Shown here: positions 1 to 64,000 of the stretch, piece after piece
Position numbering within the stretch: position 1 is the stretch's first letter
Layout: the number at the start of each line of letters is the position of its first letter
Origin: Xiamenia xianingshaonis
GTDB lineage: Bacteria > Actinomycetota > Coriobacteriia > Coriobacteriales > Eggerthellaceae
Length of the DNA stretch: 64,000 bases
Direction of reading: 5' to 3'
Assembly (NCBI RefSeq): GCF_017945865.1
Contig: NZ_CP072829.1
Location: 930,001-994,000, forward strand
The notes under the pieces: model-generated
What the model was told of the DNA's origin: nothing
The model's input: only the letters and a program-made list of their open reading frames with translations
Database searches by the model: none
Made by a program: the position numbers and the translations under genes

Positions 1-56
1 TGTAGAGCCGGGACGTCCAGCCGCCGCAGGCTGCAAGGCGACGCGGCTCCAGGCTG

Positions 57-82
57 GGAAAGCACTGACCAATTCCACAGCC
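57..82. repeat. Copy 1 of a short dispersed 3'-intergenic repeat (GGAAA..CTGACCAATTCCA..CAG)
   Basis: The core CTGACCAATTCCA is shared with a site at 27991-28016 and, in a variant form, with one at 46849-46874. All three lie just downstream of a gene's stop codon; here it is the 3' side of the minus-strand sulfatase gene. The arms CTG(A)/(T)CAG can pair as a weak hairpin. The 100 bases at the window edge otherwise show no gene. Confidence 0.5.
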
Positions 83-100
83 CTGCCCAGGCGGGCCGGC

Positions 101-2128
101 CTAGCCAAAGAGATTGTCATACTGTATGACGGCTGCGTCGTTGCGCACGTCGCGCTCGACGTCGTCGGAGTGGTAGTGCCAGTTTCCGTCGGGCGTCATG
201 AACCCGTTCATGTTCGTGGCCGGCACGCGCGTCTCTTCGTCGAGCAGGAACTGCTGGCGCGGCGCAAGCGGCAGCCCGGCCGCCAGCGCGAGGCGGGCGC
301 CCAGGTAGTTGAGGCTCGTCAGATTCTCCGTCGGTTTTTCCGCTTCGAGCGCGGACCCGACCCCCGCCTCTCGGGCGGCCTTGTTCGCCCAGATGAGGTA
401 CGGCACGACGTAGCGCTCCTGCACGGCTTCAAGCCCGATGTCGTCGGCGCTTTGCCCGTCGTGGGTCGCCTTGAACAGCTCGTTGCTGAACCCGGGCTGG
501 TGGTCGCCGAAGAAGCACAGCACGACGGGGCGCTCCGTCGCGTCGAGCTCGTCCACGAACGCGACCAGGTCTTCATCCGAGCGTTTGATGCAGCTGGCGA
601 ACTCGTCGAGCCCGCTTATCGTCGACCCGTCGGGCAGCGTGACGCTCACCTGGTCTTCCGGCGGCACCGTGCCCTTGTCGTAGCCTCCGTGGTTCTGCAT
701 CGTCACGTCGAAGATGAACTGGGGCGCGTCGCTTTGCGCGAGCAGGTCGAGCACTTTGTCGTAGGTGGCCGCGTCCGTGACCAGGCCGCGCAGGGTGTCG
801 GCGCCTTCAAAGTCCTCGATGGAGGCGAAGTCGTCGAAGCCCAGCTGGCCGTACACGAGGTTGCGCCGCCAGTTGGACGCTTCGTTGGGGTGTATCGCAT
901 GGGCCTCATACCCCAGCCCCTTGAAATACGACGCCAGGTTGTCGACGCCCTCCAGGTCGTAGAGCACGTACGGGTACACGCCGGTGCCCATGTGCGCCAT
1001 GGAAGACCCGGTCAAAAACTCGAATTCGCTGTTGCACGTGCCGCCGCCCATGGCCGACGCCAGCGCCGTGCCCGCTTCGAGCGCTTCGTCGGCCACCTGG
1101 TAGAAGCCGTCGGGGCGGGTGTTGGAATCTTCCATGCCGGGATAGCGCGACAGGTCCGAGAACGTCTCGTTCATGACGGCGATGACGGCGGGCTGCGGGG
1201 CGTTCGCGTCCGCGTCGTCTTGCGGATAGGCCGCCAGGATTTCCGCCGCGCGTTCCGGGGAGTAGCCGGGGGGCTCGTCGGGCGTGAGGTCTTGGGCGCG
1301 TTTGGCGAATCCAAGCGCGGTGCCCTGCCGGGAATAGGATTCCCGCACGCTCCACACGTCCACCTTCACGTCGTATTCCGTGCCGATGTCGGTCGTGTCG
1401 TACCAGTGCGCCAGCCCGAGCGCGAGCACGATCGCCAACACGCTGTTGATTGCGACGCGCAACGCGGAGAGGCGCACGGAAGGCATGAGGCTCAAAGCCG
1501 TCACGTAGGCCGTCCACAGCCCCAAGGAGCCGAGCATGCCAGGCTGCAGCACATAAGAGTAGCCGCCCGCCACCTCGGCGGCGGTCGACAGCGCGAACAG
1601 GTCGGCCGGCAGCACCGGCTGGCCCTTGAACTCGATCACGAACCCGTTGGCGATGCCGGCGAAAAGGCAGGCCGACACGAACGCGGCGACGGCGCCGCGG
1701 GTGGCCTGCCCGGCGAAGAACACGATGGCGAACAGCACGCAGAACAGCTCGATGTTGACCGTCGCGTAAGCCTGCTCCATGGCGAACAGGTTCTGGTTGC
1801 AGGGAAGCTCCACGAGCAGAAAACCCACCGGCCCTGCGCAGGCGACCAGAAAAGGCCGTATCCAACGCGTGACGCGGACCGCGGCAGGCGTGGCGAGCGG
1901 GCGGAACCACAAAACGGCGCCGCTTGCCAGCAGGCCGACCGCGCAGGCGACGCCGGCAGGTGCCGGATCGGCGAAGCCGAGCAGCGACGCGACCGCAAGC
2001 GCGCAGCCCGCCAAGGCGAGCAGCACGGCCAGGACGGCGCGCAGGGGCGTTGCGGGATGGCATGGCTGGGCGGGGGGAACGTCGAGCCGCGGGGCTTTTG
2101 CGTGGGCCCCGGAGCGCGAAGGGGACAT
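101..2128 (-). CDS. LTA synthase family protein (membrane sulfatase-fold phosphoglycerol transferase)
   Basis: Polytopic membrane protein of 675 residues. About five to seven hydrophobic segments fall within residues 28-240, followed by an extracellular sulfatase-fold domain (about 312-620). Residues expected from LtaS are visible: Glu321 in VMNETFSDL, the nucleophile-position Thr364 in GGGTCNSEFEF, and Asp542-His543 in FFGDHQPG. LtaS-family enzymes transfer glycerol phosphate from phosphatidylglycerol to build or decorate lipoteichoic-type polymers; whether this one makes LTA or another polymer cannot be told. The start is an ATG preceded by AAGGAG seven bases upstream on the minus strand. 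It is transcribed divergently from the pyrophosphatase gene. Family assignment is firm, the exact substrate is inferred. Confidence 0.88.
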   Translation of the reverse strand: MSPSRSGAHAKAPRLDVPPAQPCHPATPLRAVLAVLLALAGCALAVASLLGFADPAPAGVACAVGLLASGAVLWFRPLATPAAVRVTRWIRPFLVACAGPVGFLLVELPCNQNLFAMEQAYATVNIELFCVLFAIVFFAGQATRGAVAAFVSACLFAGIANGFVIEFKGQPVLPADLFALSTAAEVAGGYSYVLQPGMLGSLGLWTAYVTALSLMPSVRLSALRVAINSVLAIVLALGLAHWYDTTDIGTEYDVKVDVWSVRESYSRQGTALGFAKRAQDLTPDEPPGYSPERAAEILAAYPQDDADANAPQPAVIAVMNETFSDLSRYPGMEDSNTRPDGFYQVADEALEAGTALASAMGGGTCNSEFEFLTGSSMAHMGTGVYPYVLYDLEGVDNLASYFKGLGYEAHAIHPNEASNWRRNLVYGQLGFDDFASIEDFEGADTLRGLVTDAATYDKVLDLLAQSDAPQFIFDVTMQNHGGYDKGTVPPEDQVSVTLPDGSTISGLDEFASCIKRSDEDLVAFVDELDATERPVVLCFFGDHQPGFSNELFKATHDGQSADDIGLEAVQERYVVPYLIWANKAAREAGVGSALEAEKPTENLTSLNYLGARLALAAGLPLAPRQQFLLDEETRVPATNMNGFMTPDGNWHYHSDDVERDVRNDAAVIQYDNLFG

Positions 2129-2377
2129 GTAGGCTCCTTATGGATTGCCGGAAAAAGAGCGATGACAAGTGAAACGCTTCCTATGATATGGCATAAGAAC
2201 GCCTGTTTGCCCCTCTTTGCAGAATTCACGAAAACTTCTCCATGTGCCATCGCCATCTGGCATAAGTCGTTTATTTCGACTATTATCGCGGATATGCTAC
2301 GGGTTTCGCACTTCGAGGGGCAGGTTCGCTGTGCGAAGGTCGTAGCGGGGACGTTCCGTTCGAACAAGGAGGAAAAC
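2129..2377. promoter_or_regulatory. Divergent intergenic region with a repeated TGGCATAAG
   Basis: This 249-bp, AT-richer stretch separates the divergent sulfatase and pyrophosphatase genes. The nonamer TGGCATAAG occurs twice in direct orientation (2189-2197 and 2258-2266). The second copy forms the inverted repeat TGCCA...TGGCA with bases just upstream. For hppA a plausible but weak promoter is TTTATT (2270-2275), a 17-bp spacer, then TATGCT (2293-2298). Binding of a regulator is only inferred. Confidence 0.35.
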
Positions 2378-4522
2378 GTGACTACAACCATCGCATGGCT
2401 CGCCCCGGTATGTGCCCTCATCGGCATATGCGTGGCGGGCGGTCTCGGGAAGTGGGTGCTGAGCCAGGACCCCGGACCGGACAAGATGAACAGCATCTCG
2501 CTCAAGATCCAGCAAGGCGCCAAAGCCTTCCTCATGAGCGAGTACAAGCTGCTCATTATTTTCATGGTGGTCGTCGGCATCGTCATGGCCGTGGCCTTGT
2601 CGCCTATCACGGCCCTGGCGTTCGTCACCGGCGGCGTGCTGTCGGCCGCCGCAGGCTACGTAGGCATGCACGTTGCCACGCGCGCCAACACGCGCACGGC
2701 CTTTGCCGCTGAAGAATCCGTCGCCAAGGCGCTCACGGTGAGCTTCCGCTCCGGCCTTACCATGGGCCTGTGCGTTGCCAGCTTCGCGCTCATGGGCCTT
2801 TCTTTGTGGCTCATCGCGCTCGTCTTCACGATGGCCGTCGGTGTCGATTTGAACACCGAGCTCATGAACCTCATGCATGACAACATCGGCATGGTCGAAG
2901 GCTTCGCCACCGGCGCTTCCGCCGTGGCGCTGTTCGCCCGTGTGGGCGGCGGCATCTACACCAAGGCCGCCGACGTGGGCGCCGACTTGGTGGGCAAGGT
3001 GGAAGCCGGCATCCCTGAAGACGACCCGCGCAACCCCGCCACCATCGCCGACAACGTGGGCGACAACGTGGGCGACGTGGCTGGCATGGGCGCCGACCTG
3101 TTCGAGTCCTACACCGGCTCCATTCTGGCTCCCACCATCCTCGCGGTCACCTTCGGCGCGTACGGCTACTTTGCGACCAACGACTTCATTTGGGCCATCG
3201 TCACGCCGGTCGTCATCGCGGCCTGCGGCATCATCACGTCCATCATCGGCCTGTTCGCCGTGCGTACGCAGGAAGGCGCCGATCTGCACAAGGCCTTGAA
3301 CCGTGGCACTTACCTGGCCGCCGGCATCGAGATCGTCGTCATCTTCGTGATCTTCTTCATCTGGAACAGCTCGACGTCCACCGCCCAGCCCATCTACCTG
3401 TTCGGCTCGGTCATCTGCGGTCTGGTTGCGGGTTTGGCCATCGGAAAGATCACGGAGTACTTCTGCTCCGACCACAACAAGCCTGTCCACAAGATCGCCG
3501 AGGCTGCCGAAACCGGCGCCGCCACGGTCATCATCGAAGGTTTGGGCACCGGCATGATGTCGACCATCGCGCCGATCGTGCTCGTGGCCGCCGCCATCAT
3601 CGGCGCCTTCTTCTTCGGCAACATGGCCTTCCCCGAGGCTGCCGCCGCCGGTGCGGAAAACGGCATCGCCGTGGGTCTGTTCGGCGTGGGCCTGGCTGCC
3701 ACGGGCATGCTGTCCAACACCGCCATCACCATCGGCGTCGACGCCTACGGCCCGGTTGCCGACAACGCCGGCGGCATCGCCGAGATGTCCGGCCTGCCTG
3801 AGGAAGTGCGCGACCGCACCGACGCGCTCGACGCCGTGGGCAACACCACCGCGGCCATCGCGAAGGGCTTCGCCATCGCGTCGGCCGGCCTGTCCGCCAT
3901 CTCGCTCTTCGTGTCGTACCAGGCCACGATGCACCACGTGCTGCCGAACTTCGAGCTTTCGCTGACTGATCCGCTCATCGTTGCCGGCATCTTCCTGGGC
4001 GCCATGATGCCGTTCATGTTCGCTGCGCTCACGATGGGCGCCGTGAGCCGTGCGGCCCATGCCATGGTCGAAGAGGTGCGTCGCCAGTTCCGCGAGATCA
4101 AAGGCATCATGGAATACGAGGCCGAGCCCGAATACGACAAGTGCGTGGCCATCTCCACGTCGTCGGCCCTGAAGGAAATGATGACGCCGGGCATCCTCGC
4201 CGTCGTCGTGCCCATCCTCATCGGCTGCTTCAACCCGGCCATGCTCGGCGGCTTTCTGGCCGGCGCCGTGGCCACGGGCATGCTGCTCGCCATCTTCATG
4301 TCCAACGCGGGCGGCGCGTGGGACAACGCGAAGAAGTACATCGAGCAGGGCAACCATGGCGGCAAGGGCTCTGAGGCCCACAAGGCCGCCGTCGTCGGCG
4401 ACACCGTGGGCGATCCGTTCAAGGACACGTCCGGCCCGTCGATGAACATCCTCATCAACCTCATGACCATCGTGTCGCTGACGTTCTCGCCGCTGTTCAT
4501 CACCATCCAGATGATGCTCTAA
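2378..4522 (+). CDS. hppA: Membrane ion-translocating pyrophosphatase (K+-dependent type)
   Basis: A 714-residue, strongly hydrophobic V-/H+-PPase family protein. It couples pyrophosphate hydrolysis to H+ or Na+ export across the membrane. The cytoplasmic PPi/Mg site is clear: DVGADLVGKVEAGIPEDDPR followed by the repeated NVGD motifs. Near residue 488 it reads GNTTAAIAKG. Alanine at the position that is lysine in K+-independent enzymes marks the K+-dependent class. I cannot decide between H+ and Na+ pumping. The chosen start is GTG, preceded by AAGGAGG with good spacing. The frame is open far upstream, but that part runs antisense to the sulfatase gene and is not protein. A terminator follows directly. 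Confidence 0.95.
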   Translation: MTTTIAWLAPVCALIGICVAGGLGKWVLSQDPGPDKMNSISLKIQQGAKAFLMSEYKLLIIFMVVVGIVMAVALSPITALAFVTGGVLSAAAGYVGMHVATRANTRTAFAAEESVAKALTVSFRSGLTMGLCVASFALMGLSLWLIALVFTMAVGVDLNTELMNLMHDNIGMVEGFATGASAVALFARVGGGIYTKAADVGADLVGKVEAGIPEDDPRNPATIADNVGDNVGDVAGMGADLFESYTGSILAPTILAVTFGAYGYFATNDFIWAIVTPVVIAACGIITSIIGLFAVRTQEGADLHKALNRGTYLAAGIEIVVIFVIFFIWNSSTSTAQPIYLFGSVICGLVAGLAIGKITEYFCSDHNKPVHKIAEAAETGAATVIIEGLGTGMMSTIAPIVLVAAAIIGAFFFGNMAFPEAAAAGAENGIAVGLFGVGLAATGMLSNTAITIGVDAYGPVADNAGGIAEMSGLPEEVRDRTDALDAVGNTTAAIAKGFAIASAGLSAISLFVSYQATMHHVLPNFELSLTDPLIVAGIFLGAMMPFMFAALTMGAVSRAAHAMVEEVRRQFREIKGIMEYEAEPEYDKCVAISTSSALKEMMTPGILAVVVPILIGCFNPAMLGGFLAGAVATGMLLAIFMSNAGGAWDNAKKYIEQGNHGGKGSEAHKAAVVGDTVGDPFKDTSGPSMNILINLMTIVSLTFSPLFITIQMML

Positions 4523-4544
4523 GCGCATCTTTCGCTGGCGTTTC

Positions 4545-4583
4545 GGCCCGGCTCCCGCACGCGTTGCGGGGCCGGGCCTTTTT
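4545..4583 (+). terminator. Rho-independent terminator after hppA
   Basis: The GC-rich inverted repeat GGCCCGGC...GCCGGGCC encloses a short loop and is followed by a T run, 23 bases after the hppA stop codon. Confidence 0.85.
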
Positions 4584-4663
4584 GCCGTCGGGGGCCGGAT
4601 CCCGCCGTTTCCAGGGCCATTGTTTCCGCTCGTTTCCGACATTGTTTCCAGCCTTTTAAATAA

Positions 4664-6061
<1,398 letters not shown>

Positions 6062-6108
6062 CGCGCGGCGCGGCTGACGAGCAAGCGACAACACTTATAA
6101 ATAGGTAA

Positions 6109-6165
6109 GGGCGCCGTAGCGGCGCCCGAGCAAGGCGGTCGGACTCGGTTCGGCCGCCTTGCCGT
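6109..6165 (+). terminator. Two tandem hairpins after gdhA
   Basis: GGGCGCC/GGCGCCC (6109-6127) is followed at once by GCAAGGCGGTC paired with the later GGCCGCCTTGC (6130-6162). Both are strong stems. Neither has a long T run, so termination efficiency is uncertain. Confidence 0.6.
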
Positions 6166-6330
6166 TTGCGGGCTTCAGCCTGGCCTTCTCTGCGCGAAGC
6201 GCGAGAGGCGATGATTCTCCCGTTATGCAGAAGGGGCGAGGGTTGTGGGCGTCTTGTGGTGATAACGGCGAACTAATGTATGGTTATAGCGGGCGCTGGT
6301 ACGATGGGCGAAAACGAGAAGGAGAAGCGC

Positions 6331-7842
6331 ATGCACGAGATCGTCTGTCCCCATTGCCGCACCGCGTTCCAGGTGGACGAAGCCGGGTTCGCGGCCATTT
6401 TGAAGCAAGTGCGCGACCAGGAGTTTCGCCAAGAAGTTGACCGAAACGCTCAGCTTTACGAGCGCCAGCTCGAGCAAGCGGTGGCGGTTGCGGTGTCCCA
6501 GGAAAAGGAGCGGGCCGCCAAGGCCGAGCAGGCGGCCGTGCAACGTCTGGCAGAACTTGAGGCGCGTCTGCAAAAGGAGCGCGACGCGCAGGCGCAAGAG
6601 GCGCTGAAGGCGCAGGCCGCCGCCGACCGGGCGCTGTCCGAGGCGAACGCAGCGGCGCAGCGCCAGCTTGCCGAAGCGAACGCAGCAGCCCAACGGGCGT
6701 TGTCCGAGGCGACGGCGCAGCGCGACGCGCGCATCGCCCAGCTGGAAGCGTCGCTCAAAGCGCAGCAGGACGTGCAGTCGCGCGAGCTTGCCAGCGCGCT
6801 GTCGCTTGAGCGCGAACGGGCGCGGGGCGACGCGGCCGAGCAGCAGCGGACCGACGCGGCCCGCATCGTCCAGCTCGAGGCGCAGGTGAAGATCAAAGAC
6901 GTGGAGCGAGCCCAGGCTGAAAGCTCGCTGCGCGAACAGCTCGCCACCGAGCTGGCGGCCAAAGACGCCATCATCGCTTACAAGGACGAAGAAATCGAGC
7001 GCTACCGCGACATGAAGGCGCGCCTGTCCACGAAGATGGTGGGCGAGTCGCTTGAGCAGCACTGCGAGACCGAGTTCAACCGCATGCGCATGCTGGCCTT
7101 CCCGAACGCCTACTTCGAGAAGGACAACGACGCCTCGGACGGCACGAAGGGCGACTACATCTTCCGCGAGTTCGACGAAGGCGGCACCGAGGTCGTGTCC
7201 ATCATGTTCGAGATGAAAAACGACATGGAAAGCACGGCGCGGCGCCATCGCAACGAGGACTTCTTCAAAAAGCTCGACGCCGACCGCACGAAGAAGGGCT
7301 GCGAATACGCCGTGCTCGTCAGCCTGCTCGAGCCGGACAGCGAGCTGTACAACCAGGGCATCGTGGACGTGTCGTACCGTTATCCGAAGATGTACGTCAT
7401 ACGTCCGCAGTTCTTCTTGCCGCTCATCTCACTGTTGCGCAACGCCGCCGCTTCTTCGCTCGTTTACAGGCAAGAGCTTGCCGAGGTGCGCAGCCAAAAC
7501 ATCGACATCACGAATTTCGAGGCGCGCCTTGAAGACTTCAAGGAGAAGTTCGGCAAGAACTGGGATCTGGCCAGCAGAAAGTTCAACCAGGCCATCGACG
7601 AGATAGACAAGTCCATCGCCCAGCTGCAGAAGGTGAAGGCGTCGCTTCTGTCGTCGAGCACGAATCTGCGCCTGGCCAACGACAAGGCGGAAAGCCTGAC
7701 CATCCGCAAGCTGACGTACAAAAACCCCACGATGCAGGCGAAGTTCAAAGAGGCTCGCAAGGCGGCGGAGCGAAGAGGCGGGGATGCCGAAGAAGGCGAG
7801 GTCGTCGAAGCCGTCGTGATCGAAGACGTGACGGGGCGGTAG
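6331..7842 (+). CDS. DUF2130 coiled-coil protein, possible nuclease fold
   Basis: A 503-residue protein. It opens with [13 protein letters not shown], a short Cys-x-x-Cys ribbon, then has a long Ala/Glu/Gln/Arg-rich coiled coil (about residues 40-235). The C-terminal half is the DUF2130 domain (about 240-450). It contains KGDYIFRE and then [12 protein letters not shown], an Asp...Glu-x-Lys pattern that resembles a PD-(D/E)xK nuclease core. The overall plan, coiled coil plus nuclease-like domain, resembles RmuC, but no function is established for this family. The chosen ATG has GAAGGAG upstream. A start 51 bases earlier is possible but has no ribosome site. The gene stands alone. Confidence 0.8.
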
Positions 7843-7964
7843 TGCAGGCCGGGCCGGCCGAAGGAGCGGCGTCGGGCTTGTTCGGCGGGGCGTGCCGGCT
7901 AGGGGCGTCACGGCGCACGGCCCTCTTCTGGACTTTTTGTAGATCGCAGCACTGCCATGAAATA

Positions 7965-7985
7965 CGAACAAAAGTTTGATATAAT
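7965..7985 (+). promoter_or_regulatory. LexA-type SOS box abutting the uvrC -10 element
   Basis: CGAACAAAAGTTTG (7965-7978) fits the Gram-positive/actinobacterial LexA consensus of GAAC and GTT(C/T) half-sites separated by four bases. It is followed two bases later by a perfect TATAAT (7980-7985). A repressor bound here would cover the core promoter. LexA itself is not encoded in the window. Confidence 0.6.
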
Positions 7986-7991
7986 GGATGT

Positions 7992-10097
7992 ATGAGCGAG
8001 TTTGAGAACAAGAACGCCGAAGGGCGCACGAATGACGGTGCGTTTGCGAACCTGCAGCGCGAGGGCCGCCGCCGGCCTGCTCTCGAACGCGCCGTGAAGG
8101 AGTTCGCCGAGAATCCGCCCAGCGCCGAAACGCAGGCTGGAAAGATCGCTCGCATCAAGCGCGAGCTGGAATCGGTGCCGACGCTGCCGGGCGTGTATCT
8201 GTGGAAGGACGCGTCGGGGGCCGTCATCTACGTCGGCAAGGCCAAGCAGCTGCGGGCCCGCATGCGCCAGTACGTGAACTTCCAGGACGAACGGGCGAAG
8301 ATTCCGCTTCTCGTGGACCAGATCGCCTCGTTCGACTACATCGTCGTGGAAAACGAGCACGAATCGCTCGTGTTGGAAAAAAACCTCATCAACCAGCACG
8401 CCCCGTTTTTCAACGCCGACTTCAAAGACGACAAGTCCTATCCGTTCATCGCCGTCATGAAGGGCTGCGCGTTTCCGGCCATCAAGTACACCCGCGAAAA
8501 GCACAAGCCCGACACGCGCTACTTCGGGCCTTACACTGACAGCCGTGCGGCTCGCGACCTGGTCGACATCGCCCGGAAGGTCGTGCCGCTGTGCGCGGCC
8601 AGCTGCGCCGACTGGCGCCAGCTGAACCGCCGGCTCGAGAAAGACCCGCTTGCCCTGCTCGCCCGCGACGCCCGCCCGTGCTTCGACGCGCACGTAGGGC
8701 TCGGGCCGGGGGCCTGCTGCGGGCGCATCACGCCGGAAGCGTACGCGGCCAACGTCAAACGCATCGAGCGCTTCTTGTCGGGCCAGCATCGCGAATTCGT
8801 CGAAGAGCTGCGCGCCGACATGGAAGCGGCCGCCGCAGAGCTCGACTTCGAGCGGGCGGGCCGCATCAAGGCCCGCATCGACACCATCCAATCGCTCACC
8901 GACCGCCAGCACGCCGTGAGCGCCCACAACCTCGACGCCGACGTCATCGGCCTGTTCCGCGAAGAAACCATCGCCGGCGTGCACGTGTTCATGGTGCGCG
9001 AGGGCCGCATCATGAACTCCAACGAATTCGTGCTGAACCGCGGCAAGGACATTCCCGACGAGGACCTGCTCCACATGTTCTTGCTGCGCTACTACGACGC
9101 CACCACGTCCATCCCGCACGAGGTCATCGTCGACGCGCTGCCCGACGACGTCGAGGCCATGGCCGCGTGGCTCACCGAAAAGCTCGGCAGCGCCCACGGC
9201 GCAAAGGTGCGCTTCACGGCGCCGCAAAAAGGGGAGAAGGCCGAACTGGTCTCCCTGGCGCAGAACAACGCCAAGCACACGCTCATGCGCTACAAGGTGC
9301 GCACGAACTACGAAGACAAACGCATCAACGATGCGCTTTTGCAGCTGGAAAGCGCTCTTGCGCTTGACAATCCGCCCCTGCGCATCGAATGCTTCGACAT
9401 CTCCACCATCCACGGCTCGTACACCGTGGCTTCCATGGTCGTGTTCACCAACGGCAAGCCCGACAAAAACCAGTATCGCCGGTTCAAGATAAAAACGCCG
9501 CTTGACGAGGCGAACGACTTTCTGTCCATGCAGGAAGTGATGGAGCGCCGCTACGCGCCGGAGCGCATGGCCGACGAGCGCTTTGGGTCCAAGCCGGACC
9601 TTGTCATCTTGGACGGCGGCAAGCCCCAGCTGACGGCGGCGCTTGCCATGTTCGACCGCATGGGCGTCGACGACATCGCCGTCTGCGGGCTGGCCAAGCG
9701 CGACGAAGAGCTGTTCGTGCCGTGGCAGGACACCGGCCCGGTCGTGCTGCCAAGCGGCTCGTCATCGCTTTACCTGGTCAAACAAGTGCGCGACGAGGCG
9801 CACCGCTTCGCCATCACGTTCCATCGCGAACTGCGCGGCAAGGGCATGACGGCGTCCATACTCGACGACGTGGTCGGCATGGGCCCGGTGCGCAAAAAAG
9901 CGCTCATGAAGCATTTCAAATCGTTTCGGAACTTGAAGGCCGCATCGCTGGAAGACATCGTTGCGGCCCGCGTCGTTCCGCGCGAAGTGGCCGAAGAACT
10001 CTACCGCGTGTTGCGCCAATACGAAAAGGAAAACGGCGCCAGGGCCGCTGCCCGCGAGGCGTGCAGCGCCGCGCGGGCGCAGAAGGAGGAATCATGA
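7992..10097 (+). CDS. uvrC: Excinuclease ABC subunit C
   Basis: A 701-residue UvrC, which makes both incisions in nucleotide-excision repair with UvrA/UvrB. Domains in order: GIY-YIG nuclease (GVYLWKD at 67-73 with IYVGKA at 79-84), the UvrB-binding UVR motif (around AAELDFERAGRIKARI), the RNase H-like nuclease (IECFDISTIHGSYTVASMVV), and a C-terminal helix-hairpin-helix (DDVVGMGPVRKKALMKHF). It has about 60 extra N-terminal residues relative to typical UvrC. The ATG lies only seven bases after TATAAT and has no Shine-Dalgarno, so the mRNA looks leaderless. A LexA-like box overlaps the promoter region. It overlaps rapZ by four bases (ATGA). Confidence 0.95.
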   Translation: MSEFENKNAEGRTNDGAFANLQREGRRRPALERAVKEFAENPPSAETQAGKIARIKRELESVPTLPGVYLWKDASGAVIYVGKAKQLRARMRQYVNFQDERAKIPLLVDQIASFDYIVVENEHESLVLEKNLINQHAPFFNADFKDDKSYPFIAVMKGCAFPAIKYTREKHKPDTRYFGPYTDSRAARDLVDIARKVVPLCAASCADWRQLNRRLEKDPLALLARDARPCFDAHVGLGPGACCGRITPEAYAANVKRIERFLSGQHREFVEELRADMEAAAAELDFERAGRIKARIDTIQSLTDRQHAVSAHNLDADVIGLFREETIAGVHVFMVREGRIMNSNEFVLNRGKDIPDEDLLHMFLLRYYDATTSIPHEVIVDALPDDVEAMAAWLTEKLGSAHGAKVRFTAPQKGEKAELVSLAQNNAKHTLMRYKVRTNYEDKRINDALLQLESALALDNPPLRIECFDISTIHGSYTVASMVVFTNGKPDKNQYRRFKIKTPLDEANDFLSMQEVMERRYAPERMADERFGSKPDLVILDGGKPQLTAALAMFDRMGVDDIAVCGLAKRDEELFVPWQDTGPVVLPSGSSSLYLVKQVRDEAHRFAITFHRELRGKGMTASILDDVVGMGPVRKKALMKHFKSFRNLKAASLEDIVAARVVPREVAEELYRVLRQYEKENGARAAAREACSAARAQKEES

Positions 10098-11107
10098 CGC
10101 ACCATACGCAAGACCAAACGGCAGAAGGCGGGCTGAACCCCATGCCGGAGCTCGTGGTCCTCACGGGCATGAGCGGCGCGGGCCGTACCGAGGCCATGCA
10201 CGTTTTTGAAGACCTCGGATACTTCTGCGTCGACAATCTGCCGGTGAACCTTATCGACGACCTGCTGGCGCTTGACGGCTTTCCAGGGCAGTCGGAAGGC
10301 CAGCGCCGCATCGCCGTCGTGGTCGACGCCCGCAACATGGGCTTTTTCCGGGACGTCGGCGACGAGATCGCCCATTTCGAGGAAGTGGGGTTGACCTACC
10401 GCATCATCTTTCTCGACGCGTCCGACGAAAAGCTCGTGGCGCGCTACAAGGCGAGCCGGCGCCGCCATCCGCTTTGCGGCGACGGGGCGTCGGTCATCCA
10501 GGGCATAGAGCGCGAGCGCGACATGCTCTGCCAGCTGCGCGACAACGCCGACCACGTCATCGACACCACCGACATGCTGCCCCAAGAGCTGCGCCGCGAG
10601 GTGCAAGGCCTGTTCGACGATCGCGAAGGCCGCAGGGAGCTGTCGGTCACCGTGTACTCGTTCGGGTTCAAGCACGGCGCTCCGGTCGACGCCGACCTGG
10701 TCATGGACGTGCGCTTTCTGCCGAATCCCTATTACGACCCCAAGCTGCGCTCGTATACCGGCTTGGATGCGCCGGTGCGCGACTACGTGCTGTACCGCCC
10801 CGAGACCGAAGAGTTCCTGAAGCGGTGGCGCGCGCTGCTCGACTGCGTGATGCCGGGCTACGTCGCGGAGGGCAAGCAGCAGCTGGCCATCGGGGTCGGC
10901 TGCACGGGCGGCCAACATCGTAGCGTCGCGCTTGCTGAAGCCACGGGCGACTACTTGAAGTCGCGGGGCTACCGCGTGTCTACGGCGCACCGCGACTTGA
11001 AGCTTGCCGAGGGCAGCGACGGGCGCCTTGTGGCCGACGACGAGGCCGAACGGGAAGGCGCCGAGGGCGCGCGCGGCGCCGGCGCGCCGACGAAGGCCGA
11101 AGGGTGA
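10094..11107 (+). CDS. rapZ: RNase adapter / nucleotide-binding protein RapZ (YvcJ)
   Basis: A 337-residue RapZ/YvcJ family protein. The Walker A is GMSGAGRT (25-32), and the conserved C-terminal signature is GCTGGQHRSVALAE. In E. coli RapZ delivers small RNAs to RNase E; in Gram-positives YvcJ hydrolyses nucleotides and its exact role is unclear. The start ATG overlaps the uvrC stop (ATGA) and sits behind AAGGAGGA, so coupled translation is likely. The order uvrC-rapZ-yvcK-whiA is a classic actinobacterial cluster. The first 16 residues precede the usual start region, and Met17 is an alternative. Confidence 0.92.
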   Translation: MTHHTQDQTAEGGLNPMPELVVLTGMSGAGRTEAMHVFEDLGYFCVDNLPVNLIDDLLALDGFPGQSEGQRRIAVVVDARNMGFFRDVGDEIAHFEEVGLTYRIIFLDASDEKLVARYKASRRRHPLCGDGASVIQGIERERDMLCQLRDNADHVIDTTDMLPQELRREVQGLFDDREGRRELSVTVYSFGFKHGAPVDADLVMDVRFLPNPYYDPKLRSYTGLDAPVRDYVLYRPETEEFLKRWRALLDCVMPGYVAEGKQQLAIGVGCTGGQHRSVALAEATGDYLKSRGYRVSTAHRDLKLAEGSDGRLVADDEAEREGAEGARGAGAPTKAEG

Positions 11108-11115
11108 GGACGCCT

Positions 11116-12243
11116 ATGACCGCGCTCGCAGCGTTTACCCAAGACTCGTCGCAGACGGCGGCGTTTCGACCCCTGGCAGACGCCGAGGCCGTCGTGGCCC
11201 CGAGCGAGAACGTCAAGGCGGTCGTCATCGGTGGCGGCACCGGCGCCCCGGTTTCCATTCGCACGCTTTTGTCCATGGGTCTGGAAACGAGCGCCGTGGT
11301 GGCCATGGCCGATGACGGCGGCTCGACGGGCATCCTGCGCCAAGAGGCCGACGTCACGCCTCCGGGCGACGTTCGCAAGTGCATCGCCGCGATGGCGGCC
11401 GATCCGACGGATCCACTCACGAAGGCGTTCAAGTACCGCTTCGCCTTCGCCCGCAACCACACGCTCGGCAACCTCATGCTCTCGGCGCTCGAAGACGCCA
11501 CGCATTCTTTCCCCGAAGCCATCGCCATCTGCGAAGATTTGCTGCGCGCACGGGGGCACGTCTACCCCTCGACGCTCAACCTCGTCTCGCTGGTGGCCCG
11601 CACCCGCGACGGGCGCTACCTTGAAGGCCAGGCCGTCGCATGCCATTCCCGCACGGCGCTCGAACGCGTGAAGCTGCGGGCGTGCGAGCCCATCATCCCG
11701 TACGGGCCGGCGCTGCAGGCCATACGGGAGGCCGATCTCATCGTGCTTGGGCCGGGGTCGCTGTTCACGTCCATCATCCCGAATCTGCTCGTTCCCGGCG
11801 TCGTCGACGCCATTCGCGCCTCGCGCGGCGTCACGCTGTTCGTTTGCTCGCTTGCCGACATGCAGGGCGAAACGTGGGGGCTGACGGCCAGAGAGCACGT
11901 CGAAGCGCTCATGGACCACGGCATGGCCGGGCTGCTCGATTACGTGCTCATCCATTCCAAAGAGCCGCTCAAGCCCGACAGCCTGGCAACGGGCCTGTTC
12001 AGCGCCGTGACGGGCAACGACCCGGAGCACACGTCGCTCTCTTCCATGACCGATCTGGAAATGTCGGGGCGCGTGCGGCCGGTGAGGGTCACCTACCAGG
12101 ACGTGAAGCAGCTGCAAGACGAAGGGCCGGTCGTGGTGACGCGCGACCTTGTCGACCCTCTTCATCCCACGTGGCACAACCCGGTCGCGCTGCGCGAGGC
12201 GTTCCAAGGAGTGATGCGGCTATGTCGTTCACGGCAGAAGTGA
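11116..12243 (+). CDS. yvcK: YvcK/CofD-like gluconeogenesis factor
   Basis: A CofD-superfamily, UDP-sugar-binding protein. The nucleotide site KAVVIGGGTGAP is followed by ADDGGSTGILR, and later comes the conserved LGPGSLFTSIIPNLLV. In Bacillus and Mycobacterium, YvcK/CuvA is needed for normal envelope growth on gluconeogenic carbon. I chose the ATG at 11116 because GAGGA lies six bases upstream. A GTG at 11104, overlapping the rapZ stop, would add four residues. The 3' end overlaps whiA by 22 bases, which points to one operon. Confidence 0.9.
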   Translation: MTALAAFTQDSSQTAAFRPLADAEAVVAPSENVKAVVIGGGTGAPVSIRTLLSMGLETSAVVAMADDGGSTGILRQEADVTPPGDVRKCIAAMAADPTDPLTKAFKYRFAFARNHTLGNLMLSALEDATHSFPEAIAICEDLLRARGHVYPSTLNLVSLVARTRDGRYLEGQAVACHSRTALERVKLRACEPIIPYGPALQAIREADLIVLGPGSLFTSIIPNLLVPGVVDAIRASRGVTLFVCSLADMQGETWGLTAREHVEALMDHGMAGLLDYVLIHSKEPLKPDSLATGLFSAVTGNDPEHTSLSSMTDLEMSGRVRPVRVTYQDVKQLQDEGPVVVTRDLVDPLHPTWHNPVALREAFQGVMRLCRSRQK

Positions 12244-13151
12244 AAGACGAGCTCACGCGCGTCGAGCCGGTGTGCACGCACTGCCTGCAGGCCACGTTGG
12301 CGGCGCTCGTCCGCACGGAAGGCACGCTGTTCAAAAGCGGCCAGGACAGCTATCGCGTGGAGATCGCCACCGACACGCCGTCGGTCGCCCGCCTCGTCAT
12401 ACGCTCGCTGCACGAGCTCTACGGCCTGAAAACCGCGCTCACCATGCGCCGCAGCGTGCTGCACAAGACGCCGAACTACCTCATCGAAGTGCCGATGCAG
12501 CCCGGGCTGCGCGGCGTGCTGGAAGACATGGGCGTGCTTAACGACCGCGGCGGCCTTTATCTGGGCATTCCCGACAAGCTTGTCGCAAAGGAGTGCTGCA
12601 GCGCGGCGTATCTGCGCGGGGCGTTCCTCGGCGGCGGGTTCGTGTCCGATCCGCGCGGGGACTTTCACTTCGAGATCACGCTCGAAAACGAGGCGCTGGC
12701 CCAGGGGCTCGTTGACCTCATGGCCCGCAAGGGCATCAAGGCCCGTATCATGCGTCGGCGCAGCTCGCACATGGTCTACCTGAAAAGCGGCACCGCCATC
12801 TTGGAGTTCTTGGCGTTCGTCGGCGCCCATCAAGGGGCGCTCGCCATGGAAGAGGCCCGCGTGGTCAAAAGCGTGCGCAACGACGTGAACCGCCAGATCA
12901 ACGCGGAATACGCGAACCAGGCGAAAACCGTCAACGCGTCGATGGACCAGCTTTCCGCCATCAAGACGGTCGTTGCGGCCTATGGCATGGAAAACCTGCC
13001 CCCGGCGCTGCAAGAGTTCATCGAGCTGCGCATGAAGCATCCCAGCGCCACGCTGAAAGAACTGGGAGACCTGGCCACGCCGCCGCTGTCGAAGTCGGCG
13101 GTGTACCACCGCGTCCGCCGCATCGAATCGATGGCCGCCGACGTGAAGTAG
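12222..13151 (+). CDS. whiA: DNA-binding protein WhiA
   Basis: A 309-residue WhiA with an N-terminal degenerate LAGLIDADG (homing-endonuclease-like) domain. A typical block is CCSAAYLRGAFLGGGFVSDP. The C-terminal helix-turn-helix region includes ASATLKELGDLATPPLSKSA in variant form. WhiA controls sporulation and division genes in Streptomyces and affects division and chromosome segregation in other Gram-positives. The ATG lies inside the end of yvcK in another frame, and the frame itself is open far upstream without a start signal. A bidirectional terminator separates it from the convergent rpmB. Confidence 0.94.
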   Translation: MSFTAEVKDELTRVEPVCTHCLQATLAALVRTEGTLFKSGQDSYRVEIATDTPSVARLVIRSLHELYGLKTALTMRRSVLHKTPNYLIEVPMQPGLRGVLEDMGVLNDRGGLYLGIPDKLVAKECCSAAYLRGAFLGGGFVSDPRGDFHFEITLENEALAQGLVDLMARKGIKARIMRRRSSHMVYLKSGTAILEFLAFVGAHQGALAMEEARVVKSVRNDVNRQINAEYANQAKTVNASMDQLSAIKTVVAAYGMENLPPALQEFIELRMKHPSATLKELGDLATPPLSKSAVYHRVRRIESMAADVK

Positions 13152-13213
13152 GCGGCCGCGCGGCGCGCGACGTCGGCGCGTCGCAGAGCACAGGGAGGCT
13201 CCCAACGCACGAA

Positions 13214-13234
13214 AAGCCCCGCGATGCGGGGCTT
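13214..13234. terminator. Bidirectional hairpin between whiA and rpmB
   Basis: AAGCCCCGC-GAT-GCGGGGCTT is a near-perfect symmetric stem with A/T flanks. It lies between two convergent genes, so it can serve both. Confidence 0.8.
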
Positions 13235-13260
13235 GGTCAGGCGACTCGTCAGTCTGGAGT

Positions 13261-13452
13261 CTAGGCGCGTTCCACCTTGCCGGCCTTCATGCACTTCGTG
13301 CACACGTTCGCCTTGCGCACGCGACCCTTCTTGTCGCGGATGGTGATGCGCTGGATGTTGGGCTTGAACCAACGGTTGGTCACACGATGCGAGTGGCTGA
13401 TGCTTCGACCGGCCACCGGATGCTTGCCGCACACTTCACATACTTTAGACAT
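13261..13452 (-). CDS. rpmB: 50S ribosomal protein L28
   Basis: A 63-residue L28: MSKVCEVCGKHPVAGRS, then the basic core HRVTNRWFKPNIQ, ending in TKCMKAGKVERA. The cysteine pairs CEVC and NVCTKC indicate the zinc-ribbon (C+) form of the protein. The gene has its own minus-strand promoter and is transcribed away from the asp23-like operon, a common Gram-positive arrangement. Confidence 0.96.
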   Translation of the reverse strand: MSKVCEVCGKHPVAGRSISHSHRVTNRWFKPNIQRITIRDKKGRVRKANVCTKCMKAGKVERA

Positions 13453-13533
13453 GTTTCATCACTCCATTGACGTTTTTTGCTCGGACGCTTCGGACGCGCC
13501 GAAGCAAACCGTTAATGACACAAAAGCCTAACT

Positions 13534-13563
13534 ACTATAACACAACACCCCGCACGTGTCCAA
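13534..13563 (-). promoter_or_regulatory. rpmB promoter TTGGAC-18-TATAGT
   Basis: On the minus strand TTGGAC (13563-13558) is separated by 18 bp from TATAGT (13539-13534), about 80 bases upstream of the rpmB start. Confidence 0.65.
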
Positions 13564-13626
13564 GAATTTTTTGTGTGGTATGACAGCGCATCAACGCTAG
13601 GCTTCTTTGCGCTGATGGTTGAGGTA

Positions 13627-13632
13627 TATAAT
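13627..13632 (+). promoter_or_regulatory. -10 element TATAAT for the asp23/fakA operon
   Basis: A perfect TATAAT about 90 bases before the asp23-like start codon. The -35 region is not obvious. Confidence 0.45.
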
Positions 13633-13722
13633 GAAATGAATCGTCAATTCGGCGGCCCGTCCGCCATTCCCGTCGCGCCCAACCTCTTGAGAGGGCGTGC
13701 GCATAGAAGCGAAAGGAACGCC

Positions 13723-14070
13723 ATGAACGACACTATACCAGGCAACCTTCATGTGGCAAACGACGTGCTTGCCGATATTGTCGGCAATGCCGCTATGGAA
13801 TGCTACGGCGTCGTCGGCATGGCCGCTCCCACGGCCGCAGACGGCATCGCGAAGATCCTTCCTGCGTCGCGCCTGCGCCGCGGGGTCGTCGTCAATGCGA
13901 CCGACGTCGGCATCCATGTCGAGCTGTACGTCATCATCGAATACGGCACCAACATCAACACCGTTTCTCAAAACCTCATCGACCAGGTCACGTTCGCGCT
14001 CAGCGAATACGCGCGCGTTCCCATCGACGGCGTCGAGGTCCACGTGCAAGGCGTGAAGATCCGCAAGTAA
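13723..14070 (+). CDS. Asp23/Gls24 family (DUF322) envelope-stress protein
   Basis: A 115-residue Asp23/Gls24-type protein. The family pattern is visible: an N-terminal ANDVLADIVGNAAMECYGVVG, a central VELYVIIEYGTNINTV, and a C-terminal VPIDGVEVHVQGVKI. Members are small, membrane-associated or alkaline-shock proteins whose role is poorly defined. The ATG is preceded by AAAGGA. It lies directly upstream of the fakA-like gene, its usual neighbour in Gram-positives. Confidence 0.88.
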   Translation: MNDTIPGNLHVANDVLADIVGNAAMECYGVVGMAAPTAADGIAKILPASRLRRGVVVNATDVGIHVELYVIIEYGTNINTVSQNLIDQVTFALSEYARVPIDGVEVHVQGVKIRK

Positions 14071-14136
14071 CCGACGCGCCAAGACGACCACGATGAGTGC
14101 GGCGCCACAGCCGCCTGTTAAGGAGAATCGATCCGT

Positions 14137-15771
14137 ATGTCCCAATCCTATTCCAGCAATGCGATCATGAACGCCATTGCTGCAGCCGCAAAGGCGCTCG
14201 GCGAACGAAAAGACGAAGTCAACCGCCTCAACGTCTTCCCGGTTCCTGACGGCGACACGGGCACCAACATGTCGCTCACGCTTGAGACCGTGGTTGAGAA
14301 CCTGGCCGCGCTGCCCATCGGCGCCACGGGTGCCGACATTCGCCGCGCCATCACCACCGGCGCGCTCATGGGCGCCCGCGGCAATTCCGGCGTCATCACG
14401 TCGCAGATCCTGCGCGGCCTGTGCGAGGGGTCGGCCAACCACCATGCGCTTGACACCGCGTTTTTGGACGCGGCCTTCGCCAAGGCCCAAGACGTCGCCT
14501 TCCATGCCGTGCGCAAGCCGGTCCGCGGCACCATCCTCACCGTGCTGGAGGACTGCGCCGCCGCCGCCAAGACGGCCCGCAAAAAGAAGCTCGACACCGA
14601 AGAGGCGCTCGACCTCATCGTTGACGAGGCCTACGCGTCGGTGCAGCGCACGCCGGACTACCTGCCGGTGCTGAAGGAAAACGGCGTCGTGGACGCGGGC
14701 GGCTTCGGCCTGGCCATCCTCTTCGACGCGTTCGCCGCCGCGCTCACCGGGCGCGAAGGCGTGCTCACCGACGAGCTTGCCGTCGCCCGCACGTCGGTGC
14801 CGAAGGTCGAGATCGAGCAGATCAACGACTGGGAAGGATCCCAGTACCGCTACTGCACCGAATTCCTCGTGCATGCCGCCGAGCTGGACGAAGACGCCGC
14901 GCGCGACTTCTTGCCCACGATGGGCGACTGCGACCTGCTGGTCGGCTGCACGCCGAACTACAAGGTGCACGTGCATTCCAACCGTCCCGACCAGGTGCTC
15001 GCGTACTTTTTGACGCACGACGCGCAGATCTCCGAGGTCCATATCCACAACATGCAGCTGCAAAGCGCCGCCCGCAGCGAATCGATCGCGGCCGAACAGG
15101 CGGCATCGTCCAAGCCGTTCGGGTTCGTGGCCGTGGCGGCGGGCGAGGGCAACAAGAAGATCCTCGAAAGCCTGGGAGTCGACGTGGTCGTGTCCGGCGG
15201 CCAGACGATGAACCCCTCCACGAAGGAGCTGCTTGATGCGGTCGAACAGGTTGCCGCCGACGCCGTCATCATCTTGCCGAACAACAAAAACATCGTCATG
15301 GCCGCCCAAAGCGCCTGCGAGCTGTCCGAGAACCCGTGCGGCGTCGTGCCGACCACCAGCGTGCCGGAAGCGTTCACGGCCATGTTCGGCTTCGACGAGG
15401 CGGCTTCGCTCGAAGACAACGTGGAAGCCATGACCGAGGCGTTCGAAGACGTGCGCACGGGGGAAGTGACCGTGGCCATCAAGGACTCGAAGGACGCCCA
15501 CGACAACCCCATCCGCGAAGGCGACGTGATCGGCATCGTGGTCGGGTCCATCGAGGCCGTCGGGGCGTCGGTGGAAGACGTGACGCTCGCGCTCGTCGGC
15601 GCCATGGACGCCGATGAGGCCGACACCTGCACGCTGCTTGCCGGCGAAGACCTTGACGACGAGGCGTTTGCGCAGATCATCGCCCGCATCGAAGAGGCCT
15701 ATCCCGACCTGGAGATCGACGAGCACCGTGGCGAGCAGCCGCTGTACCCGCTCGTGCTGTCCTTGGAATAG
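14137..15771 (+). CDS. fakA: DAK2/DegV-type fatty acid kinase subunit A-like protein
   Basis: A 544-residue protein of the YloV/FakA type. The N-terminal DhaL (DAK2) ATP-binding domain has LNVFPVPDGDTGTNM, with the Asp cluster that binds Mg-ATP, and GARGNSGVI. The C-terminal half is DegV/DAK-phosphatase-like, with IILPNNKNIVMAA and VPTTSVPEA. In Staphylococcus, FakA phosphorylates fatty acids held by FakB. No FakB is visible in the window, so the substrate is inferred from family. It follows the asp23-like gene, has TAAGGAG upstream, and is 12 bp from recG. Confidence 0.88.
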   Translation: MSQSYSSNAIMNAIAAAAKALGERKDEVNRLNVFPVPDGDTGTNMSLTLETVVENLAALPIGATGADIRRAITTGALMGARGNSGVITSQILRGLCEGSANHHALDTAFLDAAFAKAQDVAFHAVRKPVRGTILTVLEDCAAAAKTARKKKLDTEEALDLIVDEAYASVQRTPDYLPVLKENGVVDAGGFGLAILFDAFAAALTGREGVLTDELAVARTSVPKVEIEQINDWEGSQYRYCTEFLVHAAELDEDAARDFLPTMGDCDLLVGCTPNYKVHVHSNRPDQVLAYFLTHDAQISEVHIHNMQLQSAARSESIAAEQAASSKPFGFVAVAAGEGNKKILESLGVDVVVSGGQTMNPSTKELLDAVEQVAADAVIILPNNKNIVMAAQSACELSENPCGVVPTTSVPEAFTAMFGFDEAASLEDNVEAMTEAFEDVRTGEVTVAIKDSKDAHDNPIREGDVIGIVVGSIEAVGASVEDVTLALVGAMDADEADTCTLLAGEDLDDEAFAQIIARIEEAYPDLEIDEHRGEQPLYPLVLSLE

Positions 15772-15783
15772 CCGAAAAGCTGC

Positions 15784-17961
15784 ATGCTCGAGGCAGATCG
15801 CATAGCAGACACGCTCGCGCTCGACGAACCCGTCGGGCGCGTTCGCATGGTAAGCCCCGGGCGGGCGAAGGCGCTCGACGCCATGGGCATCCGCACGGTG
15901 CGCGACCTGGTCACGCACGTGCCGCGCCGCCACTTGGACCTCACGAACGTGCAGACGGCAGCGTCGTGCCCGCTGGGGCAGCTTTGCACCGTGGTCGGCG
16001 TCGTCCACAAGGCGCAGCTCAAGCGCCCGCGCCCGCGGCTCGCGCTCGTGGAGATCACGCTTGTGGACGCGACGGGGACCCTTATGGTCACGATGTTCCA
16101 GCAGCCCTGGCTCATGGACAAGCTCGAGCAGGGCATGCGCATCGCCGTGTCGGGAAAGGTCGAGTTCAACTACGGGTTCAAGCGCATGACGAACCCGTTT
16201 TTGGAGGTGCTGGAGCCCGACCAGGACGCCCAGGGGCGCGTGATTGCCGTCCATCCGGCCACTGAAAAGCTCAGCGCGACCATGGTGCGGCGCCTTGTCG
16301 GCAACGCGTTGGAGGCGTGCGCGGGCCTGCTCGATCCGTTGCCGACGGCGCTGCGGACGCGCTATCGGCTGATGAGCCGCATGACGGCGCTGCGCTGCCT
16401 GCATTTCGCCCACGACATGGACGAGGTGCGCGAGGCGAAGCGTCGGCTCGCCTACGAAGAGGTGCTGCTGCTTGAGCTGGCGCTCATGACCGAAGGGCTC
16501 AAGCGCACCGCCGGCAGGCGCCCTTGCGCCCACGTCGTCGACGGGCCGGCGCTGCGGGCGCTCGATGCGGCCGTGCCCTTCACGCTGACCGCCGAGCAGC
16601 AGAAGGCGCGCGAAGAAATCCTCTCGCGTCTGGCGGCGCCCGAGGCGGCGAACCACCTGCTGCTCGGAGACGTCGGCACGGGCAAGACCGTCGTGGCGGC
16701 CTATGCGCTGGCCGCGGCGGCCGACACCGGCGGGCAGGCGATGCTCATGGCGCCGACCGAAGTGCTCGCCCGTCAGCACGGCAAGACGCTCGGGCCGCTG
16801 CTCGACGCCGCGAACGTCAGCTGGGCGGTGCTCACCGGCTCGACCCCGGCTGCCGAGCGAGACGCCATACAGGCGGGGCTCGCCGACGGGTCGCTTTCGG
16901 TGCTCGTCGGCACGCATGCGCTGCTTGAAGACGATGTGGTGCCGAAGCGCCTCACGCTTGCGGTCATCGACGAGCAGCAGCGCTTCGGCGTCGACCAGCG
17001 GGCGCGCCTGCTCGACAAGGGCGAGGCGCCCGACGCGCTCTATCTCACGGCGACGCCCATTCCGCGCTCGCTTGCGCTGGCGGTGTACGGCAACCTCACG
17101 CTGTCTTATTTGAAGGCCCGCCCGAACCGCGGCGCCGTGCGCACGACGCACCTGCACCGAAAAGCCGACCGCGGGCGCGCCTACGACGCCGCGAAAGAGG
17201 CGCTCAAGCGCGGCGAGCAGGTCTATGTGGTCTGCCCGCTCATCGAAGAGGCTCCCGAGAAGAAGGACGCGAAACGGTCTGGCGGCTTGCAGGACAACGA
17301 CGTCTATGCGTTCGACCGGGTGGTCATCGAAAGCGACGAGGACTTCGCCGGCGCCGACGTGTCGGCGGCCACGAAGCAGGCGGCCTACTTGCAGTCGACC
17401 GTGTTCGCCGACTGGGACGTGGCGCTTTTGCACGGGCGCATGAAGCCGGCCGAAAAACAGGAGGTCATGGACCGTTTTGCGCGCAACGAATCGCAGGTGC
17501 TCGTGGCCACGACCGTCATCGAAGTAGGCGTGGACGTGCCCAACGCCACGGTCATGATCGTGGAAGACGCGGACCGTTTCGGGCTCTCGCAGCTCCACCA
17601 GCTGCGCGGTCGCGTCGGGCGCGGTGCCCTGGACGCCCAGGTGCATCTCGTGGCGGCGACGAAGGACGCCGAAGCGCTCAAGCGATTGTCTGCCCTTGAG
17701 CGCACCGACGACGGCTTCGAGCTGGCGGAGTTCGATTTGTCGCTGCGCCGCGAAGGCGACATCCTGGGCAACCGCCAGCACGGAGCGTCGGCGTTGAAGC
17801 TCGTCAACATCGTGCGCGACCGCAACGTCATCGAGGCGGCCCACCGCGACGCCGAGGACCTGCTTGCCCGCGATCCAATGCTTGACCAGCCCGAACATCG
17901 GGCGCTTGCCCGGGAGATGCGCCTGCTCTTCTCGTCGGCGGCCGACATCCAAGGAGGGTGA
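15784..17961 (+). CDS. recG: ATP-dependent DNA helicase RecG
   Basis: A 725-residue RecG, which remodels stalled replication forks and recombination intermediates. It has the N-terminal wedge/OB domain (about 55-145), then helicase motifs: Walker A GDVGTGKT (295-302) and motif II as DEQQ (about 396-399), where most RecG have DEQH. Next come TATPIPRSLA and the motif VI region QLRGRVGRG. The C-terminal TRG region follows. It starts 12 bp after the fakA stop with only a weak ribosome site, consistent with coupled expression. Confidence 0.95.
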   Translation: MLEADRIADTLALDEPVGRVRMVSPGRAKALDAMGIRTVRDLVTHVPRRHLDLTNVQTAASCPLGQLCTVVGVVHKAQLKRPRPRLALVEITLVDATGTLMVTMFQQPWLMDKLEQGMRIAVSGKVEFNYGFKRMTNPFLEVLEPDQDAQGRVIAVHPATEKLSATMVRRLVGNALEACAGLLDPLPTALRTRYRLMSRMTALRCLHFAHDMDEVREAKRRLAYEEVLLLELALMTEGLKRTAGRRPCAHVVDGPALRALDAAVPFTLTAEQQKAREEILSRLAAPEAANHLLLGDVGTGKTVVAAYALAAAADTGGQAMLMAPTEVLARQHGKTLGPLLDAANVSWAVLTGSTPAAERDAIQAGLADGSLSVLVGTHALLEDDVVPKRLTLAVIDEQQRFGVDQRARLLDKGEAPDALYLTATPIPRSLALAVYGNLTLSYLKARPNRGAVRTTHLHRKADRGRAYDAAKEALKRGEQVYVVCPLIEEAPEKKDAKRSGGLQDNDVYAFDRVVIESDEDFAGADVSAATKQAAYLQSTVFADWDVALLHGRMKPAEKQEVMDRFARNESQVLVATTVIEVGVDVPNATVMIVEDADRFGLSQLHQLRGRVGRGALDAQVHLVAATKDAEALKRLSALERTDDGFELAEFDLSLRREGDILGNRQHGASALKLVNIVRDRNVIEAAHRDAEDLLARDPMLDQPEHRALAREMRLLFSSAADIQGG

Positions 17962-17964
17962 TCC

Positions 17965-18606
17965 ATGCGAATCGTTGCCGGAACCTGGCGCGGCCGAACC
18001 GTGTTCGCGCCTGCGGGCGACGCCACGCGCCCGACGACCGACCGCGTGCGCGAATCGCTCATGAGCACGCTGTTCAGCCTGCGCGGCGGCTTTGACGGGG
18101 CGCACGTCTTGGACGCGTTCGCCGGAAGCGGGGCGCTCGGCTTCGAAGCGCTCAGCCGAGGCGCGGCCGACGCGGCGTTTTACGACGTGGACCCGGCCGC
18201 CGTGGCCGCCATGAAAAAGACGGCCGCTTCGCTCGGCGCAAGCCCGCATGTGGCCCGCATAAGCCGCGGCGACGTGCTGCAAGGCGCGGCCGACCGGCCT
18301 GCGCACCCGTACGACCTCGTCTTTCTCGATCCGCCGTACCGCTTTGCAGCTGCCGACGTCCTCTCTTTCGTCGCGAGCCTGCGCGAAGGCGGGGCTTTGG
18401 ACGAGGACGCCGTCGTCGTCTACGAACATGATGCAAAAGATCAACGTTTTGTCGACGACGCGGCAAGCGCCGCCGGATTGGTTGTTGCGCGCTCGCGCAA
18501 GTACCGTGATACTGTCATAGACGTCATGCGTCCGGCCGGCCCGGACGCTGCAAGAAGCGATGGCGGCGATGCGCCGCGAGCCGGTTCAGAAAGCGAGCCT
18601 TCATGA
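17965..18606 (+). CDS. rsmD: 16S rRNA (guanine-966-N2) methyltransferase RsmD
   Basis: A 213-residue Rossmann-type methyltransferase. It opens with MRIVAGTWRGR, then has TRPTTDRVRESLMSTL, the SAM-binding VLDAFAGSGALGFEALSRG and the catalytic LDPPYR. The family methylates G966 of 16S rRNA. The ribosome site AAGGAGG lies inside the last codons of recG, three bases separate the genes, and the stop overlaps coaD (ATGA). The N-terminal and catalytic signatures are textbook; the last 20 residues are low in similarity. Confidence 0.93.
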   Translation: MRIVAGTWRGRTVFAPAGDATRPTTDRVRESLMSTLFSLRGGFDGAHVLDAFAGSGALGFEALSRGAADAAFYDVDPAAVAAMKKTAASLGASPHVARISRGDVLQGAADRPAHPYDLVFLDPPYRFAAADVLSFVASLREGGALDEDAVVVYEHDAKDQRFVDDAASAAGLVVARSRKYRDTVIDVMRPAGPDAARSDGGDAPRAGSESEPS

Positions 18607-19082
18607 AACGTGCGCTGACTCCGGGGACGTTCGATCCCATCACGAGCGGACACCTTGACATCATCACCCGCGCTGCGGCCCTTGTGGACGAGGTCGTCGT
18701 GGCCGTGGCCGCCTCCCAGCGGAAAAAGCCGCTCTTCTCGCTGGAAGAGCGCGTCGAGCTGGCGCGGCAGTCCACGAAGCACTTGCCCAACGTGCGCGTC
18801 GAGCCGTTCGACGGGCTGCTCGTCGACTTCGCGAGCCGCATGGAGGCGACTGTCGTGGTCAAAGGCCTGCGGGCCATCACCGACTTCGAGTACGAGTTCC
18901 AGATGACGGCGCTGAATTACGAGCTCGACAGGGAAATCGAGACGATCTTCATCATGTCGCCGCCGCAGCACATGTACCTGTCGTCGTCGATCGTGCGCGA
19001 AATCGCCAGCTTGGGAGGCGACGTCGACCAGTTCGTCACGCCATGCGTATCAAAAGCGTTGCAAGCGAAGTTCGCGAAATAG
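18603..19082 (+). CDS. coaD: Phosphopantetheine adenylyltransferase
   Basis: A 159-residue CoaD, which makes dephospho-CoA from 4'-phosphopantetheine and ATP. It has the nucleotidyltransferase signature PGTFDPITSGHLDII and the second signature YLSSSIVREIAS. Length is typical (about 160). The start overlaps the rsmD stop, and the rsmD-coaD pair is a widely conserved arrangement. Confidence 0.96.
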   Translation: MKRALTPGTFDPITSGHLDIITRAAALVDEVVVAVAASQRKKPLFSLEERVELARQSTKHLPNVRVEPFDGLLVDFASRMEATVVVKGLRAITDFEYEFQMTALNYELDREIETIFIMSPPQHMYLSSSIVREIASLGGDVDQFVTPCVSKALQAKFAK

Positions 19083-19244
19083 CGCCTGCGACCTGGACTT
19101 GTCGTTCACATGATATTTTGCGCGTTTTTTCGAAACGGAACGGTTTGCGATCGACTCATGCTAGAATTTGGAAATATGTGTGAAAATAAACACACCACTC
19201 AAGACGCAGTACAAATGCAGCAGTAAACGGTGGAAGGGACGATA

Positions 19245-19718
19245 ATGGACGAAACAGGGGTGTTGGGGCTGCTCGAAGAGCTCTCCATCCTTTTAGAGGA
19301 CTCCAAGCCTGTCTTTGGCAAGAACACGATGAGACAGGTCGACGTGGCTGCGGCTTTCGAAATTCTCGACGAGATTCGCGACACGTTCCCCAGCGAATTC
19401 TCTCAGGCGCGGCAGATCGTGCGCGAGCGGCAGTGCCTGCTTGACGATGCCGAAGCCGAAGCGAACCGCATGATCGAAGACGCCCGCAGCCAGGCGATGA
19501 CCATTGCGAGCGAGCAGGAGATCGTGCGCATCTCCCAGCAGCAGGCCGACCAGGTGCTCGTTGAAGCCCGCGAGCTGGAGCGCCAGACGCGTGCCGGCGC
19601 GGAAGACTACGCCGACGAGGTGTTCGGACATGTGGAGAAGAGCCTCGACACGCTGCTGAACAACGTGCGCCGCTGCCGCGACCGCCTGAACGCGAACTCC
19701 TTGGCCTCGGGCCGCTAG
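19245..19718 (+). CDS. Coiled-coil protein of unknown function, DivIVA/ATP-synthase-b-like
   Basis: A 157-residue, acidic, mostly helical protein with a long heptad-rich stretch (about residues 55-140). An example is QCLLDDAEAEANRMIEDA. The composition makes automated pipelines call such proteins ATP synthase subunit B or DivIVA-like, but there is no transmembrane segment and no DivIVA head, so I assign no function. It lies between coaD and DUF177/rpmF. The ATG has GGAAGGG upstream; a GTG 15 bases earlier is also open. Confidence 0.72.
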   Translation: MDETGVLGLLEELSILLEDSKPVFGKNTMRQVDVAAAFEILDEIRDTFPSEFSQARQIVRERQCLLDDAEAEANRMIEDARSQAMTIASEQEIVRISQQQADQVLVEARELERQTRAGAEDYADEVFGHVEKSLDTLLNNVRRCRDRLNANSLASGR

Positions 19719-19733
19719 GCGCAGGGCTGCACG

Positions 19734-20279
19734 ATGGGCAAGCTCACCCTCACGGTGCCGTATGCGTTGCTGACGCCGGCGGCGACTGAGTCCTACGAAG
19801 GAACCTATGACCTGCCGGTGTTCAAGGCCGGCCCCGATTTGTACGAGTTCAAAGAGCCGCTTGCGTGGACGGCGGTGCTCACGAACACTGGTGACGCCAT
19901 TCTGGTCACCGGCACGGTCGAGGGCGAGGCGTCTACGGCCTGCGCCCGATGCTTGAGTCCGGTGGCGCTGCCGGTCACGGGTGACATAGAAGGCTACTAT
20001 CTGCTCGGCGGCGAAGACGAGGCGCCGGAAGACCTTGACGAGGACGAGTTCGAGGTGCTGCCCGCCGACAAGGTCATCGACCTGGAATCGCTCATCCGTG
20101 CGGCGCTGCTCGTGGAAATGCCGCTGGTGCCGTTGTGCCGGGACGACTGCGCGGGCCTGTGCCCTCGCTGCGGTCACGACCTCAACGACGGCCCGTGCGA
20201 CTGCAAGCCCGAGCCGCCGGAAGATCTGGACGCGAACAACCCGTTCGCGGCTTTGAAGAACCTCAAGTTCGACGAATGA
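19734..20279 (+). CDS. DUF177/YceD family protein
   Basis: A 181-residue YceD-family protein. It has the conserved CARCLSPV in the middle and a C-terminal metal-site-like CRDDCAGLCPRCG. YceD proteins are nearly always next to rpmF, as here. In plants and E. coli the family is linked to 23S rRNA maturation, but the bacterial biochemistry is unresolved. Fifteen bp separate it from the upstream coiled-coil gene. Confidence 0.88.
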   Translation: MGKLTLTVPYALLTPAATESYEGTYDLPVFKAGPDLYEFKEPLAWTAVLTNTGDAILVTGTVEGEASTACARCLSPVALPVTGDIEGYYLLGGEDEAPEDLDEDEFEVLPADKVIDLESLIRAALLVEMPLVPLCRDDCAGLCPRCGHDLNDGPCDCKPEPPEDLDANNPFAALKNLKFDE

Positions 20280-20280
20280 C

Positions 20281-20309
20281 GAAACGGCCCGCAGGGCCGT
20301 TTCTTTTGG
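20281..20309 (+). terminator. Terminator between DUF177 gene and rpmF
   Basis: GAAACGGCCC-GCA-GGGCCGTTTC followed by TTTT, starting two bases after the stop codon. Confidence 0.82.
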
Positions 20310-20390
20310 AGCCGGGCCTGGCGGCGTCCCGCCCCAACCTTCGATATATGGACGCGTCGTGGACGTTCATGCGCCGCTCACGGGAACTTC

Positions 20391-20419
20391 TTGCAGGCAG
20401 ATCGGGGTTTTGCTAAAGT
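20391..20419 (+). promoter_or_regulatory. rpmF promoter TTGCAG-17-TAAAGT
   Basis: TTGCAG (20391-20396), a 17-bp spacer, then TAAAGT (20414-20419) with an upstream TGn extension. The site is 72 bases before the rpmF start and just after a terminator. Confidence 0.6.
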
Positions 20420-20491
20420 ACTAGTTCGCGTGTTTACAGCAACAGTTCTCAGCGAAAAGCGCTGAGCTCAGTTTGAAGGAGAATTCGAACC

Positions 20492-20671
20492 ATGGCAGTA
20501 CCTAAGCAAAGGAAGGGCCGCGCCCGCGTCCACTCTCGTCGCAGCCAGCATGACAAGATCAGCGCTCCCGCGCGTTCCGTGTGCCCCCAGTGCGGCGAGG
20601 CAAAGCTTCCCCATCGCGTGTGCCCCAATTGCGGCTTCTACAAGAACCGCGAGGTCATCGAGGTCGACTAG
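20492..20671 (+). CDS. rpmF: 50S ribosomal protein L32
   Basis: A 59-residue protein, MAVPKQRKGRARVHSRRSQ at the N-terminus, followed by a four-cysteine zinc ribbon, CPQC and CPNC. This is the standard L32 of a Gram-positive. The start is preceded by GAAGGAG. It lies between DUF177 and plsX, the conserved neighbourhood for this gene. Confidence 0.96.
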   Translation: MAVPKQRKGRARVHSRRSQHDKISAPARSVCPQCGEAKLPHRVCPNCGFYKNREVIEVD

Positions 20672-20778
20672 CCCTCGAGTCGCTATGCCGACGTCACAAA
20701 GCCTCCCAGCCCCCTGCATTTCAGGTGCAAGAGGCTCGGAGGCTTTTCCTGTTGCGCCGAGCAGATAAGGTGAGCCCC

Positions 20779-21798
20779 ATGACCGATCCAAAACAGCCAA
20801 CCCGCACGCTGCACGTCGCAGTCGACGCCATGGGCGGCGACCATGCGCCCGGCGTCGTGCTCGAAGGCGTCGAGGCTGCGCTTGCGGCGAATCCGGCGCT
20901 GTCGGTTGCGCTCGTCGGCGACGCAGACGTTGTCGAGCCGTTCGCCGCGTCCCACGCGCGCTGCCAAGCCGTCGTGTCCACCGAGGTCATCGGCATGGAC
21001 GAGCATCCGGCTGAAGCGGTGCGCCGCAAAAAGGACTCGTCGGTGGTCGTCGGCTGTCGGCTGGTGAAGGAAGGCCGGGCCGAGGGGTTCTTCTCGGCGG
21101 GGTCGACCGGCGCCTGCCTGGCTGCCGGCACGCTCGTGATCGGGCGCGTTAAAGGCGTGTTGCGCCCTGCGCTCGTCACGGTGGTGCCGTCTCCGGTGCG
21201 CCCGATCGTGCTCGGCGACATCGGTGCCAATGCCGACTGCAAGCCCGAATACCTCGTGCAGTTCGCCGTCATGGAAAGCATCTACGCGAACAAGGTTTTG
21301 GGGATCGCGCGTCCCCGCGCGGCTTTGCTCAACATCGGCGCGGAGTCGACGAAAGGCTCGCAGTTCGCACAGGCCGCTTATCGCCTGATGGAGGAAGGGC
21401 TCGACAACTTCGCGGGCAACGCCGAAGGCGGCGACATCTTGACGGCGACCTACGACGTGGTGGTGACCGACGGCTTCACGGGCAACGTGTGCCTGAAGAC
21501 CATTGAGGGCACGGCCAAGGTGCTGCTCGGCGCCGTCAAGGGCGTCATGGGAAAAAGCACGCTCACAAAGCTGGGCGCCCTGCCGCTGGTCGGCCCGCTC
21601 AAAGGCTTGAAAGCGCAGATCAGCCCCGACACGTATGGCGGAGCGCCGCTTTTGGGCCTCAAAGGCGCCCTGCTGGTCGGCCACGGCTCGTCGAACGCCC
21701 AGGCGATTTGCAGCGGGGTGCTGGCGACGGCCAAACTCGTCGAAGAGGGCGTCACGGAAACGATTGCCGACGCGCTGAGCGCGTCCGAGAAACGATAA
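20779..21798 (+). CDS. plsX: Phosphate acyltransferase PlsX
   Basis: A 339-residue PlsX, which converts acyl-ACP to acyl-phosphate for phospholipid synthesis. It has the N-terminal VAVDAMGGDHAPGVV, the FFSAGSTGACLAAGTL block and the conserved VTDGFTGNVCLKT. The start ATG is preceded by a weak AAGGTGAG, and the frame is open upstream through rpmF in another frame. It is followed by rnc, smc and ftsY, the usual Gram-positive order (acpP is missing between plsX and rnc). Confidence 0.94.
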   Translation: MTDPKQPTRTLHVAVDAMGGDHAPGVVLEGVEAALAANPALSVALVGDADVVEPFAASHARCQAVVSTEVIGMDEHPAEAVRRKKDSSVVVGCRLVKEGRAEGFFSAGSTGACLAAGTLVIGRVKGVLRPALVTVVPSPVRPIVLGDIGANADCKPEYLVQFAVMESIYANKVLGIARPRAALLNIGAESTKGSQFAQAAYRLMEEGLDNFAGNAEGGDILTATYDVVVTDGFTGNVCLKTIEGTAKVLLGAVKGVMGKSTLTKLGALPLVGPLKGLKAQISPDTYGGAPLLGLKGALLVGHGSSNAQAICSGVLATAKLVEEGVTETIADALSASEKR

Positions 21799-21824
21799 GC
21801 CCAAGGAAGGCGGAAAACAGACGC

Positions 21825-22793
21825 ATGGAAGATGCCGAGCATAACGAAAACGCCCTGGCTGCCGGCGCGTCTCGGTCGGTGGGGGAGCACGGCTCTCGCC
21901 TCAGCGACCTGGAGCAGCCGGCCTCGCTGACCGAAGAGCAGCAGCGCAAGCTGGCCGACGCGCAAGCCATTTTGGGCTACACGTTCACGCACCAACAGCT
22001 GCTGCTGTCCGCCATCACGCACCCGTCGGCCACGGAAGGCAGGTCGGTCAAGTACTCCTACGAGCGCCTGGAATTCCTCGGCGACAGCATCTTGGGCGCC
22101 ATCGTGTCCACGATCGCCTTCGACCGCTTTACCGAGCTGGACGAAGGCGGCCTTACGCGCATCAAGGTGGCCCTCGTCAGCGGTTCCAGCCTCTCGTCGG
22201 TCGCCGAAAAGCTCGGGTTCGCCGACGTCATCGTGTTCGGCTCGTCGGAAACGGGCACCGGCAAGCGCGGGCTTCACTCGGCGCTCGAAAACGTCTACGA
22301 GGCCGTCGTGGCGGCGCTCTACCTCGACGGCGGCCTGGACGTGGCCATCGACTTCGTCGAAAGCACGCTCGTTCCGCGCATGTCCATCTCCATGGCCCGC
22401 GAGCCGGAAAACCCCAAGAGCGCCCTGCAGGAAAAGCTGCAGGAAGACGGCATCACGCCCACGTACAAGCTTGTGGAAACCCAAGGCCCGCCGCATGACC
22501 GTACGTTCGTGGCGCAGGTGTTCGCCGGCTCGCAGGGGCTGGCCCGCGGCACCGGCCGCACGAAGAAGGAGGCCGAAAGCCAGGCGGCGAAAAGCACGCT
22601 GGCGCGTTTGGGCGAGTTCTTCGGGCTGGGCATGGACAAGCAGGCCAAGGCGGAGAAAGCCGAGGCCGCCAAGCTCGCCAAGGCGGAAAAGGCCGAAGCT
22701 GCCAAGCTCGCGAAAGCCGAAAAGGCCGCCGCGAAAGCCGAAATGAAGGCGCGGAAAAAAAGCGAGCAAGATCGACTCTGGCCGCTCAAGTAG
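21825..22793 (+). CDS. rnc: Ribonuclease III with an Ala/Lys-rich C-terminal tail
   Basis: A 322-residue RNase III, which cleaves double-stranded RNA including rRNA precursors. The catalytic signature ERLEFLGDSILG and the later ALENVYEAVVAALYLDGG are intact. A dsRNA-binding domain follows, with PKSALQEKLQEDG through GTGRTKKEAESQAAKSTLAR. The last 50 residues are an unusual tail built on a repeated KAEKAEAAKLA unit and ending in RKKSEQDRLWPLK. About 40 residues precede the catalytic domain. Canonical enzymes are near 230 residues, so both ends are extended. Confidence 0.93.
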   Translation: MEDAEHNENALAAGASRSVGEHGSRLSDLEQPASLTEEQQRKLADAQAILGYTFTHQQLLLSAITHPSATEGRSVKYSYERLEFLGDSILGAIVSTIAFDRFTELDEGGLTRIKVALVSGSSLSSVAEKLGFADVIVFGSSETGTGKRGLHSALENVYEAVVAALYLDGGLDVAIDFVESTLVPRMSISMAREPENPKSALQEKLQEDGITPTYKLVETQGPPHDRTFVAQVFAGSQGLARGTGRTKKEAESQAAKSTLARLGEFFGLGMDKQAKAEKAEAAKLAKAEKAEAAKLAKAEKAAAKAEMKARKKSEQDRLWPLK

Positions 22794-22802
22794 GCACGCC
22801 CG

Positions 22803-25800
22803 ATGTATCTGAAGTCCCTCGTCCTGAAAGGTTTCAAGTCCTTCGCCGACCGCAGCGTGCTGCCGTTCGAGCCGGGCTTGAACGCGGTCGTCGGTCCGAA
22901 CGGCTCGGGCAAGTCGAACATCTCCGATGCGGTTTTATGGGTGCTCGGCGAGCGCAACGCGAAGCATCTGCGCGGCCAGGCTATGGAAGACGTCATCTTC
23001 GCCGGCTCGACGGCGCGCAAGGCCGTCGGCGTGGCCGAGGTCGACCTCGTGCTCGACAACACCGACGGCACGCTGCCGGTCGACTTTTCGGAAGTGGTTC
23101 TGACGCGGCGGCTCTACCGCACGGGCGAAAGCGAATACCTCATCAACGGCGCCGTGTCGCGGCGGCTGGACGTGCTCGACATCCTGCACGACTCCGGCCT
23201 GGGCACGGGCACGCACTCCATCATCTCGCAGGGCTCCCTCGACTCCATTCTGCAGTCGCGGCCCGAAGACCGGCGGGCGCTGGTGGAAGAGGCCGCCGGC
23301 GTGCTGAAGCACAAGCAGCGCAAAGCGAAGAGCGAACGGAAGCTGGCCTCGATGGATGCGCACCTCGACCGCGTGCGCGACGTGGTCGGCGAGATCGAGC
23401 GCACGCTCAAGCCGCTTGAGCGGAAGGCGAAAAAGGCGCGGTCCTACGCCGAGCTGTCGGCGCGGCTGGCCGAAGCGACGCTGGCGCTTGCCGTCGACGA
23501 TCTGCGGCGGCTGCAGAAGCAGTGGGACGCCGGACAGGCCCGAGAGCGCGCGCTTGCCGAAGAGCAAGAGCAGCGCCGATGCGCCGTGGCGGCGGCGGAA
23601 AAGGCGGTCGAAGAGCTGCAGGAGACCGCGCGGTTGCAGACGGCGGACGCCCACGAGCTGGCCCGCCAGCATCGCAGCGCACTTGCCGCCGTAGAGCGCT
23701 TCGACGGCGTGGCGCTCGTGCTGCGGGAGCGGCGCCGAGCGGCGCGGGAAGCGCAGGAGGCGCAGCTTCTGGCCCAGGAACGCAATCGCGGGCAGCTGGA
23801 CGCGGCGCGGCGTGACCTGGCGGAGGCCGAGGCGGCGCTTTCGGGGCTCACCGCCGAACGCGAGGCTGCCGACGCGGCGGTGCGCGACCTTGAACGGCGT
23901 CGCGACGAGGGCACCGAGCAGCGGCAGGCGTTGGAGCGGGCCATGCGCGACGCCGAGCGCGCCCGGGGCGCCGCCGAGGCGCGGCGCGAGCAAATCCGGC
24001 GCGACCTGGCGAAAACCCAGGAACGCCTGGCCGAGGGCATCGCGCACGCGAAGCTCGTGGAAAGCCGTGGCTCCGAGCTGGAAGAGCGCCTGGAGCAGAC
24101 GACGGCCGACATGGCGGCCGCGGCTGAAGCTCTTGAGCGGGCCGAGCGGTCGCTGGCCGAGCTGGTGGAATCGGAGGGCAAGGCGCGATCCGACGTGGCC
24201 GAAGCGACGCGCAAGCGCGACGCGGCCCGTCGTCTCGTCGACGACCTGCAGGGCGGCATTACGGCGCTTGAAGCCGAGGCCCGCGGCCTTGAAGAGCTGG
24301 AACGCGCCTCGTCGGCCGACTCGCCGGCGCGGCTGTGGCTGCTGGACAATCTGACGTCGTGCGACACGGCCTGTCACGTGCTGTCGCATCATGTGCAGGC
24401 GCCGCCTGCGCTGGAGCCGCTTGTAGAAGCGCTGCTTTCCCGCGACGTGCTCGCGCTCGTGCTGGCCGACGAGGAAAAGGTCGCCTCGGTGGCGGCGCTC
24501 GCGTCGGCTCGCGACGAGGCGGGGCTGGTGACGCTCATTTCTGCCCGCGCCGCAGCAGGGGCGCCGCCTCGCGCCGCCGACGTGGTGCTGCCGGAGGGCG
24601 CCTTTTGGCTCGTGGACCGGCTGCAGGTCGACGCCGATGCCGGCGACGCGGTGAAAGCCCTGCTCGGGGACGTGGTCGTGTGCCCGACGCTCGAGTCGTG
24701 CCTGGCGGCGCGAAGCCTTGGCGCCGGCCTTCGCTTTGCCACGGAGGCAGGCTGCGTGGCGTGGCCGTCGGGCAAGGTCTGCGTGGGCGCGGCGGCGGAT
24801 GCGGGTGATGACGGCGTGCTTGCCCGCTCGCGCAAGCTGCAGGAGGTGCGTGCGCAGGCCGACCGCCAGAGGCGCGAGCTGGAAGCAGCGCGGGAAGCGC
24901 TGCGCCAGGCCGAGGAAGGCCTGCGGGCGGCGCAGGGCGCAAGCTTGAAGCTGGTGGAAGCGCTTGCGACGCTGCGGGGCGCCACCGAAGCGGCTCGCAG
25001 CGACGCGCGAGCGGTCGAAGGGCGCTTGGCCGCGGTGAAGCAGGAATACAGCCAGCTGGAAGCACGCCGCGCCGAGGCGCAGCAGGCCGTTGACGAGGCC
25101 CGCCCGACGGTGGAATCGCTCGAAGGCGAGCTGGAGGCGGCTGTGGCGCAGGCCGGAGACGCGCGCCGGCGCTTCGAGGAATCCAACGCCGCCATCGTTC
25201 CCGTGCGCAAAGAGCTGGCCCAAGTGCGTGATGCCTTGTCCGACGCCAAGCTCAAAGCCGCCACCCTTGGCGAGCGCGAGACGTACAACGAGCGCATGGC
25301 GCAGACGCGCCGCAACGATTTGGAGCGCATCGCCGCAGCCGACCGCCGCGCTCGTCGCGACGTGCTGGAAAAGCGCGTCGTCGAGCGGCGCATTGTACCG
25401 ATCGCCGCGCTTGTCGAAGAGCTGTCCGCCAGCGCCCGCCGCTGGACGCGCGAGCTGGAAGAACGGGCGACTTCGGCCGAAAGCTCGTCGGCGTCGCTGT
25501 ACAACGCCATCGACGAGGCGCGGGCGAATGCGAAGGGGGCGCATGACGCCTTCGACGAGACGAGCAACCGCCTCTCTGAGGTGCGCGTCGAAAAGGGGCG
25601 CCTGGAAATCCAGGTGAACGCGACGGTCGAGGCCATCGTCGAAGGCTGCTCGACGCCGCTTGACCACGCGCTCGAGCTGCCCGAGCTTGAGGACCGCGCC
25701 AGCGTGCAGGAAGAGGCCGCCTCTTTGGAGCGGCGCCTCAAGGCGATGGGCTCCATCAGTCCCGACGCCGTGGAAGAATACGAGGCCGTGCGGCAGCGCT

Positions 25801-26360
25801 ATGACTACCTGGCGGCCCAAGTGGCCGATATGCAAAGCGCCCGCGCCTCGCTCTCGAAGATCGTGCGCGTCATCGACCGTCGCATGAAAGAGGATTTCGA
25901 GCGCACGTATGCCCAGGTGAACGAGAATTTCAAGGAGATCTTCGCCGAGCTGTTCCCGGGCGGGTTCGCCGAGCTTTCGCTCGTGGATCCTGACGACATG
26001 GACAACACCGGCATCGAAGTGGTGGCCCAGCCTCGCGGCAAGCGGATCGCCAAGATGTCGCTCATGTCGGGCGGCGAGAAGTCGCTCACGGCCCTGGCGC
26101 TCCTGTTCGCGGTCTATCGCTGCCGCACGACGCCGTTTTACCTGCTCGACGAGGTGGAGGCGGCGCTTGACGACTCGAACCTGCGCCGGCTTATCGCGTA
26201 TCTGAACAAGCTGCGCGACACCACGCAGCTCATCATGATCACGCATCAGCGGCGCACGATGGAAAGCGCTGACGTGCTGTTCGGCGTGTCCATGCAAAAC
26301 GACGGCGTCACGCGCGTGGTGAGCCAACGGCTCGACAAGGCGCTGGCCTACGCGCAGTAG
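22803..26360 (+). CDS. smc: Chromosome segregation protein SMC
   Basis: A 1185-residue SMC ATPase of the chromosome-condensing complex. The N-terminal Walker A is GPNGSGKSN (about 32-40). Two long coiled coils flank a hinge around residues 510-660. The C-terminal head has the ABC signature LMSGGEKSLTALALLF and Walker B FYLLDEVEAALDDSN. The coiled coils are very Ala/Arg/Glu-rich. The start is nine bases after the rnc stop. The ScpA/ScpB partners are not in the window. Confidence 0.96.
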   Translation: MYLKSLVLKGFKSFADRSVLPFEPGLNAVVGPNGSGKSNISDAVLWVLGERNAKHLRGQAMEDVIFAGSTARKAVGVAEVDLVLDNTDGTLPVDFSEVVLTRRLYRTGESEYLINGAVSRRLDVLDILHDSGLGTGTHSIISQGSLDSILQSRPEDRRALVEEAAGVLKHKQRKAKSERKLASMDAHLDRVRDVVGEIERTLKPLERKAKKARSYAELSARLAEATLALAVDDLRRLQKQWDAGQARERALAEEQEQRRCAVAAAEKAVEELQETARLQTADAHELARQHRSALAAVERFDGVALVLRERRRAAREAQEAQLLAQERNRGQLDAARRDLAEAEAALSGLTAEREAADAAVRDLERRRDEGTEQRQALERAMRDAERARGAAEARREQIRRDLAKTQERLAEGIAHAKLVESRGSELEERLEQTTADMAAAAEALERAERSLAELVESEGKARSDVAEATRKRDAARRLVDDLQGGITALEAEARGLEELERASSADSPARLWLLDNLTSCDTACHVLSHHVQAPPALEPLVEALLSRDVLALVLADEEKVASVAALASARDEAGLVTLISARAAAGAPPRAADVVLPEGAFWLVDRLQVDADAGDAVKALLGDVVVCPTLESCLAARSLGAGLRFATEAGCVAWPSGKVCVGAAADAGDDGVLARSRKLQEVRAQADRQRRELEAAREALRQAEEGLRAAQGASLKLVEALATLRGATEAARSDARAVEGRLAAVKQEYSQLEARRAEAQQAVDEARPTVESLEGELEAAVAQAGDARRRFEESNAAIVPVRKELAQVRDALSDAKLKAATLGERETYNERMAQTRRNDLERIAAADRRARRDVLEKRVVERRIVPIAALVEELSASARRWTRELEERATSAESSSASLYNAIDEARANAKGAHDAFDETSNRLSEVRVEKGRLEIQVNATVEAIVEGCSTPLDHALELPELEDRASVQEEAASLERRLKAMGSISPDAVEEYEAVRQRYDYLAAQVADMQSARASLSKIVRVIDRRMKEDFERTYAQVNENFKEIFAELFPGGFAELSLVDPDDMDNTGIEVVAQPRGKRIAKMSLMSGGEKSLTALALLFAVYRCRTTPFYLLDEVEAALDDSNLRRLIAYLNKLRDTTQLIMITHQRRTMESADVLFGVSMQNDGVTRVVSQRLDKALAYAQ

Positions 26361-26491
26361 GTGCGGGCGGCGGTGTCGGTCGCGTTTGCTGCGGGCGTGG
26401 CGGGCTTGGCGCTGCGTGCCGGCTGCGGGCCGGCCGGACGCCGCGGGGCGCGGCGGCGCCGGTGCGCTGGCGCGACGGGGTGGCGGTGCTG

Positions 26492-26497
26492 TACAAT
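26492..26497 (+). promoter_or_regulatory. -10 element TACAAT upstream of ftsY
   Basis: TACAAT lies 30 bases before the ftsY start, in a 166-bp gap after smc. No clear -35 is visible. Similar TACAAT boxes precede serA and the Fic gene. Confidence 0.4.
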
Positions 26498-26526
26498 CGC
26501 TGCACGACCAGACGGAAAGGATGACG

Positions 26527-27957
26527 ATGGGCTTTTTCGACCGCATCAGCGAAGGGCTTCGCAGCTCGCGCGACAAGTTCAAGGAATCGATGAACGTCCT
26601 GCTCGACCGCGGGCCGGACTTGGACGAAGGCTTTTGGGAAGAGCTGGAAGAGACGCTCATCTTGTCGGACGTCGGCGGGCCCGCCGCGCTCGACATCGTG
26701 GAGCGGCTGCGCGACCAGGCGACGCGCCGGGCGCTGCCGGACGCCTATGCGGTGCTCGATTTGCTCAATGACGAGATTTCCGCCACGTTCACGCCTGGCG
26801 GCGACGAGATCCTTGGCGGCGAGCCTGCCGTGGTGCTGTTCGTGGGCATCAACGGCACGGGCAAGACCACGACGGTTGGCAAAATCGCCAAAGAACAGAC
26901 CGACTGTGGCCGGGCCGTCATTCTCGGGTCGGCGGACACGTTTCGCGCGGCGGCCATCGAGCAGCTGGAAGTGTGGGCGCGCCGCGCCGACGTGGAAATG
27001 GTCACGCGCGAACGCGGGTCCGATCCGGCGAGCGTGTGCTTCGACACGCTGGAACGCGCCGAGGCAGACGGGTGCGACCTGGTGCTCATCGACACGGCGG
27101 GGCGTCTGCACACGTCGGCCGACTTGATGCGCGAGCTTGAAAAGGTTGTGAACGTGGTGCGTAAGCGCTCGACGCTTCCGGTGTACACGGTGCTCGTGAT
27201 CGACGCGACCACCGGGCAGAACGGGCTTCAGCAGGCCCAGGAGTTCAACCGGGCGCTTGATTTGGACGCGCTCATCGTGACGAAGCTCGACGGTTCGGCG
27301 AAGGGCGGCATCGCGCTGGCCGTGTCGCACGAGCTGGGACTTCCGATCATCAAAGTGGGCGTGGGCGAGGGTATCGACGACCTGCGCGACTTCGACGCCC
27401 ACGACTTCGCGAGCGCCTTGATCGGGGACTTCGACGAGCGCTACGACGACGAGGACGCCTACGAGGGCGAGAACGTGAAGGAAGCGGCCATCACGGCGGG
27501 CGAGCGCCGTCGCGACGTCATCGAGGGCGCCCGTGCGAACGTCGAGCGGGCGGCGGCCCAAGCGCAGGCCCAGGTGCAGGTCATCGCGGCAGAGGATGTG
27601 GCAGACGCAGAAGTCGAAGCGTCGGCGGCGGGTACCGTCGACGCGGAGGGTGCAGGCGCGGCAGCGCAAGCCGGCGAGTCGGCCGAGGTCGCCGAAGTGG
27701 CGCCTGCGGGCGAGCCGGCCGCGGAAGCGGCGGGGACCTGGCCGGACGCGGAAGAAGCGGTCGACGAGGCGCTTGGCCCGGATCAGGAGCCCTTGGAAGG
27801 TGTGGCGCCTGACGAAGAGCAGCGCATTGAGGACGCGCCCGAGGCCGAAAGCGAAGCCGACGCAGCGCAAGAGGCTGATCAGGAGGCAGATGCGCAAAAG
27901 GCTGCCGACGAGCAAAAGCCGCCCAAGAAGAAGCACTTCTGGGAGCGCTGGTTTTAA
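26527..27957 (+). CDS. ftsY: Signal recognition particle receptor FtsY with C-terminal acidic domain
   Basis: A 476-residue SRP receptor GTPase, which docks ribosome-SRP complexes at the membrane. The NG domain begins at residue 1 (MGFFDRISEGL). The GTPase motifs are GINGTGKTTTVGKIA (108-122), DTAGRLHTS, TKLDGSAKGG and GVGEGIDDL (about 278-286). The usual N-terminal acidic A domain is absent. Instead about 170 Ala/Glu/Asp-rich residues follow the NG core and end in PKKKHFWERWF, a basic-aromatic tail suited to membrane contact. I chose the second ATG because GGAAAGG abuts the first, six bases upstream. Confidence 0.93.
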   Translation: MGFFDRISEGLRSSRDKFKESMNVLLDRGPDLDEGFWEELEETLILSDVGGPAALDIVERLRDQATRRALPDAYAVLDLLNDEISATFTPGGDEILGGEPAVVLFVGINGTGKTTTVGKIAKEQTDCGRAVILGSADTFRAAAIEQLEVWARRADVEMVTRERGSDPASVCFDTLERAEADGCDLVLIDTAGRLHTSADLMRELEKVVNVVRKRSTLPVYTVLVIDATTGQNGLQQAQEFNRALDLDALIVTKLDGSAKGGIALAVSHELGLPIIKVGVGEGIDDLRDFDAHDFASALIGDFDERYDDEDAYEGENVKEAAITAGERRRDVIEGARANVERAAAQAQAQVQVIAAEDVADAEVEASAAGTVDAEGAGAAAQAGESAEVAEVAPAGEPAAEAAGTWPDAEEAVDEALGPDQEPLEGVAPDEEQRIEDAPEAESEADAAQEADQEADAQKAADEQKPPKKKHFWERWF

Positions 27958-27977
27958 GGAGGTGCTGGCGGCTTGAC

Positions 27978-28016
27978 TCAGCGTTTCCCTCGGAAATGCT
28001 GACCAATTCCATCAGC
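27978..28016. repeat. Copy 2 of the dispersed repeat, with an inverted partner end
   Basis: TCAGCGTTTCC (27978-27988) faces GGAAATGCTGA (27992-28002), and the core CTGACCAATTCCA then leads into TCAGC (28012-28016) and TTTT. The arrangement looks like two repeat ends head to head. It sits between the convergent ftsY and MBL genes and can also fold as a weak terminator. Confidence 0.5.
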
Positions 28017-28045
28017 TTTTGGTTCGCATGGCGGCGCTCGGAGAC

Positions 28046-28870
28046 CTACCCCGTGCTGACGAGCCGGTCTTGGAAGGCGACCGACACGCTGACGTCGTGG
28101 CCGGCCGAAGCCGCAGCGCGTTCGAAGCCTTCGCGCGGCAGGCGGTAGGTGTTGTTGTTTCGCGACACGTGCATGGCGACGACGGCTTCAAGCCGTCCGG
28201 CCCCGTCTTCCGTCAGCAGCTTCGCAAGTTCGTCGCAGGCCTGGTCGTTCGACAGGTGCCCGGTCTGCGACCCGACCCGCTGTTTGAGGTAGAAGGGGTA
28301 CGGGCCGTTCGCAAGCATGTCGACGTCGTGGTTCGACTCCAGCGCCAGCGTGTGCACGCTGCGCAGCGCATCATGGGCCTCAGGCGTCACGACGCCCGAA
28401 TCGGTCAGGTAGCCGAGCGCCTTGCCCGAGCATTCGACGCGAAAGCCGCACGATGCCGCCGCATCGTGGCTGGTCGGAAACGCGACGACTTCCATGCCGG
28501 CCGCCGACACGGGATCGTCCCAGGAAAGCCGGCGCTGGTCGGTCGTCTCGGCGAGTCGGCGCAGCTCCGACGAGAACAGCAGCACCTCATCGAGCGCGTA
28601 CACGGGCGGCGTGCATCCCAGCTTGCCAAGCCCGCGCAGCGTCACGCCGAGGCCTTTGGTATGGTCGGTGTGGTCGTGCGTGACGAAGACGGCCTCGATG
28701 GCGCGCGGGTCGACGCCGGCCTCGGCGCAGCGGCCCAGAAAGTCGCGCTTGCAGATGCCACAGTCGATGGCGATGCAGCGTCCCGTGCGCACGTCCTCGA
28801 TCACGGCTGCATTGCCCGCACTCCCGCTCGCCAGTACATGCAGCCTCAAAACATCGTTCGCCATCGCCAT
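28046..28870 (-). CDS. MBL-fold metallohydrolase, YycJ/WalJ-like
   Basis: A 274-residue metallo-beta-lactamase-fold protein. It begins LRLHVLASGSAGNAAVIE and has the metal motif THDHTDHTKG, then LGYLTDSG and LALESNHD, which closely follow the YycJ/WalJ pattern. WalJ proteins are proposed nucleases acting in mismatch repair or replication-cell wall coordination. No WalRK genes are near, so the role is inferred from family only. The ATG at 28870 has GAAAGG upstream on the minus strand; the frame is open further upstream. Confidence 0.85.
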   Translation of the reverse strand: MAMANDVLRLHVLASGSAGNAAVIEDVRTGRCIAIDCGICKRDFLGRCAEAGVDPRAIEAVFVTHDHTDHTKGLGVTLRGLGKLGCTPPVYALDEVLLFSSELRRLAETTDQRRLSWDDPVSAAGMEVVAFPTSHDAAASCGFRVECSGKALGYLTDSGVVTPEAHDALRSVHTLALESNHDVDMLANGPYPFYLKQRVGSQTGHLSNDQACDELAKLLTEDGAGRLEAVVAMHVSRNNNTYRLPREGFERAAASAGHDVSVSVAFQDRLVSTG

Positions 28871-29482
28871 GTATCGCCTTTCGCTTTCGTGTTTCTCGCG
28901 ACCATTGTACCCGACCGCCGTTCCACAACGCCGGGTGAAGGCCTTCTCGGGGTGCGCCTTGCGCCCGTCGGGCTCGTCTGCCCGGGGTTGAAGGCCCGGA
29001 GCGCCGGCAGGGGCTCTGCTTCCGATAGACATGGAGATATTGTGTACTGGAGATTATTGCCGGCAAAAACAAGGCTTTTTGCATCAAATGGCCCGCTTCG
29101 AATATTTTTGCATACCCTTCGTGGAGCAATCGATGCCGAATCGCACCGGTTTGGGGCAAGAATCGCCGGAACAGACGCAGACCAGCCCCTTTTTCCGGCC
29201 AACAAGGTCGCTTGTCGACAAAAATGATGCAGCAACGGGCGTTAAGTTCTCCCAAAATCTCAACTACATAATTCCTACATATCTCCAATCGCCAACTTAT
29301 GCAAATTGACTAGGTTTTTATGCAAAACCGCAGGATTGGCCGTCTGCGGGGCGGTCGACTGGCCGATTCAGGGCGCTTTGACCACGGAGTGCCGTCGGCT
29401 AACGAGCGGGGATTCATACTGCCTGTCGGATTCTGCCAGATCCTGCGGGGCTTACGCGGGTCGGTTGCCGTACAATGGCAGC
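28871..29482. other. 612-bp intergenic region, AT-richer than its surroundings
   Basis: No convincing gene lies between the divergent MBL and Fic genes. The part at about 29030-29330 is clearly AT-rich compared with its neighbours. It contains two pieces of near repetition, GCTTTTTGCAT (29071-29081) and TATTTTTGCAT (29103-29113). Small open frames here have no ribosome sites. It may be the remnant of an insertion or a control region. Confidence 0.4.
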
Positions 29483-30367
29483 ATGACGGCTGATGGGCTT
29501 GACAGATTCCCCTATGTTGCGGCTGCTGCGCATGAATCGGTTGCGGCACGGCGGCACTATTGGGCTGTGGCCATCGGCCTGCAAGACGTTGACGGCTTGG
29601 AAGTTTCACCATACTTGCGGGATACGGCGCAGGGCCACATCGACGGCGCGTACACCATAGAGCAAGCGGGCGAGCTCGTCCGCGCCCACCATGCGGCGGG
29701 CCATGACGACGCGTCGCGCGAAGCCGACCTGGTCAGCCAGCGCATTGCCGAGCTGCTTTCGCGCTCGCCGTTCTGCCTTGCTCCAGGCATGCTGTCGACC
29801 ATCCACCGCCATCTGTTCCAGGACCTGGACGCTGCCGTCTACCATCCGGGCGAATTCAAGCGCGAGCGGATGATGAAGCAGGAAGACGTGTTGAACGGCG
29901 ACAGCGTGTTGTATGCCGATCCGCTGGCGTACGACATGGCGCTGGCCGGGGCGTTTTCTGCTGAGCAGGCGAAGTTCTATCGCACGCTCTCCGGCGACGA
30001 ACTGGCCGATTTCTGCCACACGATCGCGTTCTTGTGGCAGGTTCATCCCTTTTACGAAGGCAATACGCGCACGGTGGCGGTGTTTTCCGAGCTGTACCTC
30101 AACCATCTGGGCTTCAGCGTGACGAACGAGCCGTTTCAGAAGCATGCGCGCTACTTTCGGGACGCGCTCGTGCGGGCGATGTACCGCAACGCGGACGCCG
30201 GCGTCTTTCCTAATGAGAGTTATTTGGTATCATTTTACGAAAACGTGCTGGGGCAGGCTTCCCATCCGCTCGTGCGCGAAGACCTGCTCTGTGCGGCGCT
30301 GTTCGAAAACCCGCATCTGCTGAGAAACGTCGATCCGCAAGAAGCCCTCGACAAACGGCGCTGGTGA
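29483..30367 (+). CDS. Fic domain protein (putative AMP/NMP transferase)
   Basis: A 294-residue protein with a Fic core. The active loop reads HPFYEGNTRTVAVF, against the canonical HxFx(D/E)GNGRxxR: the His, Phe, acidic residue and GN are present, Thr replaces the second Gly, and Ala the final Arg. Upstream there is PGMLSTIHRHLF and GEFKRERMMKQEDV, typical of Fic folds. Family members attach AMP or other nucleotides to target proteins. The ATG lies six bases after TACAAT and has no Shine-Dalgarno, so the transcript may be leaderless. No obvious antitoxin gene adjoins it. Confidence 0.78.
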   Translation: MTADGLDRFPYVAAAAHESVAARRHYWAVAIGLQDVDGLEVSPYLRDTAQGHIDGAYTIEQAGELVRAHHAAGHDDASREADLVSQRIAELLSRSPFCLAPGMLSTIHRHLFQDLDAAVYHPGEFKRERMMKQEDVLNGDSVLYADPLAYDMALAGAFSAEQAKFYRTLSGDELADFCHTIAFLWQVHPFYEGNTRTVAVFSELYLNHLGFSVTNEPFQKHARYFRDALVRAMYRNADAGVFPNESYLVSFYENVLGQASHPLVREDLLCAALFENPHLLRNVDPQEALDKRRW

Positions 30368-30511
30368 GAGCGGGCGGGCACATCGCTGCGCCGCGTGTTT
30401 CCGCTGTCTTTGTCGATGTTTTCGCGGGTGGGGGAACGTGCCGCTAGAATGGCGGAAAGCGATTGAACGGGCGGCTCCGGTTGCGGGGTCGCTGCGAGAG
30501 AAAGGAACTCC

Positions 30512-31117
30512 ATGCCCTACGTACCGGTTGCGCAAGACACGCCCTGGCAGCAGGCGACCGACATCGACGTGGCCCGCACGGCGGTGCTCGTCGTCGACAT
30601 TTTGGGCGGGGAGGAAGGCGTTGTCCCTGGTCTTGAGGCTATGGCGCAGAACGCGGCCCGCATCGTGGCGGCGGCGCATGAGGCGGGCGTGCCGGTCGTG
30701 TGCTCGTGTGACGCGCATATTTCCGGGCTCGACCGGGAAATCGAGCTGTGGGGCGAGCACGGCATCGCGGGCACGGAAGCCGCAAAGCCGCTTGCCAGCC
30801 TGGGCGTCCGCGAAGGCGACTTCATCGTTCCCAAGCGCCGCTACGACGGGTTTTTCCAGACCGACCTCGATCTGACGCTGCGCGAGCTGGGCGTCGACAC
30901 GCTTGTCGTGTGCGGCTGCGACACGAACATCTGCGTGCAGCACACGTTGGCCGGCGCGTATTTCCGCACGTACAAGACGGTCGTCGCGGCCGATGCGTGC
31001 GGCACGTTCCTCATCGGCACGCAGGAGGCGGGGCTCGACTACTTCACGCGCTGCTACGACAGCCGCGTCGTCGACACCGACACGGTGCTCGCATACCTGC
31101 AGCGCAGCGGCAGGTAG
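30512..31117 (+). CDS. Isochorismatase/nicotinamidase-family cysteine hydrolase
   Basis: A 201-residue cysteine hydrolase. The catalytic triad is recognisable: Asp in VLVVDILGGE, Lys in FIVPKRRYDGFF, and the nucleophile Cys in CGCDTNICVQHT. The family includes nicotinamidases, isochorismatases and ureidoacrylate hydrolases, and the substrate cannot be read from the motifs alone. The ATG is preceded by GAGAAAGGA. It is followed nine bases later by a nucleosidase gene, so a role in nucleotide or NAD salvage is possible but inferred. Confidence 0.82.
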   Translation: MPYVPVAQDTPWQQATDIDVARTAVLVVDILGGEEGVVPGLEAMAQNAARIVAAAHEAGVPVVCSCDAHISGLDREIELWGEHGIAGTEAAKPLASLGVREGDFIVPKRRYDGFFQTDLDLTLRELGVDTLVVCGCDTNICVQHTLAGAYFRTYKTVVAADACGTFLIGTQEAGLDYFTRCYDSRVVDTDTVLAYLQRSGR

Positions 31118-31126
31118 GGTTGCGCG

Positions 31127-31870
31127 ATGGAAGGGCGCGTGGGGCCGATCGCTGTCATCGGGGCGCTTGAAGAAGAGATCGACCTGGTCAACGCTGCGCT
31201 TTGCGACAGGCGCACCGAATGGGCGGGCGAGTACCGCTTCGATTTTGGAACGATTGCGGGCACAGACGTGGTCGTCGCGCACTCGTTCATGGGCATGGCG
31301 AATTCGGCGGCGGCCACGGCGCTGGCGGTCGCGCGCTTCGGGGCGGGCGCGGTGCTTTCCATCGGAACGGCCGGTGCGCACAACCCGGCGCTGCACACCG
31401 GCGACATCGTACTGGGATCGCGCACGGTGAACGACAACTCGCACATGACGGCGCACCGCGACCGCGGGAGCGGCAGCGACGTGGGCGCGTGGGAGGTCAT
31501 GGGCAACGAGGTGGGCGTGTGCGGCTCGCCCGAGCTGCGGATCGAGTTCTTCTGCGACGCGGGGATGCTGGCGGCGGCTCAAGCGGTGCCGTATGGCGGC
31601 GGGCGGCTGGTCGTGGGAACCGTCGCGTCGGGCGACGTGTGGAACAAGGAGATCGACCGGATCGACGCGTTGCATCGCGGGCGCGGCAGCGACTGCGAGG
31701 ACATGGAGACGTTCTCGGTTGCGCAAACGTGCTGGCAGCTCGGGCGCGTGCCGTGGCTGGGCGTGCGCATCGTCAGCAATTCGGAGCATTTCCCCGACGA
31801 GGTGTTCGATGTGTCCGTGGCGCAGAAATGCCAGGCCTTCGCGCTTGACGTGATCGCCGCGCTGGCGTAA
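31127..31870 (+). CDS. MTA/SAH-nucleosidase-like purine nucleosidase with an altered catalytic residue
   Basis: A 247-residue member of the PNP/UDP phosphorylase superfamily resembling 5'-methylthioadenosine/SAH nucleosidase. It opens with IAVIGALEEEIDLV, then has SIGTAGAHNP, TVASGDVW and EDMETFSVAQTC. In MTA nucleosidase the motif after the last block is ISD, whose Asp protonates N7 of adenine; here the sequence is VRIVSNSEH, with Asn at that position. In this superfamily Asn is associated with 6-oxopurine recognition. The true substrate may therefore be an inosine-type nucleoside such as futalosine. It is co-oriented with the upstream cysteine hydrolase gene. Confidence 0.72.
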   Translation: MEGRVGPIAVIGALEEEIDLVNAALCDRRTEWAGEYRFDFGTIAGTDVVVAHSFMGMANSAAATALAVARFGAGAVLSIGTAGAHNPALHTGDIVLGSRTVNDNSHMTAHRDRGSGSDVGAWEVMGNEVGVCGSPELRIEFFCDAGMLAAAQAVPYGGGRLVVGTVASGDVWNKEIDRIDALHRGRGSDCEDMETFSVAQTCWQLGRVPWLGVRIVSNSEHFPDEVFDVSVAQKCQAFALDVIAALA

Positions 31871-31886
31871 GGCGCAGGCGCGGCTT

Positions 31887-31908
31887 GCGGGCCGGCGTTC
31901 AGGCCCGC
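31887..31908. terminator. Hairpin between convergent nucleosidase and cysK genes
   Basis: GCGGGCC-8 bp-GGCCCGC, 17 bases after the nucleosidase stop. A further palindrome, CAGGCCGGCCTG, lies at 31972-31983. Neither has a good T run. Confidence 0.45.
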
Positions 31909-32042
31909 CTTGTGCTGTCGTGCTGGCGTGAGGCGCATCAGCGGTGCGAACGGCCGCCGAACGACGGCGCTCAGGCCGGCCTGCGGGCCGACGTTTGGAT
32001 CCGTTTTCTGCTGCCGCGCCGGCAAGGCTGGGGCGGGGCGGC

Positions 32043-32975
32043 CTATTCCCCGTCGAACAGCGCGGTCGAGAAGTAGCGCTCGCCGGTGTCGGGCAGCAGC
32101 GTGACGACGGTCTTGCCTGCGCCAAGCTTGCGGGCAAGGCGCTTGGCCGCTGCGACGTTGGTGCCGGATGACACGCCGCACAAAAGGCCTTCCGTGCGGG
32201 CGAGCTCGCGCGCCGTGGCGATGGCTTCCTCGTCGGACACGATGCAGATGTCGCTGTAAATGTCCTGGTCGAGGATGTCGGGGATCAGCCCGTCGCCGAT
32301 GCCCATCTGCAGGTGCGTGCCGATGCCTCCGCCGGAAAGGATCGCGGCGTTTTCCGGTTCGACCGCCCAAATCTCCACGTCGGGGTAGAGCCGCTTCAAG
32401 ATCTGCCCCACGCCGGAAATGGTGCCGCCGGTGCCGATGCCGCTGCAAAACCCATGGATCGGCCCCTCCACGTCTTCGACGATCTCAAGCGCCGTGTGGT
32501 AGCGGTGCGCGAACAGGTTGTCTTCGTTTTTGAACTGCTGGGGCACGAACACGCGCGGATCCGCCGCCGCCATGGCTTCGGCTCGCGCGATGCATTCCTC
32601 GATGCACTTGCCGATGTCGCCATCGTCATGCACCACGACCACGTCGGCCCCGTAATGGCGCACGAGCTTGCGGCGCTCGACCGACACCGAATCCGGCATG
32701 ATGATGCAGGCCCGATACCCTTTCACGGCGCACACGAGCGCCAGCCCGATGCCCTGGTTGCCGCTCGTCGGCTCGACGATGACGCTGTCCGGCCCGATGT
32801 CGCCGCGCTTTTCGGCCGCTTCGATCATCTGCCAGGCCGTGCGCGTCTTCACCGATCCGCCCACGTTGACGCCTTCGTACTTCACGAGGATTTCGGCGCT
32901 GCCGGGCTCGGCGAGCGACTGCAAGCGGATGAGCGGGGTGCGCCCCATGGCGGCCAGCACGTTGTCATAGATCAT
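32043..32975 (-). CDS. cysK: Cysteine synthase (O-acetylserine sulfhydrylase)
   Basis: A 310-residue PLP enzyme, making cysteine from O-acetylserine and sulfide. The PLP lysine lies in NVGGSVKTRTAW, where many CysK read SVKDR. The SSGTN-type substrate loop is PTSGNQGIG and the phosphate loop is GIGTGGTISGVG. Length matches the family. The ATG follows GAGGAG on the minus strand, about 14 bases away, with no better start nearby. It is transcribed in the same direction as the gamma-carbonic-anhydrase-like gene 194 bp upstream. With serA in the window it completes a serine-to-cysteine route apart from cysE. Confidence 0.92.
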   Translation of the reverse strand: MIYDNVLAAMGRTPLIRLQSLAEPGSAEILVKYEGVNVGGSVKTRTAWQMIEAAEKRGDIGPDSVIVEPTSGNQGIGLALVCAVKGYRACIIMPDSVSVERRKLVRHYGADVVVVHDDGDIGKCIEECIARAEAMAAADPRVFVPQQFKNEDNLFAHRYHTALEIVEDVEGPIHGFCSGIGTGGTISGVGQILKRLYPDVEIWAVEPENAAILSGGGIGTHLQMGIGDGLIPDILDQDIYSDICIVSDEEAIATARELARTEGLLCGVSSGTNVAAAKRLARKLGAGKTVVTLLPDTGERYFSTALFDGE

Positions 32976-33169
32976 GGCGTGTCTCGAATCTCCTCGGATG
33001 CGTTTGGCTTGATTGTACGCCTGCACAAAATTGCGCACCTGCACAAGTCGGAGACAGGCGGCGAAGGGCGGGCGGAAGCCGCCGCGCTGCTGCGGCAGTC
33101 GTGCTGCCGCCACGCCTGCTGCTCCGGCTGGGCCGGCCGCGCCGGCCGCGCTGCGACTGCAGGCCCCGG

Positions 33170-33736
33170 CTAGCCTTCTTCTTGCGTTACGGCGATGGTC
33201 GCAAGGCCGGCGGGCAGGCTTGCGCCGTCGTAGATGATGCCGTTTTCCACGAGGTCCTTGCCCGTGGCCACGTATCCTGCCGCAGAGGCGCGGTTCTGCT
33301 CGACCTCGGCTTGCGTCAGCTCGCGGCGCACCTTCGCAGGCGAGCCCATCACGAGCGACCCGGCGGGGACGTGCGTGCCGCCGGTCACGAGCGCGCCGGC
33401 CGCAACGATGGAGTTTTCCCCGATCACAGCCCCGTCCATGACGATGGCCCCCATGCCGATGAGACAGTTGTCGCAGATCGTGCAGCCGTGGACGATGGCG
33501 CCGTGGCCGATCGTCACGCCTTTGCCGACGATGCACGGCGTCTCGGCGCTCAGGTGCACGCAGCAGTTCTCCTGGATGTTGCTGCCCTCGCCGATGACGA
33601 TGCGCGAGCCGCAGTCGCCGCGCAGCGTGGCGTTGAACAGGACGAGCGCGTCCTTCTCGAGCGTGACGTCGCCGACGATCGTCGCGTTGGGGGCGACGCG
33701 GGCTTGCGGGTGGATGGCAACGCGGCGGTAGTTCAT
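33170..33736 (-). CDS. Gamma-carbonic-anhydrase-like hexapeptide-repeat protein
   Basis: A 188-residue left-handed beta-helix protein built of hexapeptide repeats, for example VIGEGSNIQENCCVHL. The metal-ligand pattern of gamma-class carbonic anhydrases is present in VHLSAE and GHGAIVHGCTI, and the C-terminal VMGSPAKVRREL is typical. Whether it hydrates CO2 or acts as an acyltransferase-like protein cannot be told. Neighbouring cysK on the same strand is a plausible co-transcript. Confidence 0.85.
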   Translation of the reverse strand: MNYRRVAIHPQARVAPNATIVGDVTLEKDALVLFNATLRGDCGSRIVIGEGSNIQENCCVHLSAETPCIVGKGVTIGHGAIVHGCTICDNCLIGMGAIVMDGAVIGENSIVAAGALVTGGTHVPAGSLVMGSPAKVRRELTQAEVEQNRASAAGYVATGKDLVENGIIYDGASLPAGLATIAVTQEEG

Positions 33737-34286
33737 GGGGTGATTCTCCTAGCGTGACGAAAACCGGCAAAACGTGCGATGGGTCGGCACCCATTGTAGC
33801 GAGGCGGCTTGAAGGCGACGGCGGCGCGTCGTGGACAAGCACGAAAGCCCCTCGGGGCGCGGTCATTTGCGAGCGTCCGCGGTCGTCCGTCGCGTCGATT
33901 CTGCTCTTTGGTCGTTGAATTGCGGCAGAGGGTTGCGGAAACGGCGTTGCGGGATTATGCTGCCGCCACAAGTTCATATCACCCATGCGTTGAAGAGGAC
34001 ATGCACGGGCCAACCTGTTTCAAGAGAGCCGGCGGAAGCTGCAAGCCGGCAGCAGGTGTTCGATGCGCCCCCTCCGAGCAGTTCGGCATGAACGTCGCGG
34101 CGTACCTCGGGACACCACTCGAAGCGGCGCGGGAAGTAAGCTGAGCCGGTGACCCCGTGATCGGTCGTGTTTCGCGGCGCCTTGCGTTCGCGCTTCTTGT
34201 TCGAGGTCCTGGTGCAGCTTGCTGCAGCGGGATTTTTTTATGGCCGCACGCCGGCGCGGACGGCCAAAGGATACGAAAGGAGCGCC
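33737..34286 (+). promoter_or_regulatory. Promoter and long leader of the ilv operon
   Basis: TTGCGG (33933-33938), a 17-bp spacer and TATGCT (33956-33961) form a reasonable promoter. It would give a leader of about 320 nt before ilvD. The leader holds a GCCGGC...GCCGGC hairpin (34027-34049). A TGCAGC-TT-GCTGCA stem (34214-34227) is followed by a run of seven T (34234-34240), which resembles a terminator. There is no T-box signature sequence. Attenuation is inferred, not shown. Confidence 0.45.
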
Positions 34287-35969
34287 ATGGAGCTGAGAAG
34301 CGAACAGATTCGCACGGGGGTGGCACGCGCCCCGCATAGAAGCCTGCTCAAGGCCGACGGGATCACCGACGAGGAGATGAAGCGCCCGTTCGTGGCGGTC
34401 ATCAACTCGCGCAACGACATCATTCCCGGCCACAACAACCTCGACAAGATCGCAGAAGCGGTGAAGGCCGGCATCTATATGGCTGGCGGCGTCCCCTTCG
34501 AGATTTCCACCATCGGCGTTTGCGACGGCATCGCGATGAACCATGAGGGCATGCACTACTCGCTCGTGTCGCGCGAGGTCATCGCCGACAGCGTGGAATG
34601 CGCCGTGCAGGGCCATGCCTTCGACGCCATGGTGTGCATTCCCAACTGCGACAAAATCGTCCCTGGCATGATCCTGGGGGCCCTGCGCGTGGACATCCCC
34701 ACGGTGTTCGTGTCCGGAGGCCCGATGCTCGCCGGCAAGCAGCCCGGCGGATGCGGCCCCACCACCGACCTCAACACGCTGTTCGACGGCGCGGGCAAGG
34801 TGGCTGCCGGCACGATGACCGAAGACGAGCTGAAATACTACGAGGACACGGCCTGTCCCACCTGCGGCAGCTGCTCGGGCCTGTTCACGGCCAATTCGAT
34901 GAACTGTTTGTGCGAGGCGCTCGGCATTGCGCTGCCGGGCAACGGAACCGTGCCGGCGGTGTATTCCGAGCGCATCCGCCTGGCGAAAGAAGCCGGCATG
35001 AAGGTGATGGAGCTTCTGCGCGACGGCGTGACGATGCGCGACGTCGTGAGCGAGGCGGCCATCCACAACGCCATGGAATGCGACATGGCCTTCGGCGGCT
35101 CCACGAACACAGTGCTGCACCTGACGGCCATCGCGCGCGCGGCGGGCCATCCGATCACGATGGCCGACTGGGACGCGGCGAGCGCGCGCACCCCGCATCT
35201 GGTGAAGCTGCAGCCGAGCGGCCCGCGTCCGCTGTCGGATCTTTACGAGGTCGGCGGCGTGCCGGTGGTGCTGGCCGAGCTGGACAAGCTGGGGCTTGTC
35301 GACCGCAGCGCCGTGACCTGCATGGGCACGATGGGCGACTACCTGGATTACATGCACGCGCACTGCATCGGCGCCGACGGCGAGGTGTGCCGCCGCGCTG
35401 ACGACCCGTATTCGCCGCAGGGCGCCTTGAAGGTGCTCTACGGCAACGTCGCTCCGGGCGGCGCGGTCGTGAAGAAGTCGGCGGTCGACCCGTCCATGCT
35501 CGTGCACACCGGCCCTGCCCGCGTCTTCGACAGCGAGGAAGCGGCGTGCGAGGCCATCAACGCCGACGCCATCCGCCCGGGAGACGTGGTGGTCATCCGC
35601 TTCGAAGGCCCCAAGGGCGGTCCGGGCATGCGCGAGATGCTGACGCCCACGTCGGCCATCGTCGGGCGTGGGCTGTCCACGTCGGTGGCGCTCATCACCG
35701 ACGGGCGCTTCTCGGGCGCCACGAAGGGCCCGGCCGTGGGGCATGTGAGCCCTGAAGCCGCGGCCGGCGGCCCCATCGCGCTCATCGAGGAAGGCGACAG
35801 CCTGACCGTGGACATCGAAGGCGGCGCCATCACGCTCAACGTGAGCGACGAGGAATTGGCGGCCCGCCGCGCGGCCTACGTGCCGCCCGCGCCCAAGCAC
35901 GACCACGGGGTGCTTGCGAAGTACGCGCGCCTGGTCAGCTCGGCCGACGAGGGGGCGTATGTGTCATGA
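34287..35969 (+). CDS. ilvD: Dihydroxy-acid dehydratase
   Basis: A 560-residue IlvD, which dehydrates dihydroxyisovalerate and dihydroxymethylvalerate in valine/isoleucine synthesis. The iron-sulfur cysteines are in VCIPNCDKIVPGM and DTACPTCGSCSGLFTANSMN, and the C-terminal TDGRFSGATKGP is intact. The ATG is preceded by GAAAGGAG. The frame is open for another 40 codons upstream, a Leu/Val-rich stretch without a ribosome site. The stop overlaps ilvB (ATGA), beginning an ilvD-ilvB-ilvN-ilvC operon. Confidence 0.96.
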   Translation: MELRSEQIRTGVARAPHRSLLKADGITDEEMKRPFVAVINSRNDIIPGHNNLDKIAEAVKAGIYMAGGVPFEISTIGVCDGIAMNHEGMHYSLVSREVIADSVECAVQGHAFDAMVCIPNCDKIVPGMILGALRVDIPTVFVSGGPMLAGKQPGGCGPTTDLNTLFDGAGKVAAGTMTEDELKYYEDTACPTCGSCSGLFTANSMNCLCEALGIALPGNGTVPAVYSERIRLAKEAGMKVMELLRDGVTMRDVVSEAAIHNAMECDMAFGGSTNTVLHLTAIARAAGHPITMADWDAASARTPHLVKLQPSGPRPLSDLYEVGGVPVVLAELDKLGLVDRSAVTCMGTMGDYLDYMHAHCIGADGEVCRRADDPYSPQGALKVLYGNVAPGGAVVKKSAVDPSMLVHTGPARVFDSEEAACEAINADAIRPGDVVVIRFEGPKGGPGMREMLTPTSAIVGRGLSTSVALITDGRFSGATKGPAVGHVSPEAAAGGPIALIEEGDSLTVDIEGGAITLNVSDEELAARRAAYVPPAPKHDHGVLAKYARLVSSADEGAYVS

Positions 35970-37975
35970 CGCAGACTAAAACCGGCAGAAACGCCCAGCA
36001 GCGCCAGGTGGGAAGCGCCGCGCTGCACGGGGCGCCCGACGGGCTGGGCGCCGAGACGCCCAAGCAGGGCATGCGCATGATCGGCGCGGAGGCCGTCGTC
36101 GCCTCGCTTGAGGCCGAGGGCGTCGACACCGTGTTCGGCTATCCCGGCGGGCAGGCCATCAAGATCTACGACGCGCTGTACGACTCCACGCTCATCCGCC
36201 ACATACTCGCCCGCCACGAGCAGGGCGCCGTGCACGAGGCCGACGGCTATGCCCGTGCCACCGGCAAGGTCGGCGTGGCCATCGTGACGAGCGGGCCGGG
36301 CGCCACGAACACCGTGACCGGCATCGCCACGGCCTACATGGACTCGGTGCCGCTCGTGGTCATTACCGGCCAGGTGCCCACCGGCGTCATCGGCACCGAC
36401 TCGTTCCAGGAATCCGACATCGTCGGCATCACCATGCCCGTCGTGAAGCACAGCTACCTGCTGCAGTCCACCGACGAGCTGGCCTCCACGTTCCGCGAGG
36501 CGTTCCACATCGCCAAGACGGGGCGCCCGGGCCCTGTGCTCATCGACGTGCCGAGCGACATCGCCAGCGCCGAGATGGTCTTCGAATACCCCGACGGCGT
36601 GTCGCTGCCGTCGTATCGGCCCACGTACAAGGGCAATGCCAAGCAGATCCGCGCCGCCGTGGAAGACATCGTGGCCGCCAAGCGCCCGGTGCTCTACGCC
36701 GGCGGCGGCATCGTGTCGTCGGGCGCGTCCGAGGAACTGGTGGCGCTTGCCGACGCGATGCAGATCCCGGTAGTCACCACGCTCATGGGCAAAGGTGGCT
36801 TTCCGGCGTCGCATCCGCTCAACCTGGGGCCTGTGGGCATGCACGGGGCGAAGTACTCCAACCTGGCCATGACCGAGGCCGACCTCATCATTGCGGCGGG
36901 GGCCCGCTTCTCCGACCGCGTGACGGGCAAGATCTCCGAATTCGCGCCCCACGCCCGTATCATCCACATCGACATCGACCCGGCCGAGATCGGCAAGATC
37001 CGCGACGCGCAGGTGCCCATCGTCGGCGACCTGAAAGGCGTGCTCGCCAGCTTGGTCGACGCGCTGGACAAGCGGGGGGCGCGTCCGAACACCGACGAGT
37101 GGCTTGCCCTCATCAACCAGTGGCGCGAGCGCTTCCCGTTCTACCACCCCAACGTGGGCGACGAGCCGGACAAGATTGTCCCAGAAATGGTACTGTCGAC
37201 GCTTTCGCGGCTGCTTGACCCCGAACGCTCCATCGTCGTGACAGAGGTGGGGCAGCACCAGATGTGGGCGGCCCAGTTCGTCGACCGCGAATGTCCGCGC
37301 ACGTTTTTGTCGAGCGGCGGCCTGGGCACGATGGGCTTCGGGTTCCCTGCAGCCATCGGGGCTGCGGTGGCGTGCCCGGACAAGCAGGTGGTGTGCGTGG
37401 CCGGCGACGGGTCGTTCCAGATGAACAGCCAGGAAATGGCGACGGCGGCCATCAACCGGGTGCCGGTGAAGGTGCTCGTCATGGACAACCGCTGCCTGGG
37501 CATGGTGCATCAGTGGCAGAAGCTGTTCTACCACGAGCGCTATTCGTCGACGCTGCTCGATGCGAACCCCGACTTCGTGAAGCTTGCCGACGCCTACAGC
37601 TGGCAGGCCGAGCGCATAAGCGACCCGGCCGAGGTGGAAGGCGCCCTTGCGCGCATGCTTGCGGCGGACGGCCCGTATCTGCTTGACGTGGTCATCGACC
37701 GCGACCAGAACGTCTATCCCATGGTGGCGCCGGGCAAGGCCTTGAACGACGTCATGGGCGCCATCGACGTGGCCGTGGGGGCCGTGCGTACCGACATGCC
37801 GGCCGCGCCCGCGCCGGACGCCTCCCCCTGCGCCCACATAGACGCCCAGTTCGGGGGCAGGTGGAAAAGCGATCCGACCGACGAGGACGAGCGCATGAGC
37901 GCCGAAGAGTTCGAGAAGGCCCACGGCGTCGCGCAGTCGCAAGGCGCCGGCAAGGACAAGGAGGCTGCCCGATGA
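35966..37975 (+). CDS. ilvB: Acetolactate synthase large subunit, extended at both ends
   Basis: A 669-residue ThDP enzyme making acetolactate or acetohydroxybutyrate. The ThDP glutamate lies in VFGYPGGQAIKIYDALYD..HEQGAVHEADGYAR, shown here in two separate blocks. The cofactor site is GDGSFQMNSQEMATA and then DNRCLGMVHQWQ. About 35 residues precede the normal start and about 68 follow the normal end. The tail is Ala/Asp/Glu-rich (for example FGGRWKSDPTDEDERMSAEE). It overlaps ilvD and ilvN by four bases each, so translation is likely coupled. Confidence 0.95.
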   Translation: MTQTKTGRNAQQRQVGSAALHGAPDGLGAETPKQGMRMIGAEAVVASLEAEGVDTVFGYPGGQAIKIYDALYDSTLIRHILARHEQGAVHEADGYARATGKVGVAIVTSGPGATNTVTGIATAYMDSVPLVVITGQVPTGVIGTDSFQESDIVGITMPVVKHSYLLQSTDELASTFREAFHIAKTGRPGPVLIDVPSDIASAEMVFEYPDGVSLPSYRPTYKGNAKQIRAAVEDIVAAKRPVLYAGGGIVSSGASEELVALADAMQIPVVTTLMGKGGFPASHPLNLGPVGMHGAKYSNLAMTEADLIIAAGARFSDRVTGKISEFAPHARIIHIDIDPAEIGKIRDAQVPIVGDLKGVLASLVDALDKRGARPNTDEWLALINQWRERFPFYHPNVGDEPDKIVPEMVLSTLSRLLDPERSIVVTEVGQHQMWAAQFVDRECPRTFLSSGGLGTMGFGFPAAIGAAVACPDKQVVCVAGDGSFQMNSQEMATAAINRVPVKVLVMDNRCLGMVHQWQKLFYHERYSSTLLDANPDFVKLADAYSWQAERISDPAEVEGALARMLAADGPYLLDVVIDRDQNVYPMVAPGKALNDVMGAIDVAVGAVRTDMPAAPAPDASPCAHIDAQFGGRWKSDPTDEDERMSAEEFEKAHGVAQSQGAGKDKEAAR

Positions 37976-38457
37976 AACACGTGCTTTCCGTGCTCGTCGA
38001 AAACAAGCCCGGCGTGCTGTCGCGCGTGACCGGCCTCGTGTCGCGGCGCGGCTTCAACATCGAGTCGCTGTCCGTCGGCCCCACTGAAGACCCTACGATG
38101 TCGCGCGTGACCGCCATCGTGAAGGCCGACGACGTGGCCTACGAGCAGATCACGAAGCAGCTGCACAAGCTCATTTCCGTGCACAAGATCAACGACCTCA
38201 CCGACGAGGGCGCCATCGAGCGCGAACTGATGCTGTTCAAGGTGAACGCCGCGCCCGAGCGTCGCAACGAGATCATCGAGATCGCCAACGTGTTCCGCGC
38301 GAAGATCGTGGACGTGGGGCGCAGCTCGCTCACCATCGAAGCGACCGGCGACGAGAGCAAGCTCAAGGGCATGGAAGACCTCTTCCGCGCCTACGGCATC
38401 AAAGAAATCGTGCGCACGGGCAAAATCGCCATGTCGCGCAACAGCAAGGAGATATAA
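37972..38457 (+). CDS. ilvN: Acetolactate synthase small (regulatory) subunit
   Basis: A 161-residue protein with an N-terminal ACT domain, HVLSVLVENKPGVLSRVTGL, which binds valine in the family, and a C-terminal activation domain. It controls IlvB activity by feedback. The ATG overlaps the ilvB stop, and AAGGAGG lies within the ilvB end. It is followed by ilvC after 63 bp. Confidence 0.95.
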   Translation: MKHVLSVLVENKPGVLSRVTGLVSRRGFNIESLSVGPTEDPTMSRVTAIVKADDVAYEQITKQLHKLISVHKINDLTDEGAIERELMLFKVNAAPERRNEIIEIANVFRAKIVDVGRSSLTIEATGDESKLKGMEDLFRAYGIKEIVRTGKIAMSRNSKEI

Positions 38458-39516
<1,059 letters not shown>

Positions 39517-39549
39517 GCGCCTGCGGCCTTCGCACGCTGCAGCGCCAAG

Positions 39550-39615
39550 GAAGGGCCGTATTCGGCCCCTTCGCCTTGTCTGAGAACCGCCCGCCGCAAC
39601 GACGGGCGGTTTTGT
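39550..39615 (+). terminator. Two terminators after ilvC
   Basis: GAAGGGCCG-TATT-CGGCCCCTTC (39550-39573) is followed by AACCGCCCG-9 bp-CGGGCGGTT plus TTT (39585-39614). The second is a classic intrinsic terminator. Confidence 0.82.
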
Positions 39616-39704
39616 GTCGTCAGGCGGCTTGTGCGGCCCTCGTCGCGCTACAATCGGTGACCATGCGGCATCGTATACAGTTCCCGGACACGAAGGCGGT
39701 TGCA

Positions 39705-41285
39705 ATGGCGAAGAAAGTGCTCGTGGCAGACAAGATCGCGCGAGGCGGCATCGAGGCGTTGGAAGCGAAGGGCTTTGAGGTCGAAGAGCGCTTCGGGATG
39801 ACTCCGGAAGAGCTGAAAGAGGTGATCGGCGACTACGACGCGCTCATTGTGCGCTCGGCGACCCAGGTCACATCGGACGTGCTGGCGGCGGGCGGCAAGC
39901 TCAAGATCGTCGGGCGGGCCGGCGTCACGGTCGACAACATCGACATCGACGCCGCCACCGAAGCCGGCATCATCGTCTGCAACGCGCCCACCTCCAACAT
40001 CGTGAGCACGGCCGAGCATACCATCGCGCTCATGCTGGCGTGCGCGCGCCACATTCCCCAGGCCAGCGCGTCGATGAAGGCGGGGAAGTGGGAGCGTGCC
40101 GGATTCATCGGCGACGAGCTGTTCGGCGCCACGCTCGCCATCTTCGGGCTGGGACGCATCGGCGGGCTGGTGGCCGAGCGCGCCCGCGCGTTCGGCATGC
40201 GCCTCATCGGCTTCGACCCGTACTGCCGCCCCGAGCGCGCCGAAGCGCTCGGCGTCGAGCTGTTCGCCGACATGGAAGACGTGCTGGCGCAGGCCGACTT
40301 CATCACTGTGCACATGCCCAAGACGCCCGACACCATCGGCATGTTCGGGCCTGACGAGTTCGCCGCCATGAAAGACGGCGTGGTGCTGGTGAACACGGCC
40401 CGCGGCGGCATCTATGACGTGAAGGCGCTGGCCGACTTCGTGGCCGCCGGCAAGATCGGCGCTGCGGCCATCGACATGTTCGAGGAAGAGCCGTGCTTGG
40501 ACAGCCCCTTGCATGGCTTCGACAACGTCATTTTGACGCCGCGCCTGGCCGCGGCGACGCGCCAGGCGCGCGAGCGGGCGAGCGTGCAGATCTGCGAGGA
40601 CGTGGCAAGCGGCCTGGAAGGCTCGCTCGTGTCCACGGCGCTCAACCTGCGCCCGGTGTCGCCCGAGGCGGAAAGCCAGGTGGGGCCGTACGTGCCGACG
40701 TGCCAGATGATGGGCCGCATTTTGGCGCAGCTCTCGTCCGGGCTGCCGTCGAACCTGACCGTCACGGCGGCGGGCACGCTCATGGGCGCCGACCTGTCGC
40801 TTTTGTTGGCGGGCGCGCTCGCGGGCATTCTGTCCTACAAGAGCGATTCGGTCGTCACGCCGTCCAACGCCGAGGCCATCGCGCACCGCCACGGCGTGAA
40901 CGCGACGGCGCGTTCGGAATACGACGCGCACGAATACGCCTCGCTCGTGACCCTGCAAGCCGATGACCTGGAGGTTTCCGCAATGATCTCCGGGCCGGCC
41001 TCGCACACGCGCCTCGTGTCGCTTCTGGGCTATCGCCTCGACATCGCGCCGGCGAAGCATTCGCTCGTGTTCGAATACGGCGACGAGCCGGGCCGCATCG
41101 GCATCATCGGCACCGTGCTCGGCGAGGCGGGCATCAACATCTCCACGATGCAGATCGGCACGAACGACCGCGAAGAATGCGCGCTCGTGTATCTGAACGT
41201 CGATCGCGAGGTGTCCGACGAGGTGGTTGCCGAGCTGCGCGAGCGTTTGGGTGACGTCAACAACTTGTGGCGCCTCAAGCTCTAG
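39705..41285 (+). CDS. serA: D-3-phosphoglycerate dehydrogenase
   Basis: A 526-residue SerA, the first enzyme of serine synthesis. It has an N-terminal substrate domain, an NAD domain with the fingerprint ATLAIFGLGRIGGLVAERA, then NTARGGIYD and the catalytic region. An intervening regulatory domain follows, and a C-terminal ACT domain (HSLVFEYGDEPGRIGIIG...). This is the long, actinobacterial/Bacillus-type form. I chose the MAKKVLVAD start, preceded by GAAGG. An ATG 42 bases earlier lies just after TACAAT (39649-39654) and is less likely. Confidence 0.94.
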   Translation: MAKKVLVADKIARGGIEALEAKGFEVEERFGMTPEELKEVIGDYDALIVRSATQVTSDVLAAGGKLKIVGRAGVTVDNIDIDAATEAGIIVCNAPTSNIVSTAEHTIALMLACARHIPQASASMKAGKWERAGFIGDELFGATLAIFGLGRIGGLVAERARAFGMRLIGFDPYCRPERAEALGVELFADMEDVLAQADFITVHMPKTPDTIGMFGPDEFAAMKDGVVLVNTARGGIYDVKALADFVAAGKIGAAAIDMFEEEPCLDSPLHGFDNVILTPRLAAATRQARERASVQICEDVASGLEGSLVSTALNLRPVSPEAESQVGPYVPTCQMMGRILAQLSSGLPSNLTVTAAGTLMGADLSLLLAGALAGILSYKSDSVVTPSNAEAIAHRHGVNATARSEYDAHEYASLVTLQADDLEVSAMISGPASHTRLVSLLGYRLDIAPAKHSLVFEYGDEPGRIGIIGTVLGEAGINISTMQIGTNDREECALVYLNVDREVSDEVVAELRERLGDVNNLWRLKL

Positions 41286-41307
41286 CGCACACGGAACAAC
41301 AAAGGCA

Positions 41308-41350
41308 GGCGAGGGGCGCGGGAGCAAGACCGGCGCCCCTCGCCTTTTCT
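41308..41350 (+). terminator. Terminator after serA
   Basis: GGCGAGGGGCGC paired with GCGCCCCTCGCC and followed by TTTTCTTT. Confidence 0.87.
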
Positions 41351-41410
41351 TTCCGGATTGCATGATCGGCGTGGTTGCCGGCGGCAATTTCTCCCCGTCG
41401 CAGGCGAGTG

Positions 41411-41419
41411 TGCTAGAAT
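41411..41419 (+). promoter_or_regulatory. Extended -10 promoter TGCTAGAAT for leuA
   Basis: TG-C-TAGAAT lies 57 bases before the leuA start and 60 bases after the serA terminator. No strong -35 is present, as is common for extended -10 promoters. Confidence 0.55.
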
Positions 41420-41476
41420 TCCGCAGATACGCAGAAAACGGCGCAATCGATTGCGATTGAGAGAAGGGAAGAATTG

Positions 41477-43012
41477 ATGACGCGAAAGATCAACATTTTC
41501 GACACCACCTTGCGCGACGGCGAACAGTCGCCGGGCGCTTCTATGAACACTGAAGAAAAGCTCGTCGTCGCCCGCCAGCTGCTTCGCCTGAACGTCGACG
41601 TCATTGAAGCGGGCTTCCCCATTTCCAGCCCTGGCGACTTCGAGTCGGTCCGCCGCATCTCGGAATTGGCCGGCGACAAGGCCACCGTGTGCGCGCTGAC
41701 CCGCGCGGTCGAAAAGGACATCGACTCGGCCGCCGACGCGCTGAAATACGCCAAGCGCCCGCGCATCCACACGGGCATCGGCGTGTCGCCGTCGCACATG
41801 CGCGACAAGCTGCGCATCACCGAGGACGAATGCGTTGAGCGCGCGATCAAGTGCGTGAAGTACGCGAAGAAGTTCGTGGAGGACGTGCAGTTCTACGCCG
41901 AGGACGCGGGCCGTTCGGACTTCGACTTCCTGGTGCGCGTCATCCAGGCCGTTGTTGACGCGGGCGCCACGGTCGTCAACATTCCCGACACGACGGGCTA
42001 TTCGTTGCCGGAGGACTTCGGCCGGCGCATCAAATACCTCATGGACAACGTGAACGGCATCGAAAACGTCACCGTGTCGGTGCACTGCCACAACGATCTG
42101 GGCATGGCCACGGCGCTGTCGCTCGCGGGCGTGCGCAACGGGGCCACGCAGGTGGAATGCACGATCAACGGCCTGGGCGAGCGTGCGGGCAACACGGCCA
42201 TGGAGGAAGTTGTCATGGGCCTGCGCATGCACGGCGAAGACCTTGACGGCCACACCGACATCAACACGCGCGAGTTTTTGAAGGCAAGCCGTTTGGTTTC
42301 CAGCATCACGGGCATGAACGTGCAGGCCAACAAGGCCATCGTCGGTGCGAACGCGTTCGCGCATTCGTCGGGCATCCACCAGGACGGCGTGCTGAAGAAG
42401 CGCGACACCTACGAGATCATCGACCCGGCCGACGTGGGCGTGGGCGCAAGCCAGATCGTGCTGACGGCCCGCAGCGGGCATGCGGCTTTGAAGCATCGCC
42501 TGGAAGAGCTCGGCTACGAGATGGACGGCGAAGAGCTCGACCGCGTGTACGAGGCCTTCTTGAACTTGGCCGACAAGAAGAAGGAAGTGTATGACGAGGA
42601 CCTGGAAAGCCTGGTCAACGAGCAGGAGCGCAACGACGAGACGGCGGCGTTCGTGCTGGAGAGCGTGCAGATCAGCTGCGGGTTCCCGCTGAAGCCGACC
42701 GCGACGGTGACGTTGCGCAACGACGCCGACCAGTCGCAGACGGCGTGCGAATGGGGCACCGGCCCGGTCGACGCGGTCTACAAGGCCTGCAACAAAATTA
42801 TGCAGGTGGACAACGAACTGTCCGAGTTCTCGGTGCAGTCCGTCACCCGCGGCATCGACGCGCTCGGCGAGGTGACGGTGCGCGTGACGGCGCCGGACGG
42901 GGAAGTGTACACCGGCCGCGGATCGGACGGCGACATCATCGTGTCGTCGGCGAAGGCCTACATCAATGCGATCAACCGCCTGCTGAACGACAAGCGCCAG
43001 CACCGCCGCTAA
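41477..43012 (+). CDS. leuA: 2-isopropylmalate synthase
   Basis: A 511-residue LeuA, which condenses 2-oxoisovalerate with acetyl-CoA as the first step of leucine synthesis. The HMG-CoA-lyase-type barrel has [15 protein letters not shown], the metal-binding [10 protein letters not shown] and [10 protein letters not shown]. The C-terminal regulatory domain, with [19 protein letters not shown], is the leucine-sensing dimer domain. The ATG follows GAGAAGGGA; a TTG one codon earlier is not needed. LeuB/C/D are not in the window. Confidence 0.93.
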
Positions 43013-43055
43013 AGGCGAAGGGCTGCCTTGCCGCAGCCTTCAAACAGGCAAAGCC

Positions 43056-43086
43056 AAAAGGGTCCGCCACGTGCGGGCCCTTTTTG
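43056..43086 (+). terminator. Terminator after leuA
   Basis: AAAAGGGTCCGC and GCGGGCCCTTTTT pair around a short loop. A second, weaker GAAGGGCTGC...CGCAGCCTTC stem lies just upstream (43017-43041). Confidence 0.82.
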
Positions 43087-43179
43087 GCGGCGGGTGGACA
43101 GGCGCCGTCGCTTTTGCTGCGAAAATGGCAGCGGATGCGAGATTTCGCCCCGCAGCGGACAGCGGCGGGCCTTTGCCGC

Positions 43180-43209
43180 TTGGACAGCGCGGCCCGCCTG
43201 CGCTATGAT
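43180..43209 (+). promoter_or_regulatory. pyrE promoter TTGGAC-18-TATGAT
   Basis: TTGGAC (43180-43185), an 18-bp spacer and TATGAT (43204-43209), 37 bases before the pyrE start. The -35 and spacing match the rpmB promoter in this window. Confidence 0.65.
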
Positions 43210-43246
43210 GAAATGATCTGCAACAACGCCGCGAGAAAGGGCCCGC

Positions 43247-43927
43247 ATGGAGCGCTACAAGCAAGAGTTCATCGAGTTCATGGTCGAATCCGACGTGCTG
43301 AAGTTTGGAGACTTCACGCTGAAGAGCGGCCGCAAGTCGCCGTTTTTCATGAATGCGGGCGCGTACGTCACCGGCAGCCAGCTGCACCGGCTCGGCCTTG
43401 CGTACGCCCAGGCCATCAACGAGAACTTCGGGCTGGACTTCGACGTGGTCTTCGGGCCGGCCTACAAGGGCATTCCGCTGTCGGTCATCACTACGATGGC
43501 CATACAAGAGCTCTACGGCAAAGAGGTGCGCTACTGCTCAAATCGCAAGGAAGCCAAGGACCACGGCGACACGGGCATCTTGCTCGGCAGCCCGCTTGCC
43601 GACGGCGACCGCGTGCTCATCGTGGAGGACGTGACCACCTCGGGAAAGTCCATCGAAGAGACCTACCCCATTTTGCGCGCACAGGCCGACGTGGAGGTGG
43701 TCGGGCTCATGGTGTCGCTCAACCGCATGGAGGTGGGCAAGGGCGGCAGCATGTGCGCCCTTGACGAGGTGCGCGAGCGTTACGGCTTCCCGACGGCGGC
43801 CATCGTGACGATGCAAGACGTGGTGGAATGCCTGCACAACCGCGAAGTGCGCGGGCGCGTGGTCATCGACGACCAGGTGAAAGCCGCCATCGACGCCTAT
43901 TACGAGCAGTACGGGGCGAAGGCGTAA
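43247..43927 (+). CDS. pyrE: Orotate phosphoribosyltransferase
   Basis: A 226-residue PyrE, forming OMP from orotate and PRPP. The PRPP loop is VLIVEDVTTSGKS, and the N-terminal FTLKSGRKSPFFMNAG is the orotate-side signature. Length is normal. It lies alone with its own promoter; the other pyr genes are not in the window. A hairpin ends it and the convergent metA. Confidence 0.95.
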   Translation: MERYKQEFIEFMVESDVLKFGDFTLKSGRKSPFFMNAGAYVTGSQLHRLGLAYAQAINENFGLDFDVVFGPAYKGIPLSVITTMAIQELYGKEVRYCSNRKEAKDHGDTGILLGSPLADGDRVLIVEDVTTSGKSIEETYPILRAQADVEVVGLMVSLNRMEVGKGGSMCALDEVRERYGFPTAAIVTMQDVVECLHNREVRGRVVIDDQVKAAIDAYYEQYGAKA

Positions 43928-43956
43928 GGGCGCGCAAAAGCGCGGTCGCGCCCTTT
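43926..43956. terminator. Bidirectional terminator between pyrE and metA
   Basis: AAGGGCGCG-12 bp-CGCGCCCTT, symmetric, between two convergent genes and overlapping the pyrE stop codon. Confidence 0.75.
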
Positions 43957-43979
43957 AGGGTGCTGCCTTGCGGGCGCTG

Positions 43980-45233
43980 TCACCTCCAGGGGTCTGGCTC
44001 GAAGGCGGGTTCGGGCGCGGGCGGGCGGTCTGAAAAAGGGTCGTAGCCGTCGTCGTCCTCGTTTTCGGGGCGCAGGAAAGGATCGGGCGCACCCGCGCCC
44101 GCCCGCGTCGGTGACTGCGGCGGGCGATGCAGGCGGGCGTCGTCCGTCGCCCGGATCGGCGTGGTGACCGGGCGCAGCGTATAGCGAGGGGCGCGGTCCG
44201 GCGCCGGAGCTTCCGCTTCGTCGCCCGTCTGCCTGCGCTCGGCGTCGCGGGCTTTGGCGCTGCTTGCCGCCCCGGCGGCTTCGCACGCCTTCGTCCCGCT
44301 GGCTTCCGCCGTCTCCGTGCCGACCGTGCTGATGTCGTAGGGCGTCGTCTGGTATACGTAGTAGTTCAGCCAGTTGGAATACAAAAGCTGTCCGTGCGCC
44401 TTCCACCGGGCCACCGGCACGGCGTTCGGATTGTCGCCGGGGTAGTAGTGTGCCGGCACCGCGATGTCAAGCCCTTGCGCCCGGTCGCGCCAGTATTCGT
44501 TCGCCAGCGTCACGCTGTCGTATTCCGGATGCCCGAACACGAAGAAATGCCGCGAGTCGGTGCTTTTCGCGGCGTAGACTCCCGCCTCGTCCGAAACCGC
44601 TATCAGCTCCAGGTCGGGGTGCGCTTCGATGTCTTCGGCCCGCACGTCGGTGTAGCGCGAGTGCGGCGCCCAAAACCGCTCGTCGAACCCGCGCACAAGC
44701 GGCGAGGATGGCTTGACCACCGAATGTTCGAACACACCGAACCGCTTGGCCGGCAAAACGTGCTTCGGCACGCCGTAGTGGTGGTAGATGCCGGCCTGCG
44801 CTCCCCAGCAAATATGCAGCGTGGAGTGCACGTTGGTGCGCGACCAGTCCATGATGGCGCGAAGCTCGTCCCAATAGTCGACGTCTTCGAACTCAAGCAG
44901 CTCTACCGGGGCGCCCGTGATGATGAGCCCGTCGAAAAAATCGTCGCGCACCTGGTCGAACGTCGTGTAGAACGCGTTGAGGTGCTGGGTGGACACGTTG
45001 CGCGACTCGTGCGTGGACGTGTACATGAGCCCCACCTCGATTTGCAGCGGCGTGTTTGACAGCCGGCGCAGGATCTGCGTCTCGGTCACTTCCTTGGCCG
45101 GCATGAGGTTGAGCAGCAGCACCCGAAGCGGGCGGATGTCTTGGTGCATGGCGCGCCGCTCGGTCATGACGAAGATGTTTTCAGCTTCCAAGATCTGCCG
45201 CGCGGGCAGCTTGTCGGGAATGCGGATAGGCAT
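43980..45233 (-). CDS. metA: Homoserine O-acetyltransferase (MetA family) with a long C-terminal tail
   Basis: A 417-residue MetA-family enzyme, activating homoserine for methionine synthesis. Catalytic Cys142 (HICWGAQAG), His235 and Glu237 (FGHPEYD) are at E. coli numbering. Residue 111 is Glu (GAPVELLEF), which in this family marks acetyl-CoA rather than succinyl-CoA use. The catalytic part ends near residue 310, and about 107 extra residues follow. They are rich in Ala, Pro, Asp and Arg, with low complexity, and end in [11 protein letters not shown]. The ATG follows GAGAGGA on the minus strand, with TGGTATCAT as a probable extended -10 (45258-45268 region). Confidence 0.92.
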
Positions 45234-45366
45234 GGGGTTCCTCTCGTGTTCGTCGGTCCATGATACCAGAGGCGGCCGTGCAAGGGCGACAGCGACGCGA
45301 CGTCAGACGACTGGCGGCGGCCTTGCCTTCTTACCGATCGGCAGTCATCTTGTGGCGGGTCTATAA

Positions 45367-45412
45367 CGCTTGGCACCGCAACGCCTGCGCTCCCGTATAC
45401 TTTTGCCAAGCG
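45367..45412 (+). promoter_or_regulatory. Inverted repeat flanking the -10 of the DUF4190 gene
   Basis: CGCTTGGC (45367-45374) and GCCAAGCG (45405-45412) are perfect 8-bp inverted arms 30 bp apart. They enclose the -10 TATACT (45396-45401), 66 bases before the gene start. This looks like an operator, but no regulator is known. Confidence 0.4.
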
Positions 45413-45466
45413 TGTTTCACATAAGACGCAGCGAAGACGAGCGCTGACGGCGAAAGGAGACTCTTG

Positions 45467-46849
45467 ATGGAAGAGAAGAAGACGGGCGACGAAGCGAGGA
45501 TGTTCGAACCCGCCGAGCCCGCGGAACCGGCGCCGCCCGCCGAGCCTGCCAAGCCCTATGACCCTGACGAGTCGCCTGGCGCCCAGTCCGCGCCTGCGAC
45601 TCCCTTCGAGCCGACCGCGCCTTTCATGCCGACCGAGCCCGTCGCACAACCGGCGACCGCGCAGCCGACCGTCCCCCAAAGCGCCCCGGCAGCCCAGCCG
45701 GCGGTCGCGCAACCGGTCGTCCCCCAGAGCGTCCCGGCGGCGCAGCCGGCGTCCGACCCTGCCGCCCCGGCAGCCCAGCCGGTCGGCGGTTCTGCGCCTG
45801 CCCAGCCCGCCGCTCCCCAGGGCGAGCCTGCCGCCAGTGTGCCCGTGCCGCCGCCGAACCCCTATGCCGCCGCGCAAGCCGCGCAGGCCGCGCCAGCCCA
45901 GCCGCAAAATCCCTATGCTCCGCAGGATCCTGCGGGAGGGTCGAGCGTCTACGGCAGCGTCCCGCCGGTGTCGGCGATGCCGCCGCAGAGCAACGGCAAG
46001 GCCATCGGCGCTCTGGTGTGCGGCATTCTGGCCATCGTGTTTTCCGGAACCGTGGTCCTCGGCCTTATCCTCGGCGTCGTCGCCATCGTGCTGTCGGGGT
46101 CCTACATACGCCAGTTTGGCCGCGATGGCAAGGCGTTCGGCGGCAAGGTGTGCGGCATCATCGGCATCGTTTTGTCTATCATCTCGTTTGCCATTATCGT
46201 TGCTTCGTGCACGCTGGCTCTGACGGCCATCGAAGAAGGCGACCTTTCCGTCGATGACAGCGGTGCGACGTATTCCTACGGCGAAAGTGCGACTGCCGAC
46301 GACCAGGCCGACGCGACCGATGCGGGCGCCGAGGACGGTGCGACCGACACGACGCTTGCCGCCGACGAGCAGGCCGCCGCGTCTGCCGCAAGCGGGGCGC
46401 TCAAAAACATCGCGTCGAACAAGGCGCTGCTCGAAACGCTGGCAATCAACGCCGAAACCTATTTCTCGGACGAGACCGACGGCGTCTCCTTGGCCGATAC
46501 CGGCGTTACCGGCGAAGACCTGGTGAAATGGATGGCCGAGAGCATCACCTGCGCGCCGGACGAAGACGGCGTGTTTGTCGAGGACGACGGCACAGCGACG
46601 GTGTTTTTGGACGGCTCGTGCTACACGATGGGCGGTTACTTGGAAGCCGTCGAAAACGTGCTTGCCAACCAGCAGGAAACCGACAACCGCGAATCGGCCG
46701 TCACGTTCGCCGCGACCGAGGCCCTGAGCACCACCGAGCCGACCGAGTTCTACGCCATGGTCGATCTCACCTACGAAAGCGGTGCGTGGACGGTGCTGCC
46801 CGAATCGCTCGAAGAGAACGCCGAGTACATGTTCGATCTGTGGAGCTAG
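45467..46849 (+). CDS. DUF4190 membrane protein with Pro/Ala/Gln-rich N-terminus
   Basis: A 460-residue protein. Residues 1-175 are a low-complexity Pro/Ala/Gln region with repeated AQP and QSxPAAQP units. Two membrane segments follow (about 178-205 and 222-250), with the DUF4190 pattern ALVCGILAIVFSG...GLILGVVAIVLSGS. The rest (about 260-460) is an acidic, secreted-type domain containing KNIASNKALLETLAINAETYFSDE and similar blocks. Topology suggests the acidic part lies outside the membrane. The family function is unknown. The ATG has AAAGGAGA upstream; a TTG one codon earlier is not favoured. Confidence 0.75.
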   Translation: MEEKKTGDEARMFEPAEPAEPAPPAEPAKPYDPDESPGAQSAPATPFEPTAPFMPTEPVAQPATAQPTVPQSAPAAQPAVAQPVVPQSVPAAQPASDPAAPAAQPVGGSAPAQPAAPQGEPAASVPVPPPNPYAAAQAAQAAPAQPQNPYAPQDPAGGSSVYGSVPPVSAMPPQSNGKAIGALVCGILAIVFSGTVVLGLILGVVAIVLSGSYIRQFGRDGKAFGGKVCGIIGIVLSIISFAIIVASCTLALTAIEEGDLSVDDSGATYSYGESATADDQADATDAGAEDGATDTTLAADEQAAASAASGALKNIASNKALLETLAINAETYFSDETDGVSLADTGVTGEDLVKWMAESITCAPDEDGVFVEDDGTATVFLDGSCYTMGGYLEAVENVLANQQETDNRESAVTFAATEALSTTEPTEFYAMVDLTYESGAWTVLPESLEENAEYMFDLWS

Positions 46850-46874
46850 GGAAACGCTGACTAAATCCATCAGC
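46849..46874. repeat. Copy 3 of the dispersed repeat
   Basis: GGGAAACGCTGACTAAATCCATCAGC begins at the last base of the DUF4190 stop codon. It matches copies 1 and 2 except CTAAA for CCAAT. The GCTGA/TCAGC arms form a small hairpin. The position between two convergent genes matches copy 2. Confidence 0.5.
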
Positions 46875-46930
46875 ATTCACCCGACGGCCGGCAGGGCCGG
46901 CAGCTGAAAAGCCGCTTGCAGGAAAACGAA

Positions 46931-46966
46931 GGGGACGGGCCGCATCGATCGCGGCCCGCCCCCTTG
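46931..46966. terminator. GC-rich hairpin between DUF4190 and glycosyltransferase genes
   Basis: GGGGACGGGCCGC-ATCGATC-GCGGCCCGCCCCC, followed by TTGTTTC, between two convergent genes. Confidence 0.7.
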
Positions 46967-47068
46967 TTTCTTGCGGCCTTTGCGCCAAAACGACGGGGCC
47001 CTCGGCGCACGGCCGGGCCCGCATTTCGGCTTTGGCGCCGCCTTCGCTCACGAGCTGCGCCCCCGCCG

Positions 47069-48175
47069 TCACGCCTTGTCGCGCGCTTGGCGGTTGCGCA
47101 AGAAGCGCTTCGTCTGGCGCAGCGTGAAGGCGGGCGAGGTGTTCGCCAGCGTATAGAGCCCTTCGCCCACCAGGCGGCCTGCGTAGCGCAGCGGGTGCGT
47201 CTTCGGCGCGGGGAGGCCCATCGTCTCGCAGAACAGGCGCCGGCATTCTGGCGGGATGCGCGAATCGGTGAGCACCAGGTTCGGGTCCATGCGCGAGAAC
47301 ATGGCCGTCATGGCTTCACGCACATCGTCGCGATTTGCCCCGACGCTTGCCAAAACGCCCGAAAGGTAGGTGAAGCCGCGGCTTGCGTGGGCGCGCCACA
47401 CGCCCTCGTCGGCAACTCCGATGCGCTCGAGCGAGTCGCACATGTCCTGCCAGCGGTCGAACGCCAGCATCGGGTTGGCGCGCGTGGACGCGGCGAATTT
47501 CTCGTCGGTCTCTTCGCGATAGCAGTAAAACGGCTCGTCGAGGTAGGCGATGCCGCGGGCCTGGCACAGCGTGTCGATGAGGAAGGGATTGTCGGCCCAG
47601 CCGGCGCCGGGGATCTCGTGAAACGCGATGCCGAATTCTTCGAGGAAGCCGCGGCGGTACAGCGCCGACCAGATGCTTGGGTGGTGCGTGAGCAGCCGCG
47701 GCGCTTCTTCGATGGAAAACGGCTGGCGGGGCGGCCGCACGCGCCGTCGATAGCTGCAGTTGAGCTTCAGCTGTTCGGGTGTGTCGGCGTCGATGATGCG
47801 CCAGTACGGCGTCTTGACGACGTCAATGCGCCCGTTGAGCGTGCCGGCGAACGCGAGCATGCGTCCGTACATGGCCGGCTCGATCCAGTCGTCCGGCTCG
47901 ACTATGGCTACCCAGTCGCCGCTGGCCTCGCGAAGGCCCCGGTTGCAGGTGGCCCCGTAGCCTTCGTTGCGCTTGTGGATGACGCACACACGATCGTCAC
48001 GGGCGGCGTAGGCATCCATGATGGCGGGCGAGCCGTCGGTGCTGCCGTCGTCGAGCACGACGACCTCCAGGCGCCTGTGGGTCTGGGCAAGGATGCTGTC
48101 GAGGCATTGTGCCAGGTAAGGCTCGGTGTTGTACACCGGCACGATGACGCTTACCAGGGTGTCCTTATCAAACAA
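47069..48175 (-). CDS. Family 2 glycosyltransferase
   Basis: A 368-residue GT2 enzyme with TLVSVIVPVYNTEPYLAQ, VVVLDDGSTDGSP (UDP-sugar/metal site), NEGYGATCNRG and the DXD-type VEPDDWIEPAMY. The C-terminal third has aromatic-rich segments usual in cell-surface polysaccharide transferases. No start ATG exists near the domain. The best start is TTG at 48175, behind AAAGGCGGG. A TTG at 48232 would overlap the upstream gene and lacks a ribosome site. It directly follows the MBL/choline-binding gene (44-bp gap), so co-transcription is likely. Confidence 0.86.
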   Translation of the reverse strand: MFDKDTLVSVIVPVYNTEPYLAQCLDSILAQTHRRLEVVVLDDGSTDGSPAIMDAYAARDDRVCVIHKRNEGYGATCNRGLREASGDWVAIVEPDDWIEPAMYGRMLAFAGTLNGRIDVVKTPYWRIIDADTPEQLKLNCSYRRRVRPPRQPFSIEEAPRLLTHHPSIWSALYRRGFLEEFGIAFHEIPGAGWADNPFLIDTLCQARGIAYLDEPFYCYREETDEKFAASTRANPMLAFDRWQDMCDSLERIGVADEGVWRAHASRGFTYLSGVLASVGANRDDVREAMTAMFSRMDPNLVLTDSRIPPECRRLFCETMGLPAPKTHPLRYAGRLVGEGLYTLANTSPAFTLRQTKRFLRNRQARDKA

Positions 48176-48219
48176 GGGTCCCGCCTTTCTTCTCGGCGCC
48201 CGCGCGCCGCGCCCATACG

Positions 48220-50469
48220 CTATCCGAGCCAAACGCCGGAGGGGGAGAAGTACTCGACGCTGCCGTCCACGACGCGCCGGCCTGTGGCCATGGCGCCCGA
48301 TCCGTCAAGCCAGTACCACGCGCCGCCGTCCTTCAGCCAGCCCGTCTTCATGGCGCCGGAGCTGTCGAGCCAATACCACTTTCCGCCGACGCTCGCCCAA
48401 CCCGTGCGCATGGCGCCCGAGCCGTCCAGGTAATACCATTTTCCGCCGTCCTTCAGCCAGCCGGTCTGCATGGCGCCTGATGAATTCGCATAATACCACG
48501 TTCCACTGACACGGAACCATCCGGTCGCCATCGCGCCGCTCGACGGCTTCAGCCAGTACCACACGCCGCCCTTTTTCAGCCAGCCGGTGTCCATCGCGCC
48601 GCTCGATCCCAGGTGGTACCAGGTGTTGCCGTCCTTGAGCCAGCCCGTGGCCATCGCGCCGTTCGACGGCGCCAGCCAGTACCACGCGCCGCCGTCGAGG
48701 ATCCAGCCGGTCTGCATGACGCCGGCGCTGTCGAAGAAATACCACTTGTTGTCGATGAGCTGCCAGCCGAGGGCCGCATACGCCGTGACGGGGTCGTAGT
48801 AGCGCCGAAGGCCGTCGTCGTTCACCCAGCCCGTAACCATGGCGCCCGACTCGTCGAAAAGGTAGCGCGTGCCGCTGATCGTCTGCCAGCCGGTGAGCTT
48901 GTCGCCGGCCTTGTCGAGCCGATACCACGTGCCGCTGTCGCAGACCCAGGCGTTGCGCGAGGGCTTCGCTGCGTTCTCGAACCAATACGTCTTGCTATCG
49001 GCTTCATGCCAGCCGAACAGCGGGTAGGGCCGTCCGTTCAGCGTTGAGAACGCATAGGGCGTCTTGTCATAGGCATCCAGGTAGGGCATGCCGTCCTCGA
49101 CGTTGACTGTGATGGCTCCCTCCGGCGCAAATTCCGCGATCATCGCTGGGTAGCCATGCTTCGCTGCGGGGTAGGCTCCGTACACCTGGGTGTCGAAGAT
49201 GCGCAGGATCTGGTCGGTCTCGGTCGAAATTCTGGCTTCGGGGCCGGTGAGGAAGGCGTAGCGCGGCTCGATGGCCGCTATGAGGGCCGGCGTGTTCGAT
49301 CCGGCGTAGCCGTGGTGGGCGAGCTTGATCACGTCGACGCGCCCCAACTTCTGCGCCAGCCGCTGCTCGTCGCCGTCGTTGTCGGTGATGTCGCCGGCCA
49401 GAAACGCATGGCTGTCAAACGCGCGGGCCGACACGCCCCAGCAAAAGTCGTTGCAGTCGTTCGCGCCGAGCGTCTTGTACGAAACGTCTTCGAAGTTGAC
49501 GATCTCGATGTCGAAGGCGCCGAGCGAAAACGTCGGCCGCCCGGTATGGGGCGGAAACACCGGCTCCTCGGGGTCGGGGACGTCAGGCCCGTCTCCCGTT
49601 CCGGTCCCGGGCGTCTCGTCGCCCTCGTCCGCTTCGCCTTCGGAATCGCTCGGATCGGTCTGGTCGTCCGGATCGGTCGCGTCCTCAGAATCGCTCGGAT
49701 CGGCAGGGTCGTCCTGATTTTCGGGGTTGGCAGGATCGCTCGGGTCGTTGGGACTGGCCGGATCGTCCGGGTTGTCGGGGTCGCTTGGATCGTCGGGGTT
49801 TTCCGGGTCGTCCGGATCGGTCGGCTCGTCGTACTCGTGCGGTACGAGAGGGGCCGTCGCATCCAGGTTGAGGATGACGGGAATGTCCAGCTCGTCGGCG
49901 GCTGCAAGCATCTGGTCGTAGACGTACTGGTTGTCCCACAGCCGGTCTGGGTTCAAAATGTAGCCGTCGGAATACTCGGGCACGTAGACCCGGGTCGGCT
50001 TGAACGCGCGGATGATCTCGTCGGCCGACCCGATGTGGTCGCTGTGGGGGTGCGTTCCCAGGTAGAACTCGAGGTTCGTCTCGTTGACGCCGAGCCCTTC
50101 CAGATACGCGATCACCTCGGCTTCGCGTCCGTTGCCATGGACGATGCCGGGGCGGTCAGGATAGCGCGGGTCGCTGCCGTCGGGGCGGTCGTTGTCTTCG
50201 CCCGAGTCGACGATGCCGAAGCGCCCCTGGCTTTCCAACACGATGCAATCGGTGTACTCGAAAGGCAGCACGTGGATGCGCGTCGGGCCGTCGTCCGTGC
50301 TGGTAGGGGGGTTGTCGGCGAAGGCGGGGGCATGCGGGGCGAGTGCCAGGCAAACGGCCAGGGCGAAGGCCGAGGCAAGCGGCGCGAAACGAGAAACGAG
50401 GCAAGACGGCCGCAAAGCGCGATGCGCGGTCAAAGCGCCCGAAAACGGCGCATGGTGCCCAAAGAGCAT
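48220..50469 (-). CDS. Secreted MBL-fold protein with choline-binding repeats and an acidic insert
   Basis: A 749-residue exported protein. The signal peptide ends near APAFADN. A metallo-beta-lactamase domain follows, with the HxHxDH motif THPHSDHIG (139-147) and KLAHHGYAGSN downstream, the ComEC/Rec2-like branch of MBL proteins. About 85 Asp/Pro/Glu-rich residues (about 213-296, such as DPDDPENPDDPSDP) interrupt the MBL fold. The end (about 500-749) is about ten WYY-type wall-binding repeats, such as GWLKDGGKWYYLDGSGAM. The start ATG has GAAGGGA upstream. It is divergent from the autolysin gene. Enzymatic substrate unknown. Confidence 0.85.
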   Translation of the reverse strand: MLFGHHAPFSGALTAHRALRPSCLVSRFAPLASAFALAVCLALAPHAPAFADNPPTSTDDGPTRIHVLPFEYTDCIVLESQGRFGIVDSGEDNDRPDGSDPRYPDRPGIVHGNGREAEVIAYLEGLGVNETNLEFYLGTHPHSDHIGSADEIIRAFKPTRVYVPEYSDGYILNPDRLWDNQYVYDQMLAAADELDIPVILNLDATAPLVPHEYDEPTDPDDPENPDDPSDPDNPDDPASPNDPSDPANPENQDDPADPSDSEDATDPDDQTDPSDSEGEADEGDETPGTGTGDGPDVPDPEEPVFPPHTGRPTFSLGAFDIEIVNFEDVSYKTLGANDCNDFCWGVSARAFDSHAFLAGDITDNDGDEQRLAQKLGRVDVIKLAHHGYAGSNTPALIAAIEPRYAFLTGPEARISTETDQILRIFDTQVYGAYPAAKHGYPAMIAEFAPEGAITVNVEDGMPYLDAYDKTPYAFSTLNGRPYPLFGWHEADSKTYWFENAAKPSRNAWVCDSGTWYRLDKAGDKLTGWQTISGTRYLFDESGAMVTGWVNDDGLRRYYDPVTAYAALGWQLIDNKWYFFDSAGVMQTGWILDGGAWYWLAPSNGAMATGWLKDGNTWYHLGSSGAMDTGWLKKGGVWYWLKPSSGAMATGWFRVSGTWYYANSSGAMQTGWLKDGGKWYYLDGSGAMRTGWASVGGKWYWLDSSGAMKTGWLKDGGAWYWLDGSGAMATGRRVVDGSVEYFSPSGVWLG

Positions 50470-50631
50470 GCGATCCCTTCTTTCTATACGGTGTGTGTCG
50501 GAAGCGTTTAGTATATGGGATTGCTGCGATGCCATGTGGCGATTGTCGTTTGACAGCTGGTATACTTCTTGAGAATTTCGTATTTGCATCGATGCCGAAC
50601 CGACCGGGTTCGCTTGTCACGGAGGTCACGC

Positions 50632-53600
50632 ATGTCTCTTCGCGCAAAGCTTTCACGGGCGCTGCTCGCGCTCATAGTCGCCTGTTCCCTGTGCCCCCTT
50701 CCCGCCTATGCCGACGATGCCGACACGTCGGCATCGTCGTCTTTGCCGGCTGAAATTACTGCGCCGGAAGAGCGCGATGCCAAAGCCGAAGTCGACGCTT
50801 CGGTTCCGTCGGCTGACGAGGGCGTTCCGGACGAAGCTGTGGCCGTCACAGCAGCCGCAGCGCCTGACGAGGGCGCTGCAAGCGACGAAGGCACCGACGC
50901 AGCGCCGCAGGCGGCCGAGGAAGCGGACGACCAGGCAGAAGGAGCTGACGCCGAAGAGCCTGCCACTTCGGAATCCGTCGGCTTCGTCTACTTCGATCTG
51001 GAGGCTCCCGCCGTCGGCCAGACGCAGACGGTCGTCGTCGCCACCGACGACGAGGCCGACGTGCTTGCAACGGGCACGCTGGAACTCGTCTCTCCGTCGG
51101 GCGAGCGCATCGAGGCCGCATCCGTCGGCGCGGACGGCAATGCGCTCGCCTTCGAGGTTGCCGTCGAAGAGGCCGGCGACTACGTGCTGAAGACGGCGCA
51201 GGTCGAAACCGCGTCGGGCGACGCCCGCACGCTTTCGCTTGCCGCCGACGGGCAGCCGTGCTCGTTCGGGGCGGTCGAGCCTCAGGCCGGTATCGAGGCC
51301 CTTGCTCAGGTCGACGGCGCCGAAAACATGGACGTGTCGGTGTATGCGCTCGACGAAGACGGCGAGCTGGCTCCTGCGGCGTCGCTCGAGCAGACGGCGG
51401 CCGAGGTGGCCGGCGAGGTCGCGCGGGTTTCGGCCCGCAGCGCCCGCGCCCGCAACGACGAGTTCGTCGTCGCGCTCGACGCGGGGCACGGCGGCAACGA
51501 CGGCGGCGCCAGCGCCTACGGCTTGAAGGAGTCCGACGTCACCTGGGGCATCACGACGTATTGCAAGCAGTATCTGGAGGCCCACTCGAAGGCCCGCGTC
51601 GTTTTGGTCCGCGGCAAAAACGAAAACCCTGGCTTGTCCGAGCGCGTGCAGCGGGCCGTCAACCAGGGTGCCGACGTGTTCGTGAGCCTGCACATCAATT
51701 CGGCCGCCGCCACGTCGGCCCAGGGCGCTGAAGTGTGGTATCCCAACAGCAGCTCGTACCGCTACGACCTGCATGTCGAGGGCAACAAGCTGGCGTCGAG
51801 CATCCAGCAGCGGCTGGTGGCGCTTGGCCTGAAAGACCGCGGCGTGAAGGTGAAAAACGCCACGGGCAACTGGTATTACCCTGACGGGTCGCTGCAGGAC
51901 TACTACACGGTCATCCAGCGCTCGCGCGAGGCCGGCATCGTCGGCATCATCGTCGAGCACGCCTTCATTTCCAACAAGGCGGAAAACGCCAAGCTCGCCA
52001 CGGCGTCGTTCCAAAAGCAGCTCGGCTACGCCGACGCCCAGGGCATCATCGCTGCCTACGGCATCGGCGGCTCTGGCTCCGGTTCCGGTTCCGGTTCCGG
52101 AGGCGGCAATTCGGTTCCGGATATGTCGGCGCCTTCGCCGTGGGTGCAGGAAAACGGCCGTTGGAAGCTGAAGGACCCCGGCGGCGCGTTCGTGAAAAGC
52201 CAGTGGCAGAGAGTCGACGGGAAGTGGTACTACTTTGACGCCAACGGCTACGCCCTGACCGGCTTTCAGACGGTGGAGGGCTCGCGCTACTACTTCGATT
52301 CCAACGGCGTCATGCACACCGGCTGGTTCACCGTCGGCAAGACCTGGCACTACGCCAACCCGTCCGGCGCTCTGGTCACCGGCTGGGCCACCATTGGCGG
52401 CGCGCGCTACTACCTGAAGGGCGGCAACGGCGACATGGTGTCCGGCGTGCAGAAGATCGACGGCACGTGGCGCGTGTTCCAGCCGTCCGGCGCCCTGGTC
52501 ACCGGCAAAGGCTGGAAGAAGGCGGGCGGCAAGTGGTACTACTTCAACGCCTCGGGCGCGCCTGCCACGGGCTGGAAGAAGCTTTCCGGCACGTGGTACT
52601 ACCTGAATCCCACGACCGGCATCATGGCGACGGGCTGGACCCTGGTCGACGGCAAATGGTACTGGATGTACTCGTCCGGCGCCATGCGCGGCAAGGGGTG
52701 GCTGAAGCTGAAAGGGAAGTGGTACTATCTGACCTCCTCCGGCGCCATGAAGACCGGCTGGCTGAAGCTTTCCGGCACGTGGTACTACCTGTGGTCCTCT
52801 GGCGTCATGGCCAGCGGCGGCTGGGGCAAAGTGGGCAACGAGACGTACTGGTTTGCCGGTTCCGGCGCCATGCGCACCCAGGGTTGGTTCAAGCAGGGCG
52901 GCCACTGGTACTACATCACGTCAAGCGGCGCCCGCGCCACCGGCTGGAAAACCGTCGGCGGGAAGAAGTACTATTTCTGGTACGGCAACGGCTGCATGGC
53001 GACCGGCACGCCCGTCATCGGCAACGAGCGCTTCCAGTTCGACTCGTCCGGTGCCTTGGTGAAAAGCCTCGGGCGCGTGCAGACCGCCGTGACCGCGAAG
53101 CCTTCGCAGTCCTCCGCCCCCGCAAAACCCGCCGCGTCCTCTTCGGCCATCATGGGCGCCTCGCTTGCCACGGTCAACCAGATGGTGGCCGACTTCAACT
53201 CCACGGGCAAGCCCTACCCGGCCTACAAGTACGCGAAGAAAGGCGCTCCCACCATACGCGACTTCTGCACCATCCTGCTCGCCGAGGCCAAGGCCGAAGG
53301 TGTGCGCGCCGAGGTCGTGTTTTGCCAGGCCATGAAGGAGACAGGCTGGCTGCAGTTCGGCGGCTCGGTCGACGCCAACGGCAAGGTGCAGTGCAACTTC
53401 GCCGGCCTGGGTGCCACCAGCGCCACCGTCGGCGGCGCCACGTTCGCCAACGTCCGTGAAGGCCTGCGCGCGCAGGTGCAGCACCTGAAGGCCTACGCGT
53501 CGACCGCTCCGCTTAAGAACAAGTGCGTCGACCCGCGCTTCTCCCTCGTCACGCGCGGGATCGCGCCCAACCTGGAAGACCTCAACGGCCGCTGGGCCGT

Positions 53601-53661
53601 CCCCGGCGACGGCTACGGCGAGTCCATCCTGGGGATGATAGGGGTGCTGCTGAAGAAGTAG
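50632..53661 (+). CDS. Secreted N-acetylmuramoyl-L-alanine amidase with choline-binding repeats and a GH73-type domain
   Basis: A 1009-residue exported autolysin. Domains in order: signal peptide (LIVACSLCPLPAYA), an acidic low-complexity region, an Ig-like domain (about 120-240), and Amidase_3 (about 276-476). The amidase domain has zinc ligands in LDAGHGGNDGG and SLHINSAA and a catalytic Glu in VEHAFISNKAE. A GS-rich linker follows, then about 13 WYY-type wall-binding repeats (about 500-816). A C-terminal glucosaminidase (GH73-like) domain (about 840-1009) has VFCQAMKETGWLQFGG and CNFAGLGATSA. It can in principle cut both peptide and glycan bonds of peptidoglycan. ATG follows GGAGG. Confidence 0.9.
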   Translation: MSLRAKLSRALLALIVACSLCPLPAYADDADTSASSSLPAEITAPEERDAKAEVDASVPSADEGVPDEAVAVTAAAAPDEGAASDEGTDAAPQAAEEADDQAEGADAEEPATSESVGFVYFDLEAPAVGQTQTVVVATDDEADVLATGTLELVSPSGERIEAASVGADGNALAFEVAVEEAGDYVLKTAQVETASGDARTLSLAADGQPCSFGAVEPQAGIEALAQVDGAENMDVSVYALDEDGELAPAASLEQTAAEVAGEVARVSARSARARNDEFVVALDAGHGGNDGGASAYGLKESDVTWGITTYCKQYLEAHSKARVVLVRGKNENPGLSERVQRAVNQGADVFVSLHINSAAATSAQGAEVWYPNSSSYRYDLHVEGNKLASSIQQRLVALGLKDRGVKVKNATGNWYYPDGSLQDYYTVIQRSREAGIVGIIVEHAFISNKAENAKLATASFQKQLGYADAQGIIAAYGIGGSGSGSGSGSGGGNSVPDMSAPSPWVQENGRWKLKDPGGAFVKSQWQRVDGKWYYFDANGYALTGFQTVEGSRYYFDSNGVMHTGWFTVGKTWHYANPSGALVTGWATIGGARYYLKGGNGDMVSGVQKIDGTWRVFQPSGALVTGKGWKKAGGKWYYFNASGAPATGWKKLSGTWYYLNPTTGIMATGWTLVDGKWYWMYSSGAMRGKGWLKLKGKWYYLTSSGAMKTGWLKLSGTWYYLWSSGVMASGGWGKVGNETYWFAGSGAMRTQGWFKQGGHWYYITSSGARATGWKTVGGKKYYFWYGNGCMATGTPVIGNERFQFDSSGALVKSLGRVQTAVTAKPSQSSAPAKPAASSSAIMGASLATVNQMVADFNSTGKPYPAYKYAKKGAPTIRDFCTILLAEAKAEGVRAEVVFCQAMKETGWLQFGGSVDANGKVQCNFAGLGATSATVGGATFANVREGLRAQVQHLKAYASTAPLKNKCVDPRFSLVTRGIAPNLEDLNGRWAVPGDGYGESILGMIGVLLKK

Positions 53662-54058
53662 CCCGGGGTTGGCTGTTTGCGGAAGTCGTTGTTGCAGGTC
53701 GTTGGACGGCGGCTTCCGCCGCGACGGGCCCGCTGCCCCGTGGGGCCTCCAGGTGCTCGGGATTGCCGTGAAGGGGAAGGTTGCAAGCCGTTGGACGGCG
53801 CTTTCGCCGTGGCGGCTTCGCCTCGACGCGTCGTCGCGCCGAGCCAAGGTCTCAGGCCTCCTTTGGCTGGGACCAAAGCTCCGCCCCGCCGGCGCAGCCG
53901 CCTGCCGCAAGGGGTGGAGCGGTCGCGAGTATCGCCGCGGCGGAACCGCCTGCCGCGAGGGGCAGGGCGAGTCGAAAACTGGAATCTCCTTTGAAAACAG
54001 CTGTCGATCTGGGAAAACCCTGAAAGTGCAGAAGGGGCTTCGTTAGTTTCCGTTAGCA
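53662..54058. repeat. GC-rich intergenic repeat, copy A
   Basis: No gene is supported here. The block shares GTTGGCTGTTTGCGG (53669-53683), GTTGGACGGCGG and AAGGGGAAGG-TTGCAAGCCG with copy B (54700-54860). Its centre GAGCCAAGG...CCTTTGGCTGGGACC (53841-53875) is shared, inverted, with copy C (about 59720-59760). Nested inverted arms make strong hairpins. Small open frames here have no ribosome sites and their translations are compositionally skewed. Confidence 0.55.
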
Positions 54059-54076
54059 GTATGATATGATTCATAC
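54059..54076 (+). promoter_or_regulatory. Operator-like palindrome over the toxin-antitoxin promoter
   Basis: GTATGA-6 bp-TCATAC, with two overlapping TATGAT -10 boxes (54060-54065 and 54065-54070), lies 21 bases before the toxin start. A dyad over the -10 is what autoregulating TA complexes use. Binding is inferred. Confidence 0.55.
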
Positions 54077-54096
54077 CGTCAGTGGAAAGGACGGGC

Positions 54097-54357
54097 ATGA
54101 GCGCTCTATTCGTTCACCCTCGAATTCATCGAAAGCATCCCGACGTATCGGACGAAGACGTGCGGCACGTCATGCGCAGCATGATCGCCCATCAGCAGCG
54201 CGAGACGGGCGAGTGGGTGGCCGTTGGCGTGGACGGGAACAGCAGGCTCTTGGAGCTCGTGTACGCCTATGACGAGGAAGAAGAAGCGTTTCTCGTCTAT
54301 CACGGCATGACGCCGCCCTCGAGAAAGACCCTGCAAGAACTCGGATTGGAGCGATGA
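54097..54357 (+). CDS. Small BrnT/DUF4258-like toxin candidate
   Basis: An 86-residue protein: HPRIHRKHPDVSDEDVRHVM at the start and DGNSRLLELVYAYDEEEEAF in the middle. The KHPDVSDEDV helix followed by a strand-rich half resembles small RNase-type toxins of the BrnT/DUF4258 group, although that assignment is by pattern only. The ATG has GGAAAGG upstream. It is followed one base later by the antitoxin-like gene. GC and codon use look normal for the region. Confidence 0.6.
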   Translation: MSALFVHPRIHRKHPDVSDEDVRHVMRSMIAHQQRETGEWVAVGVDGNSRLLELVYAYDEEEEAFLVYHGMTPPSRKTLQELGLER

Positions 54358-54358
54358 C

Positions 54359-54634
54359 ATGGACATGCGCGACTTCATGGAAAAGCACGGGCTCACCGAC
54401 GAGGACCTTGACCGCATGGCCGAGCCCTACGAGCGCGGAGAGTGCCCCCACTCCGACGCGCCGATGTACTCGGGGTCGCATCTCGACCGCGTCGGGAAGA
54501 AGCGCGTGACGGTCGTTTACGACGCCGTGGACGTCCAGGCGGTGTCGGCGGTGGCGCGGAAGCGGGGCGTCAAGCCCTCGGTCGTCTACCGGGACGCGCT
54601 GAAGGCTTACCTGGCGGGCGCGGCCGGCGCCTGA
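54359..54634 (+). CDS. Putative ribbon-helix-helix antitoxin
   Basis: A 91-residue protein. Its C-terminal half, RVTVVYDAVDVQAVSAVARKRGVKPSVV in two blocks, fits a short strand plus two helices, the ribbon-helix-helix/MetJ-type fold of antitoxins; the N-terminal half is acidic. The start lies one base after the toxin stop. An operator-like dyad precedes the pair, supporting a self-regulated two-gene unit. Function is inferred from layout. Confidence 0.6.
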   Translation: MDMRDFMEKHGLTDEDLDRMAEPYERGECPHSDAPMYSGSHLDRVGKKRVTVVYDAVDVQAVSAVARKRGVKPSVVYRDALKAYLAGAAGA

Positions 54635-55048
54635 GCCTGTCTACCTCTGGGGCGGGAAGCGCCCGCATGGCCAAACGCCCCTGGCTGGGTCAAGTGTGCT
54701 TGGAATTGCCGCGAAGGGGAAGGCTGCAAGCCGTCGTTGTGAGTCGTTGGACGGCGGGTTCCGCTGCGAGGGCTTCGCTGGCTCGTGGGGTCTCCAGGTG
54801 TCCGGTGTTGGCTGTTTGCGGAACCCGCCTGCTGCAAGGTGGGCGTTCTCGCCGGCGGGGCTCGAAAGCGCCTGCCGCGGGGGTGGGAGCGCCCTTTCTC
54901 CAACAAACGAACACAATCGCAGCCCGGAAACCGCCTGGTGGGGGTCGTTTTGGGGACTCAGCCCCACAAAATGTTTTCCAACTGGGCCGATCTGTGGCAC
55001 AATGGGCGGCGTCCAATGTTGTGAACCCGAAATGAGAAAGGTCGATCT
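54635..55048. repeat. GC-rich intergenic repeat copy B and region upstream of the surface-protein gene
   Basis: Copy B of the repeat family lies at about 54700-54860, including GTTGGCTGTTTGCGG (54807-54821). After it comes a leader of about 190 bp holding a weak -10 (TGG-CACAAT, about 54995-55003). No gene is supported in this block. Confidence 0.5.
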
Positions 55049-55111
55049 ATGTCCAAGATCACTCCACTTTCTACGAAAACCTACGGGGGGGGGGCAAGGT
55101 TCTTAGCCTGA
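55049..55111 (+). other. Start of the surface-protein reading frame, cut off by a frameshift
   Basis: An ATG with an excellent ribosome site (AAAGG, seven-base spacing) opens a 20-codon frame ending at TGA 55109-55111. Its last normal codons run into a ten-G run. In the other frame the downstream sequence reads KVLSLILAGTLALGMTPA, a typical secretion signal that joins directly to the giant protein that follows. So this looks like the true 5' end of that gene, out of frame by one base. Confidence 0.75.
55085..55094 (+). repeat. Homopolymeric tract of ten G, candidate phase-variation switch
   Basis: Ten consecutive G lie 36 bases after the start codon at 55049. With 8 or 11 G the start and signal peptide are in frame with the giant protein; with 9 or 10 G translation stops within a few codons. 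Such tracts mutate at high rate by slipped-strand mispairing. Confidence 0.8.
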
Positions 55112-55137
55112 TCCTTGCAGGCACCCTCGCCCTCGGC

Positions 55138-58100
55138 ATGACCCCCGCCGCCGCCCTGACCCAGGCGGCGATGGACGTCACCCCCGCTTATGCGGTGGAT
55201 ACCACCGAGGACAGAGTCCTCGATGCGACGGTCGCTATTCCCGTGGATGCCGACAAGGTGGGTGATGCTACCCATGATCCCGCTGGCATGGGTTGGCAGT
55301 TGCCTACTGTTAGTGGGGCGAGTACTGATGTCTCTCTTCCGTATACGGGCGAGGACCAGAAGGATTCTCCTAAGATAACCGCCGGCGTTACCCTCGGTGA
55401 TGTTCAGTACAAGTACTACGCTACAGGTAACAACGACAAGACAACCATCAACTATACCGTTCCTCAAAGCTATTTGACGCCTACTTTCTTCACCACTACC
55501 GGTGGCAGCCCGACTTCTGTGTCCGAGGTCAAGAATGTGGGCGATTACACGGTGAAGTACCAGGTCGCCGCTCCTGATGGCGTTGCGGCTGTGCCGGGCT
55601 TCACAAGTGGCATTGCTGGTCTAAACGGCCAGCTTGAATCTGCTCCGACTAATACCCGCGCTCTGAAGATCACTGCGGCCACCGCCACAGTCGAGGTTCC
55701 GCCCACGGCCATTCTCGGCGTTGCGACGCCGGAATCCATCGCCAAGTCCGTCGTCGTCGAAGGCGTCGGGAACGACGAGCTGAAGTACGACACCGACTAC
55801 ACGGTTGCCATCAATGATGAAAACGGCAGCCCTCTGACTGGGTCTGGCGCCATCACGGAGCCTCAAACCGTCACGGTGGTTGTGGCTCTCAAGCCGGGCT
55901 CAGCTCTTGCAGGGAACTACGTCCTTCCCGCCAGCTATCCTAACAAGGTCGCCGTCAAGGCCTCCGGCACCTACGAGGCGAGCTTCGTCAACGACAAGAC
56001 CAACAATCCGACTCTCGAGGCAACCAGCGGCGGCAAGTCCGCGACCGTCGCCTGGGATAGCAGGGCGAATAATATAGATGATGCCGTGGAGAAAGGCCTC
56101 ACGGTCATGTCCGGCAAGACGAAGCTGGACTACGTAGTGAACAATCCGGCCAGTAGCGCCTACAAGATCGCCTACACCAACGCTGCGGGCGAGCCCATGT
56201 TGGAGGCCGACGGCGTCACGCCGGACACGCCTTCGCTTCCCGGCAACTACGGCGTGGCCGTGACCGTCAACGGCGAGTCGAAGCCGTTCGCCACGCTTGG
56301 CCTGAAGGTGGTCGCCGACCTCGGAAAAGACGTCAGCTACAAGGTGGGAGGCTATGATACCGCCACCGAAACGGTTCGCCTGCTCTGGGACAAAGACCTG
56401 GCCGACGATCCGGCGGCGCGCGACGCTTACGTCGTTGAGCAGATCAAGGAAGGCTTCTCGGCCGCTCTCAAAAATAGTCCCACCAACACTCCCGTCAGCG
56501 TCGACGACCTGCTGTTCGAGGTGACCACTACGGTCAATTCCCCGAACGGCGGCACCGGCGTCGTGACGGTGAAGCCGGCCAGCCCGTCGGGCCTGTACGT
56601 CGGCAACTGCGCCATCAAGTACGGCTACGGCGACGTCATGCCGGCGTTCGGCCTGAAAAAGGCCTCCGAGCCTTACAACGACACTGTCGGATATACGGTG
56701 AACGAGCTGGTCAAGGTGCCTGTCGTGCAGGGGTCTGACGGCAAGCCTGGCGACTTCAGCGATTACTCCGTCATCGCCAAATATGTGAACGCCGATGGCA
56801 AGACCGTCACCGTTGAGGGTGCGAACAAGATCACCAATGTGGGCGACTACCAGATCGTCGTGAGCGGTACGGGCACCTATGCCGGGTCCCAGGCGTTCGA
56901 CTTCAAGATCGACCCGCGCCCCATTACCAAGGGCGAAGTGAGCTGGTTCGGGAACGAGTCGGGCGTGGAATACGACTCGAAAGACAAGGTCTGGTACCTC
57001 ACCTACAAGGGCACCGCTCTCGAGCCGGCGCCCAAGGTGTCCGTGATGCTGACCGATAAATCCAACGTCGACCTGGTCGACAAGGCGAGCCGCACCGAGG
57101 AACAGGTCGAAGCCGATGCTCCTTGGGACTACGAGGTTTCCTGGTCCAACAACACCAACGTCGGCACCGCCACGGCGACGGTGACGTTCTCCGGCAACTA
57201 CTCCGGCACGGTCGAGCTGCCCTTTGAGATCGTCGGCTCGAGCCTGAACGACCTGAAGGCCACGGCGACCGCCCAGAGCCAGCTGGCCGAAGGCTTCCCG
57301 GCTAACCCGACGGGCGAAGATGTTCTGAACCCGGTCGTCTCGTACAGCACGGTCGTCAACGGCAAGAAGAAGACTATCGAGCTCGATCCCGAGGACTACG
57401 TCATCAAGAGCGTGACCAAAGGCGTGACCGGGGCCGACGGCGTGACCTCCTACACGTTTGTGGTCGAGGGCCAGGGCAACTACTCCGGCACCATCGAGGG
57501 CGCGTTCAACACGGTTCCGAAAGCCAAGGACATCTCCACGCTGTGGACGGTCGACGTGGCCGCTGGTAACTACTTCTACCAGATGGGCGAGCCGGTCGAG
57601 GCCGGCGTGGTCGTGAAGACCAAGCCTGCCACGAGTTCTGCCACCGGCTCGCCGGTCTCCCAGACCGCTCCCGGCCAGAAGACCCCGAACTACCGCGTGA
57701 CCTACAAGGACAACGTCGACGCCGGTACGGCGACGGTCATCGTCTCGGGCGACGGGCAGTATGCCGGCTCCATCGAGAAGACCTTCGAGATCGCGCCTTT
57801 GCAGATCTCGCAGGAATCCGCCGCTAACGTCGACCTGTCGCAGGAGTCTTTCGTCTACGCCCCCGGCATTGAGGCCAAGCCCGAGGTGGTCATGGGCACC
57901 TCGGAGATCACGCCTGTGAACGAAGGCTACGACGGCGGCGCCGTCAAGCTGAAGGAGATCGTCGATGATATCGCGGTCACCTACGCGAACAACACCGCTG
58001 CTGGCACCGCCCAGGCGATCATCTCCGGCAAAGAGGGCGGCAACGTCTCCGGCTCCTACGCGGTCGACTTCGAGATCGCCCAGGCCGACATCGCCGACGC

Positions 58101-59208
58101 GACCGTCGAGGCCGCCAACGTGGTTCCGGGCGCTTCCGCGGCCGACGCGGTGAAGGTCACGCTCGGCGACGACGTGCTCGCCGCCGGCACCGACTACACG
58201 GTGGCCGCCGAGGGCGCGCTTCCGGGCAAGGTGACCGCGACCGTCACCGGCACGGGCAACTACACCGGCACGGCCACGGCCGACGTCGACGTGCTCTACG
58301 ACGTGGCGGGCCTCAGCTACAAGGTGTCCTCCGGCACCTACAACGGCCAGTCCCAGACGCCGGTCGTGACGGCCTCCTACAAGGACGCCGCCGGCAAGAC
58401 CGTCGAGGTCCCGGCCTCCGCGCTGAACGTGGCCGCCGGCTCCTACGTCAACGCCGGCACCTACAAGATCAAGGTCACCGGCAACAACGCCGCCGGCTGG
58501 GGCGGAGAGACGACGGTCGACTACACCATCGCGCCCGCGACGGTCACGGCCAAGCCCCAGGTGTCCTACGCGGGCGGCCTGCCGGTCGTCACGGTGCCCG
58601 GCCTGACCTCGAACGACTTCGACTGGAAGGCCGATGCGGCCACCAAGACCATCACCGTGACCTACAAGGGCAACTACAAGGGCACGGCGAAGGTGGCCTA
58701 CACGCCGACCGTGGCCCCCGGCGACCCCGGCTCCGTGGCCGGCAAGACCGGCTGGGTGGGCTCCGGCAACGACTGGGCCTACTACGAGGGCGGCAAGCAG
58801 GTCAAGGACCAGTGGAAGCTCATCGGCGGCGAGTGGTACCACTTCGAGAAGAGCGGCAAGATGACCAACACGAAGTGGTTCCAGGACACGGACGGCGAGT
58901 GGTACCTGCTGAACCAGTCCCACAAGGGAAGCTACGGGGCCATGCTCACCGGCTGGCAGAAGGTCGACGGCGGCTGGTACTACCTGAACAAGTCCGGCGC
59001 CATGCAGTCCGGCTGGCTCAAGGACGGCGGCGAGTGGTACCTGCTCAACACCGCCCACGACGGCACGTTCGGCAAGATGCTCACCGGCTGGCAGCAGGAC
59101 GCCGACGGCAAGTGGTACTACATGGACGCCTCCGGCGCCATGGCCTCCAACGCGTGGGTCGGCCGCTACTGGGTCAACGGCTCCGGCGTGTGGACGGCCA
59201 CCCGCTAG
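55138..59208 (+). CDS. Giant secreted surface protein with Ig-like repeats and choline-binding repeats
   Basis: A 1356-residue open frame whose real start probably lies upstream at 55049, in a frame disrupted by the ten-G tract. The first ATG here (55138) has no ribosome site and removes most of the signal peptide. The body is an array of Ig-like/strand-rich repeats of the type GTATVIVSGDGQYAGSIEKT, seen at least six times with variation. The last 155 residues (about 1200-1356) are about five wall-binding WYY repeats, such as GWQKVDGGWYYLNKSGAM. The protein is predicted to sit on the cell surface. No enzyme domain was recognised. Binding partner unknown. Confidence 0.8.
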   Translation: MTPAAALTQAAMDVTPAYAVDTTEDRVLDATVAIPVDADKVGDATHDPAGMGWQLPTVSGASTDVSLPYTGEDQKDSPKITAGVTLGDVQYKYYATGNNDKTTINYTVPQSYLTPTFFTTTGGSPTSVSEVKNVGDYTVKYQVAAPDGVAAVPGFTSGIAGLNGQLESAPTNTRALKITAATATVEVPPTAILGVATPESIAKSVVVEGVGNDELKYDTDYTVAINDENGSPLTGSGAITEPQTVTVVVALKPGSALAGNYVLPASYPNKVAVKASGTYEASFVNDKTNNPTLEATSGGKSATVAWDSRANNIDDAVEKGLTVMSGKTKLDYVVNNPASSAYKIAYTNAAGEPMLEADGVTPDTPSLPGNYGVAVTVNGESKPFATLGLKVVADLGKDVSYKVGGYDTATETVRLLWDKDLADDPAARDAYVVEQIKEGFSAALKNSPTNTPVSVDDLLFEVTTTVNSPNGGTGVVTVKPASPSGLYVGNCAIKYGYGDVMPAFGLKKASEPYNDTVGYTVNELVKVPVVQGSDGKPGDFSDYSVIAKYVNADGKTVTVEGANKITNVGDYQIVVSGTGTYAGSQAFDFKIDPRPITKGEVSWFGNESGVEYDSKDKVWYLTYKGTALEPAPKVSVMLTDKSNVDLVDKASRTEEQVEADAPWDYEVSWSNNTNVGTATATVTFSGNYSGTVELPFEIVGSSLNDLKATATAQSQLAEGFPANPTGEDVLNPVVSYSTVVNGKKKTIELDPEDYVIKSVTKGVTGADGVTSYTFVVEGQGNYSGTIEGAFNTVPKAKDISTLWTVDVAAGNYFYQMGEPVEAGVVVKTKPATSSATGSPVSQTAPGQKTPNYRVTYKDNVDAGTATVIVSGDGQYAGSIEKTFEIAPLQISQESAANVDLSQESFVYAPGIEAKPEVVMGTSEITPVNEGYDGGAVKLKEIVDDIAVTYANNTAAGTAQAIISGKEGGNVSGSYAVDFEIAQADIADATVEAANVVPGASAADAVKVTLGDDVLAAGTDYTVAAEGALPGKVTATVTGTGNYTGTATADVDVLYDVAGLSYKVSSGTYNGQSQTPVVTASYKDAAGKTVEVPASALNVAAGSYVNAGTYKIKVTGNNAAGWGGETTVDYTIAPATVTAKPQVSYAGGLPVVTVPGLTSNDFDWKADAATKTITVTYKGNYKGTAKVAYTPTVAPGDPGSVAGKTGWVGSGNDWAYYEGGKQVKDQWKLIGGEWYHFEKSGKMTNTKWFQDTDGEWYLLNQSHKGSYGAMLTGWQKVDGGWYYLNKSGAMQSGWLKDGGEWYLLNTAHDGTFGKMLTGWQQDADGKWYYMDASGAMASNAWVGRYWVNGSGVWTATR

Positions 59209-60010
59209 TCTGACCGATTGACGCCTCCCTGAGGGTCGCCCGCGCTTCCGGGCCCCTCGGGGGAGCCGCCTTCCCGAGGGCAGAGGCCGGGGGCATCCGC
59301 CCCGGCCTCTGCCCCGGCGGCCCACAGGGGCGCCTGCTGGCTCCTTCGAGCAGCCGCCCCCGTGGGCCGCCGGCCCACAGGCAGACGAGCCGCCGGGCGG
59401 GACCCCGGACGGCCCTTCGCGCCCCCCTCGCCCCGGGACAACCTTTCTGACCCGCCCGGAGCGGGGCCCGGACGCCGGCCCCTTTCACGCATCGCCGGCG
59501 CCGGATCGGCGGCCGCCGCGCGACGACCTTTCTTCACCTCAGTTCACATCGCGCCGCGGCCGGCCAAGCACCCAAGGCGGCGGGAAGCCGGAAGCGCTTC
59601 CCGCCGCCTTTCCGCGTCTCTGGGCTTTTCCGGCGACTTCGGGCACCTGCAGGCCAGCGGAGCCTCGCCGGCGACAAAGTTCCGCCTTTCAGCAGGCGGC
59701 CGCGCCGCGGCGGCGGAGCTTTGGTCCCAGCCAAAGGAGGTCTGAGACCTTGGCTCAGACCGACGACGCGTCAAAGCGGAGCTGCCGTGGCGCGGGCGCC
59801 GTCCGATGATCCTGCGACGACGATTCCCTCAAGCAGCCAATGAAGGTCGGGTCCGGCCGGTGCGCTCCTTGGTCTGTCGGGCGGCAGCAAGGAATCCCCT
59901 TACTAATTAATAGGGTTTGTCGCAAACAAGCCCTCAAGGCAATTCGGCATTTGGTTGGCTTCCGTGAAAACAGGTGTTGCGGCCCACCCTTCAGTCGGCC
60001 TGTCCGCTTG
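59209..60010. repeat. Intergenic region: terminator-like hairpin and inverted repeat copy C
   Basis: A very strong stem GGGCAGAGGCCGGGG/CCCCGGCCTCTGCCCC spans about 59278-59315, without a T run. Copy C of the GC-rich repeat lies at about 59690-59780, in the opposite orientation to copy A. The part 59890-60000 is AT-richer and has a GTTTG-TCG-CAAAC hairpin. No gene is supported in these 802 bases. Confidence 0.5.
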
Positions 60011-60553
60011 TCAGCGTATCGGCTCGGCGTGGGCGAAGCGGTTGTGGGCGAGGCAGAGCAGGGCGTCGGCAGGGCCGGCGCTGGGGGCGTCGTTTGTGCT
60101 GGGACGGGCGGCCGCTTGCACGACTTCGAGCACGAGCAGGCGGTGGTCGCCGGCGGGCGTGTCGGAGACGAGGCGGCAGGAGAACGCGGCCAGCGCGTCG
60201 GCGGGGCGGGGCAGCCCGTCTTCCCAGACGATTGCGAAGGCGGCGGACTTGTCCGTCGTGCGGCCGGAATGCGAGCCGCAGAACACCACGGCGGGCGCAG
60301 CGGCGGCGGCTACCGTGGAAAGCGTGCAGCGGCCCGATGCGGCCAGATTGGCATAGCCCCAGGACGTCGGCTTAAGGCCGAGCGTCACGAGCGCGGGATC
60401 GTAGGACAGCGGGGCGCAAAACGCCGCCGGGGTGAAGTCCGCCCGGCGCTCGGCGTCGGCGGTGCCTACTACCATGACGGGCCGCGGCCCCAGCGCTTCG
60501 GCGATGGCGCGGCCGAAAAGGGGGGTGAGTCCAGCATCAGGCGCTTCTTGCAT
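60011..60553 (-). CDS. Flavin reductase family protein
   Basis: A 180-residue FMN-binding-split-barrel protein. It begins LFGRAIAEALGPRPVMVVGT and has FTPAAFCAPLSYDPALVTLGL and TSWGYANLAASGRCTLSTV, the usual order of flavin-reductase-like proteins. It probably uses flavin to reduce substrate or to feed a partner oxygenase; the partner is not visible. It starts eight bases after the padR stop and is likely co-transcribed with it. The C-terminal 30 residues are Ala-rich. Confidence 0.78.
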   Translation of the reverse strand: MQEAPDAGLTPLFGRAIAEALGPRPVMVVGTADAERRADFTPAAFCAPLSYDPALVTLGLKPTSWGYANLAASGRCTLSTVAAAAAPAVVFCGSHSGRTTDKSAAFAIVWEDGLPRPADALAAFSCRLVSDTPAGDHRLLVLEVVQAAARPSTNDAPSAGPADALLCLAHNRFAHAEPIR

Positions 60554-60561
60554 GGCTTCGC

Positions 60562-60999
60562 CTATTCGTGGCCCAGGCACACCGGCTGGGAGGGCAGCGG
60601 GATGCCGAGCGCGTTCGCGGCGTCTTGGCGCAGCTCTTCGATGGTGGCGTTGTAGCAGGCCAGCGCGTCGATCCACCGGCGCAGTCCTGCGCGGCCCTCG
60701 TCGGTGAGCGAAAACATGCGCTTGGCCGCGCCGGAGGTGGGCGTGTCCCATTCAGACGTGACGAACCCGGCTTCCTCCATCTTCTTGAGCGTGCGGTAGA
60801 TGCCGGCCGGATCGGGCTTTTTGCCGCCGAACATGGGGGAGGCGGCCGCTTTCTGCACGATCATGTAGCCGTGCATCGGCTCTTCTGCCCGCGCCAGCAC
60901 GACCAGGATGGTCGGCTGCGACATGCGCGACAGCGATTTGCCCAGCTCGGCGCACTGCTTCAGATCGTCATCGGTTTTCGGGTTGCAAGCATGCCACAT
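60562..60999 (-). CDS. PadR family transcriptional regulator
   Basis: A 145-residue PadR-type winged-helix protein. The N-terminal domain has PTILVVLARAEEPMHGYMIVQ and then DPAGIYRTLKKMEEAGFVTSE, including the recognition helix and wing. A helical C-terminal dimerisation part follows. I chose the ATG with AGAGGA upstream on the minus strand; a TTG 18 bases earlier is also open. It lies upstream of, and on the same strand as, the flavin reductase gene. Its upstream region was split and partly duplicated by an insertion sequence. Confidence 0.85.
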   Translation of the reverse strand: MWHACNPKTDDDLKQCAELGKSLSRMSQPTILVVLARAEEPMHGYMIVQKAAASPMFGGKKPDPAGIYRTLKKMEEAGFVTSEWDTPTSGAAKRMFSLTDEGRAGLRRWIDALACYNATIEELRQDAANALGIPLPSQPVCLGHE

Positions 61000-61035
61000 G
61001 CGGCGTCCTCTCATCAAAATAGTGTAAATTCTATA

Positions 61036-61192
61036 ATACTAGACAATGTCAATCATTTTATGAAAGCCCACAGAAAGCGGTCAACCTGGTTCTCCCGGTC
61101 CAGCCCGTCGACAAGCTCGGCAAACGTTCGACGCAGCAATAATAGACCATATCATATAATTCACCGATTCGCCCGGCCGTTGGCGTTCGCTC
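61036..61192. repeat. 157-bp direct repeat, left copy (target site duplication)
   Basis: Identical over 157 bases to 63157-63313, running from ATACTAGACAATG to TTGGCGTTCGCTC. The two copies flank the insertion sequence exactly. This copy contains the probable padR -35 TTGACA (minus strand, 61053-61048). Confidence 0.9.
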
Positions 61193-61297
61193 CGTAGTTT
61201 GACAGTTTAAGAAACGAGTTTTCTAGCAAAGGCCCGGTTCGAGGCCTTTTTCTTTGTCAAATTTGACAAGTTTTTTATGTCTCGTGTGGTATCGGTA

Positions 61298-61306
61298 TGT
61301 TATAAT
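61298..61306 (+). promoter_or_regulatory. Extended -10 TG-T-TATAAT for the transposase
   Basis: TGTTATAAT, 34 bases before the TTG start at 61340. It lies downstream of the first possible start in the frame, which argues against that earlier start. Confidence 0.55.
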
Positions 61307-61339
61307 GGAGAGACAAGTTTTCGCAGGCAGGAGGACGAT

Positions 61340-63067
61340 TTGCATCTGAAGAGGTCAAAAAGACCCAACGGGCGGGTACACCTGTCGATTACCGAGTCGT
61401 TTCGCGACGCTCAGGGCAAAGCGCGCAACAGGACGGTGAAAACACTGGGCTACCTTGACGAACTTGAACAGAAGTGGGGCCCCGATGCCCTTGCACGGTG
61501 CGAAGCAATACGCGATGAGCTGACTGACGCACACAACAAAGCAGTTGCCCCGGTTGCACTTGAGTTGCACATGACGCAAAAGGTCGACAAGCGATCGGCT
61601 AATCGCATGTGCGCGGGAGACGCCGTGGCCATGGCCTACTACGATGCACTCGGCATCGAGAAAGCGCTGCGCAACCACCTCGCCGGCAGAAAGGTCGCCT
61701 ATGACCTCAATGCCGTCTGCCGCCTGCTCGTCTCAGAGCGCCTGCTCGCGCCCGGCTCAAAGCACGCCGCCTGGGAGCGGGCAGGCCGCCACTTTTTGCG
61801 CTGCGACGCTTCCGAGCGCGACGTCTATCGGGCACTTGACGAGCTTGCCGCATCACGCAACCGTGTGATTGGGGCGATGAACCGCGCAATCGCCCCAAGC
61901 CGCGAGCACGATCTTGCCTGCGGCTACTACGACTGCACGAACTTCTACTTCGAGTGCGATCCCGACGACTTCCGCAAAAAGGGCGTGTCCAAAGAGCACA
62001 GGCCCAACCCCATCGTGCAGATGGGGCTTTTGCAGGATTCGTCGGGCATACCCGTGACCTATAAGCTCTTTGGGGGCAATGTGGGCGACTCCAAAACGCT
62101 CATAGAGGCACTCCCTGATCTCAAGGAGGCCGCCGGCATGCAGCGCGTCGTCATCGTCGCCGACAAGGGGATGAACTGCTCGGAGAACATCGCGGCAGCC
62201 GTGGGCAAAGGGGACGGGTTCGTGTTCAGCCAGTCGGTGCGAGGCACGAAGTCGACCTCCGAGCTTCGAAGATGGGCTCTCTCAGACGAGGGGTACCGTT
62301 TGCGCGGGAAGGACGGGTTCAAGTCCAAAAGCAGACAGGACGTCAAGGTCATCCACGTCACAGGGTCGGACGGGAAAACAAAGGACGTGCCTGTCGAGGT
62401 GAAGGTCGTGGCGTTCTGGTCACGCAAGTATGCCAACCGGGCGCGCCATGAGAGAGAAAAGGTGCTCGAGAAGTCCCGCCAGCTCGTCGAGAGCCCCGGC
62501 AAGTACACGCGCGCAACACATTACGGTGCAGCCCAATACGTGCAAAACGTCGACTTCGATCCGAAGACGGGCGAGGTTGTTGCGTGCGCCAAAAAGCCTG
62601 AGATCGACTGGGAAGCCGTTAGGGCGGCCGAAGCCTGCGATGGCTACTACTGCATCGTAACCAGCGAAACCAACTGGGATGACGGACGCATCATCGACGC
62701 CTACCGCGAGCTTTGGCGAATAGAAGAGTCGTTCAAGATCACGAAGACGGGTCTTGAGGGCCGTCCTGCATTTGTTCGCACGCGCGAGCACCTCGAGGCT
62801 CACTTTCTTACCTGCTACATCGCGCTTGTTGTCCTGCGGCTTATCGAGCGCGCGCTTGGAAAGCGCTATTCAGCGCTGTCTATTCTGGAGGACATGCGCG
62901 CGCTGGGCTGCTCCGAGCTTGAGGCCAACATATGGCTGTTCGACCATCGAACCGATCTCACCGACGAGCTGTTCGCGCTCATCGGCGAGGAAGCACCGCG
63001 CAAGTACATGCGACGATCAGAGGTCAAGGCCTTGTTTGGAAAGGGCAAGCAAATTCGTTGGAGATAG
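61340..63067 (+). CDS. IS1634 family transposase
   Basis: A 575-residue DDE transposase. The acidic residues are Asp in CGYYDCTNFYFE, Asp in VVIVADKGMNCSE and Glu in the YREK-type motif YRELWRIEESFKITK. The best start is TTG behind GGAGG, which also leaves room for the promoter. An ATG 63 bases earlier has neither. The frame is complete, so the element may be active. No second copy of the gene is in the window. Confidence 0.9.
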   Translation: MHLKRSKRPNGRVHLSITESFRDAQGKARNRTVKTLGYLDELEQKWGPDALARCEAIRDELTDAHNKAVAPVALELHMTQKVDKRSANRMCAGDAVAMAYYDALGIEKALRNHLAGRKVAYDLNAVCRLLVSERLLAPGSKHAAWERAGRHFLRCDASERDVYRALDELAASRNRVIGAMNRAIAPSREHDLACGYYDCTNFYFECDPDDFRKKGVSKEHRPNPIVQMGLLQDSSGIPVTYKLFGGNVGDSKTLIEALPDLKEAAGMQRVVIVADKGMNCSENIAAAVGKGDGFVFSQSVRGTKSTSELRRWALSDEGYRLRGKDGFKSKSRQDVKVIHVTGSDGKTKDVPVEVKVVAFWSRKYANRARHEREKVLEKSRQLVESPGKYTRATHYGAAQYVQNVDFDPKTGEVVACAKKPEIDWEAVRAAEACDGYYCIVTSETNWDDGRIIDAYRELWRIEESFKITKTGLEGRPAFVRTREHLEAHFLTCYIALVVLRLIERALGKRYSALSILEDMRALGCSELEANIWLFDHRTDLTDELFALIGEEAPRKYMRRSEVKALFGKGKQIRWR

Positions 63068-63156
63068 GCAATCTCACTACAACAAAATCTAACGTTAAAA
63101 GGGCCGTATCCGCAGATCACGTGCGGATACGGCCCTTTCCAACTGTCAAACTCAGG

Positions 63157-63313
63157 ATACTAGACAATGTCAATCATTTTATGAAAGCCCACAGAAAGCG
63201 GTCAACCTGGTTCTCCCGGTCCAGCCCGTCGACAAGCTCGGCAAACGTTCGACGCAGCAATAATAGACCATATCATATAATTCACCGATTCGCCCGGCCG
63301 TTGGCGTTCGCTC
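63157..63313. repeat. 157-bp direct repeat, right copy
   Basis: Identical to 61036-61192. It marks the right edge of the insertion and restores the original upstream sequence of the oxidoreductase gene, minus the parts left on the padR side. Confidence 0.9.
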
Positions 63314-63597
63314 GTTTTGCGGCGCATACAACTTGTTTTCGTGTCCAATTTCCAGGACGAGACAATCACCGATTGCGGGGGAGGTTGCCGCCGTTGACGA
63401 AGTCATCTGGCAACAATCCACTATTAGATTGACTCTACTATGGATATAATCTAGTATTGGCCCAAGGCCATAGGTGTCAGCTTTTCTTTCGTTCACCCGC
63501 AACTTCTGTTGCAACCTTCGATGAGGGGCATCGGAGACGGGGCTGAGAAGGCAAAGCCTGGCCGTCACGCACCGTGAGAGAGAAGAGGAGAGCATCG
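63314..63597 (+). promoter_or_regulatory. Leader region of the molybdopterin oxidoreductase gene
   Basis: A perfect TATAAT at 63445-63450 lies 147 bases before the start, with ATTAGA as a possible -35. The motif CTAGTATT after this -10 also occurs on the minus strand in the 157-bp repeat upstream of padR, so one regulator may read both sides. No gene is supported here. Confidence 0.45.
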
Positions 63598-64000
63598 ATG
63601 GGAAACGAGATCGACATCCACGCCCCTGGCGTCGAGATGCGCAAGTCGCTGTGCTATTTCTGCCATGCGAACTGCGGCGTTCTCGCCTACGTCAAGGACG
63701 GAGAGGTGGTGAAGATCGAGGGCGACCCGAATTATTCCAATCAGGGTGGCCTCTGCTGCCGCGGCAACAGCGCCCTCTTGCATCTGCACCATCCGGCCCG
63801 CATCAACCATGCGCTCAAGCGCGTGGGCGAGAAGGGCGAAGGCAAGTGGGAAAAGATTCCTTACGACCAAGCCATTGAGGAAATCGCCGAGCGCCTGAAC
63901 AAGATCAAGGCTGAAAGCGGCGCCGAGGCGGTCGCGACCGCCGGCGGCACCACGCGCACCGACGACTGGGCGCGCCGCCGCTTCATGAATCAGTTCGGCA
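63598..64000 (+). CDS. Molybdopterin-dependent oxidoreductase, 5' part
   Basis: The first 134 residues of a DMSO-reductase-superfamily enzyme; it runs off the window. The [4Fe-4S] cysteines are CYFCHANC and, later, GGLCCRGN. After LLHLHHPARINHALKRVGEKG comes PYDQAIEEIAERLNKIKAESG, the usual entry to the molybdopterin domain. No twin-arginine signal is visible, so it may be cytoplasmic or use a partner's signal. Substrate unknown. The ATG follows AGAGGAGAG. It is divergent from padR, now with an insertion sequence between. Confidence 0.85.
   Translation, partial: MGNEIDIHAPGVEMRKSLCYFCHANCGVLAYVKDGEVVKIEGDPNYSNQGGLCCRGNSALLHLHHPARINHALKRVGEKGEGKWEKIPYDQAIEEIAERLNKIKAESGAEAVATAGGTTRTDDWARRRFMNQFG

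Follow-up and report, generated by a model that had tools for sequence, protein, structure and literature searches.

The uvrC gene of Xiamenia xianingshaonis, whose genome is a single contig of 2.26 Mb, lies within the 64-kb stretch of DNA that we analysed (hereafter the window; all coordinates are window positions). The closest named relative of its product is the UvrC of Slackia sp. ZJ119 (96% identical), and the other relatives retrieved mostly carry the label Eggerthellaceae or that of a genus such as Gordonibacter, Eggerthella or Adlercreutzia. Upstream, at 6280-7842, lies a gene whose product belongs to DUF2130 (PF09903), a family with no assigned function. The promoter region and the genes that follow it contain these features:

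7957..7962, + strand: weak -35-like hexamer ATGAAA, 17 bp upstream of the -10 hexamer, found by consensus scan
7965-7978, no strand: predicted LexA operator CGAACAAAAGTTTG within the promoter spacer, based on its matrix score and on the sister species
7979: single A between the box and the -10 hexamer
7980-7985, + strand: -10 hexamer TATAAT, with an extended TG at 7977-7978; position kept in relatives
7986-7991: GGATGT, between the -10 hexamer and the start codon
7992..7994, + strand: ATG of uvrC and putative transcription start (+1 = A), six bases past the -10 hexamer
7992..10097, + strand: uvrC, excinuclease ABC subunit C, 701 aa (TIGR00194 and NF001824, above cut-off)
10094..11107, + strand: rapZ (NF003828), overlapping the end of uvrC by ATGA and having its own strong Shine-Dalgarno
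11104..12243, + strand: yvcK (TIGR01826), overlapping rapZ (GTGA) or starting at a nearby ATG
12222..13151, + strand: whiA (TIGR00647), with a start that precedes the end of yvcK

A consensus scan of 7700-13400 returned a single sigma-70-like promoter, consisting of ATGAAA, 17 bp and TATAAT with the extended TG, and the LexA box fills its 17-bp spacer, such that operator, promoter and start codon are packed within ~30 bases. The first-pass annotation had described the box as abutting TATAAT and the ATG as starting seven bases after the hexamer. Its coordinates and sequence for the box were accurate, but one base separates box and hexamer; similarly, six bases lie between the hexamer and the ATG, the A of which is the seventh base, the canonical position of +1. 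We observed no clear Shine-Dalgarno for uvrC; the next gene, rapZ, has GAAGGAGGAATC upstream of its ATG.

We scored the window with a symmetric matrix built from 57 lexA-promoter sites (26 distinct) of other Eggerthellaceae genera, chosen by their core; the training set held no uvrC site and no site from the X. xianingshaonis genome. The uvrC site had the highest score in the window, 17.7 bits, with the runner-up at 10.5, and shuffled windows contained on average 0.033 sites each at the uvrC score (30 shuffles). Moreover, 11 bases of the uvrC box, GAACAAAAGTT, recur unchanged in operators through which lexA regulates itself in other genera. By itself the loose motif is not significant, since CGAACNNNNGTTYG with at most one mismatch occurs as 18 strand-matches in the window against 13.5 expected. 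The same was true of bare motifs across the genome: the exact 14-mer pattern gave 13 strand-hits (10 places) and its reversed control 28, the pattern at one mismatch gave 507 and 659, respectively, and a refined pattern gave 12 for each. These whole-genome counts never exceed those of the reversed patterns, and we rejected them as evidence. In 93 kb of other loci from the same genome, which had been chosen because they match the pattern, two sites scored at least as high as the uvrC site. We set aside six exact matches inside or across open frames (L001, L003, L004, L005, L007 and L008), a pair of loci in which a long stretch is conserved and the box is conserved no better than its surroundings (L010/L128), and CGTACAAACGTTTGATATAAT (L147), which resembles a box followed by a -10 but falls across a 534-aa frame.

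The genome encodes one LexA (E 7.5e-25), which is full-length and retains the Ala-Gly cleavage site and the Ser and Lys motifs. We examined the genome's own lexA and recA genes for the same box, as had been suggested in the first-pass annotation, and found it at both as variants in the same position relative to TATAAT. In the lexA promoter, AGTACCAATGTTCG lies two bases upstream of TATAAT and CGTACATAAATTCG just downstream of it; recA has a similar layout, with AGTACAAACGTTTG (given for the opposite strand) and CGTACATAAGTTTG. The uvrC box is placed relative to TATAAT as is box 1 of each of these genes, and belongs to the same class without being identical to theirs. The genome did not prove to use LexA sites of a different kind elsewhere: the core is also carried by ruvC (CGAACAAACGTTTG, directly after its -10), uvrB (AGAACATGTGTTCC and CGAACAAAATTTCG) and dinB (AGAACAGATGTTTC, two bases before TATAAT). 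Under the lexA-trained matrix these sites score low (recA 8.4 and 5.6, ruvC 9.9, dinB 4.9), as does a site at rarA (3.5). The rarA site (L009), CGAACACCTGTTTG (read on the other strand), is followed by TATCAT, six bases and ATG; rarA is probably among the X. xianingshaonis genes with similar boxes near their promoters, and is a possible second leaderless SOS gene. In another genome of the genus (G001, L124), too, a gene for a rarA-like AAA ATPase has a LexA-like box, with a -10 eight bases before the ATG rather than the six of L009.

Boxes of this class are the rule in lexA promoters of the family. We observed one to four boxes around the -10 of the promoter at 28 of 29 lexA loci from other genera, typically AGAACCTTTGTTCG and CGAACAAAGGTTC or CGAACAAAAGTTC, flanking TATAAT; the twenty-ninth (L160) was left out because its LexA motif was not found. 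A further locus (L191) has a promoter-like stretch between two LexA-like boxes, CGAACAACTGTTC and GAACAGTTGTTCG, and no gene clearly begins there.

We next compared the distance from the -10 hexamer to the uvrC start codon among relatives, searching 74 loci, of which 71 had an intact upstream region and could be evaluated, for a TATAAT-like hexamer (TAYAHT) before an in-frame ATG. The hexamer lies 6-8 nt before the ATG in 46 of the 71, which are related loci and not independent, with gaps of 6, 7 and 8 nt at 27, 18 and 1 loci, respectively; at the remaining gaps between 0 and 30 nt, one locus in total has it. A wider hexamer set gave 47 of the 74 loci. The remaining 25 evaluable relatives have no -10 at 6-8 nt, and some of them show purine-rich stretches before the start. 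Thus, the spacing of a predicted leaderless start is common, but not universal, at uvrC among relatives. We compared uvrC with that of the sister species from codon 1 onward. Over 61 codons there are 17 substitutions, of which 4, 4 and 9 fall at the first, second and third codon positions, and a single indel of 3 nt, a coding-type pattern that upholds the placement of the start codon. The fixed spacing in relatives supports the suggestion in the first-pass annotation that transcription would begin at the A of the ATG or at a neighbouring base. Elsewhere in the window, ATGs with a TATAAT-like hexamer 6-8 nt upstream occur at 29483 and 39663 (+ strand) and at 61014 (- strand), and are candidate leaderless starts.

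The box itself has a much narrower distribution. The genus comprises four genomes: in the sister species (G003, L040) the box, the -10 and the spacing are identical to those of X. xianingshaonis, and the other two genomes have no box at uvrC, one (G002) reading TATACT-TGCCCC-ATG and the other (G001) having TATACT and ATG separated by eight bases. Among the uvrC upstream regions of 72 relatives, that of the sister species alone approached the score of the X. xianingshaonis site, and the next scored 9.1. Since no relative other than the sister species has the box, the putative leaderless promoter is probably old in the family and the operator a recent addition to it, common so far to the nearest species only; by the simplest reading, a single small lineage acquired LexA control in this way.

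Other elements precede uvrC in relatives. The uvrC promoters of Gordonibacter and Eggerthella contain a conserved GGGGAACGCYTGTGCGGTTTGCTATACT, common to six loci (L041, L043, L044, L045, L050 and L102) just before uvrC; its first base or two vary, and bases further out differ among these promoters. We considered it as an eroded LexA site and rejected this, as none of these sites is among the ten best scores; a reading as an ECF -35 was dropped because no -10 motif lies at a fitting distance from it. In Rubneribacter, the region upstream of uvrC has TGTTTCACGTGAAACA (L051) or a degenerate form of it (L042), which resembles a parS site of ParB.

We infer LexA binding, the transcription start, induction and co-induction at uvrC from sequence. 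In undamaged cells, LexA on 7965-7978 would block RNA polymerase. Once damage occurs, RecA would stimulate LexA to cleave itself and the promoter would become free; transcription would begin at the A of the ATG or immediately beside it, and the leaderless uvrC mRNA would be translated without a Shine-Dalgarno. The downstream genes would probably be induced together with uvrC through the gene overlaps. With considerable confidence, then, we read 7965-7978 as a LexA operator in the spacer of the uvrC promoter, giving a leaderless, damage-induced mRNA with probable co-induction of the downstream genes.

Two other readings of the promoter have to be weighed against this one, and we consider both improbable. 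The promoter might be a constitutive leaderless one on which LexA is inactive, the 14-mer being a chance AT-rich palindrome in the spacer. The loose motif is indeed no commoner than expected, relatives in the family drive uvrC from the same -10 spacing with no box, and the conservation of the box comes from one close pair, the sole two box-bearing species, whose flanks are also well conserved, such that the pair cannot reveal selection on the box. By contrast, a chance palindrome would not be expected to score far above the rest of the window, to match lexA operators of other genera exactly over the 11 bases, and to sit relative to the -10 as do the boxes of the genome's own lexA and recA; together these make it a poor bet. 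There is similarly little to recommend a LexA-controlled promoter from which transcription starts a few bases further upstream, leaving a short leader on which ribosomes use GGA at 7986-7988. GGATG does precede the ATG, and sequence cannot show the choice of start site; however, the hexamer lies 6-8 nt from the ATG in the 46 relatives whatever bases intervene, and a spacing fixed in this way fits a start at the ATG.

The extent of the response is less certain. The order uvrC-rapZ-yvcK-whiA is kept in all 60 relatives with at least 4.5 kb of downstream sequence, and the four genes overlap, making co-induction with uvrC likely; the whole set is therefore likely to be damage-inducible, and the proposal of whole-operon induction in the first-pass annotation is plausible. 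RapZ, YvcK and WhiA are regulators of cell wall and division, and if co-induction is true, their genes would respond to DNA damage as passengers. Alternatively, uvrC may be LexA-controlled and rapZ-yvcK-whiA transcribed from an internal promoter with no damage response. Envelope and division regulators would normally be expected to need a constant supply, and our scan covered one simple consensus type, which promoters of other types would escape; nevertheless, the genes overlap by a few bases and the scan found no second sigma-70-like site on the + strand in 7700-13400. We regard an internal promoter as unlikely, while giving it appreciable weight.

The first-pass annotation had singled out a LexA-like box over a leaderless promoter as worth noting. 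That the combination is unusual was not borne out. In the family, LexA core, 0-6 bases, TATAMT, 6-7 bases and ATG occur in this order in 8 of 138 genomes; the reversed control gave 2 hits. Across Actinomycetota, GAACN4GTTCG followed by 0-6 bases, TANNMT, 6-7 bases and RTG is present in 104 of 396 genomes, at 140 places, as compared to 8 places for the reversed control (genome numbers were computed; these place counts, and that for the control spacing below, were tallied by eye from listings). X. xianingshaonis is itself outside the 104 because one half-site of its uvrC box is GTTTG. With 12-13 bases before RTG instead, we found matches in 32 of 396 genomes, at 34 places, some of which overlap the 6-7-base matches. 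A start codon is therefore about four times commoner at the leaderless than at the control distance, for one control spacing and genomes that are not independent.

We assigned genes at 30 of the 140 places (L199-L228), the first listed rather than a random draw. Open reading frames were read for 29 of the 30 (L214 had none, and that of L200 was 15 aa), and 28 were scanned in NCBIfam with E-value cut-offs of up to 1e-5 in two scans and 1e-40 in a third. A recognisable DNA-repair gene begins at 22 of the 30: a dnaE2-type polymerase at 10, imuA' at 6, a DEDD-exonuclease/UvrC-like gene at 2, and uvrB, DNA polymerase IV, dprA and a 2OG-Fe(II) oxygenase (the last by Pfam) at one each. One locus (L212) encodes a radical-SAM protein, and five (L201, L207, L215, L222 and L223) matched no NCBIfam family at the cut-offs used. 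Two further loci (L187 and L188) have GTACATATGTTCGTGTATACTGAGCCCATG, in which a LexA-like box again covers a leaderless -10, followed by a long ORF; the first 501 residues of the L187 ORF match no Pfam family. Hits L189-L192 to the family pattern were left unassigned, as their ORFs are short or their starts unclear.

At uvrC, a promoter style that is found repeatedly at damage-response genes of Actinomycetota was probably acquired locally. We suggest, tentatively and with somewhat less than even confidence, that Actinomycetota build many damage-inducible genes, above all dnaE2 and imuA', as leaderless genes with a LexA operator on the -10, a 30-base module whose mRNA needs no Shine-Dalgarno to be translated under conditions that may impair ordinary translation, and that uvrC is a recent convert, with LexA control added to an already leaderless promoter. 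This would illustrate one route to damage-inducible nucleotide-excision repair, in which an operator is gained on an existing leaderless promoter. The recurrence in the phylum also makes it possible to ask, and to test, whether SOS mutagenesis genes are preferentially leaderless in order to be translated under stress. In the literature that we searched, with most subscription journals outside reach, we found LexA-over-leaderless promoters described as a named class nowhere, and, judging from titles and abstract openings, no study of SOS wiring in Coriobacteriia, for which uvrC provides a worked example.

We regard the uvrC promoter as an ordinary SOS promoter in compact form, and the broader phylum pattern behind it deserves proper study. 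The operator consensus of the Gram-positive type of LexA (DinR) is CGAACN4GTTCG. The sites described here share with DinR operators the core GAACN4GTT, the placement in promoters and the occurrence of this type of site at lexA, recA, uvrB, ruvC and dinB; the uvrC site differs in having GTTTG rather than GTTCG as one half-site. In Corynebacterium glutamicum, uvrC (cg1795) is reported to be the only uvr gene differentially transcribed in a lexA deletion (PMC3489674, citing Jochmann 2009). uvrC is likewise reported as LexA-responsive there; SigH also acts on it (PMC3489674). The lexA mRNA of Mycobacterium tuberculosis is described as leaderless (PMC2897130; PMC3062782), and so combines the LexA system with a leaderless start as proposed for uvrC; the gene there is lexA itself and not a repair nuclease. 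Leaderless genes are common in Actinobacteria, with TANNNT ~12 bp before the start codon (PMC3160421), and the same -10 motif is described in PMC3898074. The uvrC promoter has the hexamer and spacing of these leaderless genes; in uvrC, a predicted repressor site is built into the spacer.

Follow-up and report, generated by a model that had tools for sequence, protein, structure and literature searches.

A ten-G tract at the start of a giant choline-binding protein gene in Slackia: a likely phase-variable member of an Opa-like repertoire

The locus and its encoded protein

The window, i.e. the whole stretch of 64 kb that was analysed, belongs to a genome of 2.26 Mb (one contig) placed in the genus Slackia, and the class proposed by the earlier note, Coriobacteriia, was right. 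The gene under study, 985k, begins with an ATG (55049-55051) that is separated from the ribosome site by a 7-nt spacer (Table 1). The tract of ten Gs is followed by a C and then by AAG GTT CTT AGC CTG..., read in a different frame. As assembled, the ORF consists of 20 codons (MSKITPLSTKTYGGGARFLA), while the signal-peptide frame is open from 55096 to the stop at 59208 (1370 codons). With G8 or G11, start, signal peptide and body form a single ORF of 1385 or 1386 amino acids. The earlier note had claimed this arrangement, including the fusion by 8 or 11 Gs and the end of translation after 20 codons with ten, and the sequence bears it out. Its 1356-residue body starts at an internal ATG (55138) within the signal peptide.

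A promoter scan of the locus returned nothing over threshold; the element listed in Table 1 scores below it, and its CACAAT part recurs in several paralogues. The (A)GAAAGG before the ATG is kept in 12 of 12 paralogues. As a 12-nt inverted repeat lying upstream was all that a search for recombination sites near the leader yielded, there is no sign of an invertible switch.

Table 1. Features of the studied gene (positions in the window)
Feature	Position	Strand	Remark
Promoter-like element TTTCCA-N17-CACAAT	54975..55003	+	weak, inferred from sequence
Shine-Dalgarno AGAAAGG, ATG 7 nt downstream	55035..55041	+	sequence
Start and first 12 codons (MSKITPLSTKTY), signal-peptide n-region, up to the tract	55049..55084	+	sequence
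G10 tract, proposed switch; in frame at G8 or G11	55085..55094	+	sequence
Stop trap, one per wrong frame: TAG 55104-55106, TGA 55109-55111 (ends the assembled ORF)	55104..55111	+	
Signal peptide h- and c-region KVLSLILAGTLALGMTPAAALTQAAMDVTPAYA	55096..55194	+	
Hypervariable front of mature protein	55195..57195	+	family pairwise identity mostly 19-36%
Semi-conserved Ig-like chain	57196..58737	+	31-71% identity, increasing toward C-terminus
Choline-binding repeats (cell-wall anchor) and stop codon	58738..59208	+	71-88% identical within family

The C-terminal repeats matched PF01473 (67.6 bits, cut-off 20.5), PF19127 (64.8, cut-off 27) and PF19085 (31.3, cut-off 27), in line with the choline-binding type suggested earlier, and the PDB matches of this region were Cbp/LytA. 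PspA and PspC models reached 84 and 79 bits against curated cut-offs of 700-850, with the repeat region alone being matched and no match over the whole protein. The front part was predicted by a structure model to consist chiefly of beta-sandwich (Ig-like) domains. When the complete 1182-aa model was used for a fold search, the matches were generic Ig-like ones only (best Z 6.2), and we therefore claim no binding function. Display of the body on the surface and its binding to the cell wall are predicted from the protein-family models.

A family of tract-bearing genes in two Slackia genomes

The earlier note saw one gene; a mosaic repertoire of 12-14 genes emerged from genome comparison. In the window genome, 12 paralogues with a common leader are dispersed over 0.35-2.05 Mb, ten of which carry the tract at the same position (G9, G10, G11 or G13). 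Three of these are in frame (351k, 1641k and 1750k) and seven are out of frame (985k, 1395k, 1466k, 1485k, 1625k, 1745k and 2052k). The sister species, Slackia sp. ZJ119, has 14 members, 11 of them with G9 or G10 (two in frame, nine out). The homologues with various tract lengths that the earlier note had asked for thus amount to 21 genes in two species, with lengths of 9-13, any single one of which, being taken from assemblies, is possibly off by one. In all 21 the tract lies between ATG and signal peptide, where its length decides the frame. Five are in frame and 16 are not, a split that fits an expectation of one third in frame (P of 5 or fewer = 0.25); each gene's ON or OFF state is deduced from its assembled sequence. 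All five tract-free members are in frame and encode an equivalent leader peptide, for example KTYGGGGKVLS (glycines from GGA GGA GGG GGC), and so confirm the joint predicted for start and signal peptide.

Of 32 pairs of leaders less than 6% diverged, 19 differ in tract length and none has an indel elsewhere; these are differences among paralogues and between species rather than inside one clone. At the 1641k locus, for instance, the tract is G11 and in frame, and in the syntenic ZJ119 partner it is G9 and out of frame. Stops in both wrong frames occur within 16 nt in 20 of 21 tract genes versus none of the five tract-free genes, all of which lack the TAG; because gene conversion keeps some leaders alike, the 21 tracts and paired stops are not independent events.

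Other G or C runs in the window are at most 6 nt long. Genome-wide, 20 runs of at least 9 were observed against about 18 expected, and a general surplus of long G runs was rejected at this length; runs of at least 10 were moderately in excess (13 versus 4.6 expected). Half of the 20 share one codon position within one 12-gene family. It is the placement of long runs, rather than their number, that is extraordinary.

Clear members were found in two of the four genomes of the genus. A leader profile run against 138 genomes of Eggerthellaceae gave nothing stronger than weak matches to signal peptides (E of 9e-8 or worse), a scan of genome contigs added to ZJ119 one weak, probably chance match in Lachnospiraceae, and a search of viral contigs gave zero matches. 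From these searches the family looks genus-restricted and patchy.

Intact and mosaic bodies, missing mismatch repair

Out-of-frame bodies in the window genome are open over 1331-1393 codons with no stop, and no complete member (1000-1430 codons) has a frameshift outside the leader. For OFF-OFF pairs with a common body, dN/dS was 0.56-0.70, and for ON-ON pairs 0.59-0.65. Two syntenic pairs with unlike bodies (1466k-L137 and 1485k-L141) gave values near 0.9-1.0, which probably reflects swapped bodies and poor alignment.

In the family alignment, the front part is mostly 19-36% identical, versus 71-88% at the anchor. The tract gene 1750k and the tract-free 627k have exchanged their 3' part (98.5% over 1167 bp), and the body of 2052k, a tract gene, matches that at the tract-free 476k-type locus of ZJ119 (83.5% over 3966 aligned bases). 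The Ig-like chain is swapped between paralogues by gene conversion, and the bodies are mosaic.

MutS was found neither in the window genome nor in 60 genomes of Eggerthellaceae, and a search for NucS gave nothing over cut-off. Both are missing from Coriobacteriia according to PMC5290159. A 369-aa ATPase at 1,119,968 adjoining a miaB-like gene scored below cut-off and was rejected as MutL.

Phase variation and its alternatives

The DNA itself shows the tract and its frames, the family with its differences in length, the stops, the intact and mosaic bodies and the absence of MutS and NucS. The 21 tract genes, their tract-free in-frame relatives, the intact OFF bodies, the paired stops and the lack of MutS and NucS together make ON/OFF switching by slippage, as the earlier note had proposed, the best reading, on evidence far stronger than that note could draw on. 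We consider the studied gene to be one locus of a slippage-switched, phase-variable, Opa-like surface-protein repertoire, with a probability of roughly 0.88. Replication slippage would add or remove Gs in a tract encoding three to four glycines of the signal-peptide n-region, the in-frame count being 2 mod 3 after ...ACCTAC and 1 mod 3 if an extra C precedes. A right count would join start, signal peptide and the Ig-like choline-binding-repeat protein of about 1350 residues into one ORF, the product being exported and then held on the wall; a wrong count would end translation at TAG or TGA within 16 nt. In OFF states, ribosomal or transcriptional slippage could yield some product. Ten loci (11 in ZJ119) would switch independently, allowing many surface combinations per clone, two to three tract-free members per genome would remain in frame, and recombination via near-identical leaders and C-terminal anchors would reshuffle the variable fronts. 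We infer that slippage takes place in living cells, that the products are displayed on the surface, and that host antibodies, phages or binding sites exert selection.

The abundance of out-of-frame copies lends itself to other explanations. At the G run, ribosomes might undergo a programmed frameshift or transcription might slip, with a set full-length fraction made at any DNA length, and G runs this long can indeed slip in transcription or translation. This is decidedly improbable, however: members lacking the tract are in frame, its length is not constant but differs among near-identical leaders, and the occurrence of stops in each of the wrong frames does not fit a single fixed shift site. 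That the 16 of 21 tract genes are decaying pseudogenes, frameshifted and degenerating, is next to untenable given the zero premature stops in their bodies, a dN/dS like that of in-frame genes, and conserved leaders and anchors. The exchange of 1750k with 627k and the match of 2052k with the 476k-type locus would suit an archive of silent donors, in which out-of-frame copies supply fronts by gene conversion to 351k, 476k and 627k as a small set of always-on loci, and the tract serves mainly to lock the donors. We regard this as improbable: an archive needs no promoter-like region, Shine-Dalgarno, start or signal peptide, yet out-of-frame genes retain them all; several tract genes are in frame, and the variation in length is what one would expect from slippage. 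Donation and switching could also act together.

Very improbable, finally, is a sequencing or assembly error that hides a tract which is always in frame, at G8 or G11, in a gene for an ordinary surface protein made constitutively. Reading G homopolymers is difficult, and PMC9187656 reports a reference length at odds with the main population as well as read failure at G tracts. Nevertheless, out-of-frame tracts predominate in two separate assemblies while the tract-free genes are uniformly in frame, the long complete members are unshifted elsewhere, and, even allowing one-base errors, the pure G9-G13 tracts at this site do exist and are out of the ordinary.

Comparison with known systems

Opa proteins are small outer-membrane barrels of a Gram-negative host with MutS, and their repeat, composed of CTCTT pentamers, sits in the signal-peptide coding region. 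The Slackia family differs in its poly-G tracts, giant Ig-like choline-binding proteins, Gram-positive-type wall and lack of MutS. In Neisseria gonorrhoeae and N. meningitidis there are about 11 dispersed Opa paralogues (PMC3745409), which likewise are switched separately and combine a conserved leader, hypervariable exposed parts and recombinational reassortment. The Slackia genes, as dispersed paralogues with their own switches, variable fronts and recombination, represent the same kind of system, which does not imply homology. Pneumococcal PspA, PspC and Cbp proteins similarly bear C-terminal choline-binding repeats (PF01473, PF19127, PF19085) beneath a variable exposed front; we know of no homopolymer-switched paralogue repertoire among pneumococcal choline-binding proteins.

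The same kind of G-tract switch exists in another gut commensal of the Actinomycetota, Bifidobacterium breve, according to PMC9187656: an intragenic G11/G12-type tract in sortase-dependent pilus genes joins two ORFs at the in-frame length, and its slippage was demonstrated by maximum depth sequencing and shifted in mice. That system comprises two operons for sortase-dependent pili, not a repertoire of paralogous choline-binding proteins, and the portion of the paper considered here describes no common leader or mosaic family. Gardnerella, also of the Actinomycetota, has many tracts of at least 8 bases tied to surface proteins, with lengths varying in Sanger-sequenced colonies; unlike in Slackia, these lie mostly upstream of ORFs, in assorted genes with other anchors and in another class (PMC11287997). 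The capsule locus of Eggerthella lenta, likewise of the Eggerthellaceae, shows cell-surface phase variation by megabase inversions instead of slippage in protein genes (PMC13174815).

Implications

With confidence a little above even, we favour the view that the repertoire serves combinatorial antigenic variation. At least ten poly-G switches would provide up to about a thousand ON/OFF surface states per clone, the double stop would make OFF tight, lack of MutS and NucS would leave slippage unchecked, and recombination, through which switchable loci would also trade segments with always-on ones, would renew the exposed parts. In the literature searched, we found no phase-variation report bearing on this for Slackia or Coriobacteriia; if true, this would be the first full switched repertoire described in the class, and it would indicate that a harmless gut commensal is under strong pressure from antibodies or phages. 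Repeat-switched antigen repertoires are a textbook trait of Gram-negative mucosal pathogens, whereas here one would belong to a gut commensal whose class has no known mismatch repair, which suggests that ordinary gut bacteria share such bet-hedging. Such a genome would offer a natural setting for measuring homopolymer slippage without MutS and NucS. Many genes of this kind may be annotated as broken or short in reference genomes, and clones that are identical in the rest of their genomes may differ in adhesion and in antibody and phage sensitivity.

A G tract separates the start codon from the signal peptide

At the start of the gene studied, AGAAAGG and a 7-nt spacer precede the ATG, which is followed by twelve codons, ten G, a C and then a signal peptide in another frame (coordinates in the table); the ribosome site, the ten G and the change of frame are as the earlier note had described. 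The ORF as assembled indeed ends after 20 codons, as claimed there, and the frame of the signal peptide stays open over 1370 codons. Eight or eleven G, which had been said to join start, signal peptide and body, give, by computation, a single ORF that is 1385 or 1386 codons long. Elsewhere in the window, the longest G or C run is 6. A second ATG, overlapping the Shine-Dalgarno sequence and without a ribosome site of its own, would be in frame at G9 or G12 for this leader type; such a reading is open in one extract (L086) and could provide a low third expression level.

Tract lengths vary across a family of paralogues

The window spans 930001-994000 of the genome, a single contig of 2.26 Mb. 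When this genome was searched with the protein, eleven further full or near-full paralogues were found. All 12 share the leader [KR]VL(S/G)(L/V)IL(A/S)G(T/S)LA(L/F)GM, and 10 of them have an uninterrupted G tract, always at the same codon position. In seven of these ten, translation stops after 17-21 codons. Since the tract-free 476k and 627k are in frame with an equivalent leader, the ON frame is independently fixed. With dnaA at position 550, and provided that the terminus is located between 0.99 and 1.39 Mb, all 12 paralogues on the two arms are oriented away from dnaA.

Features and coordinates (paralogues named by genome position in kb; L134-L144, loci of Slackia sp. ZJ119; other L-numbers, DNA extracts)
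Feature	Position	Tract	Frame	Remarks	ZJ119 partner (tract)
351k		G10	in	ORF 1052 codons	
476k		none	in	CGC GGC GGC AAT	
627k		none	in	GGA GGA GGG GGC	
985k (gene studied)	window 55049-59208	G10 (55085-55094)	out	ATG 55049; TGA 55109	L139 (10)
1395k		G13	out		L134 (10)
1466k		G10	out		L137 (9)
1485k		G10	out		L141 (10)
1625k		G10	out		L135 (9), less sure
1641k		G11	in	ORF 1410 codons	L144 (9, out)
1745k		G9	out		L142 (10)
1750k		G10	in	ORF 1377 codons	L136 (10), less sure
2052k		G9	out		
Second ATG	window 55032-55034				
Two secreted choline-binding-repeat proteins (metallo-beta-lactamase-like, amidase-like)	window 48220-53661	none		beside gene studied	
Choline-binding-repeat protein	L039:580-589 (genome 394379-394388)	G10	out	just 3' of signal peptide; 9 or 12 needed	
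Surface protein	L041 (genome 1906452-1906460, minus)	G9	in	directly 3' of signal peptide	
ZJ119 relative of L041 protein	L159:599-608	G10	out	relative L160 tract-free	
Two paralogous cell-wall-binding protein genes	L042 (genome 2086143 and 2089980, minus)	G9, near-identical		~65 nt upstream	
Response-regulator-like gene (MNRLAIVDDDKQ...)	L162 / L043 (genome 2122989-2123001, minus)	G13		upstream	
MutL-like ORF	L161:1319-2425 (genome about 1,119,818)			369 codons; GHKL-ATPase, resembles MutL N-terminus only; adjoins miaB-like gene	

In the genus-mate Slackia sp. ZJ119, 14 members were present; eleven have tracts, two in frame and nine out, and the three without a pure tract (CGCGGCGGCAAT, GCGGGAGGGGGC, CGGGGAGGGGGC) are all in frame. 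Tract lengths in homologous genes, which the earlier note had proposed to compare, were G9, G10, G11 and G13 among the paralogues and G9 or G10 in ZJ119. Of the 21 tract genes in the two species, 5 are in frame, a share that fits the one third predicted for tracts of random length (P of 5 or fewer = 0.25); all five tract-free genes are in frame as well. Among 32 leader pairs diverged by less than 6%, tract length was unequal in 19 and other indels occurred in none; the tract appears to be the unstable site of the leader. Tract-tract partners between the species were assigned by flanking DNA (table), and the 351k locus has G10 in one genome versus an interrupted, in-frame sequence in ZJ119. With one assembly per species, single tract lengths may be off by a base, so that the ON/OFF state of each gene is provisional; the conclusion on switching, as drawn from these genomes, rests on the pattern across 26 genes and not on the state of one.

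OFF copies and the stop trap

The seven OFF bodies span 1331-1393 stop-free codons. Values of dN/dS were well below 1 both for pairs of OFF copies that have their body in common (0.56-0.70) and for ON-ON pairs (0.59-0.65), and OFF copies appear to be kept. Values of 0.9-1.0 were limited to two syntenic pairs with poorly aligned bodies, which seem to have been exchanged. Directly 3' of the tract, AAGGTTCT-TAG-CC-TGA places one stop in each wrong frame within at most 16 nt. Both stops occur in 20 of 21 tract genes, and the TAG is absent from all five tract-free genes, where the leucine codon is CTC or CTG. Tract and trap co-occur exactly save in 351k, the ZJ119 partner of which is tract-free, though common ancestry and gene conversion make these co-occurrences non-independent.

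Conserved anchors and exchanged front parts

Identity between members is 19-26% at the front of the mature protein (residues 51-350), 22-45% in the middle (351-900) and 71-88% over the last 170 residues. The C-terminus of the protein studied consists of choline-binding repeats, suggestive of choline-type wall binding. AlphaFold models this protein as a string of beta-sandwich domains (mean pLDDT 79, pTM 0.38), for which the fold matches are generic Ig-like ones, among them biofilm-associated, invasin and S-layer proteins (Z at most 6.2). The 3' parts of otherwise divergent genes are nearly identical in 1395k and 1466k (98.9% over 1254 bp), in 1750k with and 627k without a tract (98.5% over 1167 bp), and in 1485k and 1745k (97.2% over 858 bp), while the best ZJ119 match of the 2052k body is the gene at the 476k-type locus. 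Members thus have leaders and anchors in common and exchange their front parts, including between switchable and always-on loci.

Other tracts were also observed (table). That of the L041 protein and its ZJ119 relative would be a second poly-G switch, placed differently; the L042 tracts are possibly a promoter or 5' UTR switch, and the response-regulator-like gene is a possible phase-variable regulator.

Repair background and proposed switching

Neither this genome nor any of 60 Eggerthellaceae genomes gave a MutS match. NucS gave a sub-threshold match over 41 positions only, and the sole MutL-like match, a 369-aa protein, was below cut-off. A published survey found NucS and MutS-MutL absent from all analysed Coriobacteriia (PMC5290159). 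Given the absence of MutS and NucS, slippage products should escape these repair systems.

The family would work like the Opa repertoire with its roughly 11 dispersed genes (PMC3745409). A G-tract switch of the same kind is described for Bifidobacterium breve pili (PMC9187656) and probably applies to Gardnerella surface proteins (PMC11287997). The phase variation found for Eggerthellaceae in the literature searched is that of Eggerthella lenta, whose capsule switches through large inversions (PMC13174815). We found no publication describing slippage switching of surface proteins in Slackia, which is weak evidence as literature coverage was partial.

The sequence itself shows the tract with its frames and stops, the family with its polymorphism and mosaicism, the preserved bodies, and the absence of MutS and NucS. 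In the mechanism that we propose, polymerase slippage during growth would switch every locus independently. Several tract lengths would be productive, because changes by multiples of three alter only the glycine number in the signal-peptide n-region. The exported protein would be held on the wall, where antibodies, phages or binding sites may select for diversity.
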